From NCBI GenBank assembly GCA_034509735.1, contig JACGWO010000004.1:22983395-23047394 (forward strand): a stretch of DNA of 64,000 nt, written 5' to 3'. Below the pieces are notes generated by a model. The model saw nothing but the letters and a program-made list of their open reading frames with translations, did not search any database and was not told the origin of the DNA. This DNA comes from Sesamum alatum (Eukaryota > Streptophyta > Magnoliopsida > Lamiales > Pedaliaceae). The translations under genes were made by a program, and so were the position numbers. Positions 1-64,000 of the stretch are shown here, piece by piece (within the stretch, counting starts at the first letter, position 1; every line of letters begins with the position of its first letter).

Positions 1-165
1 TTGAACGTGTCACGTTCTTCGGCCAAGGATTCATCTGGCAAAACCCGAGGAAACAGCTTGTCCAAGTCATAGCCTTGGTTTTCAAAATCAAGGACTATCC
101 TCAGATTTCACAAGCAGTCTTTGTAACTCGTTCCATCAAACTTGTTTGTCTCAAGTATACAGGTT
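1..165 (-). pseudogene. copia gag N-terminal fragment
   Basis: The minus strand reads a gag start of the type found in plant copia elements: NKFDGTSYKD, then NLRIVLDFENQGYDLDK, then a proline-rich stretch and an acidic segment. One in-frame stop (TGA) sits where a tryptophan is expected after YKD. The related copy at 57200-57490 carries the same block (NYNDWLQNLRIVLDFEN). The reading frame runs off the window edge, so the rest of gag is not visible. Known for the family: gag forms the virus-like particle. Confidence 0.72.
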
Positions 166-558
166 AATGGATTCTTAAACATGTTTAAATCTACATGTAA
201 AACGATAGCATATAATTAGCAAACGATTATAATATTTAACACAAGTTAAGGACTTGGACTTCAGTCATAAACTCTCCCACCATTTCTACAAAAATGCGTC
301 ACTCTCTAAACATTGTTTTTGAGAAACCTAATTTCCTAGTGGGCTGGAGGTCTACAAACAAAATTCTCCATTACCCACTTTTATGATTCACATGGAAAAT
401 AACTTTGTGGGAGGTATTTCATACCATTCTCGTCCAACGAGATCCCCAAGATATTTTTGCCTTGCCTCTTTATGTAATCACGAGGACTCCAAGTGAATTA
501 CATTACTCAGCGTTAGACCCAACCCATCAACCAAATCACAGCACTACCTGTCACCCCC

Positions 559-651
559 CACGACTCGTGCGAAAGGGAAACATAAGTGTATTCACTTAGT
601 TCACAATGAAAGCGTGGCTTAATTTCATTCCATAATGAGCCACGACTTGTG
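559..651. other. paired interrupted palindromes in the copia leader
   Basis: CACGACTCGTG at 559-569 and CACGACTTGTG at 641-651 are near-palindromes 82 nt apart. The same pair, at 79-81 nt spacing, is present in the two other leader copies (57855-57946 and about 63200-63289). Conservation of both motif and spacing in diverged copies suggests a structured RNA signal, but this is inference. Confidence 0.5.
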
Positions 652-2124
652 AGACCACGTATGAGGGAAATCAGCCTCCTTACTTTTATCATGGATGAAA
701 GGCATGGACGTTTAACAAAAAATCCATTTTAAGGGTCTAATATTGTAAACTTGGTCCAACCAAGTGAGAGTTATTATATTATGATTGAGACCTCATCACC
801 ATTTAAACAATTCCGCATGCAAGATATGGATAAATATAAAGCATTCATCGAACACATCGCATGCACAATTAAAGCTTAGCACACTCCTGTTGGATGATCA
901 CAAGCCCAACCTAGGCGACCCAGTGAGCCCGTAGTGGATCTGTGGTCAATCTAAGATTGGCCCTATAATATTACAAGTATTTAACCCATTAACATCAAAA
1001 TGGGCCTTGCCACTTCAACCAACGGACCTCCATCTTTCGGACCTCCATGGACTCCAACACCTTGGACCTCCATCGTTTTACAATTACATACAATAAAAGT
1101 AAAACCTCACTTCTACCTACCCTCATTACAACTTAAATAGAAACCCCGATCAACGGTCGGGGGAGTACATAAATAGAAGGGAAGAATGCCTTATAACATC
1201 AAGGCAAAAACCAAAAGAGAGGATATGAAGAGGCATGCAGGCCCCACCCAACAGAAATTAAATAATATATACGGTTCTAGGGATTTGTGATCATTCATCC
1301 ATTAATCCAATTAACACACATATAACATATATAAGACTAAGTAATATATGCCATAAATGAACCATGATATCCCATATTATAAGAATAAAATGTAAAAAAT
1401 TGCATATGAAAATTCCACAATCAAAATGTCGGATAATTGGTGCACCCCTTGCAAAACATTTTTGTTGGAAAACCATTTTTCTAGATTAAGATGAAAATAT
1501 TAATTAAAAAATAGAAAATCCAATTATCAATAGAAATTTTAAAAAATATTTCAAGTTAATCTAGTTCAGAAAATTACAGAAAAAATATGGAAATAAGAAT
1601 TTTTTTTGGAAAAATCACAACGAAACGATGAAAAATCAAAAACGACCCAAAACCAACCAAGCACGCGCGCGCACGCAGGACAGCGCGCGTGCCCAACGCC
1701 TCCTGCCCCACACGAAGCATGCCAGCATGCGCTCGCCTGCGCGTGCCGTGCGCTACCCGCCCGACCATGCCAACAGGCGGGCTGGCGGGCCGGCCAGGCA
1801 ACTCGAAGGCTCTCGCCCGTGCGCACCCGACTGCGCCTGTTGGCTCGGCCGACAGGCAGCCCAGACCGACTGCCTCCATTTTTCTCGTCCTATTAATTTT
1901 TTTCTGCAATTCTTTCTAAAACACACCAAAAACACCAATTCTAGAATATATCCAAATATCTAAAATTTCAAGAATCCAACATTCAATGTAAAACTTCACC
2001 ATATGCATAGATGTACATATTACCATGCTCATAAACGAAAATCATGCCATCCAAAGCATAAAAAATACATATAGCATGATCATAAACACGTGTAGGACAA
2101 ATAATTCTTGGCCAAAATACACCG

Positions 2125-2142
2125 AACCGGGCTCTGATACCA
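2125..2142 (-). other. primer-binding site for initiator tRNA-Met
   Basis: On the minus strand this reads TGGTATCAGAGCCCGGTT, matching the usual plant retroelement PBS complementary to the 3' end of initiator tRNA-Met. It lies one nucleotide inside the LTR end (TTTCA then G). It fixes the orientation of the element and the LTR boundary at 2144. Confidence 0.85.
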
Positions 2143-2143
2143 C

Positions 2144-2611
2144 TGAAAGTGTGGATTGGCCAGGGAGAGACACGGGGAAGTGTGGAATGAAATGACGTAA
2201 AAAGCATGAACGCATAATCAAAGCATGTAAAGCCATAGATCAAGAGGTGTACCCTCGGTTCTCCTGGGCATTCAGTGTATTTTCATGTGATACAAAATGT
2301 AAAGTAGACATGAAAGAGGCGCTAGAATTTAAGAGGATCGTAAGAAACATAAATAAGGTATACCTTCTTGTCGTTTCTTGCTTGGCTACTTGCGTTGCTC
2401 CGAAGTCCCAACATTCGTACTCAACGTAGAGCACCTCTAAAGTGATTCACACGATTCACCGGAATCCTACGTTCCCTCGTGCTAGCAAGATAACGTGTAG
2501 GGAGAAGAGATATCACCTCAACCATTATTGAATTAACATGGAGGATAACCTATGTTCTTGCTTGAAGGAATCAAGACGAACAAGAGAGTTCTTGTGAGAG
2601 AGAGAAGAGGG

Positions 2612-2654
<43 letters not shown>

Positions 2655-4010
2655 GGAGCCGCTGGGTGTGGTGTGTAGGTGTAGTGTGTGTGTTTGTGTT
2701 GGTGGAAGGTTTATATAAGTAACCTAGTTACTTGACCTAAACCAACTCCTTCAATGTAGGAGTCACTCAAGCACACCATCTCTAGCAGGTTGGACCTAGT
2801 CCAACCTTTCTAGACTGAATCTCAACCACTCAACAGACTCTTAGTAAATCTAACTTAATAGAATAAGCCCAAATAAATAATTTCACCTTTTAATCTAATT
2901 AAAAGAAAATGCCCAACATCTCAAATTCATAAATTCAATTTATGAATCAAGCCCGAATAATCCAATTAATATGATAAAGGCTAATCTCTCTAAGAAATTA
3001 ATTTAATCCGATTAAATCAATTTTTTTTCTCAAAATTAATTCTAAATTAATTTCTTTTACTTCCAGTGAATCGTGTGTGACTCTTTAGGTTCACCTTCAA
3101 CTAGACTTGGGCAAATTCCGTATTATCTCATAAACAGAATGTGTCCGTCACTATGGGTGGCCGTCTAGCAACGGTCACGGCACTAGAGAGTAGGTAAAAC
3201 ACAGTGTGAACATTTAGGCTCCCGAGTGCATATGAGTACGGTCTTTTTATCTACCGTCTACCAGCTATAGTCTAGCGCATGAAATTGGCCATTGGTTCCC
3301 ATCCTGGACTATGAAACTATGCGTAAAGCTTGAGACCCTCGTTTATCCTACTGAAATGTCACAGGGAACCCATCCCACTGTTCAATCACTGTGGCCATAG
3401 ATTCTAAGGGTAAAATGGGTCTTAGAGTGTATAGGAGACACTACTGTGAAATCATTAACAAGAGACAGATACTTTCTCGGAACGCACCGTCCTCACTATA
3501 AACTTTCACTGCACTAGATAGGGCTTATGACGACCATGTCTATAGACACTGAAGCTGCTCACCAAACCTAAGATACAAGCATCGTGGGCATGTGATTGCC
3601 ATCATGCCTCAAGTTCGAGGACTAATCTCATACTATCCCAACCGAGAATACTAGTCATACTGACCAAGCCCCTACAGGCTTCTGTATGACAATTCTCGCG
3701 AGTTACCGAGTCTCTCTCAGACCCTTGATACGTAATCTCGATGTCTTCGACTTGGGGTGTTTCAGACCGATTCACAGAAGTTGGTTCCATAACCGCCAAC
3801 TTATCCACAATCTAACTTCTTAGATTCACATGTCCGATCTGTGGCATTTGTCGTGCAATTAATAATAATCAACAACAATAACTGAACACAAAAAAGGATA
3901 GTTGCCAATGAAGAATATCACTCTTATTCAACATATAAATACTACATTACATCGAAATTGTCAAAAACGGATTACAAAAGTCTAATCTAATTGCCTTTTC
4001 GTCTAATATA
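2144..4010 (-). repeat. copia 5' LTR (about 1.87 kb)
   Basis: The LTR begins at 2144, next to the primer-binding site, and runs to about 4010, where it matches the beginning of the solo LTR at 22646 only weakly. On the minus strand a TATA-like CTTATATAAACC lies at about 2707-2718, followed by a (GA)n run in the presumed transcribed part, the same arrangement as TATA plus (CA)n in the solo LTR. The far end is approximate because the terminal bases have diverged. No host gene is seen inside. Confidence 0.72.
2617..2651. repeat. (GA)n microsatellite
   Basis: About 17 uninterrupted GA units inside the copia LTR, downstream of its TATA box in element orientation. Confidence 0.95.
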
Positions 4011-4952
4011 TAGATGATAAATTGATGACTCTTACCAACGATATTAAGTCAATTCATAAGAGTTAGTCCTCCTCTCATAACACACTTTGAAGTATGCTTT
4101 TGACCGTTCTATACGCAATTCATTGTTGAGAATATTGTGCCCCAGCTTTCCCTGTGTGAGGAAGAAATAGGAAAATTTATATTAGTGCTTAATATGTGGG
4201 CTTATTTAATAAAATAATAAAAATTTAAAAAAATTTAACAAATTTAATATTAAAGTAATAGAGATAATAATTTTGGTAAAAGTCAAACTCCTGAAGTTCG
4301 ACTTCAAAATGAAAACTTTGAAGTCGAATTTAAGGAGTTCGACTTCAACTTTAACTTTGTGGGGGTGAGGGAGGGAAATGGGGGGGGGGAAGGAGGGCGC
4401 TGTCAAATGTCCGGACAGCCCCACTATTTGAGTGAGAAGGGGAGATAATATAAGTTTGCGTGTGAGAGAGAAGAGTAAGAAGACAATAATAATTTCATGC
4501 AATTACATATACTCAACAATTAAATTTAATTCTATTTTATTTAAATTTATGGTTTGAAAAAGATACATAATTAATTTATTTTAAAAAGTTCGGAATGAAA
4601 ATTTTCTAACAATCCGAATTAGTTAAATCATCATGATCATTTCTTGAATTTTAAGTAATTTCATCCCAAAATTTTTAGTTTGAGAGAAGCGAATTGATTT
4701 TTTTTTTCTTTTTATTCAGCCAAAAATATCTTTTTGGTTTTTAATTGAAGCTCATATATAATTTATTCATGTATCTTAAAATTTATCATTACCTTACAAT
4801 CTCATATATAACATCTATATGATATATATTTTTAATTTATTAATTATCAATACAATATTTAAATCACATTAAAACTCTATAAAATATTTATTATATTGAT
4901 ACGGACGATTTTATATTCATGCATCACAAATACTAATATGTTATTTATATTT
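4011..4952. other. AT-rich spacer without a gene
   Basis: No credible coding region. It contains three nearby copies of a GAAGTTCGACTTC-type palindrome (about 4292-4345) and a run of ten G at about 4381-4390. The 98-codon frame on the minus strand here is low-complexity and has no recognisable domain. Confidence 0.6.
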
Positions 4953-5998
4953 GGGTTAAATGCAGTTACCACCCCTGAAGTATCCACCCTACATCAATTA
5001 CCCCCCTAAATTATTAAAACCTTAAAAAAAACCCTGATTTTCTAACACCTTTAATTTTGAAGTTTAAAAAGTCCATTTTACCCTTACTAAAAGTTGATTT
5101 ATGAAAAAAAAAATTAAGGGGTTTTTAAAATACCAAAATCACTCTTTTTTTAAGTTTTATCTAATTTTATTTTTACTTGTTCATTGAGCTCTTTTTATTT
5201 TTATAATTCTAAAGTATTTGGAGTTCATTTTATTTTAGTTTCAGTTATTTGTCAAACCAAGTTAAAAATAAATTCATACAATCATATAATTTCCATATTT
5301 ATATAATTACCATATATATATAAATATAGATTAATTGTATATTTTCTTATTAGCTCATGATTAGCTCTTTTGGTCTTATTAATTGTATATTTGTTTAAGT
5401 AAATATATAAATATATATATATATATATGCATGTATAAATTTATTTTTAATTTGGTTTGACAAACAAGGGAAACTAAAATAAAATGAGCTCCAAGTATTT
5501 TAGGATTACTAAAATAAAAAGAGCTCGATGAATAAGTGAAACTAGAATTAGACAAAGTTAAAAAAAAAAAAGAGTGATTTTGGTATTTTAAAAATTCCTT
5601 TAATTTTTTTTAAAAAGTAATTTTTAGTAAGGGTAAAATGGACTTTTTGAACTTATAAATAAAAGGAGTTAGAACCCTTTTTATTTCAATTAATAATAAA
5701 TTTAAATAAAATCAGAGTAAATTTAATTTTTGAGTATATATAATTGCATAAAATTACTTTTTCGTCATATCTCTTCTCTCTCACCCACAAATTGACATTT
5801 TCTCTCTCATTTCTCCAAAAGTGCTTAGGCTGACAGCCTCCCCCCACCCACCAACACCTCCCACCCCCATTTCCCTCCCTCCCTCCGCCCTCATTTCCCT
5901 TGAGGTGACACTTGACAGCCCCCTCCCCCCACCCCTAATTTCCCTAGAGGGGGGTAAATTGCTATTCTATTTTCATAGGGGGTAAATTGCATTAAACC
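4953..5998. mobile_element. MULE-type fold-back MITE
   Basis: The two halves are inverted copies. The left arm starts GGGTTAAATGCAGTTACC and the right arm ends GGTAAATTGCATTAAACC. Inner parts pair over about 300 bp: the GAGCTC, TTGTCAAACCAA and GGGTAAAATGG blocks of the left arm reappear inverted on the right. The right half also contains a C-rich island at about 5835-5940. There is no transposase. A convincing 9-bp TSD could not be found, so the ends are approximate. Confidence 0.65.
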
Positions 5999-6083
5999 TT
6001 TAAGTTATATCGTTAATTTCGATGTTTCATCAAAACTTTATGTATTACTTCTATCTACACATTTATACTTTATTTATATTTTA

Positions 6084-7697
6084 GGGATAATTATATGTAC
6101 ACCCCTTCACGTATTGTTCATTTATACAAACCATTCCTACCTTTTGAAAAATTACAAAAACTATCCGTAACAACCTTTAAAATCCAAAAATACCCCTATT
6201 GACTTGGTTAAACTTTAATATAAATTTTGAAGGACAAAAATGCCCTTAAGGGTGTTTCTATAATTACCAAAAGGTAGAGGAGTGTTAATGTAATTTTATG
6301 AGGATGAGTAATATGATCCCATATATTTTTTTATTATATATATCAAACATGAATTTAAATTTTAATTATTTTATTAACTTTTTTTAATTGAAACTCTATA
6401 TAAAATTGCAATTTTTAATAATTAAAATATTAAATTATTCAGTTAATATATATTTATAAAATTAGTTACTAGATTATAAGTTTAAATTTAAAAATTATCA
6501 TACTTGAATAAATTATTTGAAATTATTAAAATTAAAAAATTATTTATCCTCTATTTTTATTTTTAACTAAATTTTATTAAAATTATATATTATAATTTAA
6601 AATAATTTTTGAATTTTAAATAAATAATATCAGAATTAGTAAAATAAATAATTTATTTATAAAAAGATATTTTAAATTATTAATTTTTTTAAAAATTATC
6701 CCTCACCCCCACCGCCCCACTTGCACCCTCCTCGTCGCCTCCCCGCTTGTGCCCAGCCCCTCTTCCGCTTGCGCCCGCCTATTTTGTCGCCCCTCCTCCA
6801 CCTTCGTCTGCTATCTAAATATGTATGTACAAAAATATAAATATATTTTATATATATAAAAATATATTTTTTATATATCTATAAATATATGTATATAATT
6901 TATTAATTATAGTAAACTTTAGATACAAATAAATATAGTGGATAAATAATCTACTAATTTTAAGAATCTAAAATAATTTATACAAGTGTGATAATTTTAA
7001 TTTAAATGTATAGCCTAGTAATTAATTTTTAGTAATATATTAATTGAATAATTTAATATTTCAATTATTAAAAGGTGTAATTTATGTAAAGATTCAATAA
7101 AAAAAGTTAATAATGATTTAAACTTAAATTTAAGTATCATATAAATAATAAAAAAAATATATGGGATCATATTACTCATCCTCATAAATATTACATTGAC
7201 ACCTCTTTACTTTTTGGTAATCACAGAAGCACCCCTGAGGGCATTTATGTCATTCAAAATTTATATTAAAATTTGACCAAGTCAATATGGGTATTTTTGG
7301 ATTTTAAGGTTTTCAAGGGTCGTTTTTGTAATTTTTCAAAAGGTAGGAGTGGTTTGTGTAAATGGGTAATAGATGAAGGGGTGTATCTATACTATCTATA
7401 CTATTATATAAAAGAAATCCATTTTTTACTCACAAATAGCGGTTAATGACACCGCCATACCACTTTTTTGTAATGCCAAAACTAACCCTCAATTCATATG
7501 ATAACTACTTTATTCAATTTTCCATATTTTATATTAATTGATAAATTAGTTTTTTTCTTTCTTTCCTTCTTTTTTTTTTTAATGTGATGTGTTAGATTAT
7601 ATATTTTGCTCTTATTTATAATATATTTTAAAGCGTGAAATATTATTTATTATATGTACGCAAGAATGGCGTGCCACAACGACTAGTATATAATTGA
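6084..7697. mobile_element. MULE-type fold-back element with a Helitron in its right arm
   Basis: The left arm starts GGGATAATTATATGTACACC, and the right arm (about 7080-7385) is its inverted copy, sharing blocks such as GGGATCATATTACTCATCCT and GACCAAGTCAATA. The right arm ends abruptly at GGGGTGTA, where the Helitron starting at 7386 is inserted; TATATAATT after the Helitron continues the arm. The interior is very AT-rich with a C-rich island at about 6700-6790. No transposase is visible. Confidence 0.72.
7386..7686 (+). mobile_element. short non-autonomous Helitron
   Basis: The 5' end is TCTATACTATCTATAC and the 3' end is GCCACAACGACTAG. The flanks are A on the left and T on the right, as expected for Helitron insertion into AT. 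The terminal CTAG follows a GC-containing segment with a small GTGCCAC palindrome. The start could instead be 7395, because TCTATACTA is repeated; 7386 is preferred since it restores the interrupted MULE arm. A related copy lies inverted at 48899-49125. No coding capacity. Confidence 0.82.
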
Positions 7698-8064
7698 AGA
7701 TGGGTGAATTGGTGTCTCAATTATTCTGGCATGTCAATTTTAATATTTAACTTAATTTATTAATTTATTTATTAACTTTCCATCCACCCACTCTTCAAAA
7801 CCCCCACCCCACTATCTCCAACTATAAAATTATCTTTGTAAATAATTATTTAGTGTTAGCTATTTTTATTTTTCTTTCTCCCACTTCTAAATTTTCTCTT
7901 TCAAAATTATATATTTTTATTTCAATTATTTTTATATTATTTTTTTATCTTAACATTTATTTAATCTCTCGAATATATTTCAATATTATATTTTTTTTTT
8001 TTATTTATGAAAAAAATTAATTAAATATTTTCATACACACATCGAGTGTGCCACATACCTCTAG
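7688..8064 (+). mobile_element. Helitron-like remnant, unit 1
   Basis: Ends in GAGTGTGCCACATACCTCTAG followed by T. The body shares blocks with the next unit (GGTGTCTCAATT, then TTAATATTTAACTTAATT, then CCCACTCTT), so the two are diverged tandem relatives. The 5' end is not defined. Confidence 0.5.
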
Positions 8065-8381
8065 TTTTATTATTAAGTAAGAATATTTATTTGGTATCTC
8101 AATTTTTTTGTCTGCTAATTTATATATATTTTTAATATTTAATTTAATTAATTAATTTATTAACTAACTCCCACCCTCCCACTCTTGTAAACCTCCAAAT
8201 CACATTTCTAAATATTAAAGCGCCCACCTTTTTCAACTTCCACTATTTTTTATTTTTTTTAACTTTTTTTAATATATTTAATTTCTTCAATTAAATATAT
8301 TTTTTAAAAAAATAAATTTTAAAATATATATTTATTTATGCACAATTGCACACTCAAATTTGAGTGCGCAACACTCACTAG
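8065..8381 (+). mobile_element. Helitron-like remnant, unit 2
   Basis: Similar to 7688-8064 and ending GCGCAACACTCACTAG followed by T. A third GAGTGTGCCACATA end lies at about 8420-8433, where a CACTA MITE begins. Together these form a head-to-tail cluster of Helitron-like ends. Confidence 0.48.
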
Positions 8382-8433
8382 TATGTATAATTAAAGAGCA
8401 CCATTTTGCGCATATATTTGAGTGTGCCACATA

Positions 8434-8742
8434 CACTAGAAAAAAATTAATATTTAATCATGGCTAATTGCCATGATTAAAATTAAATAATCGTACTAAA
8501 TAGTCATTCATCACGATCATGCAATGGTTGTTGGTTTTGATTTTTGCGAGTGTGGCTAAATCCTTTGTTATGACTAAAAGTCATGGCAAAAATAGTTGAT
8601 ATGGTTCATAACTATGGTAAAAATGATTTTTATGGTGTATAATACATGTTTTTACAATGAGTTTTCTTTAACCACTATTAATAAAAAAATTATTTATCAT
8701 AGTTTTAGTTCATAGTCAATAATAAATTTTCTTCTAGTAGTG
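8434..8742. mobile_element. CACTA-type MITE (309 bp)
   Basis: Termini CACTAGAAAAAAATT and AAATTTTCTTCTAGTAGTG are inverted relatives beginning with CACTA. A 3-bp TSD, ATA, flanks both sides (8431-8433 and 8743-8745). It has no coding capacity and would need CACTA transposase supplied elsewhere. Confidence 0.82.
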
Positions 8743-8745
8743 ATA

Positions 8746-9234
8746 AGTAGGAATCAATTAGATTTTTTTAGACTTGCTTGTCGATCTAAAATTTCATCTG
8801 TTGGTATATCACTGAAGCTCGACTATATGCACCTTTAAACAATTTTCATTTGCTATCTCTCCCTCTCTCTAAAGCACAGACATACACCCGAATGGATTTT
8901 CTATTTCAAATTATGTTGCATTTTACTGTATTTAATATATTCATATTATATATACATAATTACATTATTTAGTTTAGGATAAATTATAATGACCTTCCTT
9001 AATATTTGTCATAATTATGATAACCCCTCGTTGTTGGGAAATACCTATTGATTTTATGGTAGTCTAACAACTAGCCCAATTCGTTAATTTTTCATCCATT
9101 TTTTGTGGTGAACTGATCAAAATGCCGTTGTGGACTATGAACTATAATTTGACTTAATTTCTAAAAATTTCTAAATTTTTTTTGCGGACTAAGTGGATAT
9201 TTTTTTTTAATTTTGAAATTTTTTCGTCCACCTT
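8746..9234. other. AT-rich spacer with a partial MITE
   Basis: No gene seen. About 8981-9130 is a degraded arm of the MITE family found at 9668-10050 and 10322-10746 (shared CATAATTATGATAACCCC, CTCGTTGTT and TTTTCATCCATTTTT blocks). Confidence 0.55.
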
Positions 9235-9825
9235 ATCCGATTTTTATTATTATTATTATTTTTTTACAGAACAAAAAAATATAACAATTAATGGCAAAGT
9301 TGATAATTCATAATCTCCTTCCCAGGATTACATAATTTCATCAAAGATCAGCGGGTGTTGATAATTTTCCTAAGGGTGAATTACAGTTACATCCCCTGAG
9401 GTTTGGCATAATTACAGATACCCCCTCGTTGTTTGAAAAATTACAAATACCCCCTGAGGTTTGTAACCGTCTAACAAATAACCCAAAATGCCCTTATGCA
9501 CTGAGTTCTTTATTTAATTCTTAAAAAATATCCGATTTTTATTATTATTATTATTTTTTTACAGAACAAAAAAATATAACAATTAATGGCAAAGTTGATA
9601 ATTCATAATCTCCTTCCCAGGATTACATAATTTCATCAAAGATCAGCGGGTGTTGATAATTTTCCTAAGGGTGAATTACAGTTACATCCCCTGAGGTTTG
9701 GCATAATTACAGATACCCCCTCGTTGTTTGAAAAATTACAAATACCCCCTGAGGTTTGTAACCGTCTAACAAATAACCCAAAATGCCCTTATGCACTGAG
9801 TTCTTTATTTAATTCTTAAAAAATA
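9235..9825. repeat. exact tandem duplication, 295-bp period, two copies
   Basis: The block from 9235 to 9529 is repeated from 9530 to about 9825. I saw no difference between the copies, including across the ATT run and the GATCAGCGGGTG segment. The unit includes the left arm of a MITE. Identity against a highly decayed background implies a recent duplication or an assembly artefact. Confidence 0.88.
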
Positions 9826-10050
9826 TTTGGACTACAATGCGCAGACAGAGACTTCTTAAGTTTTTTTACACAGAGGAGCAATAATAAAATTTGTCTCGGT
9901 TGATTTTTCTATAATTTTAATAAAAATTTCAAGGGCAAAATGGTTGAATTTCAGGCCTTTGGTTAAAAATTACAAACTTCAGGGGGGGATTTGTAATTTT
10001 TTAAACAACTGGGGGTATTGGTAATTATGCCAAACCTAAGGAGAAGTGGC
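9668..10050. mobile_element. MULE-type MITE
   Basis: The left arm GGGTGAATTACAGTTACATC pairs with a right arm reading GGTAATTATGCCAAACCT near 10020-10040. The middle shares GGACTACAATGCGCAG and CACAGAGGAGCAATAAT with the 10322 copy. The right end is eroded by a G-rich stretch (about 10065-10160). Its left arm was duplicated with the 295-bp unit. Confidence 0.65.
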
Positions 10051-10321
10051 TATATTTATGAGAAAGGAAGCGATGGGGAAGGAGGGGGGCTGACGGCGAT
10101 TAGGGCAGTGTCAGGCGATGGGGTGGAGGGAGGGTGGGAGGCTGGGCGACGAGAAAGGCGTTTGAGGGATTTTATTTTTATTTTAATAAAATATAATATT
10201 ATTATTATATATTATATATTTAAATATTAAATAGTATTTTATTCTTAAAAATCAAATAAAATAGCACTTAAGGCACGTATAGTACATCATTAGGGGTAAG
10301 GAAATAAATTGCTTTATTTTT

Positions 10322-10746
10322 AGGGTAAACTACAATTATCTTCTTTGAAATTTGACATAATTATAAATACCCCCTCATTGTGTGAAAAATTATAAATACT
10401 CCCCTGAGGTTTGTAATCACATAACAAATAAGCCCTTTTCATCCATTTTTATGGGTGAACTGACAAAAATGCCCTCATGTAAATTGAATTATTCTTAGAA
10501 TTTTAAATTTCTTTGGACTACAATGCGCAGGGAGAGATTTTTTAAGTTTTTTACACAGAGGAGCAATAATGAAATTTGCCTCGGTTGATTTGTAAGAATT
10601 TTAACTAAAAATTCAAGGACAAAATGGTCAATTTCAGGCATTTGGTTAAAAATTATAAACCTCAAGAAAGTATTTGTAATTTTTCAAACAACGAAAAGGT
10701 ATTTATAATTATGCCAAATCTCAGGAAAAGTGGCTGTCATTTACCC
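10322..10746. mobile_element. MULE-type MITE (425 bp)
   Basis: Fold-back element: GGGTAAACTACAATTATC at the left and CTGTCATTTACCC at the right, with inner blocks inverted (AAATTTGACATAATTATAAA against TTTATAATTATGCCAAATCT). Flanks TTTATTTTA and TTATTTTTA are near-identical and probably the 9-bp TSD. Non-coding. Confidence 0.72.
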
Positions 10747-11246
10747 TTATTTTTAAAAACACAAGAGGATAATTTTGTATTTTTATTTTTTTTTTATAGA
10801 AGAGTATTTTGCACATTTCTTATATTACAGGAAATTGGATGCATTTTTTCCTATTAAATAAAACAAAAAGTACAACATAATTTAAAATAGGAAATACACC
10901 CGTCCACCCTACTCAAACAATAATTTCATAAGTTTGAAACCCATATATGAAACATTGGTATCTAGTTTATGAATCTTATTCGAATTATATATTAAGATGG
11001 CAGCACTAATTAAATTTATGTATGGTATTGTTGTTGGTATAATTAGCTACACAATTGACCCTAATTGATGTGACTTATATATTCGTGGACAAAAAATGAT
11101 GAGGGTGTGATCATGCTGAAACATATTATATAATGAATGAGTTCACGCCTAGGTTGTGATCATCGTGCCCTAATTGAAATGAATATCAATTCTCAAAAAT
11201 TGTATTTGTCTTTGTCTTGTGATTCTGAGTTTAATCACACTGATTA
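10747..11246. other. spacer between MITE and LINE
   Basis: Ordinary AT-rich sequence. I see no gene, repeat or regulatory pattern beyond the LINE target site at 11235-11246. Confidence 0.5.
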
Positions 11247-11282
11247 AAAAATAAACCACCCCGAAACCAAGTCCAAACAGAA

Positions 11283-12302
11283 ATGGAATTCTCTCTCGCC
11301 CAACATCTTCCTCAACCAAGTTCCATACAACAAATAAATTCAACATTCAAGCCTCCAAAACCATCAGATTTATTGTCAGAAGCAGATGTTCTAAAGGGAA
11401 CCAATTCGTAAGGTATGCTTAATGATACAGAGGGAAGGAATTCTGCTAAAATTCAAGATCACCGGCAACATAGTTCATCACCAAGAATGGCCAATGGAGA
11501 GGATCTAATTTCCACTCCATCATATAAAACGAAGTTAATTAACAGCTCAAAGCACATATATTTCCCTACATGGCTACAGAACTGGGAAGAACAATCATTG
11601 GACGTGAATACACAAGAAGAAGAGATCAGTTCAAAGGAACCATTACCATCTTTGTCCTTAGATCCATCAATTATAAGGAAAATCAGACAACCATGGAGGA
11701 AGGCCCATATTATTCAAACAGTGGGGTTGAGTAGTTCAAATCTACAAATAGGTGCACATCTGCAAAGAGTATGGAAAACAACAGAACCGATCATTCCAAC
11801 GGACTTAGGATATGGATATTATACTATCAATTTGAAAAATGAGGAAGATTATCATATGGCGTTATCAGGGGGTCCATGGTTCTATCAAAATCACTATATT
11901 GCAGTTCAACAATGGATTCCAAATTTTAGAGCTTCAACAGCACAAAATAACTGTATGGTTATCTGGACTCAATTTCCGGAGCTTCCATTAGAATATTATG
12001 ATTTCCATGTCCTATTTGAGATAGAAAAACTTATTGGAAGACCTATCAAAGTGGATAGTCATACTAGCAGAATGGCTAGAGGAAGATACGCAAGAATATA
12101 TATTGAAGTGGATACGAACAAGCCACTCCCTGCAGGAATCTATATAGGTAATATTAATCAGAAAGTAGTTTATGAGCTAAAAACCCAATTCTGCTACAAT
12201 TGTGGAATCATAGGACATGTTCAGTCGGCATGCATGTCAACCAAAACTTTAGAAAAGAAAATAGCATACCAGAACACCAACTTTCAGAACAAGGAGAAAT
12301 AA
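11283..12302 (+). pseudogene. LINE ORF1 (gag-like RNA-binding protein)
   Basis: I start it at ATG 11283 (MEFSLAQHLPQ), which is in frame with the long downstream frame; a single TAA at 11409-11411 interrupts it. The body is a DUF4283-like region (GGPWFYQNHYIAVQQW, then WTQFPELPLEYYD, then IGRPIKVD) and ends in a CX2CX4HX4C zinc knuckle, CYNCGIIGHVQSAC, near the C terminus. Family role: binds LINE RNA. Apart from the single stop, about 1 kb of frame is open. It then stops about 1.3 kb short of the endonuclease, with linker sequence between. Confidence 0.87.
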
Positions 12303-12625
12303 TAGATAAACAGCTGGAGAATTATTGCAACAAGACCAAATACACGCAAGAGATCGGAAGGGCAATATGCTCAATACCATCAAGCAAGAAAACCACGTAA
12401 TAGTTTCAACACAGAAACCAACTATCCTGAAAGCAATCATTATCAATTTCAGACACAAATATAGGTACCCAAGAAAGATAATTCAAACAAGCTATCTCAG
12501 TCCAATGAAGTAAATCTAGTCAAGAATCAAGGTAATGCTGATTTAAGCCAACACAAGAAAGACCAAGTTGCTACAGATCAACGTCAGCAATATGTAAATG
12601 AATCATCAGCCTAAATGCAGAAGTA

Positions 12626-13641
12626 GTGGAAGTGACAATGGAGGACGGTAACCTCAGTAGCAAAGTCCCGCAAGTAACGCACGTCAATACCTGCAAGGGA
12701 AACATGGAAGAATATGTGGTAAGCATGCAGAGAGTGGAGACTGACACATGTACTAATTCTTATGATAATACCATGGTTAATGTTCCTAAACCACTAGGGA
12801 ACATGGTTTTATCTCTGAATAAGCAGGGAATGAGATCCAATTTAGAAATTAGTGGTAGTAATAGTAATAATATTTATATTATTTAGATAGGAATAGGGTA
12901 GGGGATAGTGAGTAAACCCCTAGTGCAAGTTGTAAACCACCAAACAGTGATGTTCCTAGTGTTATATATAGTCCAGATAGTTCTCAACAAGCCCCACCTT
13001 TGCACACATGCACGATAGAACCTACGGCACCTTCAGAGAATGGCTCCTACTCCAAACCGCAGGAACAACAATCAGGCAATGAGTTCTGCTCAGACACAAA
13101 CAGGCCCAATCAACAATCTAGAACAACAAAATCATCCATCCACAATACTGACGCTAGCTCCACCATCATAGAGCATCCCACAAAGCCTGATCAGTCAGTT
13201 TTACACTTCAGTGCAGAGTTTACAGACGGCACCATCTCAAAGTCATGTGGCAACAAGGATGACAACGAAACCACAAATGAGAAATTCCCCCCAGGCTTTG
13301 AGCCCGGATTCGAATTCCAATCCAGGAATGTCCCCGACACATGCATCAAACCTAAGAGGCAGAGAGGACGACCCAAACTCTCAAAGCAAACTACGATCAA
13401 GAAACAACCTAATCAGTCTGGGACAGTACGAGTACATAGTACAACCGTTCCATGTAGCACCTCATGTTTTCAACAATCCACCAAGGTACACAAGAAAAAT
13501 AGAGATGAACTAAGAGAGAGAAGCATTCGGCCGACAAAGGGAACTGCAATACAGGTTACTAGTTCTTCCGTTACCAAACGCAGCACTTCACCACCTAGTA
13601 GTCTGGAATTCATGATGGCAACACGTTCATTACTATCATGA
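12626..13641 (+). pseudogene. LINE linker region between ORF1 and endonuclease
   Basis: Two open stretches in different frames (12626-12886 and 13000-13641) with low-complexity Ser/Thr/Asn-rich sequence. The second carries PPGFEPGFEFQS, a motif commonly seen at this place in plant LINEs, followed by a basic GRPKLSK segment. It ends shortly before the endonuclease, where about 30-40 codons of the endonuclease start appear to be missing. Frameshifted and not functional. Confidence 0.65.
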
Positions 13642-13644
13642 TAT

Positions 13645-14250
13645 ACACCTCATGTATTTGTGGTAATGGATACTCGCATGCAAGCTGATCGGGCTCAAAA
13701 TGTCATAAGACGTCTGCAATTTGATACAGCTACAGCGGCCTCATCAATGGGGCTTTCGGGAGGAATCTGGGTAATGTGGCGCATGGAGGAGATTAAGATG
13801 AATATGGTTTATACATCTGTTAGAACAGTTCATTTGGAAGTATCCATGAGGCCGGGGCTACCACCATTTCTGATGTCTGCAATATACAATCATCCTCAGG
13901 CTCACATGCAAAACCAGGTGTGGTCCGAACTTAATAACTTTGCCTCATTAAATTATGATAAATGGATCATGCTGGGGATTTTAATAACATTTTACAGCAT
14001 AATGAAAAAATTAGGGGGTAACACCACTTCTTATAATAAAATGCAAAGGTTAGGTCATGCATGCAATTCTACAATATGATTGATCTGGGTTATATTGGGC
14101 ATAAATATACGTGGAGTAATAGGAGATATGGAGCATCATTCATAACTGAAAGACTGGATCATGTATTGGCTAACCCTAACTGGCTTCAAGAATTTCCTAA
14201 TGCTAGAGTGTTTCATCTTACGACTGGTACATCGGACCATACTCCAATAC
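13645..14250 (+). pseudogene. LINE AP-type endonuclease domain (decayed)
   Basis: Recognised from VMDTRMQADRAQNVIRR, MGLSGGIWVMWR and, after a one-base frameshift near 13975, a GDFNN motif (13976 onward). It continues with YTWSNRRYGASFITERLDH and a terminal TSDHTPILLD, which carries the conserved SDH catalytic residues. The family enzyme nicks target DNA to start target-primed reverse transcription. The N-terminal part is missing. The second half shares its frame with the start of the RT frame (14061-15008). Confidence 0.85.
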
Positions 14251-16340
14251 TTCTTGATACCAAGAGGCCTAAAACGGGTAGAAATTTTTATTTTAGATAT
14301 ATTAATGCATGGGCATTACATGAGGACTTTGTGAATGTTGTTAGAAATGCATGGAATTATTATAATGATACCAACCCATTTGGCTCGTTTTTATTAAATT
14401 ATAAATCATTGGTTATTAAGGCTAAAAAATGGAATAGACATGTATTTGGAGCTATTGATGAAAAAATAAGGGATGCGTCCAATAATCTGGAAAGAATTTT
14501 AAATATTATAGAATTTAACCTTACGGACAGTTTATTAAAGGAGGAAGAGGAAGCTAGGAAAGAGTTGTTAAAATTAGAACAAATGAAGATTTCAAATTGC
14601 AGTCAAAGAGCTCACTTTAAATGGAATATGGAGGATGATAGAAATAGTAAATTTTTTCATGCTTATGCATCACATAGAAGAAGAATAAATCTAATCAAAG
14701 GTATTCGTAGTAATAACAATGAATGGCTTGTTGATATCCCAAATATATTGAAAGAATTCAGGAATTACTTTATTTCTATTTCTGGTTGTAGTAGTAATCC
14801 TGATATTTCTATTAATAATAACACTAAATTGCCAACAATCCAAGAGAATCATAGGAATTATTTACAACAAGATGTTTCGGATGAGGAGTTATGGACAGCT
14901 CTTAAGAAAATCGGGCCATTTAAAACCCCGGATCCAGATGGGCTAAATTCACATTTTTATATTAATTATTGGAACATTGTGAAAGATAATGTCATTGATG
15001 TTATTTAAAAAAAATTCCAGACAGGATCAATGCCAGATTTTATTAACTCTACTAATATAATTGTGATACCCAAACGTGAAAACCCCCAAATTACTAGTCA
15101 CTTTAGACCTACAAATTTGTGTAATGTAGTATATAAAATCATTTCCAATATATTTGTAAATAGAATTAGACCTATGTTAAATTCCTTAATATCCCCATAT
15201 CAAAATGCATTTGTTCCGAAAAGAAATATTCAAGATAATATTATGTTAGCTCATGAGATTTCACATACAATGAGGTCCAAAAAATCTAAGCAATGTTTCA
15301 TGGCTATTAAACTTGATATAGAAAAAGCTATGATAAGTTAGAATGGCCGTTTATTGAACATTCATTGAATAAATTCAATTTTCCTAGTTGGACAGTGGAA
15401 GGAATAATGAAATGTGTCACTACTAATAAATTCCATTCGTATTAACGGTCATTATTTTGAAATTTGGAGCTCAAAGAGAGGTTTAAGACAAGGGAATCCT
15501 ATATCACCTTACATTTACATACTTTGCATGGAATCACTAATTGTTGATTTAATTAACAGAGTTCAACAAAAAAAACTAGATCCTATTAAGATTAGTGCTA
15601 AAGGTCCTACCATACCCATATGATGCTTTGTTGATGACTGTATTGTTTTCTTGAAAGCTACTCATAAGAATGCTTTGGAATTGAGAAATTGTCTTGAACA
15701 ATTTAGAAAATATTACGGATTATCGGTGAATTGGAAAAAATTTAAAGTTAGTTTTTCTCCTAACACTCCTAGATTGAGACAAAGGGACTTACTTAAAACA
15801 CTTAACTTAAGAAGAGAATTCAATGAGGACAAATATCTGGGAATTAAATTCACTAGTAAAAAACTTACTAAGGCAGACCATCAAGATATTATTAATCAGA
15901 TTCAATCAAAAATCCAAGGTTGGTACACAAAATTTCTATCAGTGGCGAGCAGGGTGACACTTGTTAAACATGTACTTAACCATATACCTCAATATAGAAT
16001 GCAATCGACTTCTTTTCCTATATATACGATAAAAGAAATTGGCAAATTATGCAAGAGCTTTGTATGGAATGGGACACCATCGAGTAATAGGAAAGGTCTT
16101 GTTGAATGGAAATCGGTATGTGTACAAAAGATTAATGGGGGGTTAGATATTAGGAATATTAAAATACTAAATCAATCTTTCATATGGAAGCTTGCATGGA
16201 ATTTATTTATGAATAACTCAAGTTTATGGTGTACGGTTATGAAGCATAAGTATTTTCATACTTCATCATTTCTTGAAGGGGAAAGTCTAATAATAATAGT
16301 ATACTTTGGAAAGATATTTATAAATTTATACCATTAACAA
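14251..16340 (+). pseudogene. LINE reverse transcriptase (frameshifted)
   Basis: Spread over at least four frames (14061-15008, 15030-15341, 15414-15623, 15651-16337). Visible motifs in order: FKTPDPDGLNSHFY, FRPTNLCNVVYKIISN, QNAFVPKRNIQDNIMLAHE, LDIEKA (then a one-base loss), GLRQGNPISPYIYILC, and the catalytic box as FVDD at about 15629-15640. The thumb region has WYTKFLSVASRVTLVKHVL. The gene once made cDNA directly at the nicked target. The FVDD aspartates are intact, but the frameshifts rule out a working protein. Confidence 0.9.
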
Positions 16341-16564
16341 GAAATTTGATTTTTTGGTGTTTAGGGAATGGGAGGAATATATTTTTCTAGGCAGATAAAT
16401 GGATTAGTAATTATTGTTTGATTGATATCTGTGATATTCCTTCTAATTCCTTGATGAATGAAAAAGTTGCTAATTACATCAACAATCACAATAAAACATG
16501 GAATATTGAACTACTCAAAGAAAGAGTTCCAGATTATGTTATTGATAATAGTGTATCCATTATC

Positions 16565-16865
16565 ATTCCTCAATATACTAATGAAGATACACCAAAATGG
16601 AGTTGGAATGAATCTGGGAAATTCACGGTTAAAAGTGCTTACAAGTACGTAATAAGGAAAAGCCTGAAAGATCCACATATGTTTCCTTACCATGGCATTC
16701 AATATGGAAAATAAAAACTCTTCCCAGGATTAATTTGTTTAGTTGGTTAGTTGCTTGGAATGCTCTTAATACGAATGAAAATTTATTTCAAAAACATTCT
16801 ATATCATCCCCACTTTGTCCAGTATGCATGAGAGAGCCAGAAACTATTAATCATATATTATCTAA
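16565..16865 (+). pseudogene. LINE C-terminal zinc-binding region (zf-RVT), cut by a MITE
   Basis: WSWNESGKFTVKSAYKYV followed by SWLVAWNALNTNENL and CPVCMREPETINHI, the typical zf-RVT block after plant LINE RT. A one-base shift separates the two parts at about 16712. The block is interrupted at 16866 by a 259-bp MITE and resumes after 17133. Confidence 0.82.
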
Positions 16866-17124
16866 GGGATTAAATGCAATTTGCCCCCCTATATTAACCA
16901 AAAAGAGCAATTACATCCCTGTGAAAAAATAGCAATTTACCCCCCCCCCCCTCCTGTTATTCAAAATACAGCAAACAACCCCCTCACAGGGGGTTTTTTT
17001 GCTCCATTTTTAGGGGGTTTTTTGCTCCATTTTTTAAAATATAGGAGATAAATTGCTATTTATTTTTTCACATGGATTTTTTTGCGCATTTTTCATATCA
17101 CAAGGGGGTAATTGCATTTTTCCC
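16866..17124. mobile_element. MULE-type MITE inserted in the LINE (259 bp)
   Basis: Starts GGGATTAAATGCAATTTGCC, ends GGGTAATTGCATTTTTCCC, with inner inverted blocks AAAAAATAGCAATTTACC and AAATTGCTATTTATTTTTTC. The 9-bp TSD is ATTATCTAA / ATTATTTAA (one mismatch). It disrupts the zf-RVT coding region, so it arrived after the LINE. A C-run of 14 sits at about 16938-16951. Confidence 0.88.
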
Positions 17125-17399
17125 ATTATTTAAGTGTCAGATGTATGCTAATGTTAGAAAATTTGATACGAATATGTTTAAAAACTGGAACCTGTGCACC
17201 ATACTACACTATTTAAATAAGAACATTGCACTCCAAACACATGTATTGCATTCTATCTGGAATATTTGGCTTGCTAGAAAATGATATAGTATTCAACTCA
17301 GCTAAATTGGATGAGACTAGACTGCTTGTGGATTAGACATCTTGATAACACATTCATGCAGTGTAAACACATTTCTAATACTAATAATTATGAGCTTAA

Positions 17400-17876
17400 A
17401 TGGGAGTTACCCCCAAAAATTATTTCAAACTTAATATTGATGGAGCTTCAAAAGGAAATCTTAGTTTTGGGGGAGAAGGAGGAGTGATTAGAGATTGGAA
17501 TGGGAACTTTGTGGCAGCATTCTCTCATTATATTGGAAGCACTACAAATAACAAAGCAGAAATATGGGCACTATACAAAGGACTTCATCTTGCTAAAACA
17601 TTGGATATCAAAGATTTGATTATACATACTGATTCAATGTATATTATACATGCATTTGACATGCCTCAACTTTCGATGCACCGATCCATGATAACACTTC
17701 GTCAGGACTGCCAAATGATCTTGACTAGCTTCCATAGAGCAACAATGCAATTCTGCTACAGGGAGCTAAATGGACCGGCAAATTTTCTTGCTCAACTAGC
17801 GGCTAGTAGTAAATTATGTAACAACTATGATGAATGTCCACAAATTTTGTGTGAATTAATTGTTGGACTCGGATAG
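17400..17876 (+). pseudogene. LINE RNase H domain
   Basis: An open frame of 158 codons with the plant-LINE RNase H (RVT_3) pattern: FKLNIDGASKGN (first Asp), GGVIRDWNGNFVAAF, NNKAEIWALYKGLHLA (Glu) and LIIHTDSMYIIHA (second Asp). The catalytic acidic residues I can place are present, and the domain itself is intact although the parent element is broken. It degrades RNA in RNA:DNA hybrids. It is followed within 100 bp by the poly-A tail. Confidence 0.9.
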
Positions 17877-18031
17877 GGCTAGTAAGTTTAAAAGAAAGAC
17901 CTCTAGGTTATGTACTAAACATATTTCTCTTATATAATATATGATGCCTACTATTATATCAAAAAAAAAAAAAATTCACACTGATTATCGGTTGATTTTG
18001 CTTTCTTTTTCGTCTACATATTTAAAATTAT

Positions 18032-18311
18032 GGGGATAATTACATTTACACTCCTGATTTATGAATGATTTACAAAGACTACCCCTACTTTTTGCATAAT
18101 TACACAGACTATCCATGATAGTCAAAAAACAAGGTTAGTTTGTGTAATGATATTAACGTTTTTGGAGGGTGTATGTGTAATTTTTAAAAAGTAGGAGGTG
18201 ATTTGTGCAATTAATGTTAATATTCTGATAGATGTATGTATAATTATTCAAAAGAGAAAAGTAATTTATATAAATATATTATAGATTAGAGGGTATAAAT
18301 GTCATTATTCC
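18032..18311. mobile_element. MULE-type MITE (280 bp)
   Basis: GGGGATAATTACATTTACAC at the left and GGGTATAAATGTCATTATTCC at the right, with inner inverted blocks (CTACCCCTACTTTTTGCATAA against TTTTTAAAAAGTAGGAGG). TSD TAAAATTAT / TAAAATTAA, eight of nine identical. Lies just beyond the LINE poly-A tail. Confidence 0.8.
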
Positions 18312-18696
18312 TAAAATTAATTATAGCTTGCACCGAAAAGCACGCGGCACTCGAGCTAGTTCTATCAGATCTATCACTTCAATGAGATTAAAGTAATGAA
18401 TGGAATTTAATCTTTGATGTACGAATAGTTTACTTTCAAAAGGATATATGTACTTGTACGGAATATTTGAATACGATATGATAATTTTTAATATTTTTGT
18501 TATATATATTTATAATGTGATATCCTCTGATTTAGGAAATGTTTTAGGATATATGTACTTGTAAAGATGATTTTTCTTACTCTAATTTTGATGCCAAGCC
18601 AATGAGTTGTCAAACTAAAAGATTTTTTCGGAAAAAATGATGGGAGGTAGGGGGGGGGGGGGGGGGGGGGCGGATTTGCATATACAGGAGAGATTA
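18312..18696. other. spacer with a G homopolymer
   Basis: No gene. A run of about 18 G (18653-18670) interrupts otherwise AT-rich sequence. Confidence 0.5.
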
Positions 18697-18980
18697 GGAT
18701 CCAATCCAATTTAATCCTCTGTACTATTTGTGAAGTGCAAAATTCCTCTATAAAAAAATAAGATACAAAAAGCTCTCTCAACATTTCAAAAAAAGGGCAA
18801 AAAGTTCCCTCGATGCGAAGGGTGCACTAATACACGTGCTATTTTCAAATTTTTAATTGTAAATGATATTTTTACACTCATTTTAAAATCGTTAGATATC
18901 ATCTCGTTTAGATGAACGGTTCAGATTTCATCAACATTATTTATAAATGTTTATATACATTCTAAGATTATAATATATGT

Positions 18981-19453
18981 TGATGTTGTGAGAACTGCTA
19001 CTCTAGGGTTGTGATGGATCTGTCTGTTCCTTTGGATGGAGGGGGTTTTTATATGCGAACACCTGACTTTCCTTCGATCTAGATCGCCCATATCCTTCTT
19101 GATTCGTAAAAGATCTTCGAATCTCTGCTGTCAGGATTCGCCTCTGATTTCATACGAGGGCCACACCTCGTATGGTGGATGGTTTCTATGGTGCTCTAGG
19201 AGAGAAACAGTGAACCTCGTGCAAATCTTTTAAGTCCTTATCTTTCTTGGAATACGTAGATCTCGAATCCCTGCTACTGTGATTGCAGGAATATCATCTT
19301 CGGGAGACCTGTAGGGAATTTGAGTTGACCTTACCATCGTTTCTAGGATTTTCTTAGGGGGCCAACCCCCCTTTTTCAGCTAACCTATCCGAGGTGATAT
19401 CCCTCGTACCAGCCATCCCTCGTATAACGTTTTCTCCCTTTGCCCATATCACA
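18981..19453 (-). repeat. Tat element 3' LTR
   Basis: Left-hand LTR, 473 bp, TG...CA ended. It matches 28481-28937 over its length with scattered substitutions. In element orientation it is the 3' LTR, since gag lies at the other end. The antisense ORF starts about 530 bp beyond it. Confidence 0.9.
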
Positions 19454-19467
19454 AGTCCCCCAGTTTT
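19454..19467 (-). other. Tat polypurine tract
   Basis: On the minus strand AAAACTGGGGGACT immediately precedes the 3' LTR: a G-rich plus-strand primer tract at the expected place. Confidence 0.75.
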
Positions 19468-19986
19468 AATCCTCATAGCCTAGCTACTTGGGGGATCAAA
19501 GTATTAGTCTTTGTTTGAGGCCTTTTTTTCCATTTTCTACCCCTCCTCGTATCATTTTGCCTCGTATGCTCTTCCGCCTCAGTCTTCCAGGTAACAGGCG
19601 GCCATGTGGTAATCATGTATCTCTTAGTTTCATGCTGATTTTATTTCTCCTCATTTATTATTCTTGAAATCACCATTCTCCTTTTACCGTAGCCTGTACA
19701 CATGGCACGCGTGCAGGTGACCACCTCCCTTCTTTTCATCTCCTCAGTCGACGTGTGTCCTTAATTACCGTGTGCCTCTTCATTTCTTCTCCCCCCTTTT
19801 TTCTTACTTAATCCCCTCTTCTAAGTTTCTCTGTTCCCATTACTTTCGATCTTTCTCACTTTCAAACTTCTATTTTTCCCAATTATCGCTTCTGTACCGG
19901 CATCTTCTGCATTTTTTTAGCGCAGAGGTACTTCATCTTCCTTCTTTCTTTCTGTTTCATTTAGGTAGGTCTTGATATTTAGGTAC

Positions 19987-21967
19987 ATGGCCCATGTAGT
20001 TCATGAGGGTGATTATACTACCTCTGACTGGAGTTCTTTCGACATCTCATCTCCCTCTCCTCCTCCGACCGACCGAATCCTGCCTCAGAAGATAAGGGGG
20101 AAAATGCCTCGCCGAACTAGGGCTTCTTCCTCCCACAAACCTGCTTCCCCTATCCTTACTGAAATTTCCCCTTCTGCTTTTGGTGCCATATCAGAAATTC
20201 CTCTCAAAATGTCTTCCAAATCCATAGTCAAAACCCTCAATCTACTGAGTTTGCCTGAGGGTACACCATTCTTACCCCGGTTGAATATCAACGGGCAAAC
20301 AATCCTCCTCTCAACTGCCTGACTATGTACGCCGCTCAATGCGTCTTCGGTTTGTGTTTTCCCCTACACCCCTTTCTGGTACATCTCTTTACAGTTTTTG
20401 GTATCCTACCTAGTCAGCTAAACCCCAACTCTTATAGATTAATAATAGGATTTCTGTTGTGCTGCCAACTATATGTCATAGAGCCCTCTTTAGAAAACTT
20501 CCTGGGTATTTTTGCCCCCAGGTTTGTCCCTCATCCTGGGCTCGTCTTTGTACATGAAAAACCTTCCTGGTACGGTGCCTGGAAGTCTTGCTTCTTCTTT
20601 GTTCGGAAGGCTCATTGGGAGGTGCCTCTTTCGTGTGGGTTATCTCTGAAAGAACTTCCCTCTGTTGACCTGGATCTAGTGAAGGAGAGGGTAAGAAGCG
20701 TGGGTCCTCTCGAACACGGCTTTGAAGCGAAGGCCCTAATGGAAGAAGATATACTGATAGTGGCGGGGCTTCATCCCTTCGAAGACACTTATTCCGGTCC
20801 CGAGAGCCGTTATTCTCACCTCCATGAGTATCTTTCTTTTTTCTTTGGTGTTTCTTCATTTGTTTTGATATGAGACTTTTAACATTTTTTTTCAGAGGTC
20901 ATGATGAATCGGGCGGCCATTCGTAAGTTCTTCCCAAAGAACATCCCCTCAAAACCATTATCTTCCTCGACTACGAAGTCTGCTTCTGCCACCCCCACCG
21001 ATATTCAATCAAGTGGTCGAGGTCGTTCCCCTTCAATGACTCCCTTGAACTTGCCTCCCAGTTCTTCGTCTCCCAGTCCCCTTCCTGCTCAGCTCGTAGA
21101 TGCGCTTCTTGAGCCTCCCATGATCGAAGTAGTAACTTCTCCTAAGAACGACCCTCCTCAGGTGTCCATATCCCCATCCTGGAGTTCTCCTCAGGACCCA
21201 TCTCCCGACATGGCGGTGCCCAAAAGCGACCCTGTTTCATCCTCTGCTTTTCCTGTTCCTATGATGACTCCACAGTTCAACCCTAAGGCTGGTGTGTCTA
21301 ATATGCTGAAAGCAGTGCATCGTGCGGATGTCAACTTCCTGGCTGGTCGTCCCGTAGAGGGTCTGGGTCAACTGCTCCTGTCTCATACTGCCATGGTAAG
21401 TATCTTTATCCCTATCTGAACATCTCATACCTTTATACTTGTATGTTTTTCTTTTGTGTAGACCCCTGCTATTATTGTGGCCCTTGTTGAGATATACGAA
21501 AAGATGCGGAGAGACTACGAGAGCATATCTCTCCAACTGAAGGACATCATTTCTCAACTCGAAACTTTGTAAAAGAAGCTGACGGATGAGGAAACAAAGC
21601 ACCACGAAGAGCTTCGTACACTGAAGGGCCAGCTGGAAACAAGGATTGCATGTTGACGATGCAATCTATAGAGATTCACTCTCTGAAAAACTCGATCTTC
21701 CAGTCATACACCAGGAGCCGAGAAGAGGGTTTGCCAGAGGGTCAGGCTCCTGCAGTTGCGCCTTTCAAGGCATCCCCAGAATATACAGAGGAGGTTTTCA
21801 GGCAAGGGACTTCTTTTTACGCGGATGTGTTTACTGTTTGTGCTGAACAATTTAAAAATTTAGGCAATCTCCCCCCTGATTTTGATTATAATTTCTTGGA
21901 CATGAGGGTTGATGGTTTTGGGAGCGTTGGGGGCGTAGGTGGTTCCGCTTTTTCAGAGGGACCGTAG
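19987..21967 (+). pseudogene. antisense ORF of the Tat element (putative gypsy-type transposon protein family)
   Basis: Encoded on the strand opposite gag-pol, between integrase and the 3' LTR. Start chosen at ATG 19987 (MAHVVHEGDYTT). A basic, Ser/Pro-rich N terminus is followed by a domain with CFPLHPFLVHLFTVFGILPS, LNPNSYRLIIGFLL and KPSWYGAWKSCFFFV, the pattern of the plant family named putative gypsy type transposon (PF04195). A Ser/Pro-rich linker, a coiled-coil stretch and a conserved end (SPEYTEEVFRQG, FYADVFTVCAEQF) follow. A near-consensus intron fits at 21396-21461. Frameshifts near 20322, 20874 and 21645 and a stop at 21569-21571 break it. Function is unknown; such ORFs are known in Tat elements. 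Confidence 0.8.
21396..21461 (+). other. predicted 66-bp spliceosomal intron in the antisense ORF
   Basis: Donor ATG|GTAAGTATC and acceptor TTTTGTGTAG|ACC, T-rich between. Removing it keeps the same phase, so the frame continues as TPAIIVALVEIYEKMRRDYE. Its direction is that of the antisense ORF. A second candidate (20828-20895, donor GTATCT, acceptor TTTTTTTTCAG) does not keep the frame as the sequence stands and is left unassigned. Confidence 0.65.
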
Positions 21968-22150
21968 TTTCTTTTCCTTTGCTTTTAATGTTTTTGTACG
22001 ACTTCCTTTTTGTAAGACTTTTATCCTTTTTTGAAGGGTTGCTTCCCTGCTTTGATATGGATGTTTTTTACTTTATTTATAAAAATGCTTTACTTCGTCT
22101 CATTCTTTCCATCTGGAGCCTTTTTATCCCTCTTCTAAGTGTGTTTCCAC

Positions 22151-22393
22151 AAGGCGATAACCCTTTGGCAAAATACGAGGCGATAGCCTTTTGGCAAAAT
22201 TCAAGGCGATAGCCTTTTTGGCAAAATTCGAGGCGATAGCCTTTTTGGCGAAATAAGAGGCGATAGCCTTTCGGCGAAATTCGAGGCGATAGAGTTTTTG
22301 GCAAAATATGAGGCGACAGCCTTTTGACGAAATTTGAGGCAATAACCTTTTGGTGATATTCTCTCGACGAGATACGAGGCGATACTCTTGTAT
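22151..22393. repeat. 26-27 bp tandem repeat array (about 8-9 units)
   Basis: Units of the form GAGGCGATAGCCTTTTGGCA plus AAATTC, varying by substitutions; the last two are more diverged. It lies between the 3' ends of the antisense ORF and the integrase. Tat-lineage elements are known to carry hypervariable tandem repeats in this part, some of which seeded genomic satellites. Confidence 0.92.
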
Positions 22394-22456
22394 GAAGATA
22401 GAATTTTATTCGAGCATAAAAAGGAAAGCTTTTTCAAAGCGATTAGCCTAACCTTT

Positions 22457-22640
22457 TTAACAAAAGAACCTTTTTAGGTTGTCAATGCTCCACGTGCGAG
22501 GAATAGCCTCTCCCTCCAGGTGAATGAGTGCGTAGGTTCCTTCCGTTAGGATTTTTCGGATTTGATATGGTCCCTCCCATTTAGGGTCCAGCTTACCTGT
22601 TGGTTTTTGGACGTCAACCCTTCTGAGCACCAAGTCTCTT
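22457..22640 (-). pseudogene. Tat integrase C-terminal domain
   Basis: Minus-strand frame reading RDLVLRRVDVQKPTGKLDPK, WEGPYQIRKI and GTYALIHLEGEAIPRTWSID, a typical gypsy integrase tail (GPY/F-like motif) with the last residues LKRFFC. The upstream part of the integrase lies beyond the solo LTR, at 24617-25330. Confidence 0.85.
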
Positions 22641-24050
22641 ACTTGTGTTAGAATAGGTGACCATGTAGCCAATCTTGGCAGGAAATATGTAACCTATGTC
22701 TAGACAATTTCAGTGTTTTGATAAATTATTTATGAATGAAGAAGTGAGATTCATATGGCATTACTTTATTTGCGTTCACTTTTACTTGCTTTACATATCT
22801 GTTCACTACGCAAACAAAGCCCACGGACTGAGAACCCATTTCGGGGACTGGGACTACGCTTGGAGGTAGGTCCATGAAATCAGTCTTGCCGAATCAGTTC
22901 GAAAATCTCCAAGTCAAGGAATCTCGAAAAATGGGTACCGGGATTCCCTTTGAGACTTTCACTAAGCATCTGCTGTCGTATTTCATCGACGGGTGATGAA
23001 GGTCGTCTAAGCAGTGTTAGTGGGTTAGCCTGCTAGGGGAGCAGCTGACTGAGGTGACTCGCGGGAACCGTCTTACGGAGGACCTTGAGTAGGGTCAGCA
23101 AGGTATGACGTGTATTCCCGGTTCCAACAGTACAGGTCAAGTCCTTTGACTTGAGGAACTGCTAAGTTTACCTGTATATCAAGTCTGTATCTTAGATATG
23201 GTGAGAGATTGCCAAGAAGCACTTGAGTAGTCATAAGCCATGTTTAGTGCAGCTCTGGTTTACAGAGTGACAGTAGTTTCCAAGAAAGGATCTGTCTCCT
23301 GTCAAAAGGCATTGACAGTTGAGTCTCACGTATGCTCTGTGTCTTGTCCCTAAAATCTGTGGCCACAGTAACTGAACAGAAGGGAAGGTTTCCCTTGCGG
23401 CATTTAGTAAGGACAGACAGACACTTAGGTTCAAAATGGGTACCTGCATTTTCCGTGCCCTAGACCCTAAGTGGTGAGACCGAAGAAAGAAGGACAAATG
23501 TACTGTTAGAGCCTAAAAGTTCATCCCCGAATATTTCACCTAGTCTCTAGTGCCATGGACCGTTGCTAGATGGCCACCCATGGTAACGGACGGATTCTAG
23601 GAATCCGACCAAGTCTAGCTGAAAGGTGAACCTAAAGAGTCACACACTATCCACACACAAATCAAGTATTTAATTTAAAATTAAATATTGGAGAAAAGGA
23701 ATGATTAAATTGGATTTAATCGGGTCCTTTATTTTCTTGGAGAATTAATTCCTATTATTTGATAAAAGGAATTAATCTAATAAATTAGATTTATTAGAGG
23801 ATTAATTTAATAGGCCTAGAATAAATATTTATAATTTATTATATTTATTTATTTGGCCTTTGGAATATTTAATAGGATTTAAATATTTCATTAAATTAAA
23901 TTAATGATTGAGATTGAAAGGGAGAGATGGATGGCTAGGATTAATTTGACTAGGTCAAATACTATTTTAACTAGTAATTTGACTAGGTCAAAATCCTGGT
24001 CAAAATAGACCTCTTAAAGTTGGAGTTTAAAGAGGATTAAACTCCTCCTC

Positions 24051-24057
24051 TATATAA
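24051..24057 (+). promoter_or_regulatory. TATA box of the copia LTR promoter
   Basis: TATATAAACCC about 50 bp upstream of the (CA)n tract. The same TATA-then-microsatellite order occurs in the 2144-4010 LTR. This probably marks the U3/R boundary; I did not place the start site. Confidence 0.6.
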
Positions 24058-24102
24058 ACCCCTAGCCTCCTACAATTCAAGGATGATGAATCTTGAAATT
24101 CC

Positions 24103-24131
24103 AACACACACACACACACACACACACACAC
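24103..24131. repeat. (CA)n microsatellite
   Basis: About 14 CA units inside the solo LTR. Confidence 0.95.
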
Positions 24132-24616
24132 CACTCGAGCTCTCTCCTCTCCCTCTCGTCCGCCCTCTTCTCTTTCTCTAGCAAGAAAATATTATTCTTG
24201 TTCTTTTTGTTCTTGGAACAATAGAACTTAGGAAGATCGATCCCGTTAATTCATAACGCATGGTTGATCTATCCTCTCCAAAAAATTATACTTGTTCGTT
24301 GCTAGCACGACGTGCAAGATACATGGGTGGATCGTGTGTCACGATTTGGAGGATCTCAAGAACGAGGTCTTGGTGCAAAACGGGGAACAACGCGAGTAGC
24401 CGTTGAAGACGGAAACGACAACGGGTAGGCCTCCATGATTCTTTGTATGTATTTTATTCATGAGATACACCAAACACCCGGGAAAGTTCAAGGGCACACC
24501 CCTTGAACGTGTTCTTTAATTTTCGTTAAAACATGCTTAAATTTCGTATTATTATTTTATACCGCGCTTCCGCATTCGCGCTATTTTCCCGAAACGATCC
24601 ACAATCTTTCAACTTG

Positions 24617-25330
24617 GAGAATTCTTTCCTTCACAGAGGCGTTGCAACGACGCGTTATCCTTCATCGGTAGTTCTCTAGTTTTACTCGGGCTACGTCTCG
24701 CCTTTCTTCAACTACATCGAGCTCGTATCGTCTTTTGTCTTCGTTACTCAGTTCGTCGTATTTGAGTATTCGAGCCGACACTTCCATTATTTAAGCAGGG
24801 ATGACTGCCTCAAACCTGTAAGTTAGTATGAACGGGGTTTCTCCCATGCTACTGCGTGGGGTCGTACGATAAGCCCAGAGTACTCCTGGAATCTCATCTC
24901 CCCATCCCCCTTTGGCTCTTCCCAACTTCTACTTAATATTCTGAAATAAGATTCGATTGGTAACTTCAGTTTGTCCATTAGCTTTCGGATTCCCGATGGA
25001 GGTAAACACTTGCCGGATTCCTTTGTCCCTGCACCATTGTCGGAATTTTTTCCTTGGAATCGGGTACCTGTTGTCCGTAGTAATCTTCCGTGGTATTCCG
25101 AACCTGCAAATCAGATTTTTCCAAACAAATTTGATGACCTCCATTTCCGAAATGCGAACATGGGCTCTGCCTCTATCTATATCGTGAAGTGATCTATGGC
25201 TACAATCAAAAACTTCCTCTACCCCTGTGCGGGCAAAAAAGGGCCCACCAAATTTATTCCCCAGTGGTCAAAAGGGCATGCGATCCTAACTTGTTCAATT
25301 TTCACCCCAGGTACGTGCGTAATATCTCCG
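24617..25330 (-). pseudogene. Tat integrase catalytic core (decayed)
   Basis: Minus-strand sequence includes FVWKNLICRFGIPRKITTDN, WCRDKGIRQVFTSI and NPKANGQTEVTNR, the end of a DDE core with the second Asp (TDN) and the Glu (TEV). Other parts of the core are broken between frames toward 25330. The domain is cut off from its C-terminal tail by the solo LTR. Role in the family: inserts cDNA into the host genome. Confidence 0.85.
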
Positions 25331-25335
25331 TGTAA

Positions 25336-25650
25336 CTAGCAGTTTTCGCACTTCCTTACCAAATGCATAGTGTCCCTTTGTAACGTAGGGCAGAAATACC
25401 CATTCCTTATGATTTTTGCGGCTAGACTACGACCTCCTGCATGTTTCCCACAGCTCCCTTCGTATATTTCCTTCATCACTCGCAGGGCGGCCTCTGGACC
25501 TAGGCACCGTAAAGCCGGCATAGTAATAGATTTCTTAAAGAGGCATCCTTTCTCTACGAAGAATCTGTCAGCCCTTTTCCTAATCGACTGGGCTTTCTCC
25601 ACGTCGTCGGGCAGTTTTTCGTCCTCGAGATATTCCCTGACATTATCCAT
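25336..25650 (-). pseudogene. Tat integrase zinc-binding N-terminal domain
   Basis: A 104-codon frame with ADRFFVEKGCLFKKS, LGPEAALRVMKEIYEG, CGKHAGGRSLAAKI, GYFCPTLQRD and VRKCENC. It follows the HHCC pattern, but the first histidine of the usual EIHEG motif reads EIYEG here. It links the RNase H domain (upstream in element orientation) and the integrase core. Confidence 0.88.
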
Positions 25651-25760
25651 CCAGGAGGCAAGCTTTACTTCGAAGACTTACCCCCTTATTCTCGGTCTTC
25701 CTTCAGGCTGAATTTTCAGTGGGGTGATTTGAGTTGTTTCTATTTCGTCTGCCCTATTTC

Positions 25761-26156
25761 TTATTCGAGCCAACGCATCTGCCTCCGTGGGATTTTGGTG
25801 AGCTCCCAATCCTCAAAGCCCGATATTTTTTGACAAAGTATTTGCAGGAGCTTGAGTATTTTTTTATCCCTAGCTTCGAACCCCCCACTGACTTGTTCGA
25901 CTACTAGTTGCGATTCGCTATAAATTTTGATTTTCTTAGCACCTACTTCTTCGGCCATCTTTAAGCCAGCTAGGAGGGCTTCGTATTCTACCTCATTATG
26001 GGATAAGGTATATGGAAACTTGATAGCGAAGCATATTTCTTCCCCCTCCGGGCTTGTAAGGACGACTCCTCCTCCTGCCCCTTTTTCCGTGGAAGGTTCG
26101 TCTATGTGCATAGTCCAGGTACCCTTGAATGCCTCGACTGCTCCTGTTGCTTCCAC
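25761..26156 (-). pseudogene. archaeal-type RNase H domain of the Tat element
   Basis: Minus-strand frame with TWTMHIDEPSTEKGAGGGV, VLTSPEGEEICFAIKF, HNEVEYEALLAGLKMAEE, KIKIYSESQLVVEQVSGG and EARDKK. The position, just before integrase and separate from RT, and the NEVEYEALLAGL motif are diagnostic of the additional RNase H of Tat elements. Two catalytic sites look altered: the usual DGSS reads DEPS and the usual SDSQ reads SESQ. Confidence 0.87.
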
Positions 26157-26159
26157 GAA

Positions 26160-26400
26160 TGTGACCTATCTTCAGTAGCCGCTGAACCTCGTTGTTTATG
26201 GATCGATTTCTTTCTGGTCTGAAGTTCCTTTTTTCTTGTTTGAACGGGGGCAATCGCCCCATACATGCAGCCGATGTTCAATGACGCTTGCGTTGATTCT
26301 AGGAATTTTATCCTTCTCCCATTCAAATATGTCGTCATTACTTCGTAGGAATTGCCACAACTCTTCTACCTCTGCCTGGGTGAGTTGTGTTCCCATTCGT
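26160..26400 (-). pseudogene. remnant of the Tat reverse transcriptase N terminus (core deleted)
   Basis: Minus-strand fragments ELWQFLRSNDDIFEWEKDKI, INASVIEHRLHV and RNFRPERNRSINNEVQRLLK are the segment that normally opens the RT. The sequence then passes within a few codons to the archaeal-type RNase H, so the RT active site and the first RNase H (usually well over 1 kb) are absent. One or two frameshifts lie inside the remnant. Confidence 0.8.
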
Positions 26401-26960
26401 ACTCATTTGCTTGCATCTTCGGGGTCTAAGCGAATGTTTTCTACTTCATTGACAGGTTTGTATTTTTTTCTGCATCGACGTCCTCATATATCCCTATGCT
26501 TGATAATTGCTTCATAGCCTCATTTCTGCATTCTCGAGCTCGTAATTGATCTCCCCTTACTTCCCCCACCCTCATTAGCGTTGGAAATTTCATCTTGAGG
26601 CACGAGGTGGATATGACTGATTCCATCGCATTCAGAGTAGGCCACCTTAAGATTACGTTATAGCTGGTTTGGGGGGAAATTTCATGATGTGAGTGCGTGT
26701 CATGGGTTCTTATCCCAATATTAGTGGCAAGGATATTTCGCTAATTTTTTGTATGGTGCTTCCTTCGAATCCCATCAGCATAATAGATTGCGGCGTGATT
26801 TGTTCCACCACATCCATTTTCCTCAGAGCCCCTAGAAATCAGATGTCCATCGAGCTCCCGCTTTCTATGAGTATCCTTCTGACTTCTACATTGGATATCA
26901 CCGCACTAATGATCAGAGCGTCTTCGTGGGAGAATCTCACGCCGCTTCGATCCTCTTGAT
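26401..26960 (-). pseudogene. Tat protease region (decayed)
   Basis: The aspartic protease motif reads VRRILIESGSSMDI at about 26840-26890 on the minus strand. The catalytic Asp of the usual DSGSS is Glu here. Downstream sequence to 26401 is split between frames (for example MESVISTSCLKMKFPTLM) and represents the protease C-terminal part and linker. Confidence 0.72.
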
Positions 26961-28442
26961 TGTAGGTTAGAGGGAATACTTCTCGATCAACATACTCTTC
27001 GGCAGAGATTTTCATGACAGGACTACCGCTCATTTCCCGTAAGTGTTGTTTTCTCGCCGCCGGTGTCAGCCCCCCGTACACGCCTCCTTCAATAGAATTT
27101 ATGGTTCTCCGTGTGGGATTCGCTACGTGTGGTTGGGCGACATCCGGAATTCCTTCGGGTTTGACCTTTCTCTTACCCAGGGTTTCCCCGTTGTTTGCTT
27201 GGTGATGCGATCTCCTGGTGTGCTTTCCTTGGATCGACTTTTCTATTTCTTCTTTTAATTGGTAGCATTGCTCAATCGTGTGTCCTTGCGCACGGTGGAA
27301 AGTACAGTACTTGGCTGATATTTGCCTGAACGGTCTTAGAGCAGATCCATCCTCCTCCAAGCTTCTCTGCTTCCGAGGAATTCTCATTGTGGAGTATATG
27401 AAACGATGATGTCGTCGTTCAGTGTTACTTTGTCTTCGTACATCAGCGTCCTTCCTCTTCTCTAGCCTTGAATGGTGCAAGTCTTTCAATTTTCGAGACT
27501 CCTCAATGAGAATTAACCTTTCCGCCCTAGCTAAGAGCTCTTCCCGGTTGGCGGCTGGTTCCCCAACCAATGAATCGGATAAGCCTCCGTTCCCCAACCC
27601 TTGAGGTATAATGCTGGATAGTAATTCTGAGCTCACATCTAGGGTGTCTAACATCTCATTGGTGAATCTCCTCATATAGTCTCTTAAAGACTCTCCTTCT
27701 CCTTGAATAATTGTCAACAGGTGCCCAGGGGTTTTCGGGTACCTTTTGTTACCAGCGAAATGGTGTGTAAAGCCTTGAGCTGATTACCCGAACCTCGAAA
27801 TTGATCTCGGGAAAAGTCGTACGAACCATGTTTGGGCCCTTCCCACCAAGGTGGTTCGGAATATTTTGAACAAGAGCGTGTCGATAGGGTTGATCAAATC
27901 CATTACCGCCACGAATTGATCTAGGTGATCACGCGGGTCTCCTTTCTCTCCTCCGTAACAAGCGATTTGAGGGATGCATGTTCCGAGGGGCGTCTGTTCC
28001 TCGTGAATGCCTTTTGAGAATGGGCTTCCTCATTCGGCTCCATTGTTTGGATTCATTTGCGCTTTTAATTCTGCAAGTTCGTGTCGCAAAGTTTCTAGAT
28101 CCTGATTCTCAAAACGGCATGCCTTATTCGGATTCTGCTCGCCTATAGGTACGTGGATTCTTCCCACTGAACCTTGATCCGCCGCCTCGTTCTCATGGGG
28201 CATTCGTCTAGCTTTATTTCAAAGGCCCCCTTGACATGTCCTTTCTAGTCATATCGCCGCTTCCGCCCCTTGGTAGCAGCTTCTTCCATGATTCGTCCGA
28301 GGTCTTCCATTTTGACGTACCTTAGTTGCATTGGGGTTTGCGAGGTCTCCTCCGTGCCTTCTTCATTATGTTCTCTTTCCAGTGTTCTCTGAGTGTTCTT
28401 TTCTCTAAACTCTTTGGAGCCCATAACCATTTGTCTCCTTAC
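26961..28442 (-). pseudogene. Tat gag (decayed)
   Basis: Likely start at the minus-strand ATG ending at 28442 (MVRRQMVMGSKEFREK), just inside the PBS. The Retrotrans_gag region is visible in pieces: LVGRARTWFVRLFPRSI, then GESLRDYMRRFTNEM, then NREELLARAERLILIEE. A Tat-type knuckle follows: YCTFHRAQGHTIEQCYQLKE (C-x2-H-x4-H-x4-C). Stops and frameshifts fall between about 27720 and 28245. The 27717-26839 frame runs through the knuckle into the protease, so gag and protease were fused. Known role: capsid of the virus-like particle. Confidence 0.86.
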
Positions 28443-28460
28443 CATCACTCCCGATAGAGG

Positions 28461-28477
28461 TCCCACAAACGGCACCA
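28461..28477 (-). other. Tat primer-binding site
   Basis: Minus strand TGGTGCCGTTTGTGGGA starts three bases inside the 5' LTR. It resembles tRNA-complementary sites of Tat/Athila elements (TGGCGCCGTT type), but I cannot name the tRNA with certainty. Confidence 0.65.
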
Positions 28478-28480
28478 GTT

Positions 28481-28937
28481 TGATGTTGTGAGAACTGCTA
28501 CTCTAGGGTTGTGATGGATCTATCTGTTCCTTTGGATAGAGGGTGTTTTTATAGGCGAACACCGGACTTTCCTTTGATCTAGATCGTCCATATCTTTCTT
28601 GATTCAGAAAGATCTTCGAAGCTCTGCTGTCAGGATTTGGCCCTGATTTCATTCGAGGGTCGCACCTCGTACGACGGATGGTTTCAATGGTGTTCTAAGA
28701 GAAAAATAGTGAACCTCGTGCAAATCTTTTGGGTCCTTATCTTTCTTGGAATACACAGATCTCGAATCCCTACTACCGTGATTGCAGGGATATGTTATCT
28801 TCAGGAGGCCTATATGAAATTCGAGTTGACCTCACCATCTTATCTTGGATTTCCTTAGGGGGCCAACCCCCTTTTTCAGCTAACCTATCCGAGGTGATAT
28901 CCCTCGTTTAGCGTTTTCTCCCTTTGCCCATATCACA
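28481..28937 (-). repeat. Tat element 5' LTR
   Basis: Right-hand LTR, 457 bp, same ends as the left LTR. It lacks a 16-bp stretch near its end that the left copy has, and differs at many positions, so the insertion is not recent. Confidence 0.9.
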
Positions 28938-29330
28938 TATATATATATATATTTAAAACTACATATGTTTATTTTTATAAATATACATACATATAGAGAG
29001 AGAACGAGAAGAGGGAGAGACGACGGGCGAGGCTGTGGGGGGAGGGTTGCAGCGCAGGGGTTTTTGTCTTGGGGGGAGAGGGCGAGGGCTGGGGAAGGGA
29101 TTGTGGTGGCGGGCAAGCTGGGGAGAGGGTTGCTGCGCCGACGGGAGCTGAGGGGGAAGGTTGCGGCGGCCAGCGTGCTTGGAGAAGGGTTTTGGTTGAG
29201 AGATATATATTACAAATATATATATATATATATATATTTATAATAAAAGATATTTATTTATTTATTTATTTATATTATATATATAATATTCATTACTAAA
29301 TATTATATATAGATATTTATAAGTATGTAA
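28938..29330. repeat. TA-repeat-flanked G-rich minisatellite-like block
   Basis: A (TA)n run is followed by about 200 bp of G-rich, degenerate repeats (GGCGGGCAAGCTGGGGAGAG, GGGAGAGGGCGAGGG and similar), then another (TA)n run. A related block with GCGGGCAAGCTGGGGGAGG lies at 61150-61520. Open frames here are composition artefacts. Confidence 0.65.
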
Positions 29331-29605
29331 ATGGACCGTTTATCATATTAAATCCTGATCATTTGTTTAGGTAAACTAATATAAACCATTAGATTGTTAA
29401 TAAATGAGATTTAACCATTCACGATTTAAAATATAAAAAGTATTTTATTGTTAAAAATGATGAAAAATTGCATAAAGAGCTCATGTAATACACTGCTACC
29501 GGGGGGGGGGGGGGGCATTTTTTAATATGTTCAATGGGGTTTTTTAGTATACAGGAATTTTTTGTACTTTTCAAATAACACAAGGGGTAAACGGCATTTG
29601 ACCCA

Positions 29606-29840
29606 AGATATTAGATAGTGTTAAATATGACAAATCTATAAAATTATGGTGGGTATGCCCTAAAATGACATTGTCTATTATGCCCTCGTTGGTTCTTGAA
29701 AAATACAACTAGGCCCATCTTGAACCCCCTCACTCCTAGGCATGCTTTCTTGAGAGATGGTTGAGAGTACGGCACTGCGGATGCAACTTAAATATTGAAA
29801 TTTTGATTGAAGGATACCAATGAGGATAGTTTTATTACTA
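29606..29840. other. spacer without a gene
   Basis: Unremarkable AT-rich sequence; nothing recognised. Confidence 0.4.
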
Positions 29841-30268
29841 CTAGTTATCGTTGCATGCGGTTCCATGAGTATATAAAAAACTATGTTCCGAGATGAAAAA
29901 ATTGTTTAAAAAAATAACAATGGTGGTGTGAGAAAATGAGAAAGAAAGAAGTTCGTGAGAAGACGGTTCCATGAGTATATAAAAAAGCTATGATGTGAGA
30001 TGAAAAAATTGTTAAAAAAAAAAAAAAGCAATGGTGGTGTGAGAAATTAAGAAAGAAAGAAGTTTGTGAGAAGAAAAATATAGAGTAAAGTGAGAAAAAT
30101 GTGGGATAGTGGGTTGAGGAATAAAAATTGTATTGTAAAAATATTAAAAAAAATATTAAAATTACTATTTTGATCAATTTTCTTTTTAAGGGAAGAATGG
30201 AGTTAAAGGGTCAATTTAAGTATTCAAATGTTGGTACGACAAAAGATTTTCTTTTATAATAGTATAGA
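29841..30268 (-). mobile_element. non-autonomous Helitron (428 bp)
   Basis: On the minus strand it begins TCTATACTATTATAAAAGAA and ends CCGCATGCAACGATAACTAG. The flanking bases are A before TC and T after CTAG, the canonical Helitron signature, and a GCATGC palindrome lies near the 3' end. No coding capacity. An internal 106-bp tandem duplication lies at its 3' side (29858-30070). Confidence 0.85.
29858..30070. repeat. 106-bp tandem duplication inside the Helitron
   Basis: The block beginning CGGTTCCATGAGTATATAAA at 29858 recurs at 29964 with a few changes (length of an A run, single substitutions). Confidence 0.85.
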
Positions 30269-30689
30269 TGACTATAATTTTATCTGTTTCTTTCTTATTA
30301 TTATTTTCAACAACTAATTTTAAACTAAAGTATTTCACAAAATTCGGACTTGCTTCTAAAATGCGAGAACGAGAGTTCATATTTAAAAGCTAGAGGAAAC
30401 TTGTAGTTATATTTGGAGTTTGTGACACTAAGTGTTGAAACATACAAATCAAAAGTAAGATCATTTGATATTTTTAGCTAAAACACTCAACATGTATCCA
30501 CATTAACGCATTCTTCATCCTGATCATTCCTTGGGAATAATAGGGGAAAAAAATTAGTCCATTAACTTGCTTTTCGTTCAATTTTAGTTCATTAACTTTG
30601 ATAGTTTTTAATTTTATACACTATGTTGCAAAAATGCTTCAATTAGGTCCTCCGGTGTCCGAACTTTGCTTTTGTGCCCGGGAAATAGC
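30269..30689. other. spacer with a MULE arm fragment
   Basis: No gene. About 30543-30660 resembles one arm of a MULE MITE (TTAGTCCATTAACTTGC, TTTAGTTCATTAACTTTG). Confidence 0.45.
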
Positions 30690-31860
30690 ATGTGCATTGC
30701 ACATGCTGCAAAAATTGGGGATTTTTTTCCCATGTGGCAATAAAGTATGACTTGGCATTTGAGGTGGATATTTTATCTCTTCTACGCCACATAAGCACTT
30801 ACATAGAACCACAAGATCGACCAGATTTGACCTCAAGAGTTTTTCGAGGCAAACCTCAAGATTTGAAGGATCAATTATTAAAAAAGGAAATATTTGGGAA
30901 GGTAGCTGCACATGTTCATGTCATTGAATTCCAAAAAATAGGACTACCACATGCTCATATGTTGATAATTTTGAAGTCTGAATACAAGATTACAACTCCA
31001 TATCATTTTGATAGGTTCCTTTGTGAGAACTTCCTGATAAAGAAACGAATCCCGGACTTTATAACTTAGTGATCAAACATATGATGCATGGACCTTGTGG
31101 AACTAAGAATTTTAAAAATCCTTTTATGGTATATGGAAAATGCAAATCATTATCCAAGGTCATATTGTGAAAACAGAATACAAGGTAAAGATGGCTATCC
31201 AATCTACAAAAGAAGTCAAAATGGGTTGACAGTTCAAGTCCGGAATGCATAGCTGAACAACCAATAGGTAGTACCTTATAATCATATCTCCTATCAAGAT
31301 ATAATTACCATATTAATATGGAGATATGTTCAGGAGTAACTGCAGTCAAGTACTTATACAAGTACATTTATAAAGGACATGATAGAGTAGCCATTCATAT
31401 CTCACACAATGATGATGAGAATTTAGATGATGAAATTAAACAGTTTCAAGATACTCGATGGGTCTCTACGCAGGAGGCAATGTGGAGAATATTTGAATTT
31501 AATTTGAAGGAAATTGACCCAGCAGTTATCAATTTACAGTTTCATCTTCCCAATCAACATTTCGTGACTTATTGGGCAAATCAACGGTTAGATAACTTTC
31601 TAAGGTTGGATCACATCTCAAAAACAATGCTCACGAAGTATTTTTCTATGTGCTTTACAAGTGAGAAGGCAAGAAAATATCTTTATCGGAAGTTCCTTGA
31701 GCACTATGTATGGGACAAACAAGATCACAGTTGGAGAGAAAGAAAGAAAAGACCTGTCGCCGGACGTACAAGTGTTGCCAATCCTATTAAAGGAGAAAAA
31801 TACTACCTCAGATTACTTTTGAATCATGCAAAAGACCTACATCTTTTCAAGATTTGTTAA
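30690..31860 (+). pseudogene. Helitron Rep (rolling-circle initiator) relic
   Basis: Fragments of the Helitron N-terminal and HUH nuclease regions: RPDLTSRVFRGKPQDLKDQL, GKVAAHVHVIEFQKIGLPHA followed by HML (the His-x-His metal site), then after frameshifts ICSGVTAVKYLYKYIYKGHD with the paired tyrosines, and DTRWVSTQEAMWRIFEF. The family enzyme nicks and joins single strands to mobilise the element by rolling circle. Frames are broken at about 31060 and 31320; the true N terminus upstream of 30690 is missing. Confidence 0.88.
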
Positions 31861-32930
31861 CGGCTGACAGAGTACAATGTGCAAGTTTCAAACAAGCAGC
31901 ACAAAAGAGAGGATTGTTAGAATCTGATCAAAGTATCATTGAATGTTTAAATGAAGAAATCACTTTTCAAATACCAAATGAGCTCATAAGATTATTTGCA
32001 ATCATTTTTTTGTATTTTGCACCAACAGATGTCAGAATTCTATGGGATGCATACTTCGATGCCATGTCTGAAGATTTCAAAACAAAAGCAATAACCTCAA
32101 TTGAAGACCGTGTGGCAAAAACTCTCAAAAGTTTGAGTCTTTTCTTAGAGAGTATGGAAAAAACATCATTTTGTATGATCTTCCGAGAATACCTATAAAA
32201 ATGGATGATGTGAATGGAGAATTTCCATGGAGATACAAAATGAGATGTTCATAGAAATACCATCTAAAGATTATGAAGCAGAACTAAAGTTGAATCCTAA
32301 ACAACAAAATTCCTTCTCAATGACCTTAGATACGATACAGAAAGAAAAAGGGTGGAATTTTCTTCATTGATGACCCTGGTGGAACAGGAAAAACATTCTT
32401 GTATCGTGCTTTATTAGCACATGTTAGATCAAAAAAAACTAATAGCAGTTGCAACTGCGAGATATGGAGTTTCTGTAGCTATAATGGCAGGTGGAAGAAC
32501 AACGCATTCACGTTTTAAGATACCAATAGATGCAAATGAAACTATGTCCAAGCAAAGGGGAGTTGCAGAGTTATCACGTAAAGCAAAATTATTGTTATGG
32601 GATGAGGCACCCTATGGCAAAAAGATGGGCAATTGAAAATATGGATAAATTACTTAAGGATGTGACCGAAAATGATAAAGATTTGGTGGAAATGTGATAG
32701 TTTTTGGCGGAGTTCCCAAGGCAACAATTCAACAGACGGTTTATGCAAGTATAGTAAAGTCATATTTATGGACGAAAATGAAAAGGATAACTTGGACAAT
32801 AAATATGAGGGCTCAAAATGATCCAGAGTTCAGTGAGTTCTTACTTAGAGTCGGAAATGGTGAAGAGCCAATTCAGGAAGCCACTACCTTTATATATAGA
32901 GGGAGTGGTTGGCCATCTGTAGAGTCTTGA
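31861..32930 (+). pseudogene. Helitron PIF1-type helicase relic
   Basis: After a linker (RVQCASFKQAAQKRGLLESD, PTDVRILWDAYFDAM), a Walker A reading GGTGKTFLYRALL lies near 32370-32415. Then IAVATARYGVSVAIMAGGRT and Walker B KLLLWDEAP follow, and after frameshifts KSYLWTKMKRITWTINMRAQ and FSEFLLRVGNGEEP. The C-terminal third of the helicase is missing and no Helitron 3' end is seen, so the element is truncated at about 32930. Together with 30690-31860 it is the only autonomous-type Helitron in the window. Confidence 0.88.
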
Positions 32931-33290
32931 AAAAGGTGTGTATCTATATTTCTCCCCTTCACTCTCTTGTATTATCTACTTTCAAAGAATTGTATCTCTT
33001 TTCATTCTTCTCAAGAACATGAAATTGATTCAAGCTTTTTTCTTGAGAAACGTAGAACACTTTTCACCTATAGAAGTGTTGTTATATTTCCCCTTTTTTA
33101 GTTTCTAGCAAGGTTCAAAGAGACACAAGTTGGTATTTTGTGTGGACTTGCTAGTGGGAGCATAACTTTGCTCCTGTGTGGACAAAGCAGGAAACCAATT
33201 TTTTTAGGAGAAATTTGGAAGCTAGGACACTTCACTTATCTCAAAGAGGTATTTGCTCTTTGACTTGCATCAACTAGTTGTTATGCAAGT
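32931..33290 (+). repeat. LTR-like fragment (unclassified)
   Basis: TATATATAGAGGGAGTGG at 32894, a CT-rich stretch and short phrases such as TCTTCTCAAGAAC recall the promoter-proximal part of a copia LTR, but no ends or second copy were found. No coding region. Confidence 0.35.
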
Positions 33291-36200
33291 GCACAAATAA
33301 CCTGGTTGACGTGAGACATGATCCCGTTTAATATTTCATTTTACATCTTAGGCTTGTACTATTCCTTCATAAACTCATTTAGCGTAATGAGCATTGTTAT
33401 CTAGTCCGGGGTGAGATTGATTGTCAATCCCATGCCCTAGACTTAGATTGGGAGATAATTGGAAGGACTGTACTTGTATGGTAGTCGACAGCTTAAATGT
33501 TCACCATATTCACCTAGCTCTAGTGCCATAGACATTGCTAGATGGCTACCCATGGTAACGGGCGCTTCTGGATCAATGGTTAATTAGAGGTGATTAAGTA
33601 AATTAGATCTAATTAATTAATTGTGTTGGACACAATCCAAATCTAGTTGAGCATGAACCTAAAGAGTCACAAAAAATCACTATGAAAGTAGTAGAACTAA
33701 TTATGCAACTAAAATAAATGAATTAATTAAAATTGTTTAAATTAATTGTGGAAATAATTAGATCGTTTAATGGAAAAGTCCATTTGATGGATGTCCCAAT
33801 ATTTAATTAATTGGATTTATCAAATTTGGGCCTAGCACAATTAAGTTGATTTGATTAATATAATTGAGTTTGATTCGATTAGTTAATTTGATTACTTGAT
33901 GGGCAAATGTCATATTTAGTCCCTTAAGTTTGCGTTTAGAATCACTTTAGTCCCTCAAGTTCATTTTTTGACTTTAGCACCCTTAAAGTTTAATTTTTGT
34001 TTCAGATTGGTCCCTCAGACCATTTTTCGGCGAAAATAAGGCTGGATTTTGACTTTTTCAAGGGTAAAATAGTCAATCTAAGTTTCACTTTCTCACTTTA
34101 GTCCCTTAAGTTTGTAAAAATTTCAAATTAGTCCTTTCTTAGTGTCCACATGTTGGAATTATCAGCACATAATAAAATATTCCATGTTCTTCACTCCATG
34201 CGTTAATTCTTTGCACTTTTATAACATAACTTGGACGTTTTCTTATTTGTTTGTTGGCTTGTTGAAATTGTTTCGATAAATACAATATTAAATCAATTGT
34301 TCAACATGAGCTACCATAACAAAAACTTCTCAACACAATCCAATATAATACATAACCATCAAAATAAACACTCAAAATAGAAAAACCTGTCCACAATATG
34401 CCAACCATCAAATGGTTCAGGGAATTGCAACAGCCACATTGGATTGAGAGGAAACTGTTGTTTATCAAAAGTAGGTGATAAAATGAGAACAGAATACATG
34501 CAGTATATGGCAAAAAGGTGCACTCCCTGATGCGAGGTTAATGGAATGATATCTAGGCTAGGAATAAAATGCATTTACCATAATTAGCCCGAAACAAACC
34601 AACAAACAAATTAAAGGAGAACCGTTTTTGCTTCCAAAGAATTGAAATTCAGATCAAATACTACTACCATGTCAATTAGAAGAGTTCAAAATACATAACC
34701 ATGTCAATACATAACCATCAAATATTGAGAATAGTTCAAAATATTTAAACTAATCCAAATAATTTCAAAAGATCACGATAGAAACTACATAAAAGTACTG
34801 AAGACAAGAGAAAACTACATCGGCAAAGATGTCTCAAAACTACATCCTTTGAAATCTAGAGCCCCCAACATATGTCGAAATGCAAGTTCTTGTGTCATTT
34901 TTCAACTGTTCAATCACTTTCTGTATCTTGAGTGTTTGTTTTGATGGTTATGTCATAAAAGTGTAAAGAATTAACGCGTGGAGTGAAAAACATGAAAGTC
35001 TTTATTATGTGCTAATAATTCCAACATATGGACACTAAGAAAGGATTAATTTGAAACTTTTACAAACTTAGGGGACTAAAGTGAGAAAGTGAAACTTTTG
35101 ACTATTTTACCTTGAAAAAGTCAAAATCCAGCCATATTTTCACCGAAAAATGGTCTGAGGGACCAATCTGAAACACAAATTAAACTTTAAGGATGCTAAA
35201 GTCAAAAAATAAATTTGAGGGACTAAAGTGATTCTAAACGCAAACTTAAGGGACTAAATATGACGTTTACCCTTACTTAATTGATGGAGTTGAGCTTTAG
35301 TTTATTTAATTAGATTAAATAAGCTACCGGGCTTCTGTTGGGTGTTAAACTAATTGGATTAATTTAAAATGCCTAATGGATCTTGGTTGTGCTCGGATTA
35401 ATTTAATAATCTTAAACTAAGTCTGAGCTTACTTCTTCTATGACTAGGTCAAGGAGGAGTTGAGACTCCTCTTTGTGGAAGAGTGAGAGCCCAAGGCGGT
35501 CTATGAAATGCGTTTAAGCTCCTTGAGTTTGTGGTCACAACGATTGATTGAATAGGGAATGGTTTCCTATGTTGATTGATGAAGTAAACACGTTCAGAGT
35601 AGTGATCATAGTTGTCTAGTCTAGGATGAGAATCACGCCAAATTTCATGCCCTAGACTTGGATCGGGAGACAACCGATGGAAGGACCTTAGTTGTATGGT
35701 ACTCAAGGCCTAAATGCTCACACCATATTCACCTAGTCTCCAGTGCCATGGACATTGCTAAACGACCACAAGCCCAAGACTAGCTTCTGGATTCATGGTT
35801 AACCAGAGACGATTAATTAAATTAGATTTAATTAATTAATGGTATTGGAGAAAAGTTCATTTGATGGATGACCCAAAATATTTAATTAGTTGGATTAATT
35901 AAATTTTGACCTAGCACAATTAAGTTGATTGGGCTTGATTTAATTCGTTAATTGGATTAATTAATTGTTGGAGTTGGGTTTTAGTTTATTTAATTAGATT
36001 AAATATTCGAATGGGCTTATGTTGGTTTTAAATTAATTCGACTAATAAAATGCCTAATAGGTTTTTGTTAGACTCGGATTAATTTATTAGTTAAATTAAA
36101 CCAAGTCCGGTCCTCCTAAACTAAGCCTAACCGATTGCTTCTACAACTAGGTCAAGGAGGAGTTGAACTCCTCCTTGTGGAAGAGTGAGAGGCCGAGTGG

Positions 36201-36865
36201 GGTTACTTAGAGAGCCCCACACGGCCCTGTTACCATAGATATACACTAAGTGTATATTATATTTTTGGATGAGTATATCTTAAAGATATTGATAAGAAGT
36301 ATTCTTTTACTTCCATAATTCTCTCCAAAACCCTGCACTACTCTCTCTCCCCTAATTCACACGGATTCCTCATCTCTCTCATAATTCTCCCTCAAGTTCT
36401 TCTTGAACTAGTTTCAAGAAAGAACTCATATAATTCGATTCACTAATTTGATAATGAGATCCGGATTAGTTTCTTCCAATAGAATTCGTTTATGTTGCAA
36501 GATCACTGTCCACCTAGCAGTGGGTTCATGAATTCTACTTCCGGCGTGTGGTCTAGATGTATGTATAGGAGATCTACATCGATCTCGGCATGAATGCATA
36601 TCCGGAGAAGGAACGTGTGTAGCAGATTCAGAACGAAATCGAAAAACGTATAATCTTGTGGTTATTTTTCCTTTTTTTTTTTGTTTTGGATGTATGTCGT
36701 GTAGCCACGAAAATAATTGCATGTATTTTATTTATGTATTGTGTTTTTTAGTACCGAACACCCAGAAAATCAAGGGGTACATCCCCTTAATGGGATTTAA
36801 ATTTGATGTGATTTTTGCTTCTGCATCACATTTTAATTTTCTCAGGCCATAAACTGTTCCTTTCA
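33291..36865 (+). repeat. two tandem degraded copia LTRs, the first split by a MULE
   Basis: Copy 1 (about 33300-33900 plus 35273-35490) and copy 2 (about 35500-36865) share ATGCCCTAGACTT, CACCATATTCACCTAG, AGTGCCAT and ACTAGGTCAAGGAGGAGTTG in the same order and orientation. The same landmarks occur in the 22646-24611 LTR. Copy 2 continues through CCGAACACCCAGAAAATCAA to an end at CTTTCA (36865). No gag, pol or PBS is seen. Confidence 0.7.
33901..35272. mobile_element. MULE-type element with about 330-bp inverted repeats (1372 bp)
   Basis: Ends GGGCAAATGTCATATTTAGT and ACTAAATATGACGTTTACCC are inverted copies that continue pairing for about 330 bp on each side (through GGACACTAAG, GTGCTGATAATTCC-type blocks and AAAGTGTAAAGAATTAACGC). 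TSD TTACTTGAT (33892-33900) / TTACTTAAT (35273-35281), one mismatch in nine. No transposase in the 700-bp interior. It interrupts copy 1 of the copia LTR array. Confidence 0.9.
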
Positions 36866-38000
36866 GTAAGCTTCAACCTTTATCTATACCTGAATGAAAA
36901 TGAGAAAGGATCACCATGAATTTTGTCATTAGATTGCACACAAGTTCAGAAAATATGATGTTATTTGAGTAAATGTGGATAGACTGACTAAATCAACTCA
37001 TTTTTTACTTGTACGACAAGGTGATTTTTTGGATAAATTAGCTTAGTTGTACGTTTTAGAAATTATAAGATTGCATTGAACGCCTATTTCTATAGATTCG
37101 GAGAGAAATCCTCAATTTTCTTCATGTTTTTCAGAAAGTTTACAAAGGAAATTAGGTATGAAATTGCATTTTAGTATAACATTTTATCCTCAAATAGATG
37201 CATAGTTGGAAAGAACAATTCACACTGAATAATATGCTAAGAGCTTGTACAATTGAGTTTAGGGCAAATTTGAATGATTACCTATCACTGATAGAATTTT
37301 CATATAACAATAGTTTTCATTCCAGCATCAGAATGCACTCATAGGAAGTTTTACATGGAAGAAGATATTGGAGTCCAATATCTTGAGATGTTGATGGATT
37401 ATGTCAACTTTAAGGTCCCGAATTGATGCAAGAAAATAATAGACAATATACAAATAATTAGGAAGTGTTTGAAAACAACACGAGGTTGGTAGGAAAATTA
37501 CTTTGATAAACACTAAAGAGAGATGAAATATAAGATACGGAGAAAGTCTTTATGATGGTATCTTCTTGGCAAAGAATCTTAAGATATGGTAAGTAAGGAA
37601 AGTTGAGTCTGAGTTATATTGACCCATATGAAACTACGGAAAGAGTTGGACCACTAGTGAATCGATTAGTATTACCAGTATAATTATCACAGATACATGG
37701 CGTATTCCATGTTTCTATTCTACGACGATGTTGGTTGTTCTCAGTATGTTCTGCGTGAACCAAAGATAGAAATTTTAGAGGAATTAATGTGTGTAGAAGA
37801 GCCAATAGAGATCTTGATAGGAGTGCAAAAAAATTGAGAAATAAAGAGACACCAATGGTAAACTAAAGTAGAGTCATTACTCTTCAACATAGGACACTTC
37901 GGAAGTTGAGTAGAATGTGAAATAGTAGTATCCGTATTTATTCCTCGAGTGGGTAAGTTGATTAAATTTTGATGACGAAATTTTTATTAGGAAGGGAGTA
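36866..38000 (+). pseudogene. Ty3/gypsy chromovirus integrase C-terminal relic
   Basis: Heavily decayed plus-strand pol tail. Still readable: NMLRACTIEFRANLNDYLSL, IEFSYNNSFHSSI, HGRRYWSP, LRYGKXGKLSLSYI-type sequence, TERVGPLVNRLVLPV and LSQIHGVFHVSILRR. These are characteristic of Del/Tekay-type chromovirus integrases and their C-terminal extension. Stops occur every 10-40 codons. The stretch ends at a purine-rich AGGAAGGGAG tract just before TGTGACGTCC, where the 3' LTR starts. Upstream pol was lost where it meets the copia LTR array. Confidence 0.82.
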
Positions 38001-38606
38001 TTGTGACGTCCGTAGATTTTTATACTTCATTGTGGTATTAACTGATAATTATTAAGGAACTCTAAATTAATCATAAATAAATTATAGGTTGAAATTTGAA
38101 TGTATTAAATTTGCGAAATTTCAATTTTAGTCCATACGATAGGGGATTCAACACTTTTAGTCCCCTGCTTTATGATATTTCAAAATAGTCCAGAAATTTA
38201 GAAAAACTCGACACATTGAGTCCTTTACTTCATGGAATTTTCAAAATGATCCCAAAATTAGGAAAAAAACTTGACATATTTAGTCCCATAAATCATGTAA
38301 AGCAAAGGACTAAATGTGTCGAGTTTTCTCAATTTGGGACTATTGAGGACTAAATGTGACGAGTTTTTTTAATTTTGAGATCATCTTAAAATCCCGTAAA
38401 GTAGGAGACTAAATATGGTGAACCCCTATCCTATGGGACAAAAAATGTAATTTTGCCATCAAAACTTGAAGGGACTAAATTGAAGTTTCATAAAATGCTA
38501 AGGTTCAAATTATGTAAATTAAGAAAATAGGGGAAAGATGAAAATCTTATAAAAGATAAAATATAAAAAGAATAAAATAAAATAAATTGAATTTGGGAGC
38601 AGCAAC
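38001..38606 (+). repeat. gypsy chromovirus 3' LTR, left part
   Basis: Begins TGTGACGTCC immediately after the purine tract, as usual for Del/Tekay-type elements. It is interrupted by a fold-back MITE (38114-38492) and then by the hAT element at 38607; sequence resumes at 47999. The far end of the LTR is not defined. Confidence 0.68.
38114..38492. mobile_element. fold-back MITE in the gypsy LTR
   Basis: GAAATTTCAATTTTAGTCC at the left and GGGACTAAATTGAAGTTTC at the right are inverted copies. Inner arms pair too (GATAGGGGATTCAACACTTTTAG against the reverse of a CTAAATATGGTGAACCCC stretch, in shorter blocks). No clear TSD. A related half lies at about 51090-51240. Confidence 0.68.
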
Positions 38607-39494
38607 TAGGGGTGTAACCGAGCCGAGCTCGAACTGAGCTTGGCCAAATTTCAAGCTCGAGCTTGACGAGCTCGCTAGGAACAAGCTCGAGCTCGAGCAC
38701 AATATAAGGTTCTCGAGCTCAAGCTTGCCAGCCGACTCACGAGCTCAAACTTATTGCTGATATTTTATTTTAATTTTTTTTATTAAGAATATATTATTAT
38801 AAAATTATAATATTAAATGTTAATTATAAAAAAGTGTTAAAAATATATTCTACAATACTTTAATCTAACGTTATGAATATATGACATCATAATATTTTTA
38901 TTATATATCTAATATTAGTTTAATAGTAACATAATTAGTGTAAGTATAGAAAATATACATCAAATTATGTAAATACTTATACATAATTTTGTATAGTTAT
39001 ATATACACCAAATTAAAAAATATTAATAAATTTTTAAAAGAATTCAATAATACTTATAGTATGCAATTTTAAAAATATATTTTTCCAAAACAGTTTTATT
39101 TAATAATTAAATTCTCTACAAGAAAATAGCTCAATAGCAACGAAATAAAATTAGCGTCGAGCTAATTAGACAGTGAAATTCTCAAAGCTAATTTACATTA
39201 TTTAATACAATAAATTTACTTTGGGGATAAATGCAAAACGGGTACCATACTATAGGCCACTTTGCAATTTTGATACCATAATTTTCAAAAAGGCCAATTT
39301 CAGTACCATACAATGGGGAGTTTGGCAAGATTGATACCGTAGTTTATGAAAGTTGCAAATTTAGTACTTTAGTTTTGAAACTGGTAGTTTTAGTACCGAC
39401 CCTTATCTTTTGATAATATCAATTCTAGTCCCCTAAATTTATTTTTCACACGGATTTTGCCTAAATTTTAGATTTAGCATCCCTATGACAAAAA

Positions 39495-39507
39495 TGGTAT
39501 CAGAGCC
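39495..39507 (+). other. viral tRNA-Met primer-binding site
   Basis: TGGTATCAGAGCC, the caulimovirid minus-strand primer site, defining nucleotide 1 by convention. It lies within a few bases of the junction with the MULE arm. Confidence 0.85.
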
Positions 39508-39529
39508 TAGGTTTATTCAACAAATATTT

Positions 39530-40440
39530 GTTTATATTAAATATTGATATTTTATCCCTAACGGATGAGATCTTTGAAAAGTATGGAACCGACGAGAGTT
39601 CGAGTTATAATGAAAACAGGGAATATTTTTCATATTCTGAAAATACAGAAAAAAAAAATTTTTCTTATGAAAATTCTTAAGAAAATTGCAACAGTCCGAG
39701 AATGATTGACTTGAATCTTCTTACCGAAGAAGAAAAGAGAGGAATGGTTGAGAAATTACCAAGTCCGACAGGCACTATCAGGAAATGCCTTCAGACGTCT
39801 ACATGCAGCTGAGATCCATGGTAGAATCCTAGCCAGGAGAAATGGAAACGGGTAAACTCCTGAATCAATATAGTTTTAAAAACAATGACTAAAGGAACTG
39901 ATTGGAAGGAACTCGAGCCGGACACCTCAAAATTCTCTCAAGATCTAAGAGAGATCCAGAAGACAGTTCAAGACTATGGACATAGGTTAATCCATATACC
40001 TATGAAAATAGACCTCTTGAGCCAAAAGATGGATGAGATCCTGAAGATCATTCCAGATCTACAAGGATCTTACAGATCTGAAAGTTGAAGTCACAGATCT
40101 GAAGAGAAACCAAAGGAATACCCCTGAGACATCCAGATCTCACCAAGAACCCATTAGGGACGCCTTTGAACCAGTACCTCTTCTGCACCAGAAGGGAAAG
40201 GCGACGGAGATCGTAAAGCCTGTACCTCTTCGCCTTTTCCCAACATGGGATTGTAGATCTAGTTAACGTCCAAACCAATGAGATCGCTCCAGCTTTACCA
40301 CTGTCGGAGGGAAGTACAGGCTCAAATAATCCCTCACAGGATCATCCTATGAGAGAAGGTACGGATTTCCACACCAACGCCACTCCAACGTTCGTGGGAA
40401 CCAAATTAAGTGAAAATCTAGGACGGAATCCACGACGAAT
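39530..40440 (+). pseudogene. viral N-terminal coding region (function uncertain)
   Basis: Open pieces include an acidic Ser/Tyr/Glu-rich stretch (39560-39680) and a 67-codon frame at 39885-40088 with a heptad-like pattern (REIQKTVQDYGHRLIHI, KIDLLSQKMDEILKI) suggesting a coiled coil. It could be the N-terminal part of the coat-protein polyprotein or a separate virion-associated protein. Frameshifts near 40088 and 40260 prevent a decision. Confidence 0.5.
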
Positions 40441-41440
40441 GCCTGAAAAATACACCATGGGCAAGATCTATGCTTCAGCCCTTACATCCTTATGGCACCA
40501 TACTCAACCTGGATGTCATTGACTTTCAAAATATTGAAAAGTTGATAGACGAATGTGTTGCAGCCATGAAGATACAGCAACCACATTAGAACTTGACAAG
40601 GAGAACTTCATAAGGTTATTGGAGTTAAGCTTGGAAGGTTCTGTGAAGGTCGGATGGGATAACACCCCAGGAGACACCAAAGCAAGTATCCTAGTCGGAA
40701 AGTCCAAAAGTGCTATCGCGGAATGACTCGAAAGGTTGATTAAAATACACTTTATCGAAGATGGATACTTCAAAGGAAGTAGAGCCGAAAAGGCTAGAGA
40801 GTACTTGCGGTAGATGAATATATCTATCGGTTCCGCAAGTTTTTTTTCCAAAGTGGAGTAATGACTGAAATAGCTGCTCCAATGTTCTTTGCAAAAATCT
40901 GCAGTCCATAGAGGGAAATGTTGATACAATCATACAAAGTACCCGAAGGACAACTGGATTCGGTGGCAAGAAGAATGTCTTTCCTCAAAGTCAAACTGAA
41001 GGATTGGTGTTATCAAGCATCCGTCGAGAAGAACATGAAAAGACTGAGAGGTAAGATTAGAAAAAACCCTCTCCATTGTGATAATAACGATTTTTCAACC
41101 ATTATAGGAGAATCAAGCGAGCGAAAGAAGAGGAGAAAGCAGGGTAGTGACTCTTATTCCAGGAGTTCCAGAAAATCCTCTTTCAGAAGGAGATCATGGT
41201 GGTCCAAATCAAAGGCCACATCATACAAATCTGGACAGGGAACAGGACGAACAAGAGCTTCATCCCAGGGATCTCGACGAATAGATGCAAGATCCACAGG
41301 GAGAACTCCTCCGAGAAGAACTTTCAGATGAGCCCATACCCGAGCCAATGAAAGTTTCAATTGTAACTGCTGGACGTGCAGCGCAAAAGGACATATATCA
41401 CCAGATTGCCCGCAAAAACGTTGTGAATTACGATAGTTTG
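40441..41440 (+). pseudogene. viral coat-protein region with zinc knuckle
   Basis: Recognisable from SVKVGWDNTPGDTKASIL, a KAREYL segment and a 41-residue stretch around KVKLKDWCYQASVEK in the 40918-41331 frame. These are followed by a strongly basic tail (RKKRRKQGS, RKSSFRRRSW). A CX2CX4HX4C knuckle, CWTCSAKGHISPDC, lies at 41368-41409 in another frame. The family protein forms the capsid and binds nucleic acid through the knuckle. At least three stops or frameshifts break it (40589, 40722 and 40814 areas). Confidence 0.8.
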
Positions 41441-41805
41441 AAGCCACTGATGACATTCTTGATACAGTTTACTATGGCAACTTGGTACCAATCTACCAAT
41501 TTGAATATCTTCCCTAGGATGAAAGCATATACGAGAAACACATAGAAAGTGATTTGGATGGATCTTCAACCGAGTCAAAGTAATTACAACGAAGGAGATA
41601 GGCTTCAAACCTCAGATAGCCTATCAGGATTCTTTTCAATGATGACGGTGTCAAATAAAACCATGGAAAGAATCATGAGACAAGACTCTAATCTCAGCCT
41701 AGACGACGACTTTAAGAGATCAATAGAGTCCTCAACCAGATAGGGCTGAACCACAGGAAACATCATATAATCTACAAGGTAAGTTCAAGTGGGTTTGCAA
41801 TTCCT

Positions 41806-42536
41806 ATGGAACTTACTGGTAATGTGATGGAAATGCAACTTATTCATAAAGAAGAAATTCTTGAAGAATTAAGTAAACTCAGGGAAGAAGAAGCGGTTAC
41901 TATGAAATGGATCCACATAGGAGCTATTGAAGTAGTAATAAAAGCAACTTTTAAGGAAGGAATTGATTCAAAAATACATTTATCAATAATGGATAGAAGA
42001 ATCAATAACTTAAGAGATGGTTGTCTTGGGACAATGATAGGAAATTTGTATGCAAGAAAATTGATGTTTGACATTCATCCTAAGATAGCATACAACCTAG
42101 CAGACCAAGATTTCAGTCCAATCTTAACCCTTCATCAGGATTTTAAAAGAAAATATCTTATGAAAGATGTGATCACTGCCTACAAAGGAAAAGAGCAGGG
42201 GTTGATTAAAGCCTTAACCCCTCCGGCTATTAGGCTTGATAATGTGAAACTTAGATTCCCTGAAGGCTAGAAATAAATTAAAGTTATATTTGACATCACT
42301 GAAAAGGAAAACTATTTTTCTTGTGACGACTTATATCATTTGCAACAACCTGTGTGGGAAAATATGACCAAATGCTAGAAATAGCAGGCCATGAGATATT
42401 TATTACAGAAATTGCAGGACGAGAAAATGGGATAATGACTTTCGGGTTAAGTTTCCTTGAAGGTCATAAACCATGGGGAAGAAAAGGTAATGATATGGAA
42501 TTCAGTCTATATGGATATACTATTAGAATTGAATGA
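41806..42536 (+). pseudogene. viral movement-protein region
   Basis: The 41806-42270 frame has KWIHIGAIEVVIKATFKEG, a DRRINNLRDGCLGTMIGNL segment and FDIHPKIAYNLAD, the pattern of caulimovirid 30K-type movement proteins. It stops at 42270, and related sequence resumes in the 42354-42536 frame (DQMLEIAGHEIFITEIAGR). In the family it forms tubules through plasmodesmata. The internal stop makes it non-functional as it stands. The protease frame overlaps its end by four bases (42533). Confidence 0.82.
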
Positions 42537-42849
42537 CTAGCCCATTTTCTATATACATATCTGTCGGTATGTTGTATGAACAATATAAGTCAGAATATTT
42601 TGCAGCTTATATTGACTCAGGATCAAGAATTTGCACGGCAAAACCCGGTGTATTCCTTAGCGAAGCTATGGAATCCTTACCCATTATTGCAGGAAGGGAT
42701 TTTTCACAAAAAAATCTAGTACTCAATAAGGGTATACGAGAAGCAAAAATCATGATTGGAGGAGTATTTGGAACACCTTGGTTCAAGGTAAAGACGCCTC
42801 CTATTTACTTTCATGATATAGGAGCAGATATTTTGCTAGGCAATAATTT
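42533..42849 (+). pseudogene. viral aspartic protease region, interrupted by a MITE
   Basis: Frame starting MTSPFSIYISVGML with the active-site motif AAYIDSGS and the typical downstream FHDIGADILLG. The catalytic Asp-Ser-Gly is intact. The frame is cut at 42850 by a 980-bp MITE; viral pol sequence resumes at 43830. The protease would open the pol polyprotein upstream of RT. Confidence 0.84.
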
Positions 42850-43829
42850 GGAAAAATAGCATTTTTAGTCCCATAACTTAGGTACCATCCATTACGGGAT
42901 TAGCACTTTTGGTCCCGTAACTTACAAAAGTTAGCAGTTTTCGTCCTCCCCTATTTTTCCGTTAGTCTTTTAACGGAAATGGCCATTTGGCCATTAACTT
43001 TTTCAAATTGAAGAAAAAATTGGCGCCCTTTGTGCTCGGTATCATATTTGGCGGGAATATAATATTGAGAGCTAAAATAAAAAATTGAAGGAGATTAGGA
43101 CAAATAAAGGTGATTTCTATCCTCTCTCGCAAAGAACAATCTTTCCTTCTTTAATTTTATTTATGTTGCAATTTATCATTTTCTACGAACTCTGTAAATA
43201 TTAGAACAAGTGTTGACCCATAAAAAATTCAAGTAACCCAATGTAACCACATAAATTTTTTTTTATTGCATAAATTACAAAAATTCAAGCTCTTGTAATT
43301 GAATATGTACTTGATTTCTGTAAATATTCAAGTAGATATTTATGCAATTTATGTAATTGAATTTTTGTAATTTATGCAATTTATGTAATTAATTTTTTGT
43401 AATTTATATGCTTACATTAGGTTACTTGAATTTTTGTGGATCAGCACTTGTTCTAATATTTACAGAGTCCGTAGAAAATGATAAATTGCAACACAAATAA
43501 AATTAAAAGAAAGATTATTTTTTGTGAGAGATGATAGAAATCACCTTTATTTGCTTTAATTTCCTTCAATTTTTTATTTTAGCTCTCAATAGTAGTTATA
43601 TTCTCGCCAAAAATGATCCCAAGCACAAAGAGCGCCAAATATTCCTTCAATTTGAAAAAGTTAACGGCCAAATGGCCATTTTCATTAAAAAAAAACTAAC
43701 GAAAAAATGGGGGAGGACCAAAAACTGCTAATTTTTGTAAGTTACGGGACCAAAAGTGCTAATCCCGTAATGGATGGTACCAAAAGTGAAAAGGCCCTAA
43801 AGTTATGGGACCAAAAATGCTATTTCCCC
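42850..43829. mobile_element. MULE-type MITE in the viral pol region (980 bp)
   Basis: Ends GGAAAAATAGCATTTTTAGT and CCAAAAATGCTATTTCCCC are inverted, with arms pairing for about 400 bp (TTACGGGATTAGCACTTTTGG against its inverse at about 43750). Perfect 9-bp TSD, CAATAATTT, at 42841-42849 and 43830-43838. The interior is also largely palindromic (GTAATTTATG repeats). It arrived after the virus. Confidence 0.93.
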
Positions 43830-43838
43830 CAATAATTT

Positions 43839-44890
43839 CATACAGACCTTTGCATATGTACAGGATAACCACAAGAATCTGTTGAATTTTACTACTAACT
43901 GTGGCAGTGAAATACAAGTTTTGCAAAGAGAGAAGGCATTTAATAGGATAATGCCCATTAATTTTCGCAATAAAGGTGGTGATGATGCCAAATTCATCAA
44001 AAAATGCAGGATAGAAGAAAATTTGGTAAGGCTCTTTTGTCTTTCAGGTAACAGGGTTTTCAGTGACCCTCCTGAAGAAGATCTTAGGATCTTGAAGGAA
44101 GTTATACAAGAGTGCAAGTCATTGGACATAAACGGAGAAAGTAAACTTTCTCTCGAGAATGTCAAGAGGCTTATCCAGAGGAATTTCAATGAAAATCCTT
44201 TGGCATGTTGGGATAGAAACAAGATCGAGGCTACTCTAAAGGTCAAAGAGGAATACAAGTATGAGTATGTCCAATACAAGCCTATCCAAATGAACATGGA
44301 GGATAAGAAAGATATGCAGGAGATCATCAAAGAGCATATCAATCTTAGACTCATCGAGCCTGGAGTCTCTGCCTATAGTAGCCTTGGTTTTCTGGTAAGA
44401 AACCATGGTGAGATAAAAAGAGGTAAACCCAGGTTAGTTATTAACTATCAAGGCATTAATAGAATATTAGAGTTTGATGGTTATTATATCCTAAGTAGAG
44501 AACACTTAATTGATGCATTAAAGGTGCGAAAGTGTTTTCCAAATTCAATTGAAAATCTAGGTTTTATCAGATTAAGATGAAAAATGATTCAAAGAAATAC
44601 ACTGCATTTTCCGCACCACAAGGACAATATATCTGGAATGTACTGCCTATGGGACTTGCCAATGCACCCCAGATATTTCAAAGAATAATAATCTTTTCAA
44701 AGATTATCTAGAGTTTATGTTTGTCTACATAGGCGACATCTTGATTGTATCCAAAAATATACAGGATCATATTAGACATATTGAAAAAAAATTTAATGCA
44801 TACCATAAAGAGGGATTAGTGCTTTCTAAAAATAAAGCCATCATAGCTGTCAATAAAATTGAATTTCTATAAATTCTTATTGACGAAAGC
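43839..44890 (+). pseudogene. viral reverse transcriptase region
   Basis: A long frame (43882-44580) leads into the RT fingers with LRLIEPGVSAYSSLGFLV and GKPRLVINYQGINRI, followed by frame breaks near 44540-44580. Downstream the palm motifs are present in other frames (PLPMGLANAPQIFQR-like sequence near 44640-44690, and the catalytic box at 44732-44749). The box reads YIGDIL instead of the usual YIDDIL, replacing a catalytic Asp by Gly. In the family this enzyme copies the pregenomic RNA. Confidence 0.88.
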
Positions 44891-45552
44891 AGGTATTGAG
44901 TTGTAGGAGCATATTGTAGAGAAAATTTACAATTTTCCTGACATTCTTAATGATAAGAAGCAGCTTCAAAGCTTCTTGGGAGTTGTCAATTTTGCAGGAA
45001 TCTTTATCAATGATCTTGCAAAATACAGAAAGGATTTCCGACCACTTTTGAATGAAACAGAAAGTTCAACGTGGAAATTGGAGAAAATTCATACACAAAA
45101 GGTTCATGAGTTAAAACAGGTTTGCAATAACCTACCAAAGACTGCAATCCCACAAGACGAAGATGAGTTGGTAGTCTATACGACGCCAATCATTACACAT
45201 GGGCAACAGTGCTCATGAGAAAGACAACTACTAGTGAAGAACAATGTAGATATACAGGAGGGTTGTTCACTGAGCAACAAGCCAAACTATGGCATATCAA
45301 CAACAAAGAATTCTTTTGCGGTTTGGAAGGCTTTCAAAAAGTGGCCTTTATTTTTACTGTCTAAAGAATTTACGTTGAAAGTTGATAATACAAATGTTGA
45401 AGCTTTCCATAAAAATAAACTTGAATCAAAAATTGAGAAAGCACATATTATTAGATGGAAAGCAGAATGCCAATATTATTGTTATAATATTGTCATTATC
45501 AAATCTCATGAAAATGTTCTTGCAGATTTCTTGACGAGAGATGGAGGCATCT
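44891..45552 (+). pseudogene. viral RNase H region
   Basis: After the RT connection (LQSFLGVVNFAGIFI), fragments on frames 44976-45218 and 45234-45554 include LKVDNTNVEAF, IIRWKAECQYYCYNIVII and KSHENVLADFLTRDGG, the usual end of caulimovirid RNase H with its C-terminal Asp motif. A frameshift near 45200 and further changes break the domain. Confidence 0.84.
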
Positions 45553-46820
45553 GAAGCAGACTCTATCATTATAAGACTCAAGCACCTCAGGGAGAACCTT
45601 GAGGAGATTGATAAGAGATTTGGACAGTTGACGGTCAAAGCTCAAATAGCTGGCCAAGTCCAACAAGCTGATCTTGACACTGTCCAGATCGCCATTAGGA
45701 GTACCAAACTAGCCGCGGGCTCGTTATGGAACGACCTACTAGAACCAATTCGAAAGGCATCATCTTCAATGATGGCCCGAGAATTAAGAAAGCAGGGCTC
45801 TAAACCTGCAATTAGAGAACAGGGCTCTTAACTTGTAACGGCAGATTCAAGTACTGCTTGCACGAGGCCATCGCTAGACTCTGGTCAAAAGGCAAAAAGT
45901 TGAGTTACAGGAAGTGCAAACTCCTGATAATTCAAGTCAACCCAGCGCCTAGGAAGAGATTAACCTTAGGCCGATGACAGGCACTTCCAAGGGTTAATAT
46001 AATGAATCTTTATCTTCTATTTCTGCTTGGCAGGGTTATCAGAGATCATGGGAAAAACTTATTTCCTGAAGAGGCATCAATCCAAGCAAGACCATCATAG
46101 ACACATTAGGAAATATAAAGAACCTGGATGCTCGAAAGGTCTAACCCAAAGGATGTACGAGAATGGTAGGACTTTAGAGCCCTCGCTTCAGTTCATACTA
46201 TGTCACCTGGATTTTCTGAAATCTCAAAAATTCCGGAATGGATCAGTGGGGCGTTTAAGACGCATGGCAGAACAATCCCCACCTCAAACAAGGAGACATT
46301 TTGGAGCTTAAGTTCATTTCAATAGCTCCAGAAATCACAGGAAATGGTCTCATCCAACATTTCATTTTATCAATTTAGAGAGACCTGACATTGTAGTGTT
46401 TAATAGAGTCAAGGATGCCACAGGAGAAGCTCTCCTAGTATCTTCCCTCAGTGAAGATGACATATCTACCAGAAGAGCTTGGGGGTTCTGGGTCTGTCTC
46501 ACTGAGATGGACAAAGTCAAGTATCCATTTAAAATATTTTCAAATAAATTAAATGGATCATTCTTGTTAAATTCCATGACGAAAAAAAAGCACTGAGTTT
46601 GCAGAGAGCTTATTCGAAAAGAAAATAAGTTGCCTGCAACGGAGGCCACGAGGAAGAAGGCATGCAACATTATGCATGTTGGACAATTACATAACCACAT
46701 ATGCCCCTTTTGTGACAAGCAGGAAAAGCCCTTGTTCGGAATGAAGATTCGGGTAACCCAAAATAAACCCGAACCAAAACTAGAGAACGGTAAAAGAAAG
46801 AATTTTTACAGAACGAGGTA
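45541..46820 (+). pseudogene. viral 3' ORF region (possible transactivator position)
   Basis: A 96-codon frame starting ATG 45541 overlaps the end of the pol frame (45554) by 14 bases and has a coiled-coil look (HLRENLEEIDKRFGQLTV). Fragments follow to 46820, including DDISTRRAWGFWVCLTEMD and a C-x2-C containing HNHICPFCDKQ. By position, after pol and before the promoter, it could be the transactivator/inclusion-body gene of cavemo- or solendoviruses. I recognise no diagnostic motif, so this is inference. Confidence 0.5.
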
Positions 46821-46971
46821 AAAACCTCAAGATGTAAAAAATCAAGAAGAAGACTGTCGACAGAAGAAGACAAAAGCGCCAATAGTCAGAAAAGCAAAGG
46901 ACATCAGCTTGTAAGCACATAGCCGACAAGCCATAACGACAACAGCTGAAAAGTTGAGAGGCAAAATTAGG

Positions 46972-47252
46972 TGACGAACGCAGTGACGTCATCCAAAAAT
47001 AAGGTTGGAGTCCTAGTTTGAAGTCCGCGGACCATTATAAATTGAGAGATAGGAACAGATGGAGGACATCAAAAAACTTCTCCAACTCTTCAAACAATAA
47101 GCAGAGTCTTTCAAATTTCAGAGTTTTAAGTCTTTCAGTGTATGGGGATTTTCCCAAAGAGTCAAGTCCTCTTTTCATGAGAGGCTAAGAAGTTGTCTCC
47201 TCCTATGGAGGATTAAATATTTATGTAATATTTCAAACATTTCTTCAATAAA
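46972..47252 (+). promoter_or_regulatory. viral pregenomic-RNA promoter and poly(A) signal
   Basis: Two TGACG motifs at 46972-46976 and 46984-46988, 12 bp apart, form an as-1-type element like that of the CaMV 35S promoter. A TATAAAT lies at 47036-47042, and AATAAA at 47247-47252, about 210 bp downstream. This matches the caulimovirid arrangement, in which polymerase passes the poly(A) signal once before using it. The motifs look intact although the genes do not. Confidence 0.82.
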
Positions 47253-47553
47253 GTAAAGGCTTCTGTCCAATATTGCTCATTCAAAATTTTATTAAGTCTA
47301 TGTTATTGGAATACTTTTACGGTCTAAGGTAGGAAACGAAATACGGCTGTGTTGTTTGTTGTTGAAGGAGCCAAGGACCTGCGAACCATCTGTTGTGGTA
47401 GTGTGGTTGGAAGAAGTCCGTAAAACTGAGGACTTGGAAAACCTGGCAACAAAGCGGTCAAACCAAGGTATGAATTTATGGAGGCTTAATTTTATTTTTG
47501 GAAGCATGTTGGGCATGATCAGAGTAGAATTGTATGGTTATTATTTCTAAAAA
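47253..47553 (+). other. viral leader sequence up to the right junction
   Basis: Non-coding sequence following the poly(A) signal, with several short AUG-initiated frames as in caulimovirid leaders. It ends at an A-rich stretch (47550-47570) where the MULE right arm begins. The exact junction is not certain. Confidence 0.55.
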
Positions 47554-48006
47554 TTAAAAAAAAAAAAAAGTTTTGAAACCAAAAACTGATACTATTTCAA
47601 AGATGTGGGACTAAAATAAAAGTAAAGTACCTTATTTGCAAGTCTCTGTAAACTACAATATCAAAAATTGGCTATTTTAAAAGTATGATATTAAACTTGC
47701 AAAAGCCCCCATACTGCGGTACGAAAAATGCAATTTTTCTCATTTACTTTGTAATGCATTTAGCAATGAAAATCTACTTGATAATGAGTTTAGCAACGAA
47801 TTGTTTAAAATATATATTAGATAGTGTATATTAACAATGAAAATTTTACTTATTAATTAACTCAACACTGATTTTAGTATCAAATATTTTCGTAACTATT
47901 GAGCTAATTTTTTATTTTTTATTTTGTAGTGATTATATAATATATTAATTTAATAAAATAGATAAACAGAGCTTTTTTCCTAGAAGTTGCCACCCCTAGC
48001 AGCAAC

Positions 48007-48480
48007 ACATATTGCCACCCCTAATTACCCATTAACTAGTAATGGGCCACCACACGTCACTTTCAACACAAATTGAGCAAGCCTTAAACTTATTAAATTA
48101 ACACACATACACATAAACACGTAGTATTCCGGTTGAGTCTCCTCGATTTCGGAAGCTTGCCTTGCCGTTTAAAATAGGTAACGAATTACGGTTTTAGAAT
48201 TTTTAATTAATTCATAATTTTATTATTTGGTTAATGAATTTATTAAATACATTTGATCTATATCCAGTTTAATGTTTCGAGAAATTTAATAGATTTGATT
48301 ATATATTAATTGATGATTGATTAAATGTTCAATTTGAGTTGAGAGTATTATAACAAATTAATTTAATTACTTTAATTACTTAATTTATTAGATTTACTCA
48401 TTACTATAATTAATTTGTTTGATTTAATCAAATTTAATAACTACATACTTAATTATATGTTACACAATGTTTAGTCCCAT
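48007..48480 (+). repeat. gypsy chromovirus 3' LTR, right part (approximate)
   Basis: Resumes immediately after the hAT TSD and has GGTTGAGTCTCCTCGATTTC and AACGAATTACGG-type phrases common near the end of Del/Tekay LTRs. The right limit is arbitrary; no terminal CA plus TSD could be confirmed. Confidence 0.4.
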
Positions 48481-48898
48481 ATTATACTCTTTTGACATTT
48501 TAATCATTTATTTTGTTAATGTTGTAAAATAATTATGTGCCTTTTTTTAATTTCTCGTTTAAGGATAAATTCGACTGAAAAAATTAAAATCGGCCAGAAA
48601 ACTTTTCTCTCCAATTCCATGTTAGCAAGTTTGACATGGCAACTTATGCCACATCACCTTTTCTTTACATGATAAGCCACCAGATGCCACGTTAACCTAA
48701 AATTGCCAACACTACAAAGAAAATTGATCATACAGTACATTATAAATCATTACGGCTTAAAAATCATAATAAATTAATATTATTTAATACGATCAGACAA
48801 AATCGATTTGAAAACTTAAGTTTTGACCAAGGTTAATAAACATTCGTTATGATTTTACCTACGGTCAAAATATGTACCAAGGTTTTAACTGTAACTAA
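48481..48898. other. AT-rich sequence with a CACTA-like left end
   Basis: CACTACAAAGAAAATTGATC at about 48711 looks like a CACTA terminus, but no matching right end was found. A MULE-arm-like stretch (TTTAGTCCCATATTATACTC) begins at 48471. No gene. Confidence 0.4.
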
Positions 48899-49125
48899 CT
48901 AGCCGTCGTGGTACGCCGTTACTGCGTGCATATAATAAATAATATTTCATACTTTAAAATATATTATAACACACTTCAAAAAAAAAAAAAGCAGAGAGAA
49001 AGAAATAAAGAAAGAAAATAAACTAACTTAGGGGTATTATTGGCATAACAAAAAAATTAGTGTCGCGGTGTAAGTAACCGCATTTTGTGAGTGAAAATGG
49101 TGTTTTCTTTATATATTAGTATAGC
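48899..49125 (-). mobile_element. short non-autonomous Helitron (227 bp)
   Basis: Minus strand: starts CTATACTAATATATAAAGAA and ends GGCGTACCACGACGGCTAG followed by T. It matches the family at 7386-7686 throughout, including CACTCACAAA, GCGGTTA, TGCCA and a poly-purine/T-rich middle. The first base of the usual TC start appears as G. Confidence 0.78.
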
Positions 49126-49371
49126 TATTTTAGCATCGTTTGTAGAAACAACAACTAATAGTTGTTGTTCAATTAGGGTTAATTAGTATCCATCACGATA
49201 TTTTATTTTTAACCATGATAATTAACTATATTGAAAAGTCATATTACTTCTAATGCAATAAGATGAAAAACCCCAATTTTATCCGACACGTGGGCTTGCA
49301 TGTGCATTTTCTAGCCAATTTAAAATTTTACGGCCAAATCTTTCCTAAAACAAAAAAATTAAAAAGATAAC

Positions 49372-50413
49372 GGGATAATTGCGATTTTGGTCCTCAAACA
49401 AAGCCACTTATGCAGTTTTGATCCTTAAACTATCATTTTTTTGGCACTTTTGGTCCTTCCATTAAAATTTCTGTTAAACTTAACGAAATTTCATTTGAAG
49501 TGGAAAAAACTGTTATTTTTCTCCCATTTTGTGGTATTCTTCAAGTTGTAGTCCAATGGACCCATTTTCCCTATTTTTCTTCAAACTTAAAGAGAAAATA
49601 AACCAAAATAAAAAACAAAAATTTAAGCAACAGCTTTTAAAAAAAAATCTTAACAAATAAATTGATAAATGTGAAAAAAGAGACTCACGACCAAAAATCT
49701 TAATAAATTTTCATTGAAAGTGGAAAAATTGTAGTTTTTTCTTTAACAGAAAAAGTGAAAAAATTTATTATTTTTCTTAACAGAAAAAGTGAAACATTTG
49801 CGATTTTTCTTAATGGTATTATATTCTAGCATTAGTTGAAAATATTGGGGAATTAGTTTAAGTGTTTCTTCCTTTGCAATGGACATACTTTCCTTACTTC
49901 TGTTGCTTTGAGTTAGAGATTTCAATTTCAAGGTAAAATATGCATGCAGTACAAATTTGACAATAATAAATCAAGAAATACTCAACATTTTTCCTTATTT
50001 GGTTTTGCTATATATTAAGAAAAACAATATTTTATTCCACTTTAAATGAAAATTTGTTAAGAATTTTAGCTAAAAGTCTCTTTTTCCACAGTTATCAAAT
50101 TTTTTTTTGTTAAGATTATTTAAAAAATTTGTTGCTTAAGTTCATTTTTTTTGTTTATTTTCTTTTAAAATTTGAAGAAAAATAAAGAAAATGGTTGTAT
50201 TAGATTAAACTTGAATGATACCACAAAATGAGAGAAAAATAATAGTTTTTTCCAGTTCAAATGAAATTTCCGTTAAGTTTAACAGAAATTTTAACGGAAG
50301 GACTGAAAGTGTAAAAAAATAATAGTTTGAGGACCAAAATTGCAACATCAAATTGTTTGAGGACCAAAACTGCATAAGTGACTTTGTTTGAGGATCAAAA
50401 TCACAATTATCCC
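49372..50413. mobile_element. MULE-type MITE (1042 bp)
   Basis: Ends GGGATAATTGCGATTTTGGT and CAAAATCACAATTATCCC, with arms of about 220 bp that are inverted copies (CACTTATGCAGTTTTGATCC against its inverse near 50355). Perfect 9-bp TSD, AAAGATAAC, at 49363-49371 and 50414-50422. The interior also folds back. No coding region. Confidence 0.93.
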
Positions 50414-50496
50414 AAAGATAACATATTATTTTACCAGACTAAAAATGTATTTTAGTTTTTTCCTTATTTCTGAAAAGGTTTAAAAATGCAACAATG

Positions 50497-50525
50497 TTTT
50501 TTTTTTTTTTTTTTTTTGATATAGG
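50497..50525 (-). mobile_element. minimal LINE-like insertion (poly-A tail plus 8 bp)
   Basis: A T21 run followed by GATATAGG is flanked by AAATGCAACAATG (50484-50496) and AAATGCAAGAATG (50526-50538), a 13-bp duplication with one mismatch. On the minus strand the insert reads CCTATATC plus poly-A; the full-length LINE here also ends TATATC plus poly-A. It fits an extreme 5'-truncated insertion. Confidence 0.6.
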
Positions 50526-50539
50526 AAATGCAAGAATGT

Positions 50540-51240
50540 TTACAAGATGGAGAGGGTATAATAATGCAGCCTCTGAGAAGCCAACATTCCAAAGAAACAT
50601 GAGAGATGACTGATGTCGCGACAGAGGTGTTTTATCCAATCTTTTTAGGCATATTTAAGTGGTGCAGTTTTTCTGTTGAGTGCAGAAGCAAGCTACATAA
50701 AGCAAAAATGAGACTAGTTTCCAAGATGTTTACAAACCCATCCCAGAAAAAGATAAAGCACTAGAAACCAAGACCCCTTTTGCATGATAACCTAAATATG
50801 GAGTGTGGGACTGTGGGAGTGACCATATTTTGGGGAATGAAAGCCAGATGAAAAGCTTCAAACCAGAGATAAAAGTAAAAAGTTGTCGTGAAACACAAAG
50901 AATATTTAACATATATATATATAAACACGCAATATTAAAGCTAAAGCAAAAGGCCCATCGTGCGATGTGTCCCTTGTTTGCAGGGCGTGTACTAAAAAAC
51001 CCCTCCTTTTAAATTCTCCCATTTTCCCTTCTTCTGATTTCGCCAATTCCCTGCGAAATCACTGTCTCTAATCTCATGAAATAGAGGTTCAATATTTTAA
51101 AATTTTTAAAATGATTCTAAAATTGAAAAAATATCAACAGATTTAATTCCATAAATTTTGTAAAGCAAAAAACTAAATGTGTCGAGTTTTTTTTTTAATT
51201 TTAGAACAATTTTGTGAAACAGAGAACTAAGAAAAAATGT
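50540..51240. other. low-complexity spacer with a partial MITE
   Basis: No gene recognised. About 51090-51240 resembles half of the fold-back at 38114-38492 (AAGCAAAAAACTAAATGTGT). Confidence 0.45.
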
Positions 51241-51246
51241 AAGCAA

Positions 51247-51391
51247 CCCCCTGTGATATTGCAAATATACAAATTACACCCCTATCAAAAACACGGGGGT
51301 AAATTGCATTTTTTTAATTTGCTATTTTTTTTTTCATAAAGAGGTAATTTGTTCATTTACAGTATCATTTGGGGGTAAATTGTATTAAACC
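51247..51391. mobile_element. small MULE-type MITE
   Basis: Inverted ends CCCCCTGTGATATTGCAAAT and GGGTAAATTGTATTAAACCC with an internal pair TTTTTTAATTTGCTATTTTT. Similar to the MITEs at 51406 and 53053. TSD not resolved. Confidence 0.5.
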
Positions 51392-51405
51392 CCAGAGAAC
51401 TAAAA

Positions 51406-51626
51406 GGGGCTAAATGCAATTTAACCCCCTGTGATATAAGAAATGAGCAAAAACTCCTTTGTGAAAAAATAATTAGCAAATTACCTCCTGTGTTTTTCCT
51501 TGATAGGGGGATAATTTGCTTCATTCCTCAAAATACAGAGAAATAATTTGCTAATTATTTTTTTTTACATGGATATTTTTACTCATTTTTTATATCTAAG
51601 CGGAGTACATTGTATTTAACCCCGAA
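51406..51626. mobile_element. MULE-type MITE (about 220 bp)
   Basis: GGGGCTAAATGCAATTTAAC at the left, TTGTATTTAACCCC at the right, with inner inverted blocks (ATAATTAGCAAATTACC against AATAATTTGCTAATTATT). The flanking 9-bp GAACTAAAA (51397-51405 and 51627-51635) is a perfect TSD if three extra bases are counted in the element. Confidence 0.7.
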
Positions 51627-51720
51627 GAACTAAAAGTGTTGAACCTTCTATGCCAGGGGATTTAAAACTATAATTTTGCCCCAAACCCCACAGGGCCCTC
51701 AAAATCTGAAATTCTTCTTC

Positions 51721-51732
51721 CTTTATATGTAC
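51721..51732 (+). promoter_or_regulatory. candidate TATA box of the CLE gene
   Basis: CTTTATATGTAC about 90 bp upstream of the CLE start codon, the only TATA-like motif between the MITE and the gene. Confidence 0.45.
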
Positions 51733-51811
51733 ACTACTTCCATACAAAAAGAGCAGCCCTTTGTGTCTCACTTTACACTTCATATTCCTCTCTTTTCTAC
51801 TAAAAAAAACC

Positions 51812-52114
51812 ATGCAAATTCGTCGTCCTCAGCCCTTCGATGTCGGCATGCTTCGGAAATTGGCCTTCTTGTTTCTGCTGGCCCTCTTAGTTTCAGCTGC
51901 AGAGAACAACGACACAATGCTCGTCGGCAATAGGAAAATCTCTGTATCAAAACTTCAAGAAAAGCAAGGTAAATATAAAGCAGCTGATCAAAAGTTGCAG
52001 CAGGAGCAGCTTCAAGGGCAAAGAGTGATGAAGAAGATCAACCCTCATTTTGATGAATTCTTGTCAAGCAAAAGACGAGTGCCGAATGAATCCGACCCTC
52101 TTCACAATCGGTGA
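51812..52114 (+). CDS. CLE (CLAVATA3/ESR-related) signalling peptide precursor, 100 aa
   Basis: Start at ATG 51812 in a good context (AAACCATGC); upstream sequence has no earlier in-frame ATG. A second in-frame Met at residue 13 could also start translation. Residues 14-31 form a hydrophobic signal peptide (LRKLAFLFLLALLVSAAE), then a variable Lys/Gln-rich region and FDEFLSSK before the C-terminal CLE motif RRVPNESDPLHN plus Arg and stop. No intron. Family precursors are secreted and cut to 12-13-residue ligands of leucine-rich-repeat receptor kinases that control meristem or vascular cell fate. Position 6 of the motif is Glu where Gly is usual, and position 7 is Ser rather than Pro. Family membership is clear; the particular member is not assigned. 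Confidence 0.93.
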   Translation: MQIRRPQPFDVGMLRKLAFLFLLALLVSAAENNDTMLVGNRKISVSKLQEKQGKYKAADQKLQQEQLQGQRVMKKINPHFDEFLSSKRRVPNESDPLHNR

Positions 52115-52696
52115 AGAATATTCATTGGTTTTCGCCCATTTTTGGTGTATTTTCAAGCAAGAGAAGGAAGACAAGTTAAGTATGTGAAAAGAGAGCATGG
52201 AAGAAAACTTCTGCTATGTCTGTATATGAATATATGATTATTTATATCCTTGTGAATGAAATTATATATATGTATTAGTCATATAAGTGTGATGAATGAT
52301 TTTTTCTTTTTTTTTTTTGTTGGTTTAATGTTTTGGGCTTTTAATTGGTTTCTCCCTTTATATATGGGCAAAAATATATACGGTTCAAACATAAATATTA
52401 GGATTTTCTTATGAAAATTTAGTAATATAAGTGTGATTGGTTATATGTAATTATAGACATCCTAATTTTCTATTTAGGATGTGTTGTTCACTATATATGT
52501 TATAACTCATCAAAATATATAATTTATTAATCTATTGTTTTCTCAATTCTCCATTATTATGATCAACCCACTTCCTTAAACAATTATCTCATTTAAAAAT
52601 TTAAAATTATTAAATAGAAATTATTTCATATTAATATCTTAATTAACCCATCTCATGTGCAAACCGTGCAAGTGAAACTTTTTTTTCATAAACAAG
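52115..52696 (+). other. CLE 3' flank
   Basis: AT-rich 3' sequence; AATGAAATTATATA at about 52254 is a possible near-upstream poly(A) element. Nothing else recognised. Confidence 0.4.
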
Positions 52697-52979
52697 CTCT
52701 ACAAGAAAATAGTTTAATAACTACGAAAAAATTTGATATTAAAATCAATATCGAGCTAATTAGCAAGTAAATTTTTAATTGCTAATTTATACTATTTAAT
52801 ATATATATATATTAAACAACTCGTTGCTAAATTCATTAGCAAGTAAAGTTTTCGTTACTAAATGTATTAGCAAGTAAATTTCTTGTATTAAATAATGTAA
52901 ATTAGCAACAATAATTTTACTTGTTAATTAGCTTGACGCTAATATATTTTCATTGCTATTGAACAATTTTCTTGCAGTG
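52697..52979. mobile_element. CACTA-type MITE (283 bp)
   Basis: Ends CTCTACAAGAAAATAG and CAATTTTCTTGCAGTG (inverse CACTGCAAGAAAATTG). The body contains repeated TTAGCAAGTAAA and GCTAATT motifs shared with the larger element at 39114-47931. TSD AAG / GAG is only a partial match. Confidence 0.72.
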
Positions 52980-53052
52980 GAGTGACAATGAGATTTGACT
53001 TTGTGTCTAGGCTGATTCCAATATCAATGTTAAACGACTACTTCATTTAAAT

Positions 53053-53300
53053 GGTCTAATGCAATTTACCCCAATGATATTGCAAATGAGCAAAATACCC
53101 CATGTGAAAAAAAATAACAATTTACCCTCTGTGTTTTTCAAAATAAAATAATTTACCTCCCCAGACAGGGAGGTAAATTGCTTCACAAGGGAGTAAATTA
53201 TTTCATTTAAAAAATATAGGAAGGTAAATTACTATTTATTTCTTAATAGAAGAGTAATTTGCGTATTTGCAATATCACAAAGTGTCGCTTGCATTTTTTC
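53053..53300. mobile_element. MULE-type MITE (248 bp)
   Basis: GGTCTAATGCAATTTACCCC at the left, GTCGCTTGCATTTTTTC at the right, with inverted blocks TGATATTGCAAATGAGCAAA and TTTGCGTATTTGCAATATCA. TSD CATTTAAAT / CATTTAAAA (eight of nine). Confidence 0.78.
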
Positions 53301-53309
53301 CATTTAAAA

Positions 53310-53823
53310 ATTTCAGAGTTGAACAAAACTTTATTTTTATTTAAACTAATAAACTAATTTACAATTTAATTAACTACACAATCCATAGTTAAGTAAACTA
53401 ATCAAAAATCATAAAAGAACATTCAAATGGAGACAACTGAGAACGTTCAAAACCGAGTATCATGTGAAGCCTTCATCATGTTTATATAGGGTTGTATGCA
53501 GAATTCTGGCTATTTGCTTGCTCTTTTTCTTCCTTGTGTGTGGCTCCACCTTGTTGTCTTTTGAGCTTGTCTTTTTGTCTTTCTTTCCTTTTCTTCTTCT
53601 CCTTTGCCCAATCACTGCGTATTTGCAGGAGGAGGACACTTCCCACCTTCCACTTTTCTTTCTTTGCTAATGCTCACATTTCAAAGTTTTGTGTGGGTAA
53701 CAGCGACTAACGGATGAGGAGACCCTATTTTTTCAACAAGTGCGGAGTCAATGGGGGCGGTGGAGGTGTTTATGGCTGTGCTTGCTTTCTTTCTTTCTTT
53801 TTCTTTTAATAGATAATTATATA
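53310..53823. other. spacer without a supported gene
   Basis: Two overlapping frames here (53464-53710) are hydrophobic, T/C-rich artefacts with no domain. A short (TTTC)n run lies at about 53785-53805. Confidence 0.45.
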
Positions 53824-54262
53824 GGGTAAATTAAAATTACTTTTTTTTAAAAGTTGACATAATTACAAATATTTTTTTTTTGTTTGAAGAATTACAAATA
53901 TCGTCTTCAAATTGAAAATAATTATGTAGTCCATATATGGAGATGTAAAAAGTACTACTTTACCTTTACTGAATTATTTATTTTTTTAAAAAAATATAAA
54001 AAAAATTGAGGGTGATAAAAAAAATAATTCATAAAGAATATTATATTAAGTATTTTAGAAAATTCTAGAAAATATATAAAATTATAACTTATAATCCAAA
54101 ATGGCATTTTGTATAGCTCATTACAAAAATTGGATGAAAACCTAATGGAATGAGCTCGTTGTTAGACGGACGTTAAAGTTTGGAAAGTATTTGTAATTTT
54201 TCAAACAATGAGTAGGTATTTATAATTAGTCAAATATCATGGGAGGTGATTGTAGTTTATCC
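53824..54262. mobile_element. MULE-type MITE (about 440 bp)
   Basis: Degraded member of the 10322-10746 family: GGGTAAATTAAAATTAC at the left and GATTGTAGTTTATCC at the right, with TTTTCAAACAATGAGTAGG in the right arm. TSD not recognisable. Confidence 0.62.
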
Positions 54263-55190
54263 TTCTTTTTTTAAGTGGTAATTACCTATATATTATATCA
54301 ACATTTCAATAAACTGAATAATACATCAATATAACTAAAAATAATAAATAAATTACAATAACATATATTAAATAAGACAAATACTCAAATAATTAGATGA
54401 GATATATACCCACACATTTCATAAAACTCGAACCCATAAAACTTAGGCTTAACCTTTACCCTAAAAGTGTTGTGTTTATGGCTGTGTTGATTTCTGCCTT
54501 TGTTACTCAATTCTCAACGTTTTAGGAACAAAGTTATCAAACTAATTTTAACTTTTTTTTCCCCTTTATGAGTGGATAAATGTATTATTACATTGGAAGT
54601 GCTAGTTTGATTTGGATCAAATTAAAAATTAATCGCATTTTACATCTCCGTGAAAATAGGAAATTAAGGTGGTCCCAAAACTTGAAAAAATATAGTTTTT
54701 ATAAAATTAGTAGTTAAATTGTTTATTGCTTTAGAATGGTTAGAAATATCATATCAAAGCATTATAATTTTTATTAATTTATAAAATTAATAATTATATA
54801 TATAAATATATAAAAAAGCAATGACTGAAATCACAATGATAGTAAAATATTTTCAGTGAGAGTACCTATAAGTTAAGAACATGTTTGCACTTTCAATCAT
54901 TTATTAAAAAATTAAAAAACTGAAAATACAAATGAAACCAAACAAAACATTAGTGATGATCAATCTTATTACTTGAACAAAATTTCGTTGGAAAATTTAT
55001 GATCACTAAGAAAAATTCAATATGAACTATAACTATCATTAACTTAAGAAGTTTATTAAGAGAGCCCAAATTCTTCCCTTAGATTTTTTTTCTTTTTTTT
55101 TTCTTTGAGGAATTCTTCCCTTAGAATTAAATTAGATAATTAGTTCACTCATCACTGAACTCCAATAACACATAGTAGGATGCATCATTT
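54263..55190. other. AT-rich spacer without a gene
   Basis: No coding potential, repeat boundary or regulatory pattern recognised. Confidence 0.5.
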
Positions 55191-55199
55191 TTAATTTAA

Positions 55200-55747
55200 G
55201 GGATAATTATACGACTTCTTTTGATATTTGATGTAATTACACATAAATTTTTTATGATTTGAAAAATTATATCAAGTATATACCTCTGACGCTTTCTTCA
55301 GTCTAACAAATAAGTTTCTCTATTAGTCAATATTAATTGAATTTGCCGATATTAACAAAAACATTGGATGAAAATTCTTATTTATCTCCGATTAATTTAT
55401 TACTGACTTATTATAGGTGAAACAAATTTTTTTATGATCAAATAACTCTTATACATCTTCGCACGTCAATGCATGTGAGGGGTATATTTTCACCCTTATA
55501 AGGGTAGTTTAGTTAGAAAAAATTTGTTTTACCTACAATAAGTTAGTAATCATTCAATCGAGGGTAAACATCGATTGTCATTTAATTTATTTTTTTGTTA
55601 ATATCAATAAAATTAATGAATTTTGACTAACAAATTAATCTATTTACTAAATAAAAGTAAATTAAAAAGTTACTAAATATAATTTTTAAACTACAGATTT
55701 ACGTATAATTAAATTAAAATTTCGTAGGAAGGCAGTGTAATTATCCG
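55200..55747. mobile_element. MULE-type MITE (548 bp)
   Basis: Starts GGGATAATTATACGACTTC and ends GCAGTGTAATTATCCG. Arms are inverted copies through AATAAGTCAGTAATAAATT-like and AACAAATTTTTT blocks. Perfect 9-bp TSD, TTAATTTAA, at 55191-55199 and 55748-55756. Confidence 0.87.
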
Positions 55748-55756
55748 TTAATTTAA

Positions 55757-56379
55757 TGACAAAGAAACACATCAACCCTCCTTCTAATGATTGGCTTTGC
55801 CACTCTCCTTCTGAGAGAGTACTTTAATTACGTGATGAGGCAGGTGGCAAACAAGCATGTTAATTAACAATTAAGCACGACATTAAGCAGGTCCATAATC
55901 AGCTTTTGCGTCCCAATAATGCATCCAAATTTGATTATTTTATCCATCAGCTTTTCATCGAGAAGCTGAATTTTTGTGCTTTTGTTTCTGTTGACTGCTT
56001 AATTGACTACTGAAGCGAGTACGGGAAGTGAGTCTCTACAGATTCCCTGTGAGATTCCATTGGCTTATCAAAAATCTCTCTGCCCCCTCACAAGCAAGTA
56101 GAGCTTGTGGGCGTAATCATGCCTCTCTTCTCATTCTTCCTTGTCAATCACATCACCTTATTTTTCTGGATATTTACCTTACTATCCCGCGGTGCATTAT
56201 TTTCGCGGTACTTGTAAAAGGGTGCTATTATGGCAGCTCCCATTACCATTAGTTTTATTTTTGAAGTGTTTTGTTTTATTTTATATAAATAAAAATGAAT
56301 AAAATAAAAATAAATAAACATGTGTTAGAGTGTATATTTTAATTTAATTTTGGAGTTATTTTTAAATATTGTAAAAAAA
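55757..56379. other. spacer, possibly low-copy
   Basis: Less repeat-like than its surroundings (for example 55790-56230), but I find no domain, splice pattern or RNA gene. The 74-codon frame at 56028 has no recognisable feature. Confidence 0.4.
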
Positions 56380-56605
56380 TGTATTGTGTTGTATATTGAG
56401 AGACATAAAAAACCGTTTATTATTAAATAATGTCTTTTTTATTTATTTTTATAAATGTATATATGCATATAGTGATATTTGTTTTTATTGTATGTATTAT
56501 GTTATATATTGGGAAACAAAAAATACTGTTTATAATCAAATCATGTCTCTTTTATATATTTTTATAAATATATATGTATATAGTAATATTTATTTATTTA
56601 TAAGT
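56380..56605. repeat. AT-rich 113-bp tandem duplication
   Basis: TGTATTGTGTTGTATATTGA at 56380 recurs as TGTATTATGTTATATATTGG at 56493, and the following 90 bp also correspond with substitutions. Confidence 0.75.
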
Positions 56606-56697
56606 GAAATAAATTATATAATATATTATTACATGAGAGATCAGACTAAAATTACCCAAAACACTCAGTAAATTTTTTTGAGTAATGTTATATTTGG

Positions 56698-56738
56698 TTT
56701 TGTTTTCTTACCATCTCGAAGATGGTGAGAAAACAAAA
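56698..56738. other. 19-bp-stem hairpin
   Basis: TTTTGTTTTCTTACCATCT and its inverse (one T:G pair) are separated by a 3-base loop CGA. The downstream arm runs into a 40-bp direct duplication (AATATAGCGTTCAAG at 56743 and again about 47 bp later). Confidence 0.75.
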
Positions 56739-57199
56739 TCGAATATAGCGTTCAAGTTCTCTTTTCTTTTGGAAAAAACAAAATCAAATATAGCGTTCAA
56801 ATTTTCTTTTCTTTTAATCATTACTATAGTCATTTCAAGTTGTTATCAACTTAATTAGATTAGTGAATATATATATATATATATTAACAAATGAAGAACA
56901 TAGGGCTTTGTTTGCCTTTAATTTGAGAAAATTTTGATTTTGATTAAATAATTAAAGAATTGTGATAATTTCAGTTTTGTTGGAATTTAATTTAATAATT
57001 AAAGATCACGTAAATGTATGTATCATTATCAAATCCAATTTTGAGGTTCTTGAACTTTTTCACTAGGGATATCATCGTGACCCATGACTTTGAACAGAGG
57101 AGCCTTCAGCCAACTTTGTCCTGAAAGATACTTTTGTTGCAGCATATCTAATATACTTGTTCGGAACCGCATAAAATATCTTTCATGCAAAGCAATATG

Positions 57200-57490
57200 G
57201 AGGAGACGTCATCCAACCGATTATATTACTTCTGGATGTCATTAGACATCAAACCCAATATAACCGCTACAGACCTTCCGGTTGTCCTCAAGCCATTTAT
57301 CGCACATCAAACATTCTTCAAGCGAGGATCTCTCTGGCAAGGCCTTCGGAAGTGGCTTGTCCAAGATATAACCCTAGTTCTCGAAATCGAGGACAATCCT
57401 CAGATTCTGCAACCAGTCATTATAGTTCGTACTGTTGTATTTATTTGTCTCCATAATCATGTTCAACGAATTCTTAGATATATTTACATT
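57200..57490 (-). pseudogene. copia gag N-terminal fragment (second copy)
   Basis: Minus strand reads NYNDWLQNLRIVLDFEN, a TAG stop, then GYILDKPLPKALPERSSLEE and CLMCDKWLEDNRKVC. The DW and the WLEDNRK motifs fit copia gag. Beyond about 57230 the frame is lost. This copy supports the reading of the window-edge fragment. Confidence 0.75.
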
Positions 57491-59223
57491 TAAGAAATGT
57501 AAAGGAGAAATCAACAAATGATAGTGATATTACTGTTCAAGTTGAAGACATAGTCTTTAATTAGTCTTTAACCCTCCCACTATTTATATAAAATCTCACC
57601 ACTCTCAAGTGGGGTTTCAAGAAACCATTTCCTAGTAGGTTTGGGATCCATACGTATAATTTGCCATGCTCCACTTTTACGATTCACGTAAAAAAAAAAA
57701 ATTCATGGGAGATATTCAATATCATTCTCATACAATGAGATTCTCAAGATACTTTGCTTAATCTCTTCACATGATTTCGAGGACTCCAAGCAAATCATGC
57801 TACTTAGTGTTAGGTCTGACCCATCAACCAAATCCTATCTCAACTGTCGCCTCCCACAACTCGTGAGACAAAAAAATTGTGAGCATATTCCTTTGTTCAT
57901 AATAATGGTCCACCTTTCCTCTATTCCAAATGTGCCACGACTCGTGAGACCATATTTGAATGGTGGTACCTTCCTTATCATATTGTTATGGATAGAAGGT
58001 TTGGACGGATCAAACATTTGATTCAAGTCTATCATGGGCCTAATATTTCAACTCAGTTCAACTAAGTGAGAGTATCTCTACGGTGGCCCTACACTATTAC
58101 AAAGTTATCAACCCATTATCATGCTAATGGATCTTGTAATATCTCTTGGTTCTTCTCGGGTTTTCACTTTGGGTTTTCATCCAACATGGGCCTCCACGTC
58201 CCTAGGCTTGCATTATTACATTAAACTTAAAACCTCACCAAAAATCTTATCTAATCTCTTTACATAGTAAAGCAAACCGTGATCAACAGCCGGGGGGAAT
58301 ATACTTATGGAGAGGGAAAACAAACCTTATTATTACAAAGCATAAAACGAGAGATGAGAATTCAAAACAAGAGGCACGCAGGCCCACCCAACAGAAATTT
58401 AAAAGTCCATACATCCAGTCAAGGGCTTAGTGATCATTTGATGTCAATCCAATTAACATCATACACAATTATTCGAAATAATTATGCTATCCAACATATA
58501 CAATATATCAAAATGATATCCAATATCACAACATATGAATATACGCAGAAAACACAAGTTCAGATTATAATCTAATAGATATCCTTCCCAAATACATACA
58601 ATGAATAAATAATAATAAATTAATTAAGCAATTTAATTATAGGAGAAATCCAAATTAAATATACAAAATTAATCTTTTTTAAGAAAATACCAGAAAATCA
58701 AAGATTTCAAAAAAATGACAAAAAGGGCATAAAACGGTGCAATCGTTCGGCCGTGCAAATGACCTGTGCCAAGACGTGCACACGCACACACGCGCTCGCA
58801 TACGCCCTTGCCTGGGCGCAACACTCGCCCGTCATGCGTACAAACGCACCCAGCGCACACGCCTGTGCGCAGTGCTCGCACGTAGCGCGCGCGCCAACAT
58901 GCAGCGTAGTGTGCGAGGCAGCCCCTGCCAGCACGCATGCTGGCCAGGCACTGTGCAGGCTTGTGCTCTGCTGCTCGCCTATCGACCAACAGGGGCAGCA
59001 GCTAACTGCTGCTGCTGTCATGCTTTGAACAACTTTTTTTTTTTTTTTTTTTTTTTTTTGTTTCTGCACATTTAATCTAAAAACCAAGCATGTAATTTTT
59101 GAAAATAATTCTTCAAGACTCATGCATAATATCCGTTAATTCACAAACTTCAACAAATTCATTTCTACATATAATCATGCAAACCGAAACATAACACATT
59201 CTAAAGAAAGCCCCTTACATCGA

Positions 59224-59240
59224 ACTAGGTTTTGATACCA
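59224..59240 (-). other. primer-binding site (mutated)
   Basis: Minus strand TGGTATCAAAACCTAGT: the initiator tRNA-Met site with a few changes, two bases inside the LTR end. Confidence 0.75.
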
Positions 59241-59242
59241 TT

Positions 59243-61090
59243 TGAAAGGAAGTGGATTCGGCTCAGGACGTAGCTGAAGCGTGAAAATCGTATAATAACG
59301 TAAAATCACATATACGTTTAAAATCGATGAAGCGATGTACCCTTGATATCTCCCGAGCGTTCGATGTAGAATATGTAAACTAAAACTAATTTAACATATA
59401 GGGCATGTAAAAGGGTGTAAACAAAGATACATCAACATAAAATTTACCTTTATCATTATACTCTATCGGCTACTAGCATTGTTCCTTCTCTCTAATTTGT
59501 CCATGAGGTTTCAAATGTAGAAATCCTCTGACGACATCCACACCACATTGGAGAGGTCTTAATTTCCTTGCTCGAAGAAATCAAACCTTTGGAAGAAACA
59601 AGATTAAAAGAACTATACTATGGATTAGTGTATCGTTTTAATCAAACTTTATTTTTCAATTGATCCTATATCAAGAAGAACAAAGGAGGGGGATAGAGAG
59701 AAGAGAGGAGAGGGGCGACCAAGTGTGTAGAGAGAGTAAGTGAGGAGAGTGTTTTGGTGTTAGCTATATATCTGTAATTAATGGGACAGTAGGAATGTGT
59801 CTAGATACATAAGGATGTGTTTAGATGCATCCCCTTCAATCCCATCAATTAAGCTCTATCCCGCAAGGTATGAAAAAATCATTCCTAGTGAGAAAGCACC
59901 ATTAGTGGACGAGTTTTGTTGGAAAGCACAACTCAGTCACCTATAATTATGTTGGTTGAGTTGTTCGCTTTCCAAAAGCCACAACTCAGTCAACTTTCCT
60001 CATTCTATATGAGAAGAGTCCAACTCTTCCCTTTTCAAACATGGAAGCCAACTTGCCCCTTTGGGCCCTAATTTAGTGGATCGGGCCTCGTCCTAATAAA
60101 TTAGGACAAGCCCAAGAGAGCCAAACGAATTAAATCCAATTTAATTCAAGACTCAACTAAATTAGGCCCAAAGTCATTTAATCAAATTAAAGACTTACGC
60201 TCAAATTATAGATCCTATTTATTAATTAGTATAAGCCCAATACAATATTGGGCCATCCGTTGAATGGATTATCCCATGCATAAATAATCCAATTATTTAA
60301 TGTCTTCCAGAATTAATTATATATTAATTGCTTCCACCTCCTCGATGATTTGTGTGTGACTTTTTAAGTTCACCCTTAGCAAGACTTGGGCTTGTGTCCA
60401 ACACAAGCCCGTTACCGTGGGTAGCCGTCTAACAAGATGGATCCTCTTCTTGCAACACATCATCCTCACTACATGTTCTGACTGCACTGGACAAGGTTTA
60501 TAATGAATATGTCCATTACACGATTACCTCTTGCTAGATCCAAGATACAGTCATCATGCATACATGTCTGTCATGGTTCCTCAAGTCCGAGGACTATTCT
60601 TGTACTATCAGAGCTGGGAACTCCAGGCATACCAATAAAGCCTTCAAGGCTTCCATATGATGATTTCCCTTGAGTCAGTTAAGTCGAGTCGACTCTCGAT
60701 CGATCAACCCACTAAGATCATATAGACATCAAACGTCTTTCGCCGATGAAAGGCCACACTTATCCAATAAATACGATGTATAGTCTAAGTCTCAGTAGGA
60801 CACTCGATGCCCTGTGTCGAGGTCCTTGAATTGGAACGTTTCACATTTAACCCTCATCAGTTGGTTTCATAAACACCATCCATTTGTGTGGCCCAACTGC
60901 ATGGGTTGTCTATGTGGTCTGTGGGCTTTGTTGTGATGTTGACACAATATAAACATAATTAAAAGAGCACAATAAAGGTAAATCCAATAACGAATACTCA
61001 TGTAATTCATTACATAATATTCACATCGAGTCTGTTGAATATATTACATAAAGGCCAATTTAATTGGCTTTTTGATCACATGTTCTAAAA
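59243..61090 (-). repeat. copia 5' LTR (second copy, about 1.85 kb)
   Basis: Matches 2144-4010 and, inverted, 22646-24611 (shared CCATTTGTGTGGCCCAAC-type and GTGGGCTTTGTTG blocks). TATA-like sequence at about 59763-59772. The far end, TTCTAAAAA, is a decayed form of the TTCTAACA end. Confidence 0.75.
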
Positions 61091-61527
61091 ATTTATGATT
61101 TGATATACAAATATATATATATATATACGCTATATAAATGTATATATAGAGAATATATAGTGCAAGAGAATTGGGGGAGAAGATAGTCGAGGCTAGGGGG
61201 CAACTTTGGTGGACGAGGGTTGGGGGGGAGGAGTTGTGGTGGGCCGGTGATGGGAGGAGTGACTGCAATGAGCGGGCAGGGAAGAAGGGTTTCAGCGCGA
61301 ATAGGGTTTAAGGGCTTGCGGCAGCGGGCAAGCTGGGGGAGGATTTCAGGGCGCACAGGTGGGTGGTGAAGGAGGGCTTGTGGCGATGGGTACACTGGGG
61401 GAGACAATTTAAAGGTCCAGCTTAGGGGGGGGGGGGGGAGTGCTTGCGGCGACAGATAGGCTAGGGGAGAGTTTCAAGGTAGCCGACTGAGGGAAACAGT
61501 TGTGGCAGCGATGGGCGGGGATTAGAG
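61091..61527. repeat. G-rich minisatellite-like block beside TA repeats
   Basis: (TA)n at about 61108-61155 followed by G-rich degenerate repeats, related to 28990-29200 through GCGGGCAAGCTGGGG. A run of 15 G sits at about 61425-61439. Open frames on the minus strand are proline-rich composition artefacts. Confidence 0.65.
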
Positions 61528-62440
61528 TGTTAGAATAGGTGACCATGAAGCCAATTTGATTAGTCGAATGTAACCTATGTCTGAACAATTTCAGAGTTTT
61601 AATAAATTGTGATGAATAAGAAAGTGATATTCATCTGGCTTATACTTTGTCTGTGTTCACTTTACTATTTTATTATAACTGTTCACTACACAAACAAAGT
61701 CCACAGGCTGAAATAATATTTTGCGAAATTGGAACTACGCATTGGATGGTAGGTTCATGAAATCAGTTTCGCCGAATCGGTTTGAAATTCTCCAAGTCAA
61801 GGAATCTCGAGAAAGGGTATCGAGAATCCACTTGAGACTTGCACTAAGCATCTGTTGTCGTGTTTCATCAACAAGTGATGGGGCTCGTCCATGCAGTGTT
61901 AGTGGGTCAGCTAGCTAGGTGGCATCTGACTAAGGTGACTCGCGGGAACCGTCTTACGGAGGATCTTGAGTAGGGTCAGTTAGGTATGATTTGTATTCCC
62001 GGTTCCAACAGTACATGTTGATCCTTGGACTTGAGGGATTACTGAGATCACCTGCACACTGTGCCTGTATCTTAGGTATGGTGAGATATTACCAAGTTGT
62101 AGTTACTGAGTAGTCATAAGCCCTATCTAGTGCAGTCAAGATGTGTAGCGTGACAGTAGATTCCAAGAGAGGATCTATCTCCTGTCACAGCGCTGACAGT
62201 AGCATCTCACTATACTTTGAGACTCGTCCCTTATGAATCTGTGGCCACAGTAACTGAACAGAAGGGTGGAATCCCGGTGATGTTTAGTAAGGACGAGGCA
62301 AGACTTAAGGTCTAAGATGGGCACCTATGTTTCCGTGCCTTAGACCTTAGGTTGTGAGACTGTAGATGGAAGGATAAATGTACTGTAGAGGCTAAATGTT
62401 CACACCAGGAATATTCACCTAGTCTCTAGTGCATTGATTA
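61528..62440 (+). repeat. truncated copia LTR (5' part)
   Basis: Begins TGTTAGAATAGGTGACCATG and follows the first 900 bp of the solo LTR 22646-24611 closely (AACAATTTCAG, GACTCGCGGGAACCGTCTTA, GTGGCCACAGTAACTGAACA). Similarity stops at AGTCTCTAGTGC; the TATA box and the LTR 3' half are absent. Confidence 0.85.
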
Positions 62441-62479
62441 TATGATTGGATATCATGGAATTATGTGCGTTGATTGAGA

Positions 62480-63545
62480 ACGGATGATCACAAGCCCAAC
62501 ACCGAATGTATGGTGTAATTTTATGTTGGGCTTGTGTGCCTCTTTTATTTTCTCCTCTTCTCTTCTAGTGGCCTTGGAATAATAAGGGATTCTATCTCCC
62601 TCCAATTGTACTCCCCCCGGGTTTTCGTTGGGGTTTGTTATTAAATTTGTAGTGAGAGTAGGATAGTGGTGAGGTAGTACTTTATTTTAATTTCCATGGT
62701 GGAGATGAAGGATGGCCAAGAAGGAGAGCCCAGAATGGAGAAATCCAAGGAGTTCCATGGAGACCCGAAGGAGAAGTTGACAAGGCCCATCAGTGTGTTG
62801 ATGGGTTGCTATTATTAAATGTAATAGTGTAGGACCAACCTTAAATTGACCATAGATCCACTGTGGGCTCAGTGGGTCGCATAGGATTCGGGCTTGTGAT
62901 CATCTAATAGGGGCATTCTTGGCTTTAATTTTGCATGTAGCTCTTATGGTGAATGAATGGTTTATTTATCGTATTGTTGTTATGGCATGCAAATTTTTAT
63001 AATACATTATGGATGTATGTATGTATGTATGTATGTATGTATGTATGTATGTATGAGATCTTTGTCATTAAAGCTCTCACTTGGTTAGACCAAGTTGAAT
63101 ATTAGACCCTTCATAAATGGACTAGAACTCTAGGAGTTCATCCATGCCTTCCATCCATGGCAAAGTGAGAAAGCTAGTTTCAGCCGATGGCGTGGTCTTG
63201 CGAGTCGTGGCACGACTATCGTACTTAAAAGAAGCTGCACTTTGTCGTGAATGAAGTGTACACTGTTGTTACCTATCTCACGAGTTGTGGGGGTAACAGT
63301 GAAGCTATGAATCAATTGATTGGGTTGGGTCTAACGCCCGAATAACATGATTCATTTGGAATCCTCGGGATCACGTAAAAGGGTGAGGTAGTTATCTTGG
63401 GAATCTTGTGGAACGAGAATGGTATGGAATAGCTCGCACAGGTTGTTTCCCATGCGAATCATAAAAGCGGGGTATAGGATAGATCACTGTTGATCCCGAG
63501 CCCACTAGGAAAAGAGTTTCCCGAAAACAACGTTTGAGAGTGTCG
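62480..63545 (+). repeat. copia leader sequence, inverted relative to the other two copies
   Basis: Corresponds to the reverse of about 240-1200: GTGGGCTCAGTGGGTCGCAT, TACTCCCCCCGGGTTTTC and the pair of CACGACTCGTG-type motifs (about 63200-63289). It directly follows a truncated LTR in the same orientation, so an internal deletion removed the LTR 3' half, primer site and GC island. Confidence 0.8.
63013..63054. repeat. (ATGT)n microsatellite
   Basis: About ten GTAT/ATGT units. Confidence 0.95.
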
Positions 63546-63548
63546 TGT

Positions 63549-64000
63549 TAATATAGTATATTTTATTGTGTATTAAAAATATTAAATGCATATAAATTAA
63601 TCTTTTTTATTTACGTTGTACAAATATGATATATAAAAAAATAAAAGAGATATTACATAAAATAAATGATATTGAAATTTTTATAAATTAGAATAAACTT
63701 TATTTGCATGTGTCATACTTAACAAATTAGTTATAGACACTAATAGCACTGTCTCATATAGTTTTTTTTATTTATAAAAGTATTATTTATTTGTATAATT
63801 TATTGTGTATTAAAATATTAAAAAAAATACAAGACATGTTACATAAAATAAATAGATATTGGATATTTTTATAATTTAATATGTAAATAATGTATAAAAA
63901 ATGCAAGAAATATGAGAGATGACATTGAAAGTTTTTAAAATAAAATTTATGTGCATGTTTTAATATAGTATATTTTATTGTGTATTAAAAATATTAAATA
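63549..64000. repeat. AT-rich direct-repeat region
   Basis: TAATATAGTATATTTTATTG at 63549 recurs at 63961, 412 bp later, and is cut by the window end. A third partial copy (TTATTGTGTATTAAAATATT) is near 63800. No gene. Confidence 0.7.

What the first reader, a model, noticed from the sequence alone, without database searches (positions are those of the whole stretch)
38001..48480. Six-layer nest of elements around an endogenous pararetrovirus
Each layer has its own class-typical target duplication: gypsy LTR, then hAT-like element (8-bp GCAGCAAC), CACTA-like element (3-bp ATT), MULE (9-bp ATTTACTTT), caulimovirid copy, MULE MITE (9-bp CAATAATTT). The order of arrival is therefore readable directly, and the virus integration is bracketed in relative time. 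I know of no described nest with this composition.
Basis: partly seen in the sequence, partly recalled or inferred. Interest (0 to 1): 0.88.

Follow-up and report, generated by a model that had tools for sequence, protein, structure and literature searches.

The report
Plant virus carried by a transposon
In this sesame-like plant genome a virus copy and the transposon around it are not two separate arrivals but one mobile unit that has jumped to many places, which would make it a plant counterpart of the fish virus-transposon fusion Teratorn.

Summary
The nest is real, but two of its layers are one. TSDs sit as described: hAT-like GCAGCAAC, CACTA-like ATT, MULE ATTTACTTT, inner MITE CAATAATTT. 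Three insertions have empty-site sister copies; hAT-into-LTR has none yet. The key correction concerns MULE and virus. In the window's own genome, 31 of 39 other copies of the viral leader (best-scored of 419 candidates) run unbroken through the 'MULE right arm' to within 14 bp of its terminus. The 39 other best-scored left-end matches (of 421) start at position 1-8 of the MULE and run on into the virus. 20 of 26 copies have their own 8-9/9 identical 9-bp TSD; 0 of 5000 permutations reach that. Nine of 13 copies lack much of the interior but keep both ends. So a caulimovirid, opened at its tRNA primer site, lies between MULE inverted repeats and has spread as a DNA transposon in a Sesamum-like host. 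At this locus both arrived in one jump, so the virus's own integration is not bracketed here. Searches of the held papers showed no such plant element.

The parts
38002..38598 (+). Left part of a Ty3/gypsy (chromovirus-like) 3' LTR, TGTGACG... start; decayed integrase-like reading upstream (about 36900-38000)
   Evidence: Read by eye; Pfam found no domain in 4 pieces, so the gypsy label is recalled/by eye. No second copy of this LTR appeared in the window self-comparison.
48007..48465 (+). Right part of the same LTR (end ...TGTTACA, approximate)
   Evidence: end inferred, not tested.
38112..38495 (+).
   Evidence: Arms align; relatives at 51101 and in L043.
38599..38606 (+). hAT TSD copy 1 GCAGCAAC (copy 2 at 47999-48006)
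38607..39113 (+). hAT-like non-autonomous element, left part (right part 47935-47998); TAGGGGTG...CACCCCTA
   Evidence: sister copy without the CACTA at L020:1002-1548, aligned over 550 of 571 joined bases
39114..39222 (+). CACTA-like MITE, left part (right part 47751-47931); TSD ATT at 39111-39113 / 47932-47934
   Evidence: empty sisters at window about 52697-52979 and L064:496-763
39214..39222 (+). TSD copy 1 ATTTACTTT of the composite viral MULE (copy 2 at 47742-47750)
39223..47741 (+). Composite mobile unit: MULE TIR - caulimovirid - MULE TIR (interrupted by the inner MITE)
   Evidence: Same two ends in other copies, most of those tested with their own TSD
39223..39494 (+). MULE left arm / TIR
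39495..39506 (+). tRNA-Met primer-binding-site-like TGGTATCAGAGC (motif recalled), left edge of the viral part
   Evidence: ICTV profile: discontinuities at the tRNA-Met priming site
41368..41409 (+). CCHC zinc knuckle, as in caulimovirid coat proteins (recalled)
   Evidence: Read
41716..42267 (+). Movement protein piece (broken; about 250 bp shorter than L009 and L015 near 42168)
   Evidence: PF01107 E 3.5e-20
42533..42856 (+). Aspartic protease piece
   Evidence: PF02160 E 8.6e-7
42850..43829 (+). Foldback MULE-type MITE inside the viral part; TSD CAATAATTT 42841-42849 / 43830-43838
   Evidence: empty site in L009 and L015
43840..45551 (+). Reverse transcriptase and RNase H pieces (several frames)
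   Evidence: PF00078 E 9.6e-6 (25.9 bits, below its cutoff 29.6), PF17917 E 7.7e-6
47000..47470 (+). Viral promoter/leader region
   Evidence: 40 scored matches of 419 candidates in own genome, for 47000-47400
47570..47741 (+). MULE right arm / TIR (edge towards the virus not fixed, 47470-47570)

Best explanation
Shown: 39223-47741 is one copy of a repeated composite element in which a caulimovirid sequence, opened at its tRNA primer site, lies between inverted repeats of about 190-260 aligned nt of a Mutator-like element (MULE). The unit is found at many loci with both MULE ends, mostly with a private 9-bp TSD, and often as internally deleted derivatives. Inferred: (1) once, linear viral DNA joined into a small MULE, perhaps by break repair in its palindromic middle; (2) MULE transposase supplied in trans by an autonomous relative then mobilised the composite, giving probably hundreds of copies (about 420 first-look candidates for either end, 40 scored each); (3) here one copy jumped into a CACTA-like MITE that already sat in a hAT element in an old gypsy LTR; (4) a foldback MITE later jumped into the viral protease/RT region. 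I did not find the transposase source or a virus-free MULE copy.
For: Right end: 31 of 39 other leader copies run without a break through the arm to within 14 bp of 47741, L007 does so after a ~670-bp insert, 7 stop short; the leader query held no arm sequence, so this set was not chosen for the arm. Left end: 16 of the first 20 copies start at 39198-39243 in the stretches fetched; 39 of 39 other scored matches start at query position 1-8 and cross the left junction to position 438 or beyond of 478 (these are the best 40 of 421 candidates, a ranking that favours full-length matches). TSDs: 20 of 26 at >=8/9, 14 of them 9/9, differing between loci; 13 of 650 mismatched pairs reach 8/9, permutations reach at most 7 of 26, 0 of 5000 reach 20. 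TIRs: 69-80% identity over 189-256 nt in 14 of 14 rows aligned; 7 of 21 rows had been dropped for a weak or cut left arm. Internal deletions with both ends kept: 9 of 13 copies looked at; sizes 2.4-18.4 kb in 25 copies. None of the 39 copies runs from leader into the primer site within the stretch fetched beyond it.
Against: 6 of 26 copies show TSD identity of 7/9 or less. The leader does not clearly share the two-subfamily pattern of the arms, and Mantel correlations of leader with either arm (r 0.09, 0.05) and with the 5' viral part (r -0.04) are nil, although left and right arms agree (r 0.69) and left arm with 5' viral part weakly (r 0.54, 49 of 2000 permutations). This points to recombination or TIR conversion between copies, or to lack of signal. 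No MULE transposase was seen in the 10 pieces of the unit scanned; no autonomous partner or virus-free copy could be sought because the genome search did not complete. 3 of the first 20 copies (L008, L009, L015) showed no left end in the stretches fetched.
Confidence: 0.92

Rival explanations
1. One reading: a MULE inserted into the CACTA element at this locus and a virus later integrated into that MULE, here.
For: TSDs and TIRs of the MULE are present at this locus.
Against: Both MULE-virus junctions recur at tens of other loci, with different TSDs.
Confidence: 0.02
2. Repeated independent integration of the virus at the same position in many MULE copies (a site preference, for instance a cruciform at the MULE centre).
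For: ECVs are thought to enter at palindromic breakage-prone (TA)n sites (PMC10377300 section 3.1). Leader distances do not follow arm distances.
Against: The 39 other best-scored left ends cross the same left junction in the same orientation. Internally deleted copies keep both ends. Left arm and 5' viral part covary weakly. Leader and 5' viral part do not covary with each other either, so the leader result does not discriminate.
Confidence: 0.04
3. Bivalent element: the composite also replicates by viral reverse transcription, with MULE ends serving as its integration system, in the way proposed for Teratorn.
For: 7 of the 20 pol comparisons give dN/dS of 0.23-0.37, below the neutral simulation (0.62, 5-95% 0.51-0.78 at kappa 4.4 and p 0.08; 0.55, 0.44-0.71 at doubled kappa). 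The leader seems to evolve apart from the arms, as strand transfer there might do.
Against: Pol comparisons with the window copy give 0.52-0.65 and MP comparisons 0.51-0.82, neutral-like. Only 5 other copies were used, the two pol queries overlap, and codons were guided by tblastn. Viral evolution before capture, or TIR conversion, would explain the same results.
Confidence: 0.2
4. Segmental duplication or assembly artefact spread the junctions.
For: None seen.
Against: Homology ends at the MULE termini at both sides with private 9-bp repeats; the window holds no N; scored copies lie on 14 contigs.
Confidence: 0.02

Closest known systems
Teratorn (piggyBac-alloherpesvirus fusion, medaka; PMC5601938)
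   Different: Host kingdom, virus (reverse-transcribing caulimovirid) and transposon superfamily (MULE) differ. Teratorn encodes its transposase; none was seen here in the pieces scanned.
Pack-MULE
   Same: MULE ends carrying foreign sequence (PMC10741241 passages); mobilised in trans (recalled).
   Different: Known cargo is host genes or gene fragments; here the cargo is a virus sequence of about genome length.
Endogenous caulimovirids / EPRVs
   Same: Viral genes, primer site and decay are typical; ends at replication discontinuities are described (PMC526188 section 11).
   Different: EPRVs are described as integrating by break repair, often near (TA)n and in tandem or rearranged arrays, or with LTR retrotransposons (PMC10377300 section 3.1 and passages). 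Here copies have MULE TIRs and TSDs, and no leader-to-primer-site concatemer was seen in the stretches fetched.
Banana eBSGFV with flanking Ty3/gypsy (as told in PMC10377300)
   Same: Proposed virus-transposon chimera.
   Different: LTR retroelement, two allelic copies, a hypothesis only; here a DNA transposon with many TSD-bearing copies.

Membership tests
Mutator-like element (MULE) | 9-bp target site duplication | tested here: met
   20 of 26 copies at >=8/9, permutation maximum 7 of 26
Mutator-like element (MULE) | Long terminal inverted repeats | tested here: met
   189-256 nt aligned at 69-80% in 14 of 14 rows aligned, 7 of 21 dropped before for a weak or cut left arm
Mutator-like element (MULE) | Encodes a MuDR-type transposase (autonomous members) | not tested
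   None appeared in the 10 pieces scanned, which do not cover the whole unit; a partner search in the genome was not run
Caulimoviridae | MP, aspartic protease, RT and RNase H domains | tested here: met
   PF01107, PF02160 and PF17917 above cutoff; PF00078 25.9 bits, below its cutoff of 29.6
Caulimoviridae | Met-tRNA primer-binding site and genome length 7.1-9.8 kb | tested here: inconclusive
   PBS-like 12-mer at 39495. About 7 kb of viral sequence in this copy, which has lost some; three composites measure 7.9-8.0 kb including arms
Cavemovirus/Solendovirus | Placement by RT phylogeny | not tested
   CP before MP before PR-RT-RH suggests it (recalled); no named virus appeared among the 120 hits listed and the structure models were too poor
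hAT | 8-bp TSD and short TIR | tested here: met
   GCAGCAAC / TAGGGGTG 8/8, though 19 such pairs arise in 200 shuffles. Non-autonomous
CACTA | 3-bp TSD and CACTA-like TIR | tested here: met
   ATT; CTCTACAAGAAAA / CACTACAA
Teratorn-like virus-transposon fusion | Virus sequence exists mainly or only inside the transposon | tested here: inconclusive
   31 of 39 leader copies continue to the TIR, 1 does so after an insert, 7 stop before it. Internal viral probes were not run genome-wide

The most novel reading that the evidence does not exclude
A plant pararetrovirus that lacks an integrase gained a chromosomal life style by fusion with a Mutator-like transposon, and for part of its history used both: viral genes kept under selection while MULE ends gave it insertion at many sites.
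Probability: 0.2. Interest if true: 0.95.

Novelty: new variant of a known kind. Interest (0 to 1): 0.86.

Why it matters
How caulimovirids, the vast majority of which lack an integrase domain (PMC10741241 section 3.1.4), enter plant genomes and reach high copy numbers is open: PMC10377300 calls the mechanisms speculative, and PMC9719215 offers repeated integration or activation and reintegration cycles (passage). Here a class II transposon gives a direct, testable route: copy number reflects jumps of one composite, not many infections. It also extends virus-transposon fusion from fish herpesviruses to plants and reverse-transcribing viruses. It warns that nest-based dating of EPRVs can be wrong unless other copies of the junction are checked.

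Tried and rejected
Rejected: independent virus integration at this locus. Led nowhere: IMG/VR scans with the MP and RT pieces, which find close relatives only, confirmed none. AlphaFold models of the MP and RT pieces were of low confidence (pLDDT 39.5 and 43.7), so no fold search was run. Pfam on 4 gypsy pieces found nothing. The fold of the leader is not better than shuffles (z -0.24). A primer-site repeat at the right viral end is not better than shuffles (475 of 500 reach it). Automatic two-group clustering of arms first isolated one bad row, L073, which was dropped before the repeat; the repeat gave a smaller group of 9, of which I used 7 chosen by their TIR ends. My notebook says 32 of 39 right ends within 10 bp; recounting gives 31 of 39 within 14 bp, plus L007 after an insert. 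The CACTA coordinates used and the CACTA join used were off by a few bases; searches have the right ones.
Full report
What was claimed. I checked the letters. The TSD pairs are exact: GCAGCAAC at 38599 and 47999, ATTTACTTT at 39214 and 47742, CAATAATTT at 42841 and 43830, ATT at 39111 and 47932 (read). TIR starts fit the classes: TAGGGGTG both sides for hAT, CTCTACAA/CACTACAA for CACTA, GGGGATAAATGC/GAGAAAAATTGC for the MULE, and 22 of 25 bases for the inner MITE.

How strong the TSDs are alone. Not very. In this AT-rich region, dinucleotide shuffles give about 43 pairs of a 9-bp repeat with a 2-bp inverted end, and the 8+8 pattern of the hAT appears 19 times in 200 shuffles. The layers therefore needed empty sites.

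Empty sites. (a) A sister CACTA-like MITE at about 52697-52979 on the minus strand lacks the MULE: two alignments, to 39116-39221 and to 47742-47913, meet in it at the TSD (sequence; the joined alignment used flanks 3 bases off). L064:496-763 is a second one, aligned with the right join. (b) A hAT copy at L020:1002-1548 lacks the CACTA and is continuous over the junction with a single ATT; it aligns over 550 of 571 joined bases, and its own right end was not established. (c) In L009 and L015 the viral sequence is continuous with one CAATAATTT (alignments overlap at about 42842-42849 / 43831-43838). Of 338 fetched proteins 44 carry the DILLG/LLGN-type motif; 33 of these read NNF.Q-like through the site and the other 11 diverge or break differently. 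(d) No intact LTR copy was found, so hAT-into-LTR rests on TSD, TIR and nesting.

Host and virus. MP and RT pieces have 137 and 251 database relatives at E<=0.001; the 120 listed for each are named mostly from several Sesamum species, with single hits from Phlomoides and Paulownia. The window lies in an assembly of 527,674,879 bp in 89 contigs, so the host is probably Sesamum or a close relative. Pfam finds MP, caulimovirid protease, a weak RT and RNase H. A zinc knuckle lies upstream of MP, so the order is CP-MP-PR-RT-RH; this resembles Cavemovirus/Solendovirus from memory, untested. The frame is broken in many places.

The turn. Searching the genome with the viral leader (47000-47400) gave 419 candidates, of which the best 40 were scored; the 39 other than the window are 86-92% identical. 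I fetched the downstream side of all 39. L007 does so after a ~670-bp insertion. L005, L068, L070, L071, L072, L073 and L074 stop earlier. The query held no arm sequence, so this is not selection. None of the 39 runs from leader into the primer site in the stretch fetched, as a concatemer would. On the left, 16 of the 20 copies of the first batch start at 39198-39243 in the stretches fetched; L006 was added coordinates, and L008, L009 and L015 showed no left end there. A second search with 39223-39700 gave 421 candidates and again 40 scored; the 39 other than the window start at query position 1-8 and cross the left junction. That list favours full-length matches, so it shows that the junction is common, not that every copy has it.

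TSDs of the composite. For the 26 copies with both ends in hand (window included), 20 have at least 8 of 9 identical flanking bases, 14 have 9 of 9, and the words differ between loci. With the same freedom of offsets, 13 of 650 mismatched pairs reach 8; when right ends are permuted the maximum is 7 of 26 and 0 of 5000 permutations reach 20. A first, looser test on 17 copies gave 11 against 16 of 272 mismatched pairs. The failures are L005, L011, L014, L017, L021 and L022; L014 looks like a one-base indel by eye. The arms of the 14 rows aligned are inverted repeats (69-80% over 189-256 aligned nt; 7 of 21 rows had been dropped for a weak or cut left arm). Nine of 13 copies checked have lost much of the interior but keep both ends. 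Lengths run from 2.4 to 18.4 kb in 25 copies, three of them 7.9-8.0 kb. These are the marks of a class II family with internally deleted derivatives, here of the MULE type.

Hence the reading. The composite arrived in the CACTA element as one insertion. The viral part begins at a Met-tRNA primer-site motif (39495), and caulimovirid DNA has a discontinuity at the priming site of the minus strand (ICTV profile, whole text read). This suggests that linear viral DNA was joined into a small MULE once, before amplification. Integration near palindromic, breakage-prone DNA is a published idea (PMC10377300 section 3.1 read), and ends near discontinuities are described for ERTBV (PMC526188 section 11 read). 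That founding step is inferred: I could not look for a virus-free copy because the genome search did not complete.

Results that do not fit simply. Arms form two subfamilies: for 7 copies grouped by their TIR ends, 0.074 within and 0.168 to the rest at 47572-47660 (a split made on the arms themselves). In the viral leader the same grouping shows weakly or not: 0.082 against 0.105 (38 of 2000 shuffles), 0.099 against 0.098 (1164 of 2000), 0.103 against 0.119 (43 of 2000). Mantel tests show left and right arms agreeing (r 0.69, n 13) and left arm with 5' viral part weakly (r 0.54, n 13, 49 of 2000), but the leader agreeing with nothing, not even the 5' viral part. TIR conversion with related MULEs, recombination, or star-like divergence could do this. 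Between copies, pol dN/dS runs 0.23-0.65 and MP 0.51-0.82, from 5 other copies and the window, against simulated neutral values near 0.62 (5-95% 0.51-0.78, p 0.08) or 0.55 with doubled kappa. Seven of 20 pol comparisons are below 0.38; those with the window copy are 0.52-0.65. Selection on viral genes during amplification is possible, not shown.

Known kinds. Teratorn is the closest: a herpesvirus inside piggyBac ends (abstract and passages). Pack-MULEs carry host genes (passages). Searches of the held library, judged from their listings and from passages of seven of the papers, showed no such plant element: endogenous pararetrovirus + nested + MITE (5 papers), Sesamum + Caulimoviridae (1 crop-virus review, listing only), endogenous caulimovirid + integration + transposable elements (9), two of pararetrovirus / Mutator-like / nested insertion (22, 15 listed), sesame genome + pararetrovirus (0), pararetrovirus + Pack-MULE (3), Caulimoviridae + terminal inverted repeat + target site duplication + virus (2). 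Most subscription papers and repeat libraries were not searchable, so an unnamed repeat-library entry may exist.

Noticed in passing
window 38112-38495: Foldback MITE in the LTR half, a further element of the nest; relatives at 51101-51190 and L043:261-587.
   Followed up: partly
window 52697-52979: Sister CACTA-like MITE without the MULE insertion, about 4-5 kb downstream of the nest in the same window.
   Followed up: yes
window 42164-42172: The window's movement protein region lacks about 250 bp present in L009 and L015.
   Followed up: partly
L007 (G000 C81:25583192): About 670 bp inserted between viral leader and MULE right arm.
   Followed up: no
L064 (G000 C79:48381771): Composite copy beside another CACTA-like copy; 18.4 kb between its ends with a perfect 9-bp TSD, so probably heavily nested.
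   Followed up: no
right arms of L003-L072: Two TIR subfamilies whose left and right ends go together (gcaaaa with caattttctc, gctttaa with gcatctcactc).
   Followed up: partly
window 30689-32198: Open frames that look like a Helitron N-terminal/helicase remnant (by eye and recalled, no family search).
   Followed up: no
window 9234-9826: Perfect 298-bp direct duplication (100% identity).
   Followed up: no
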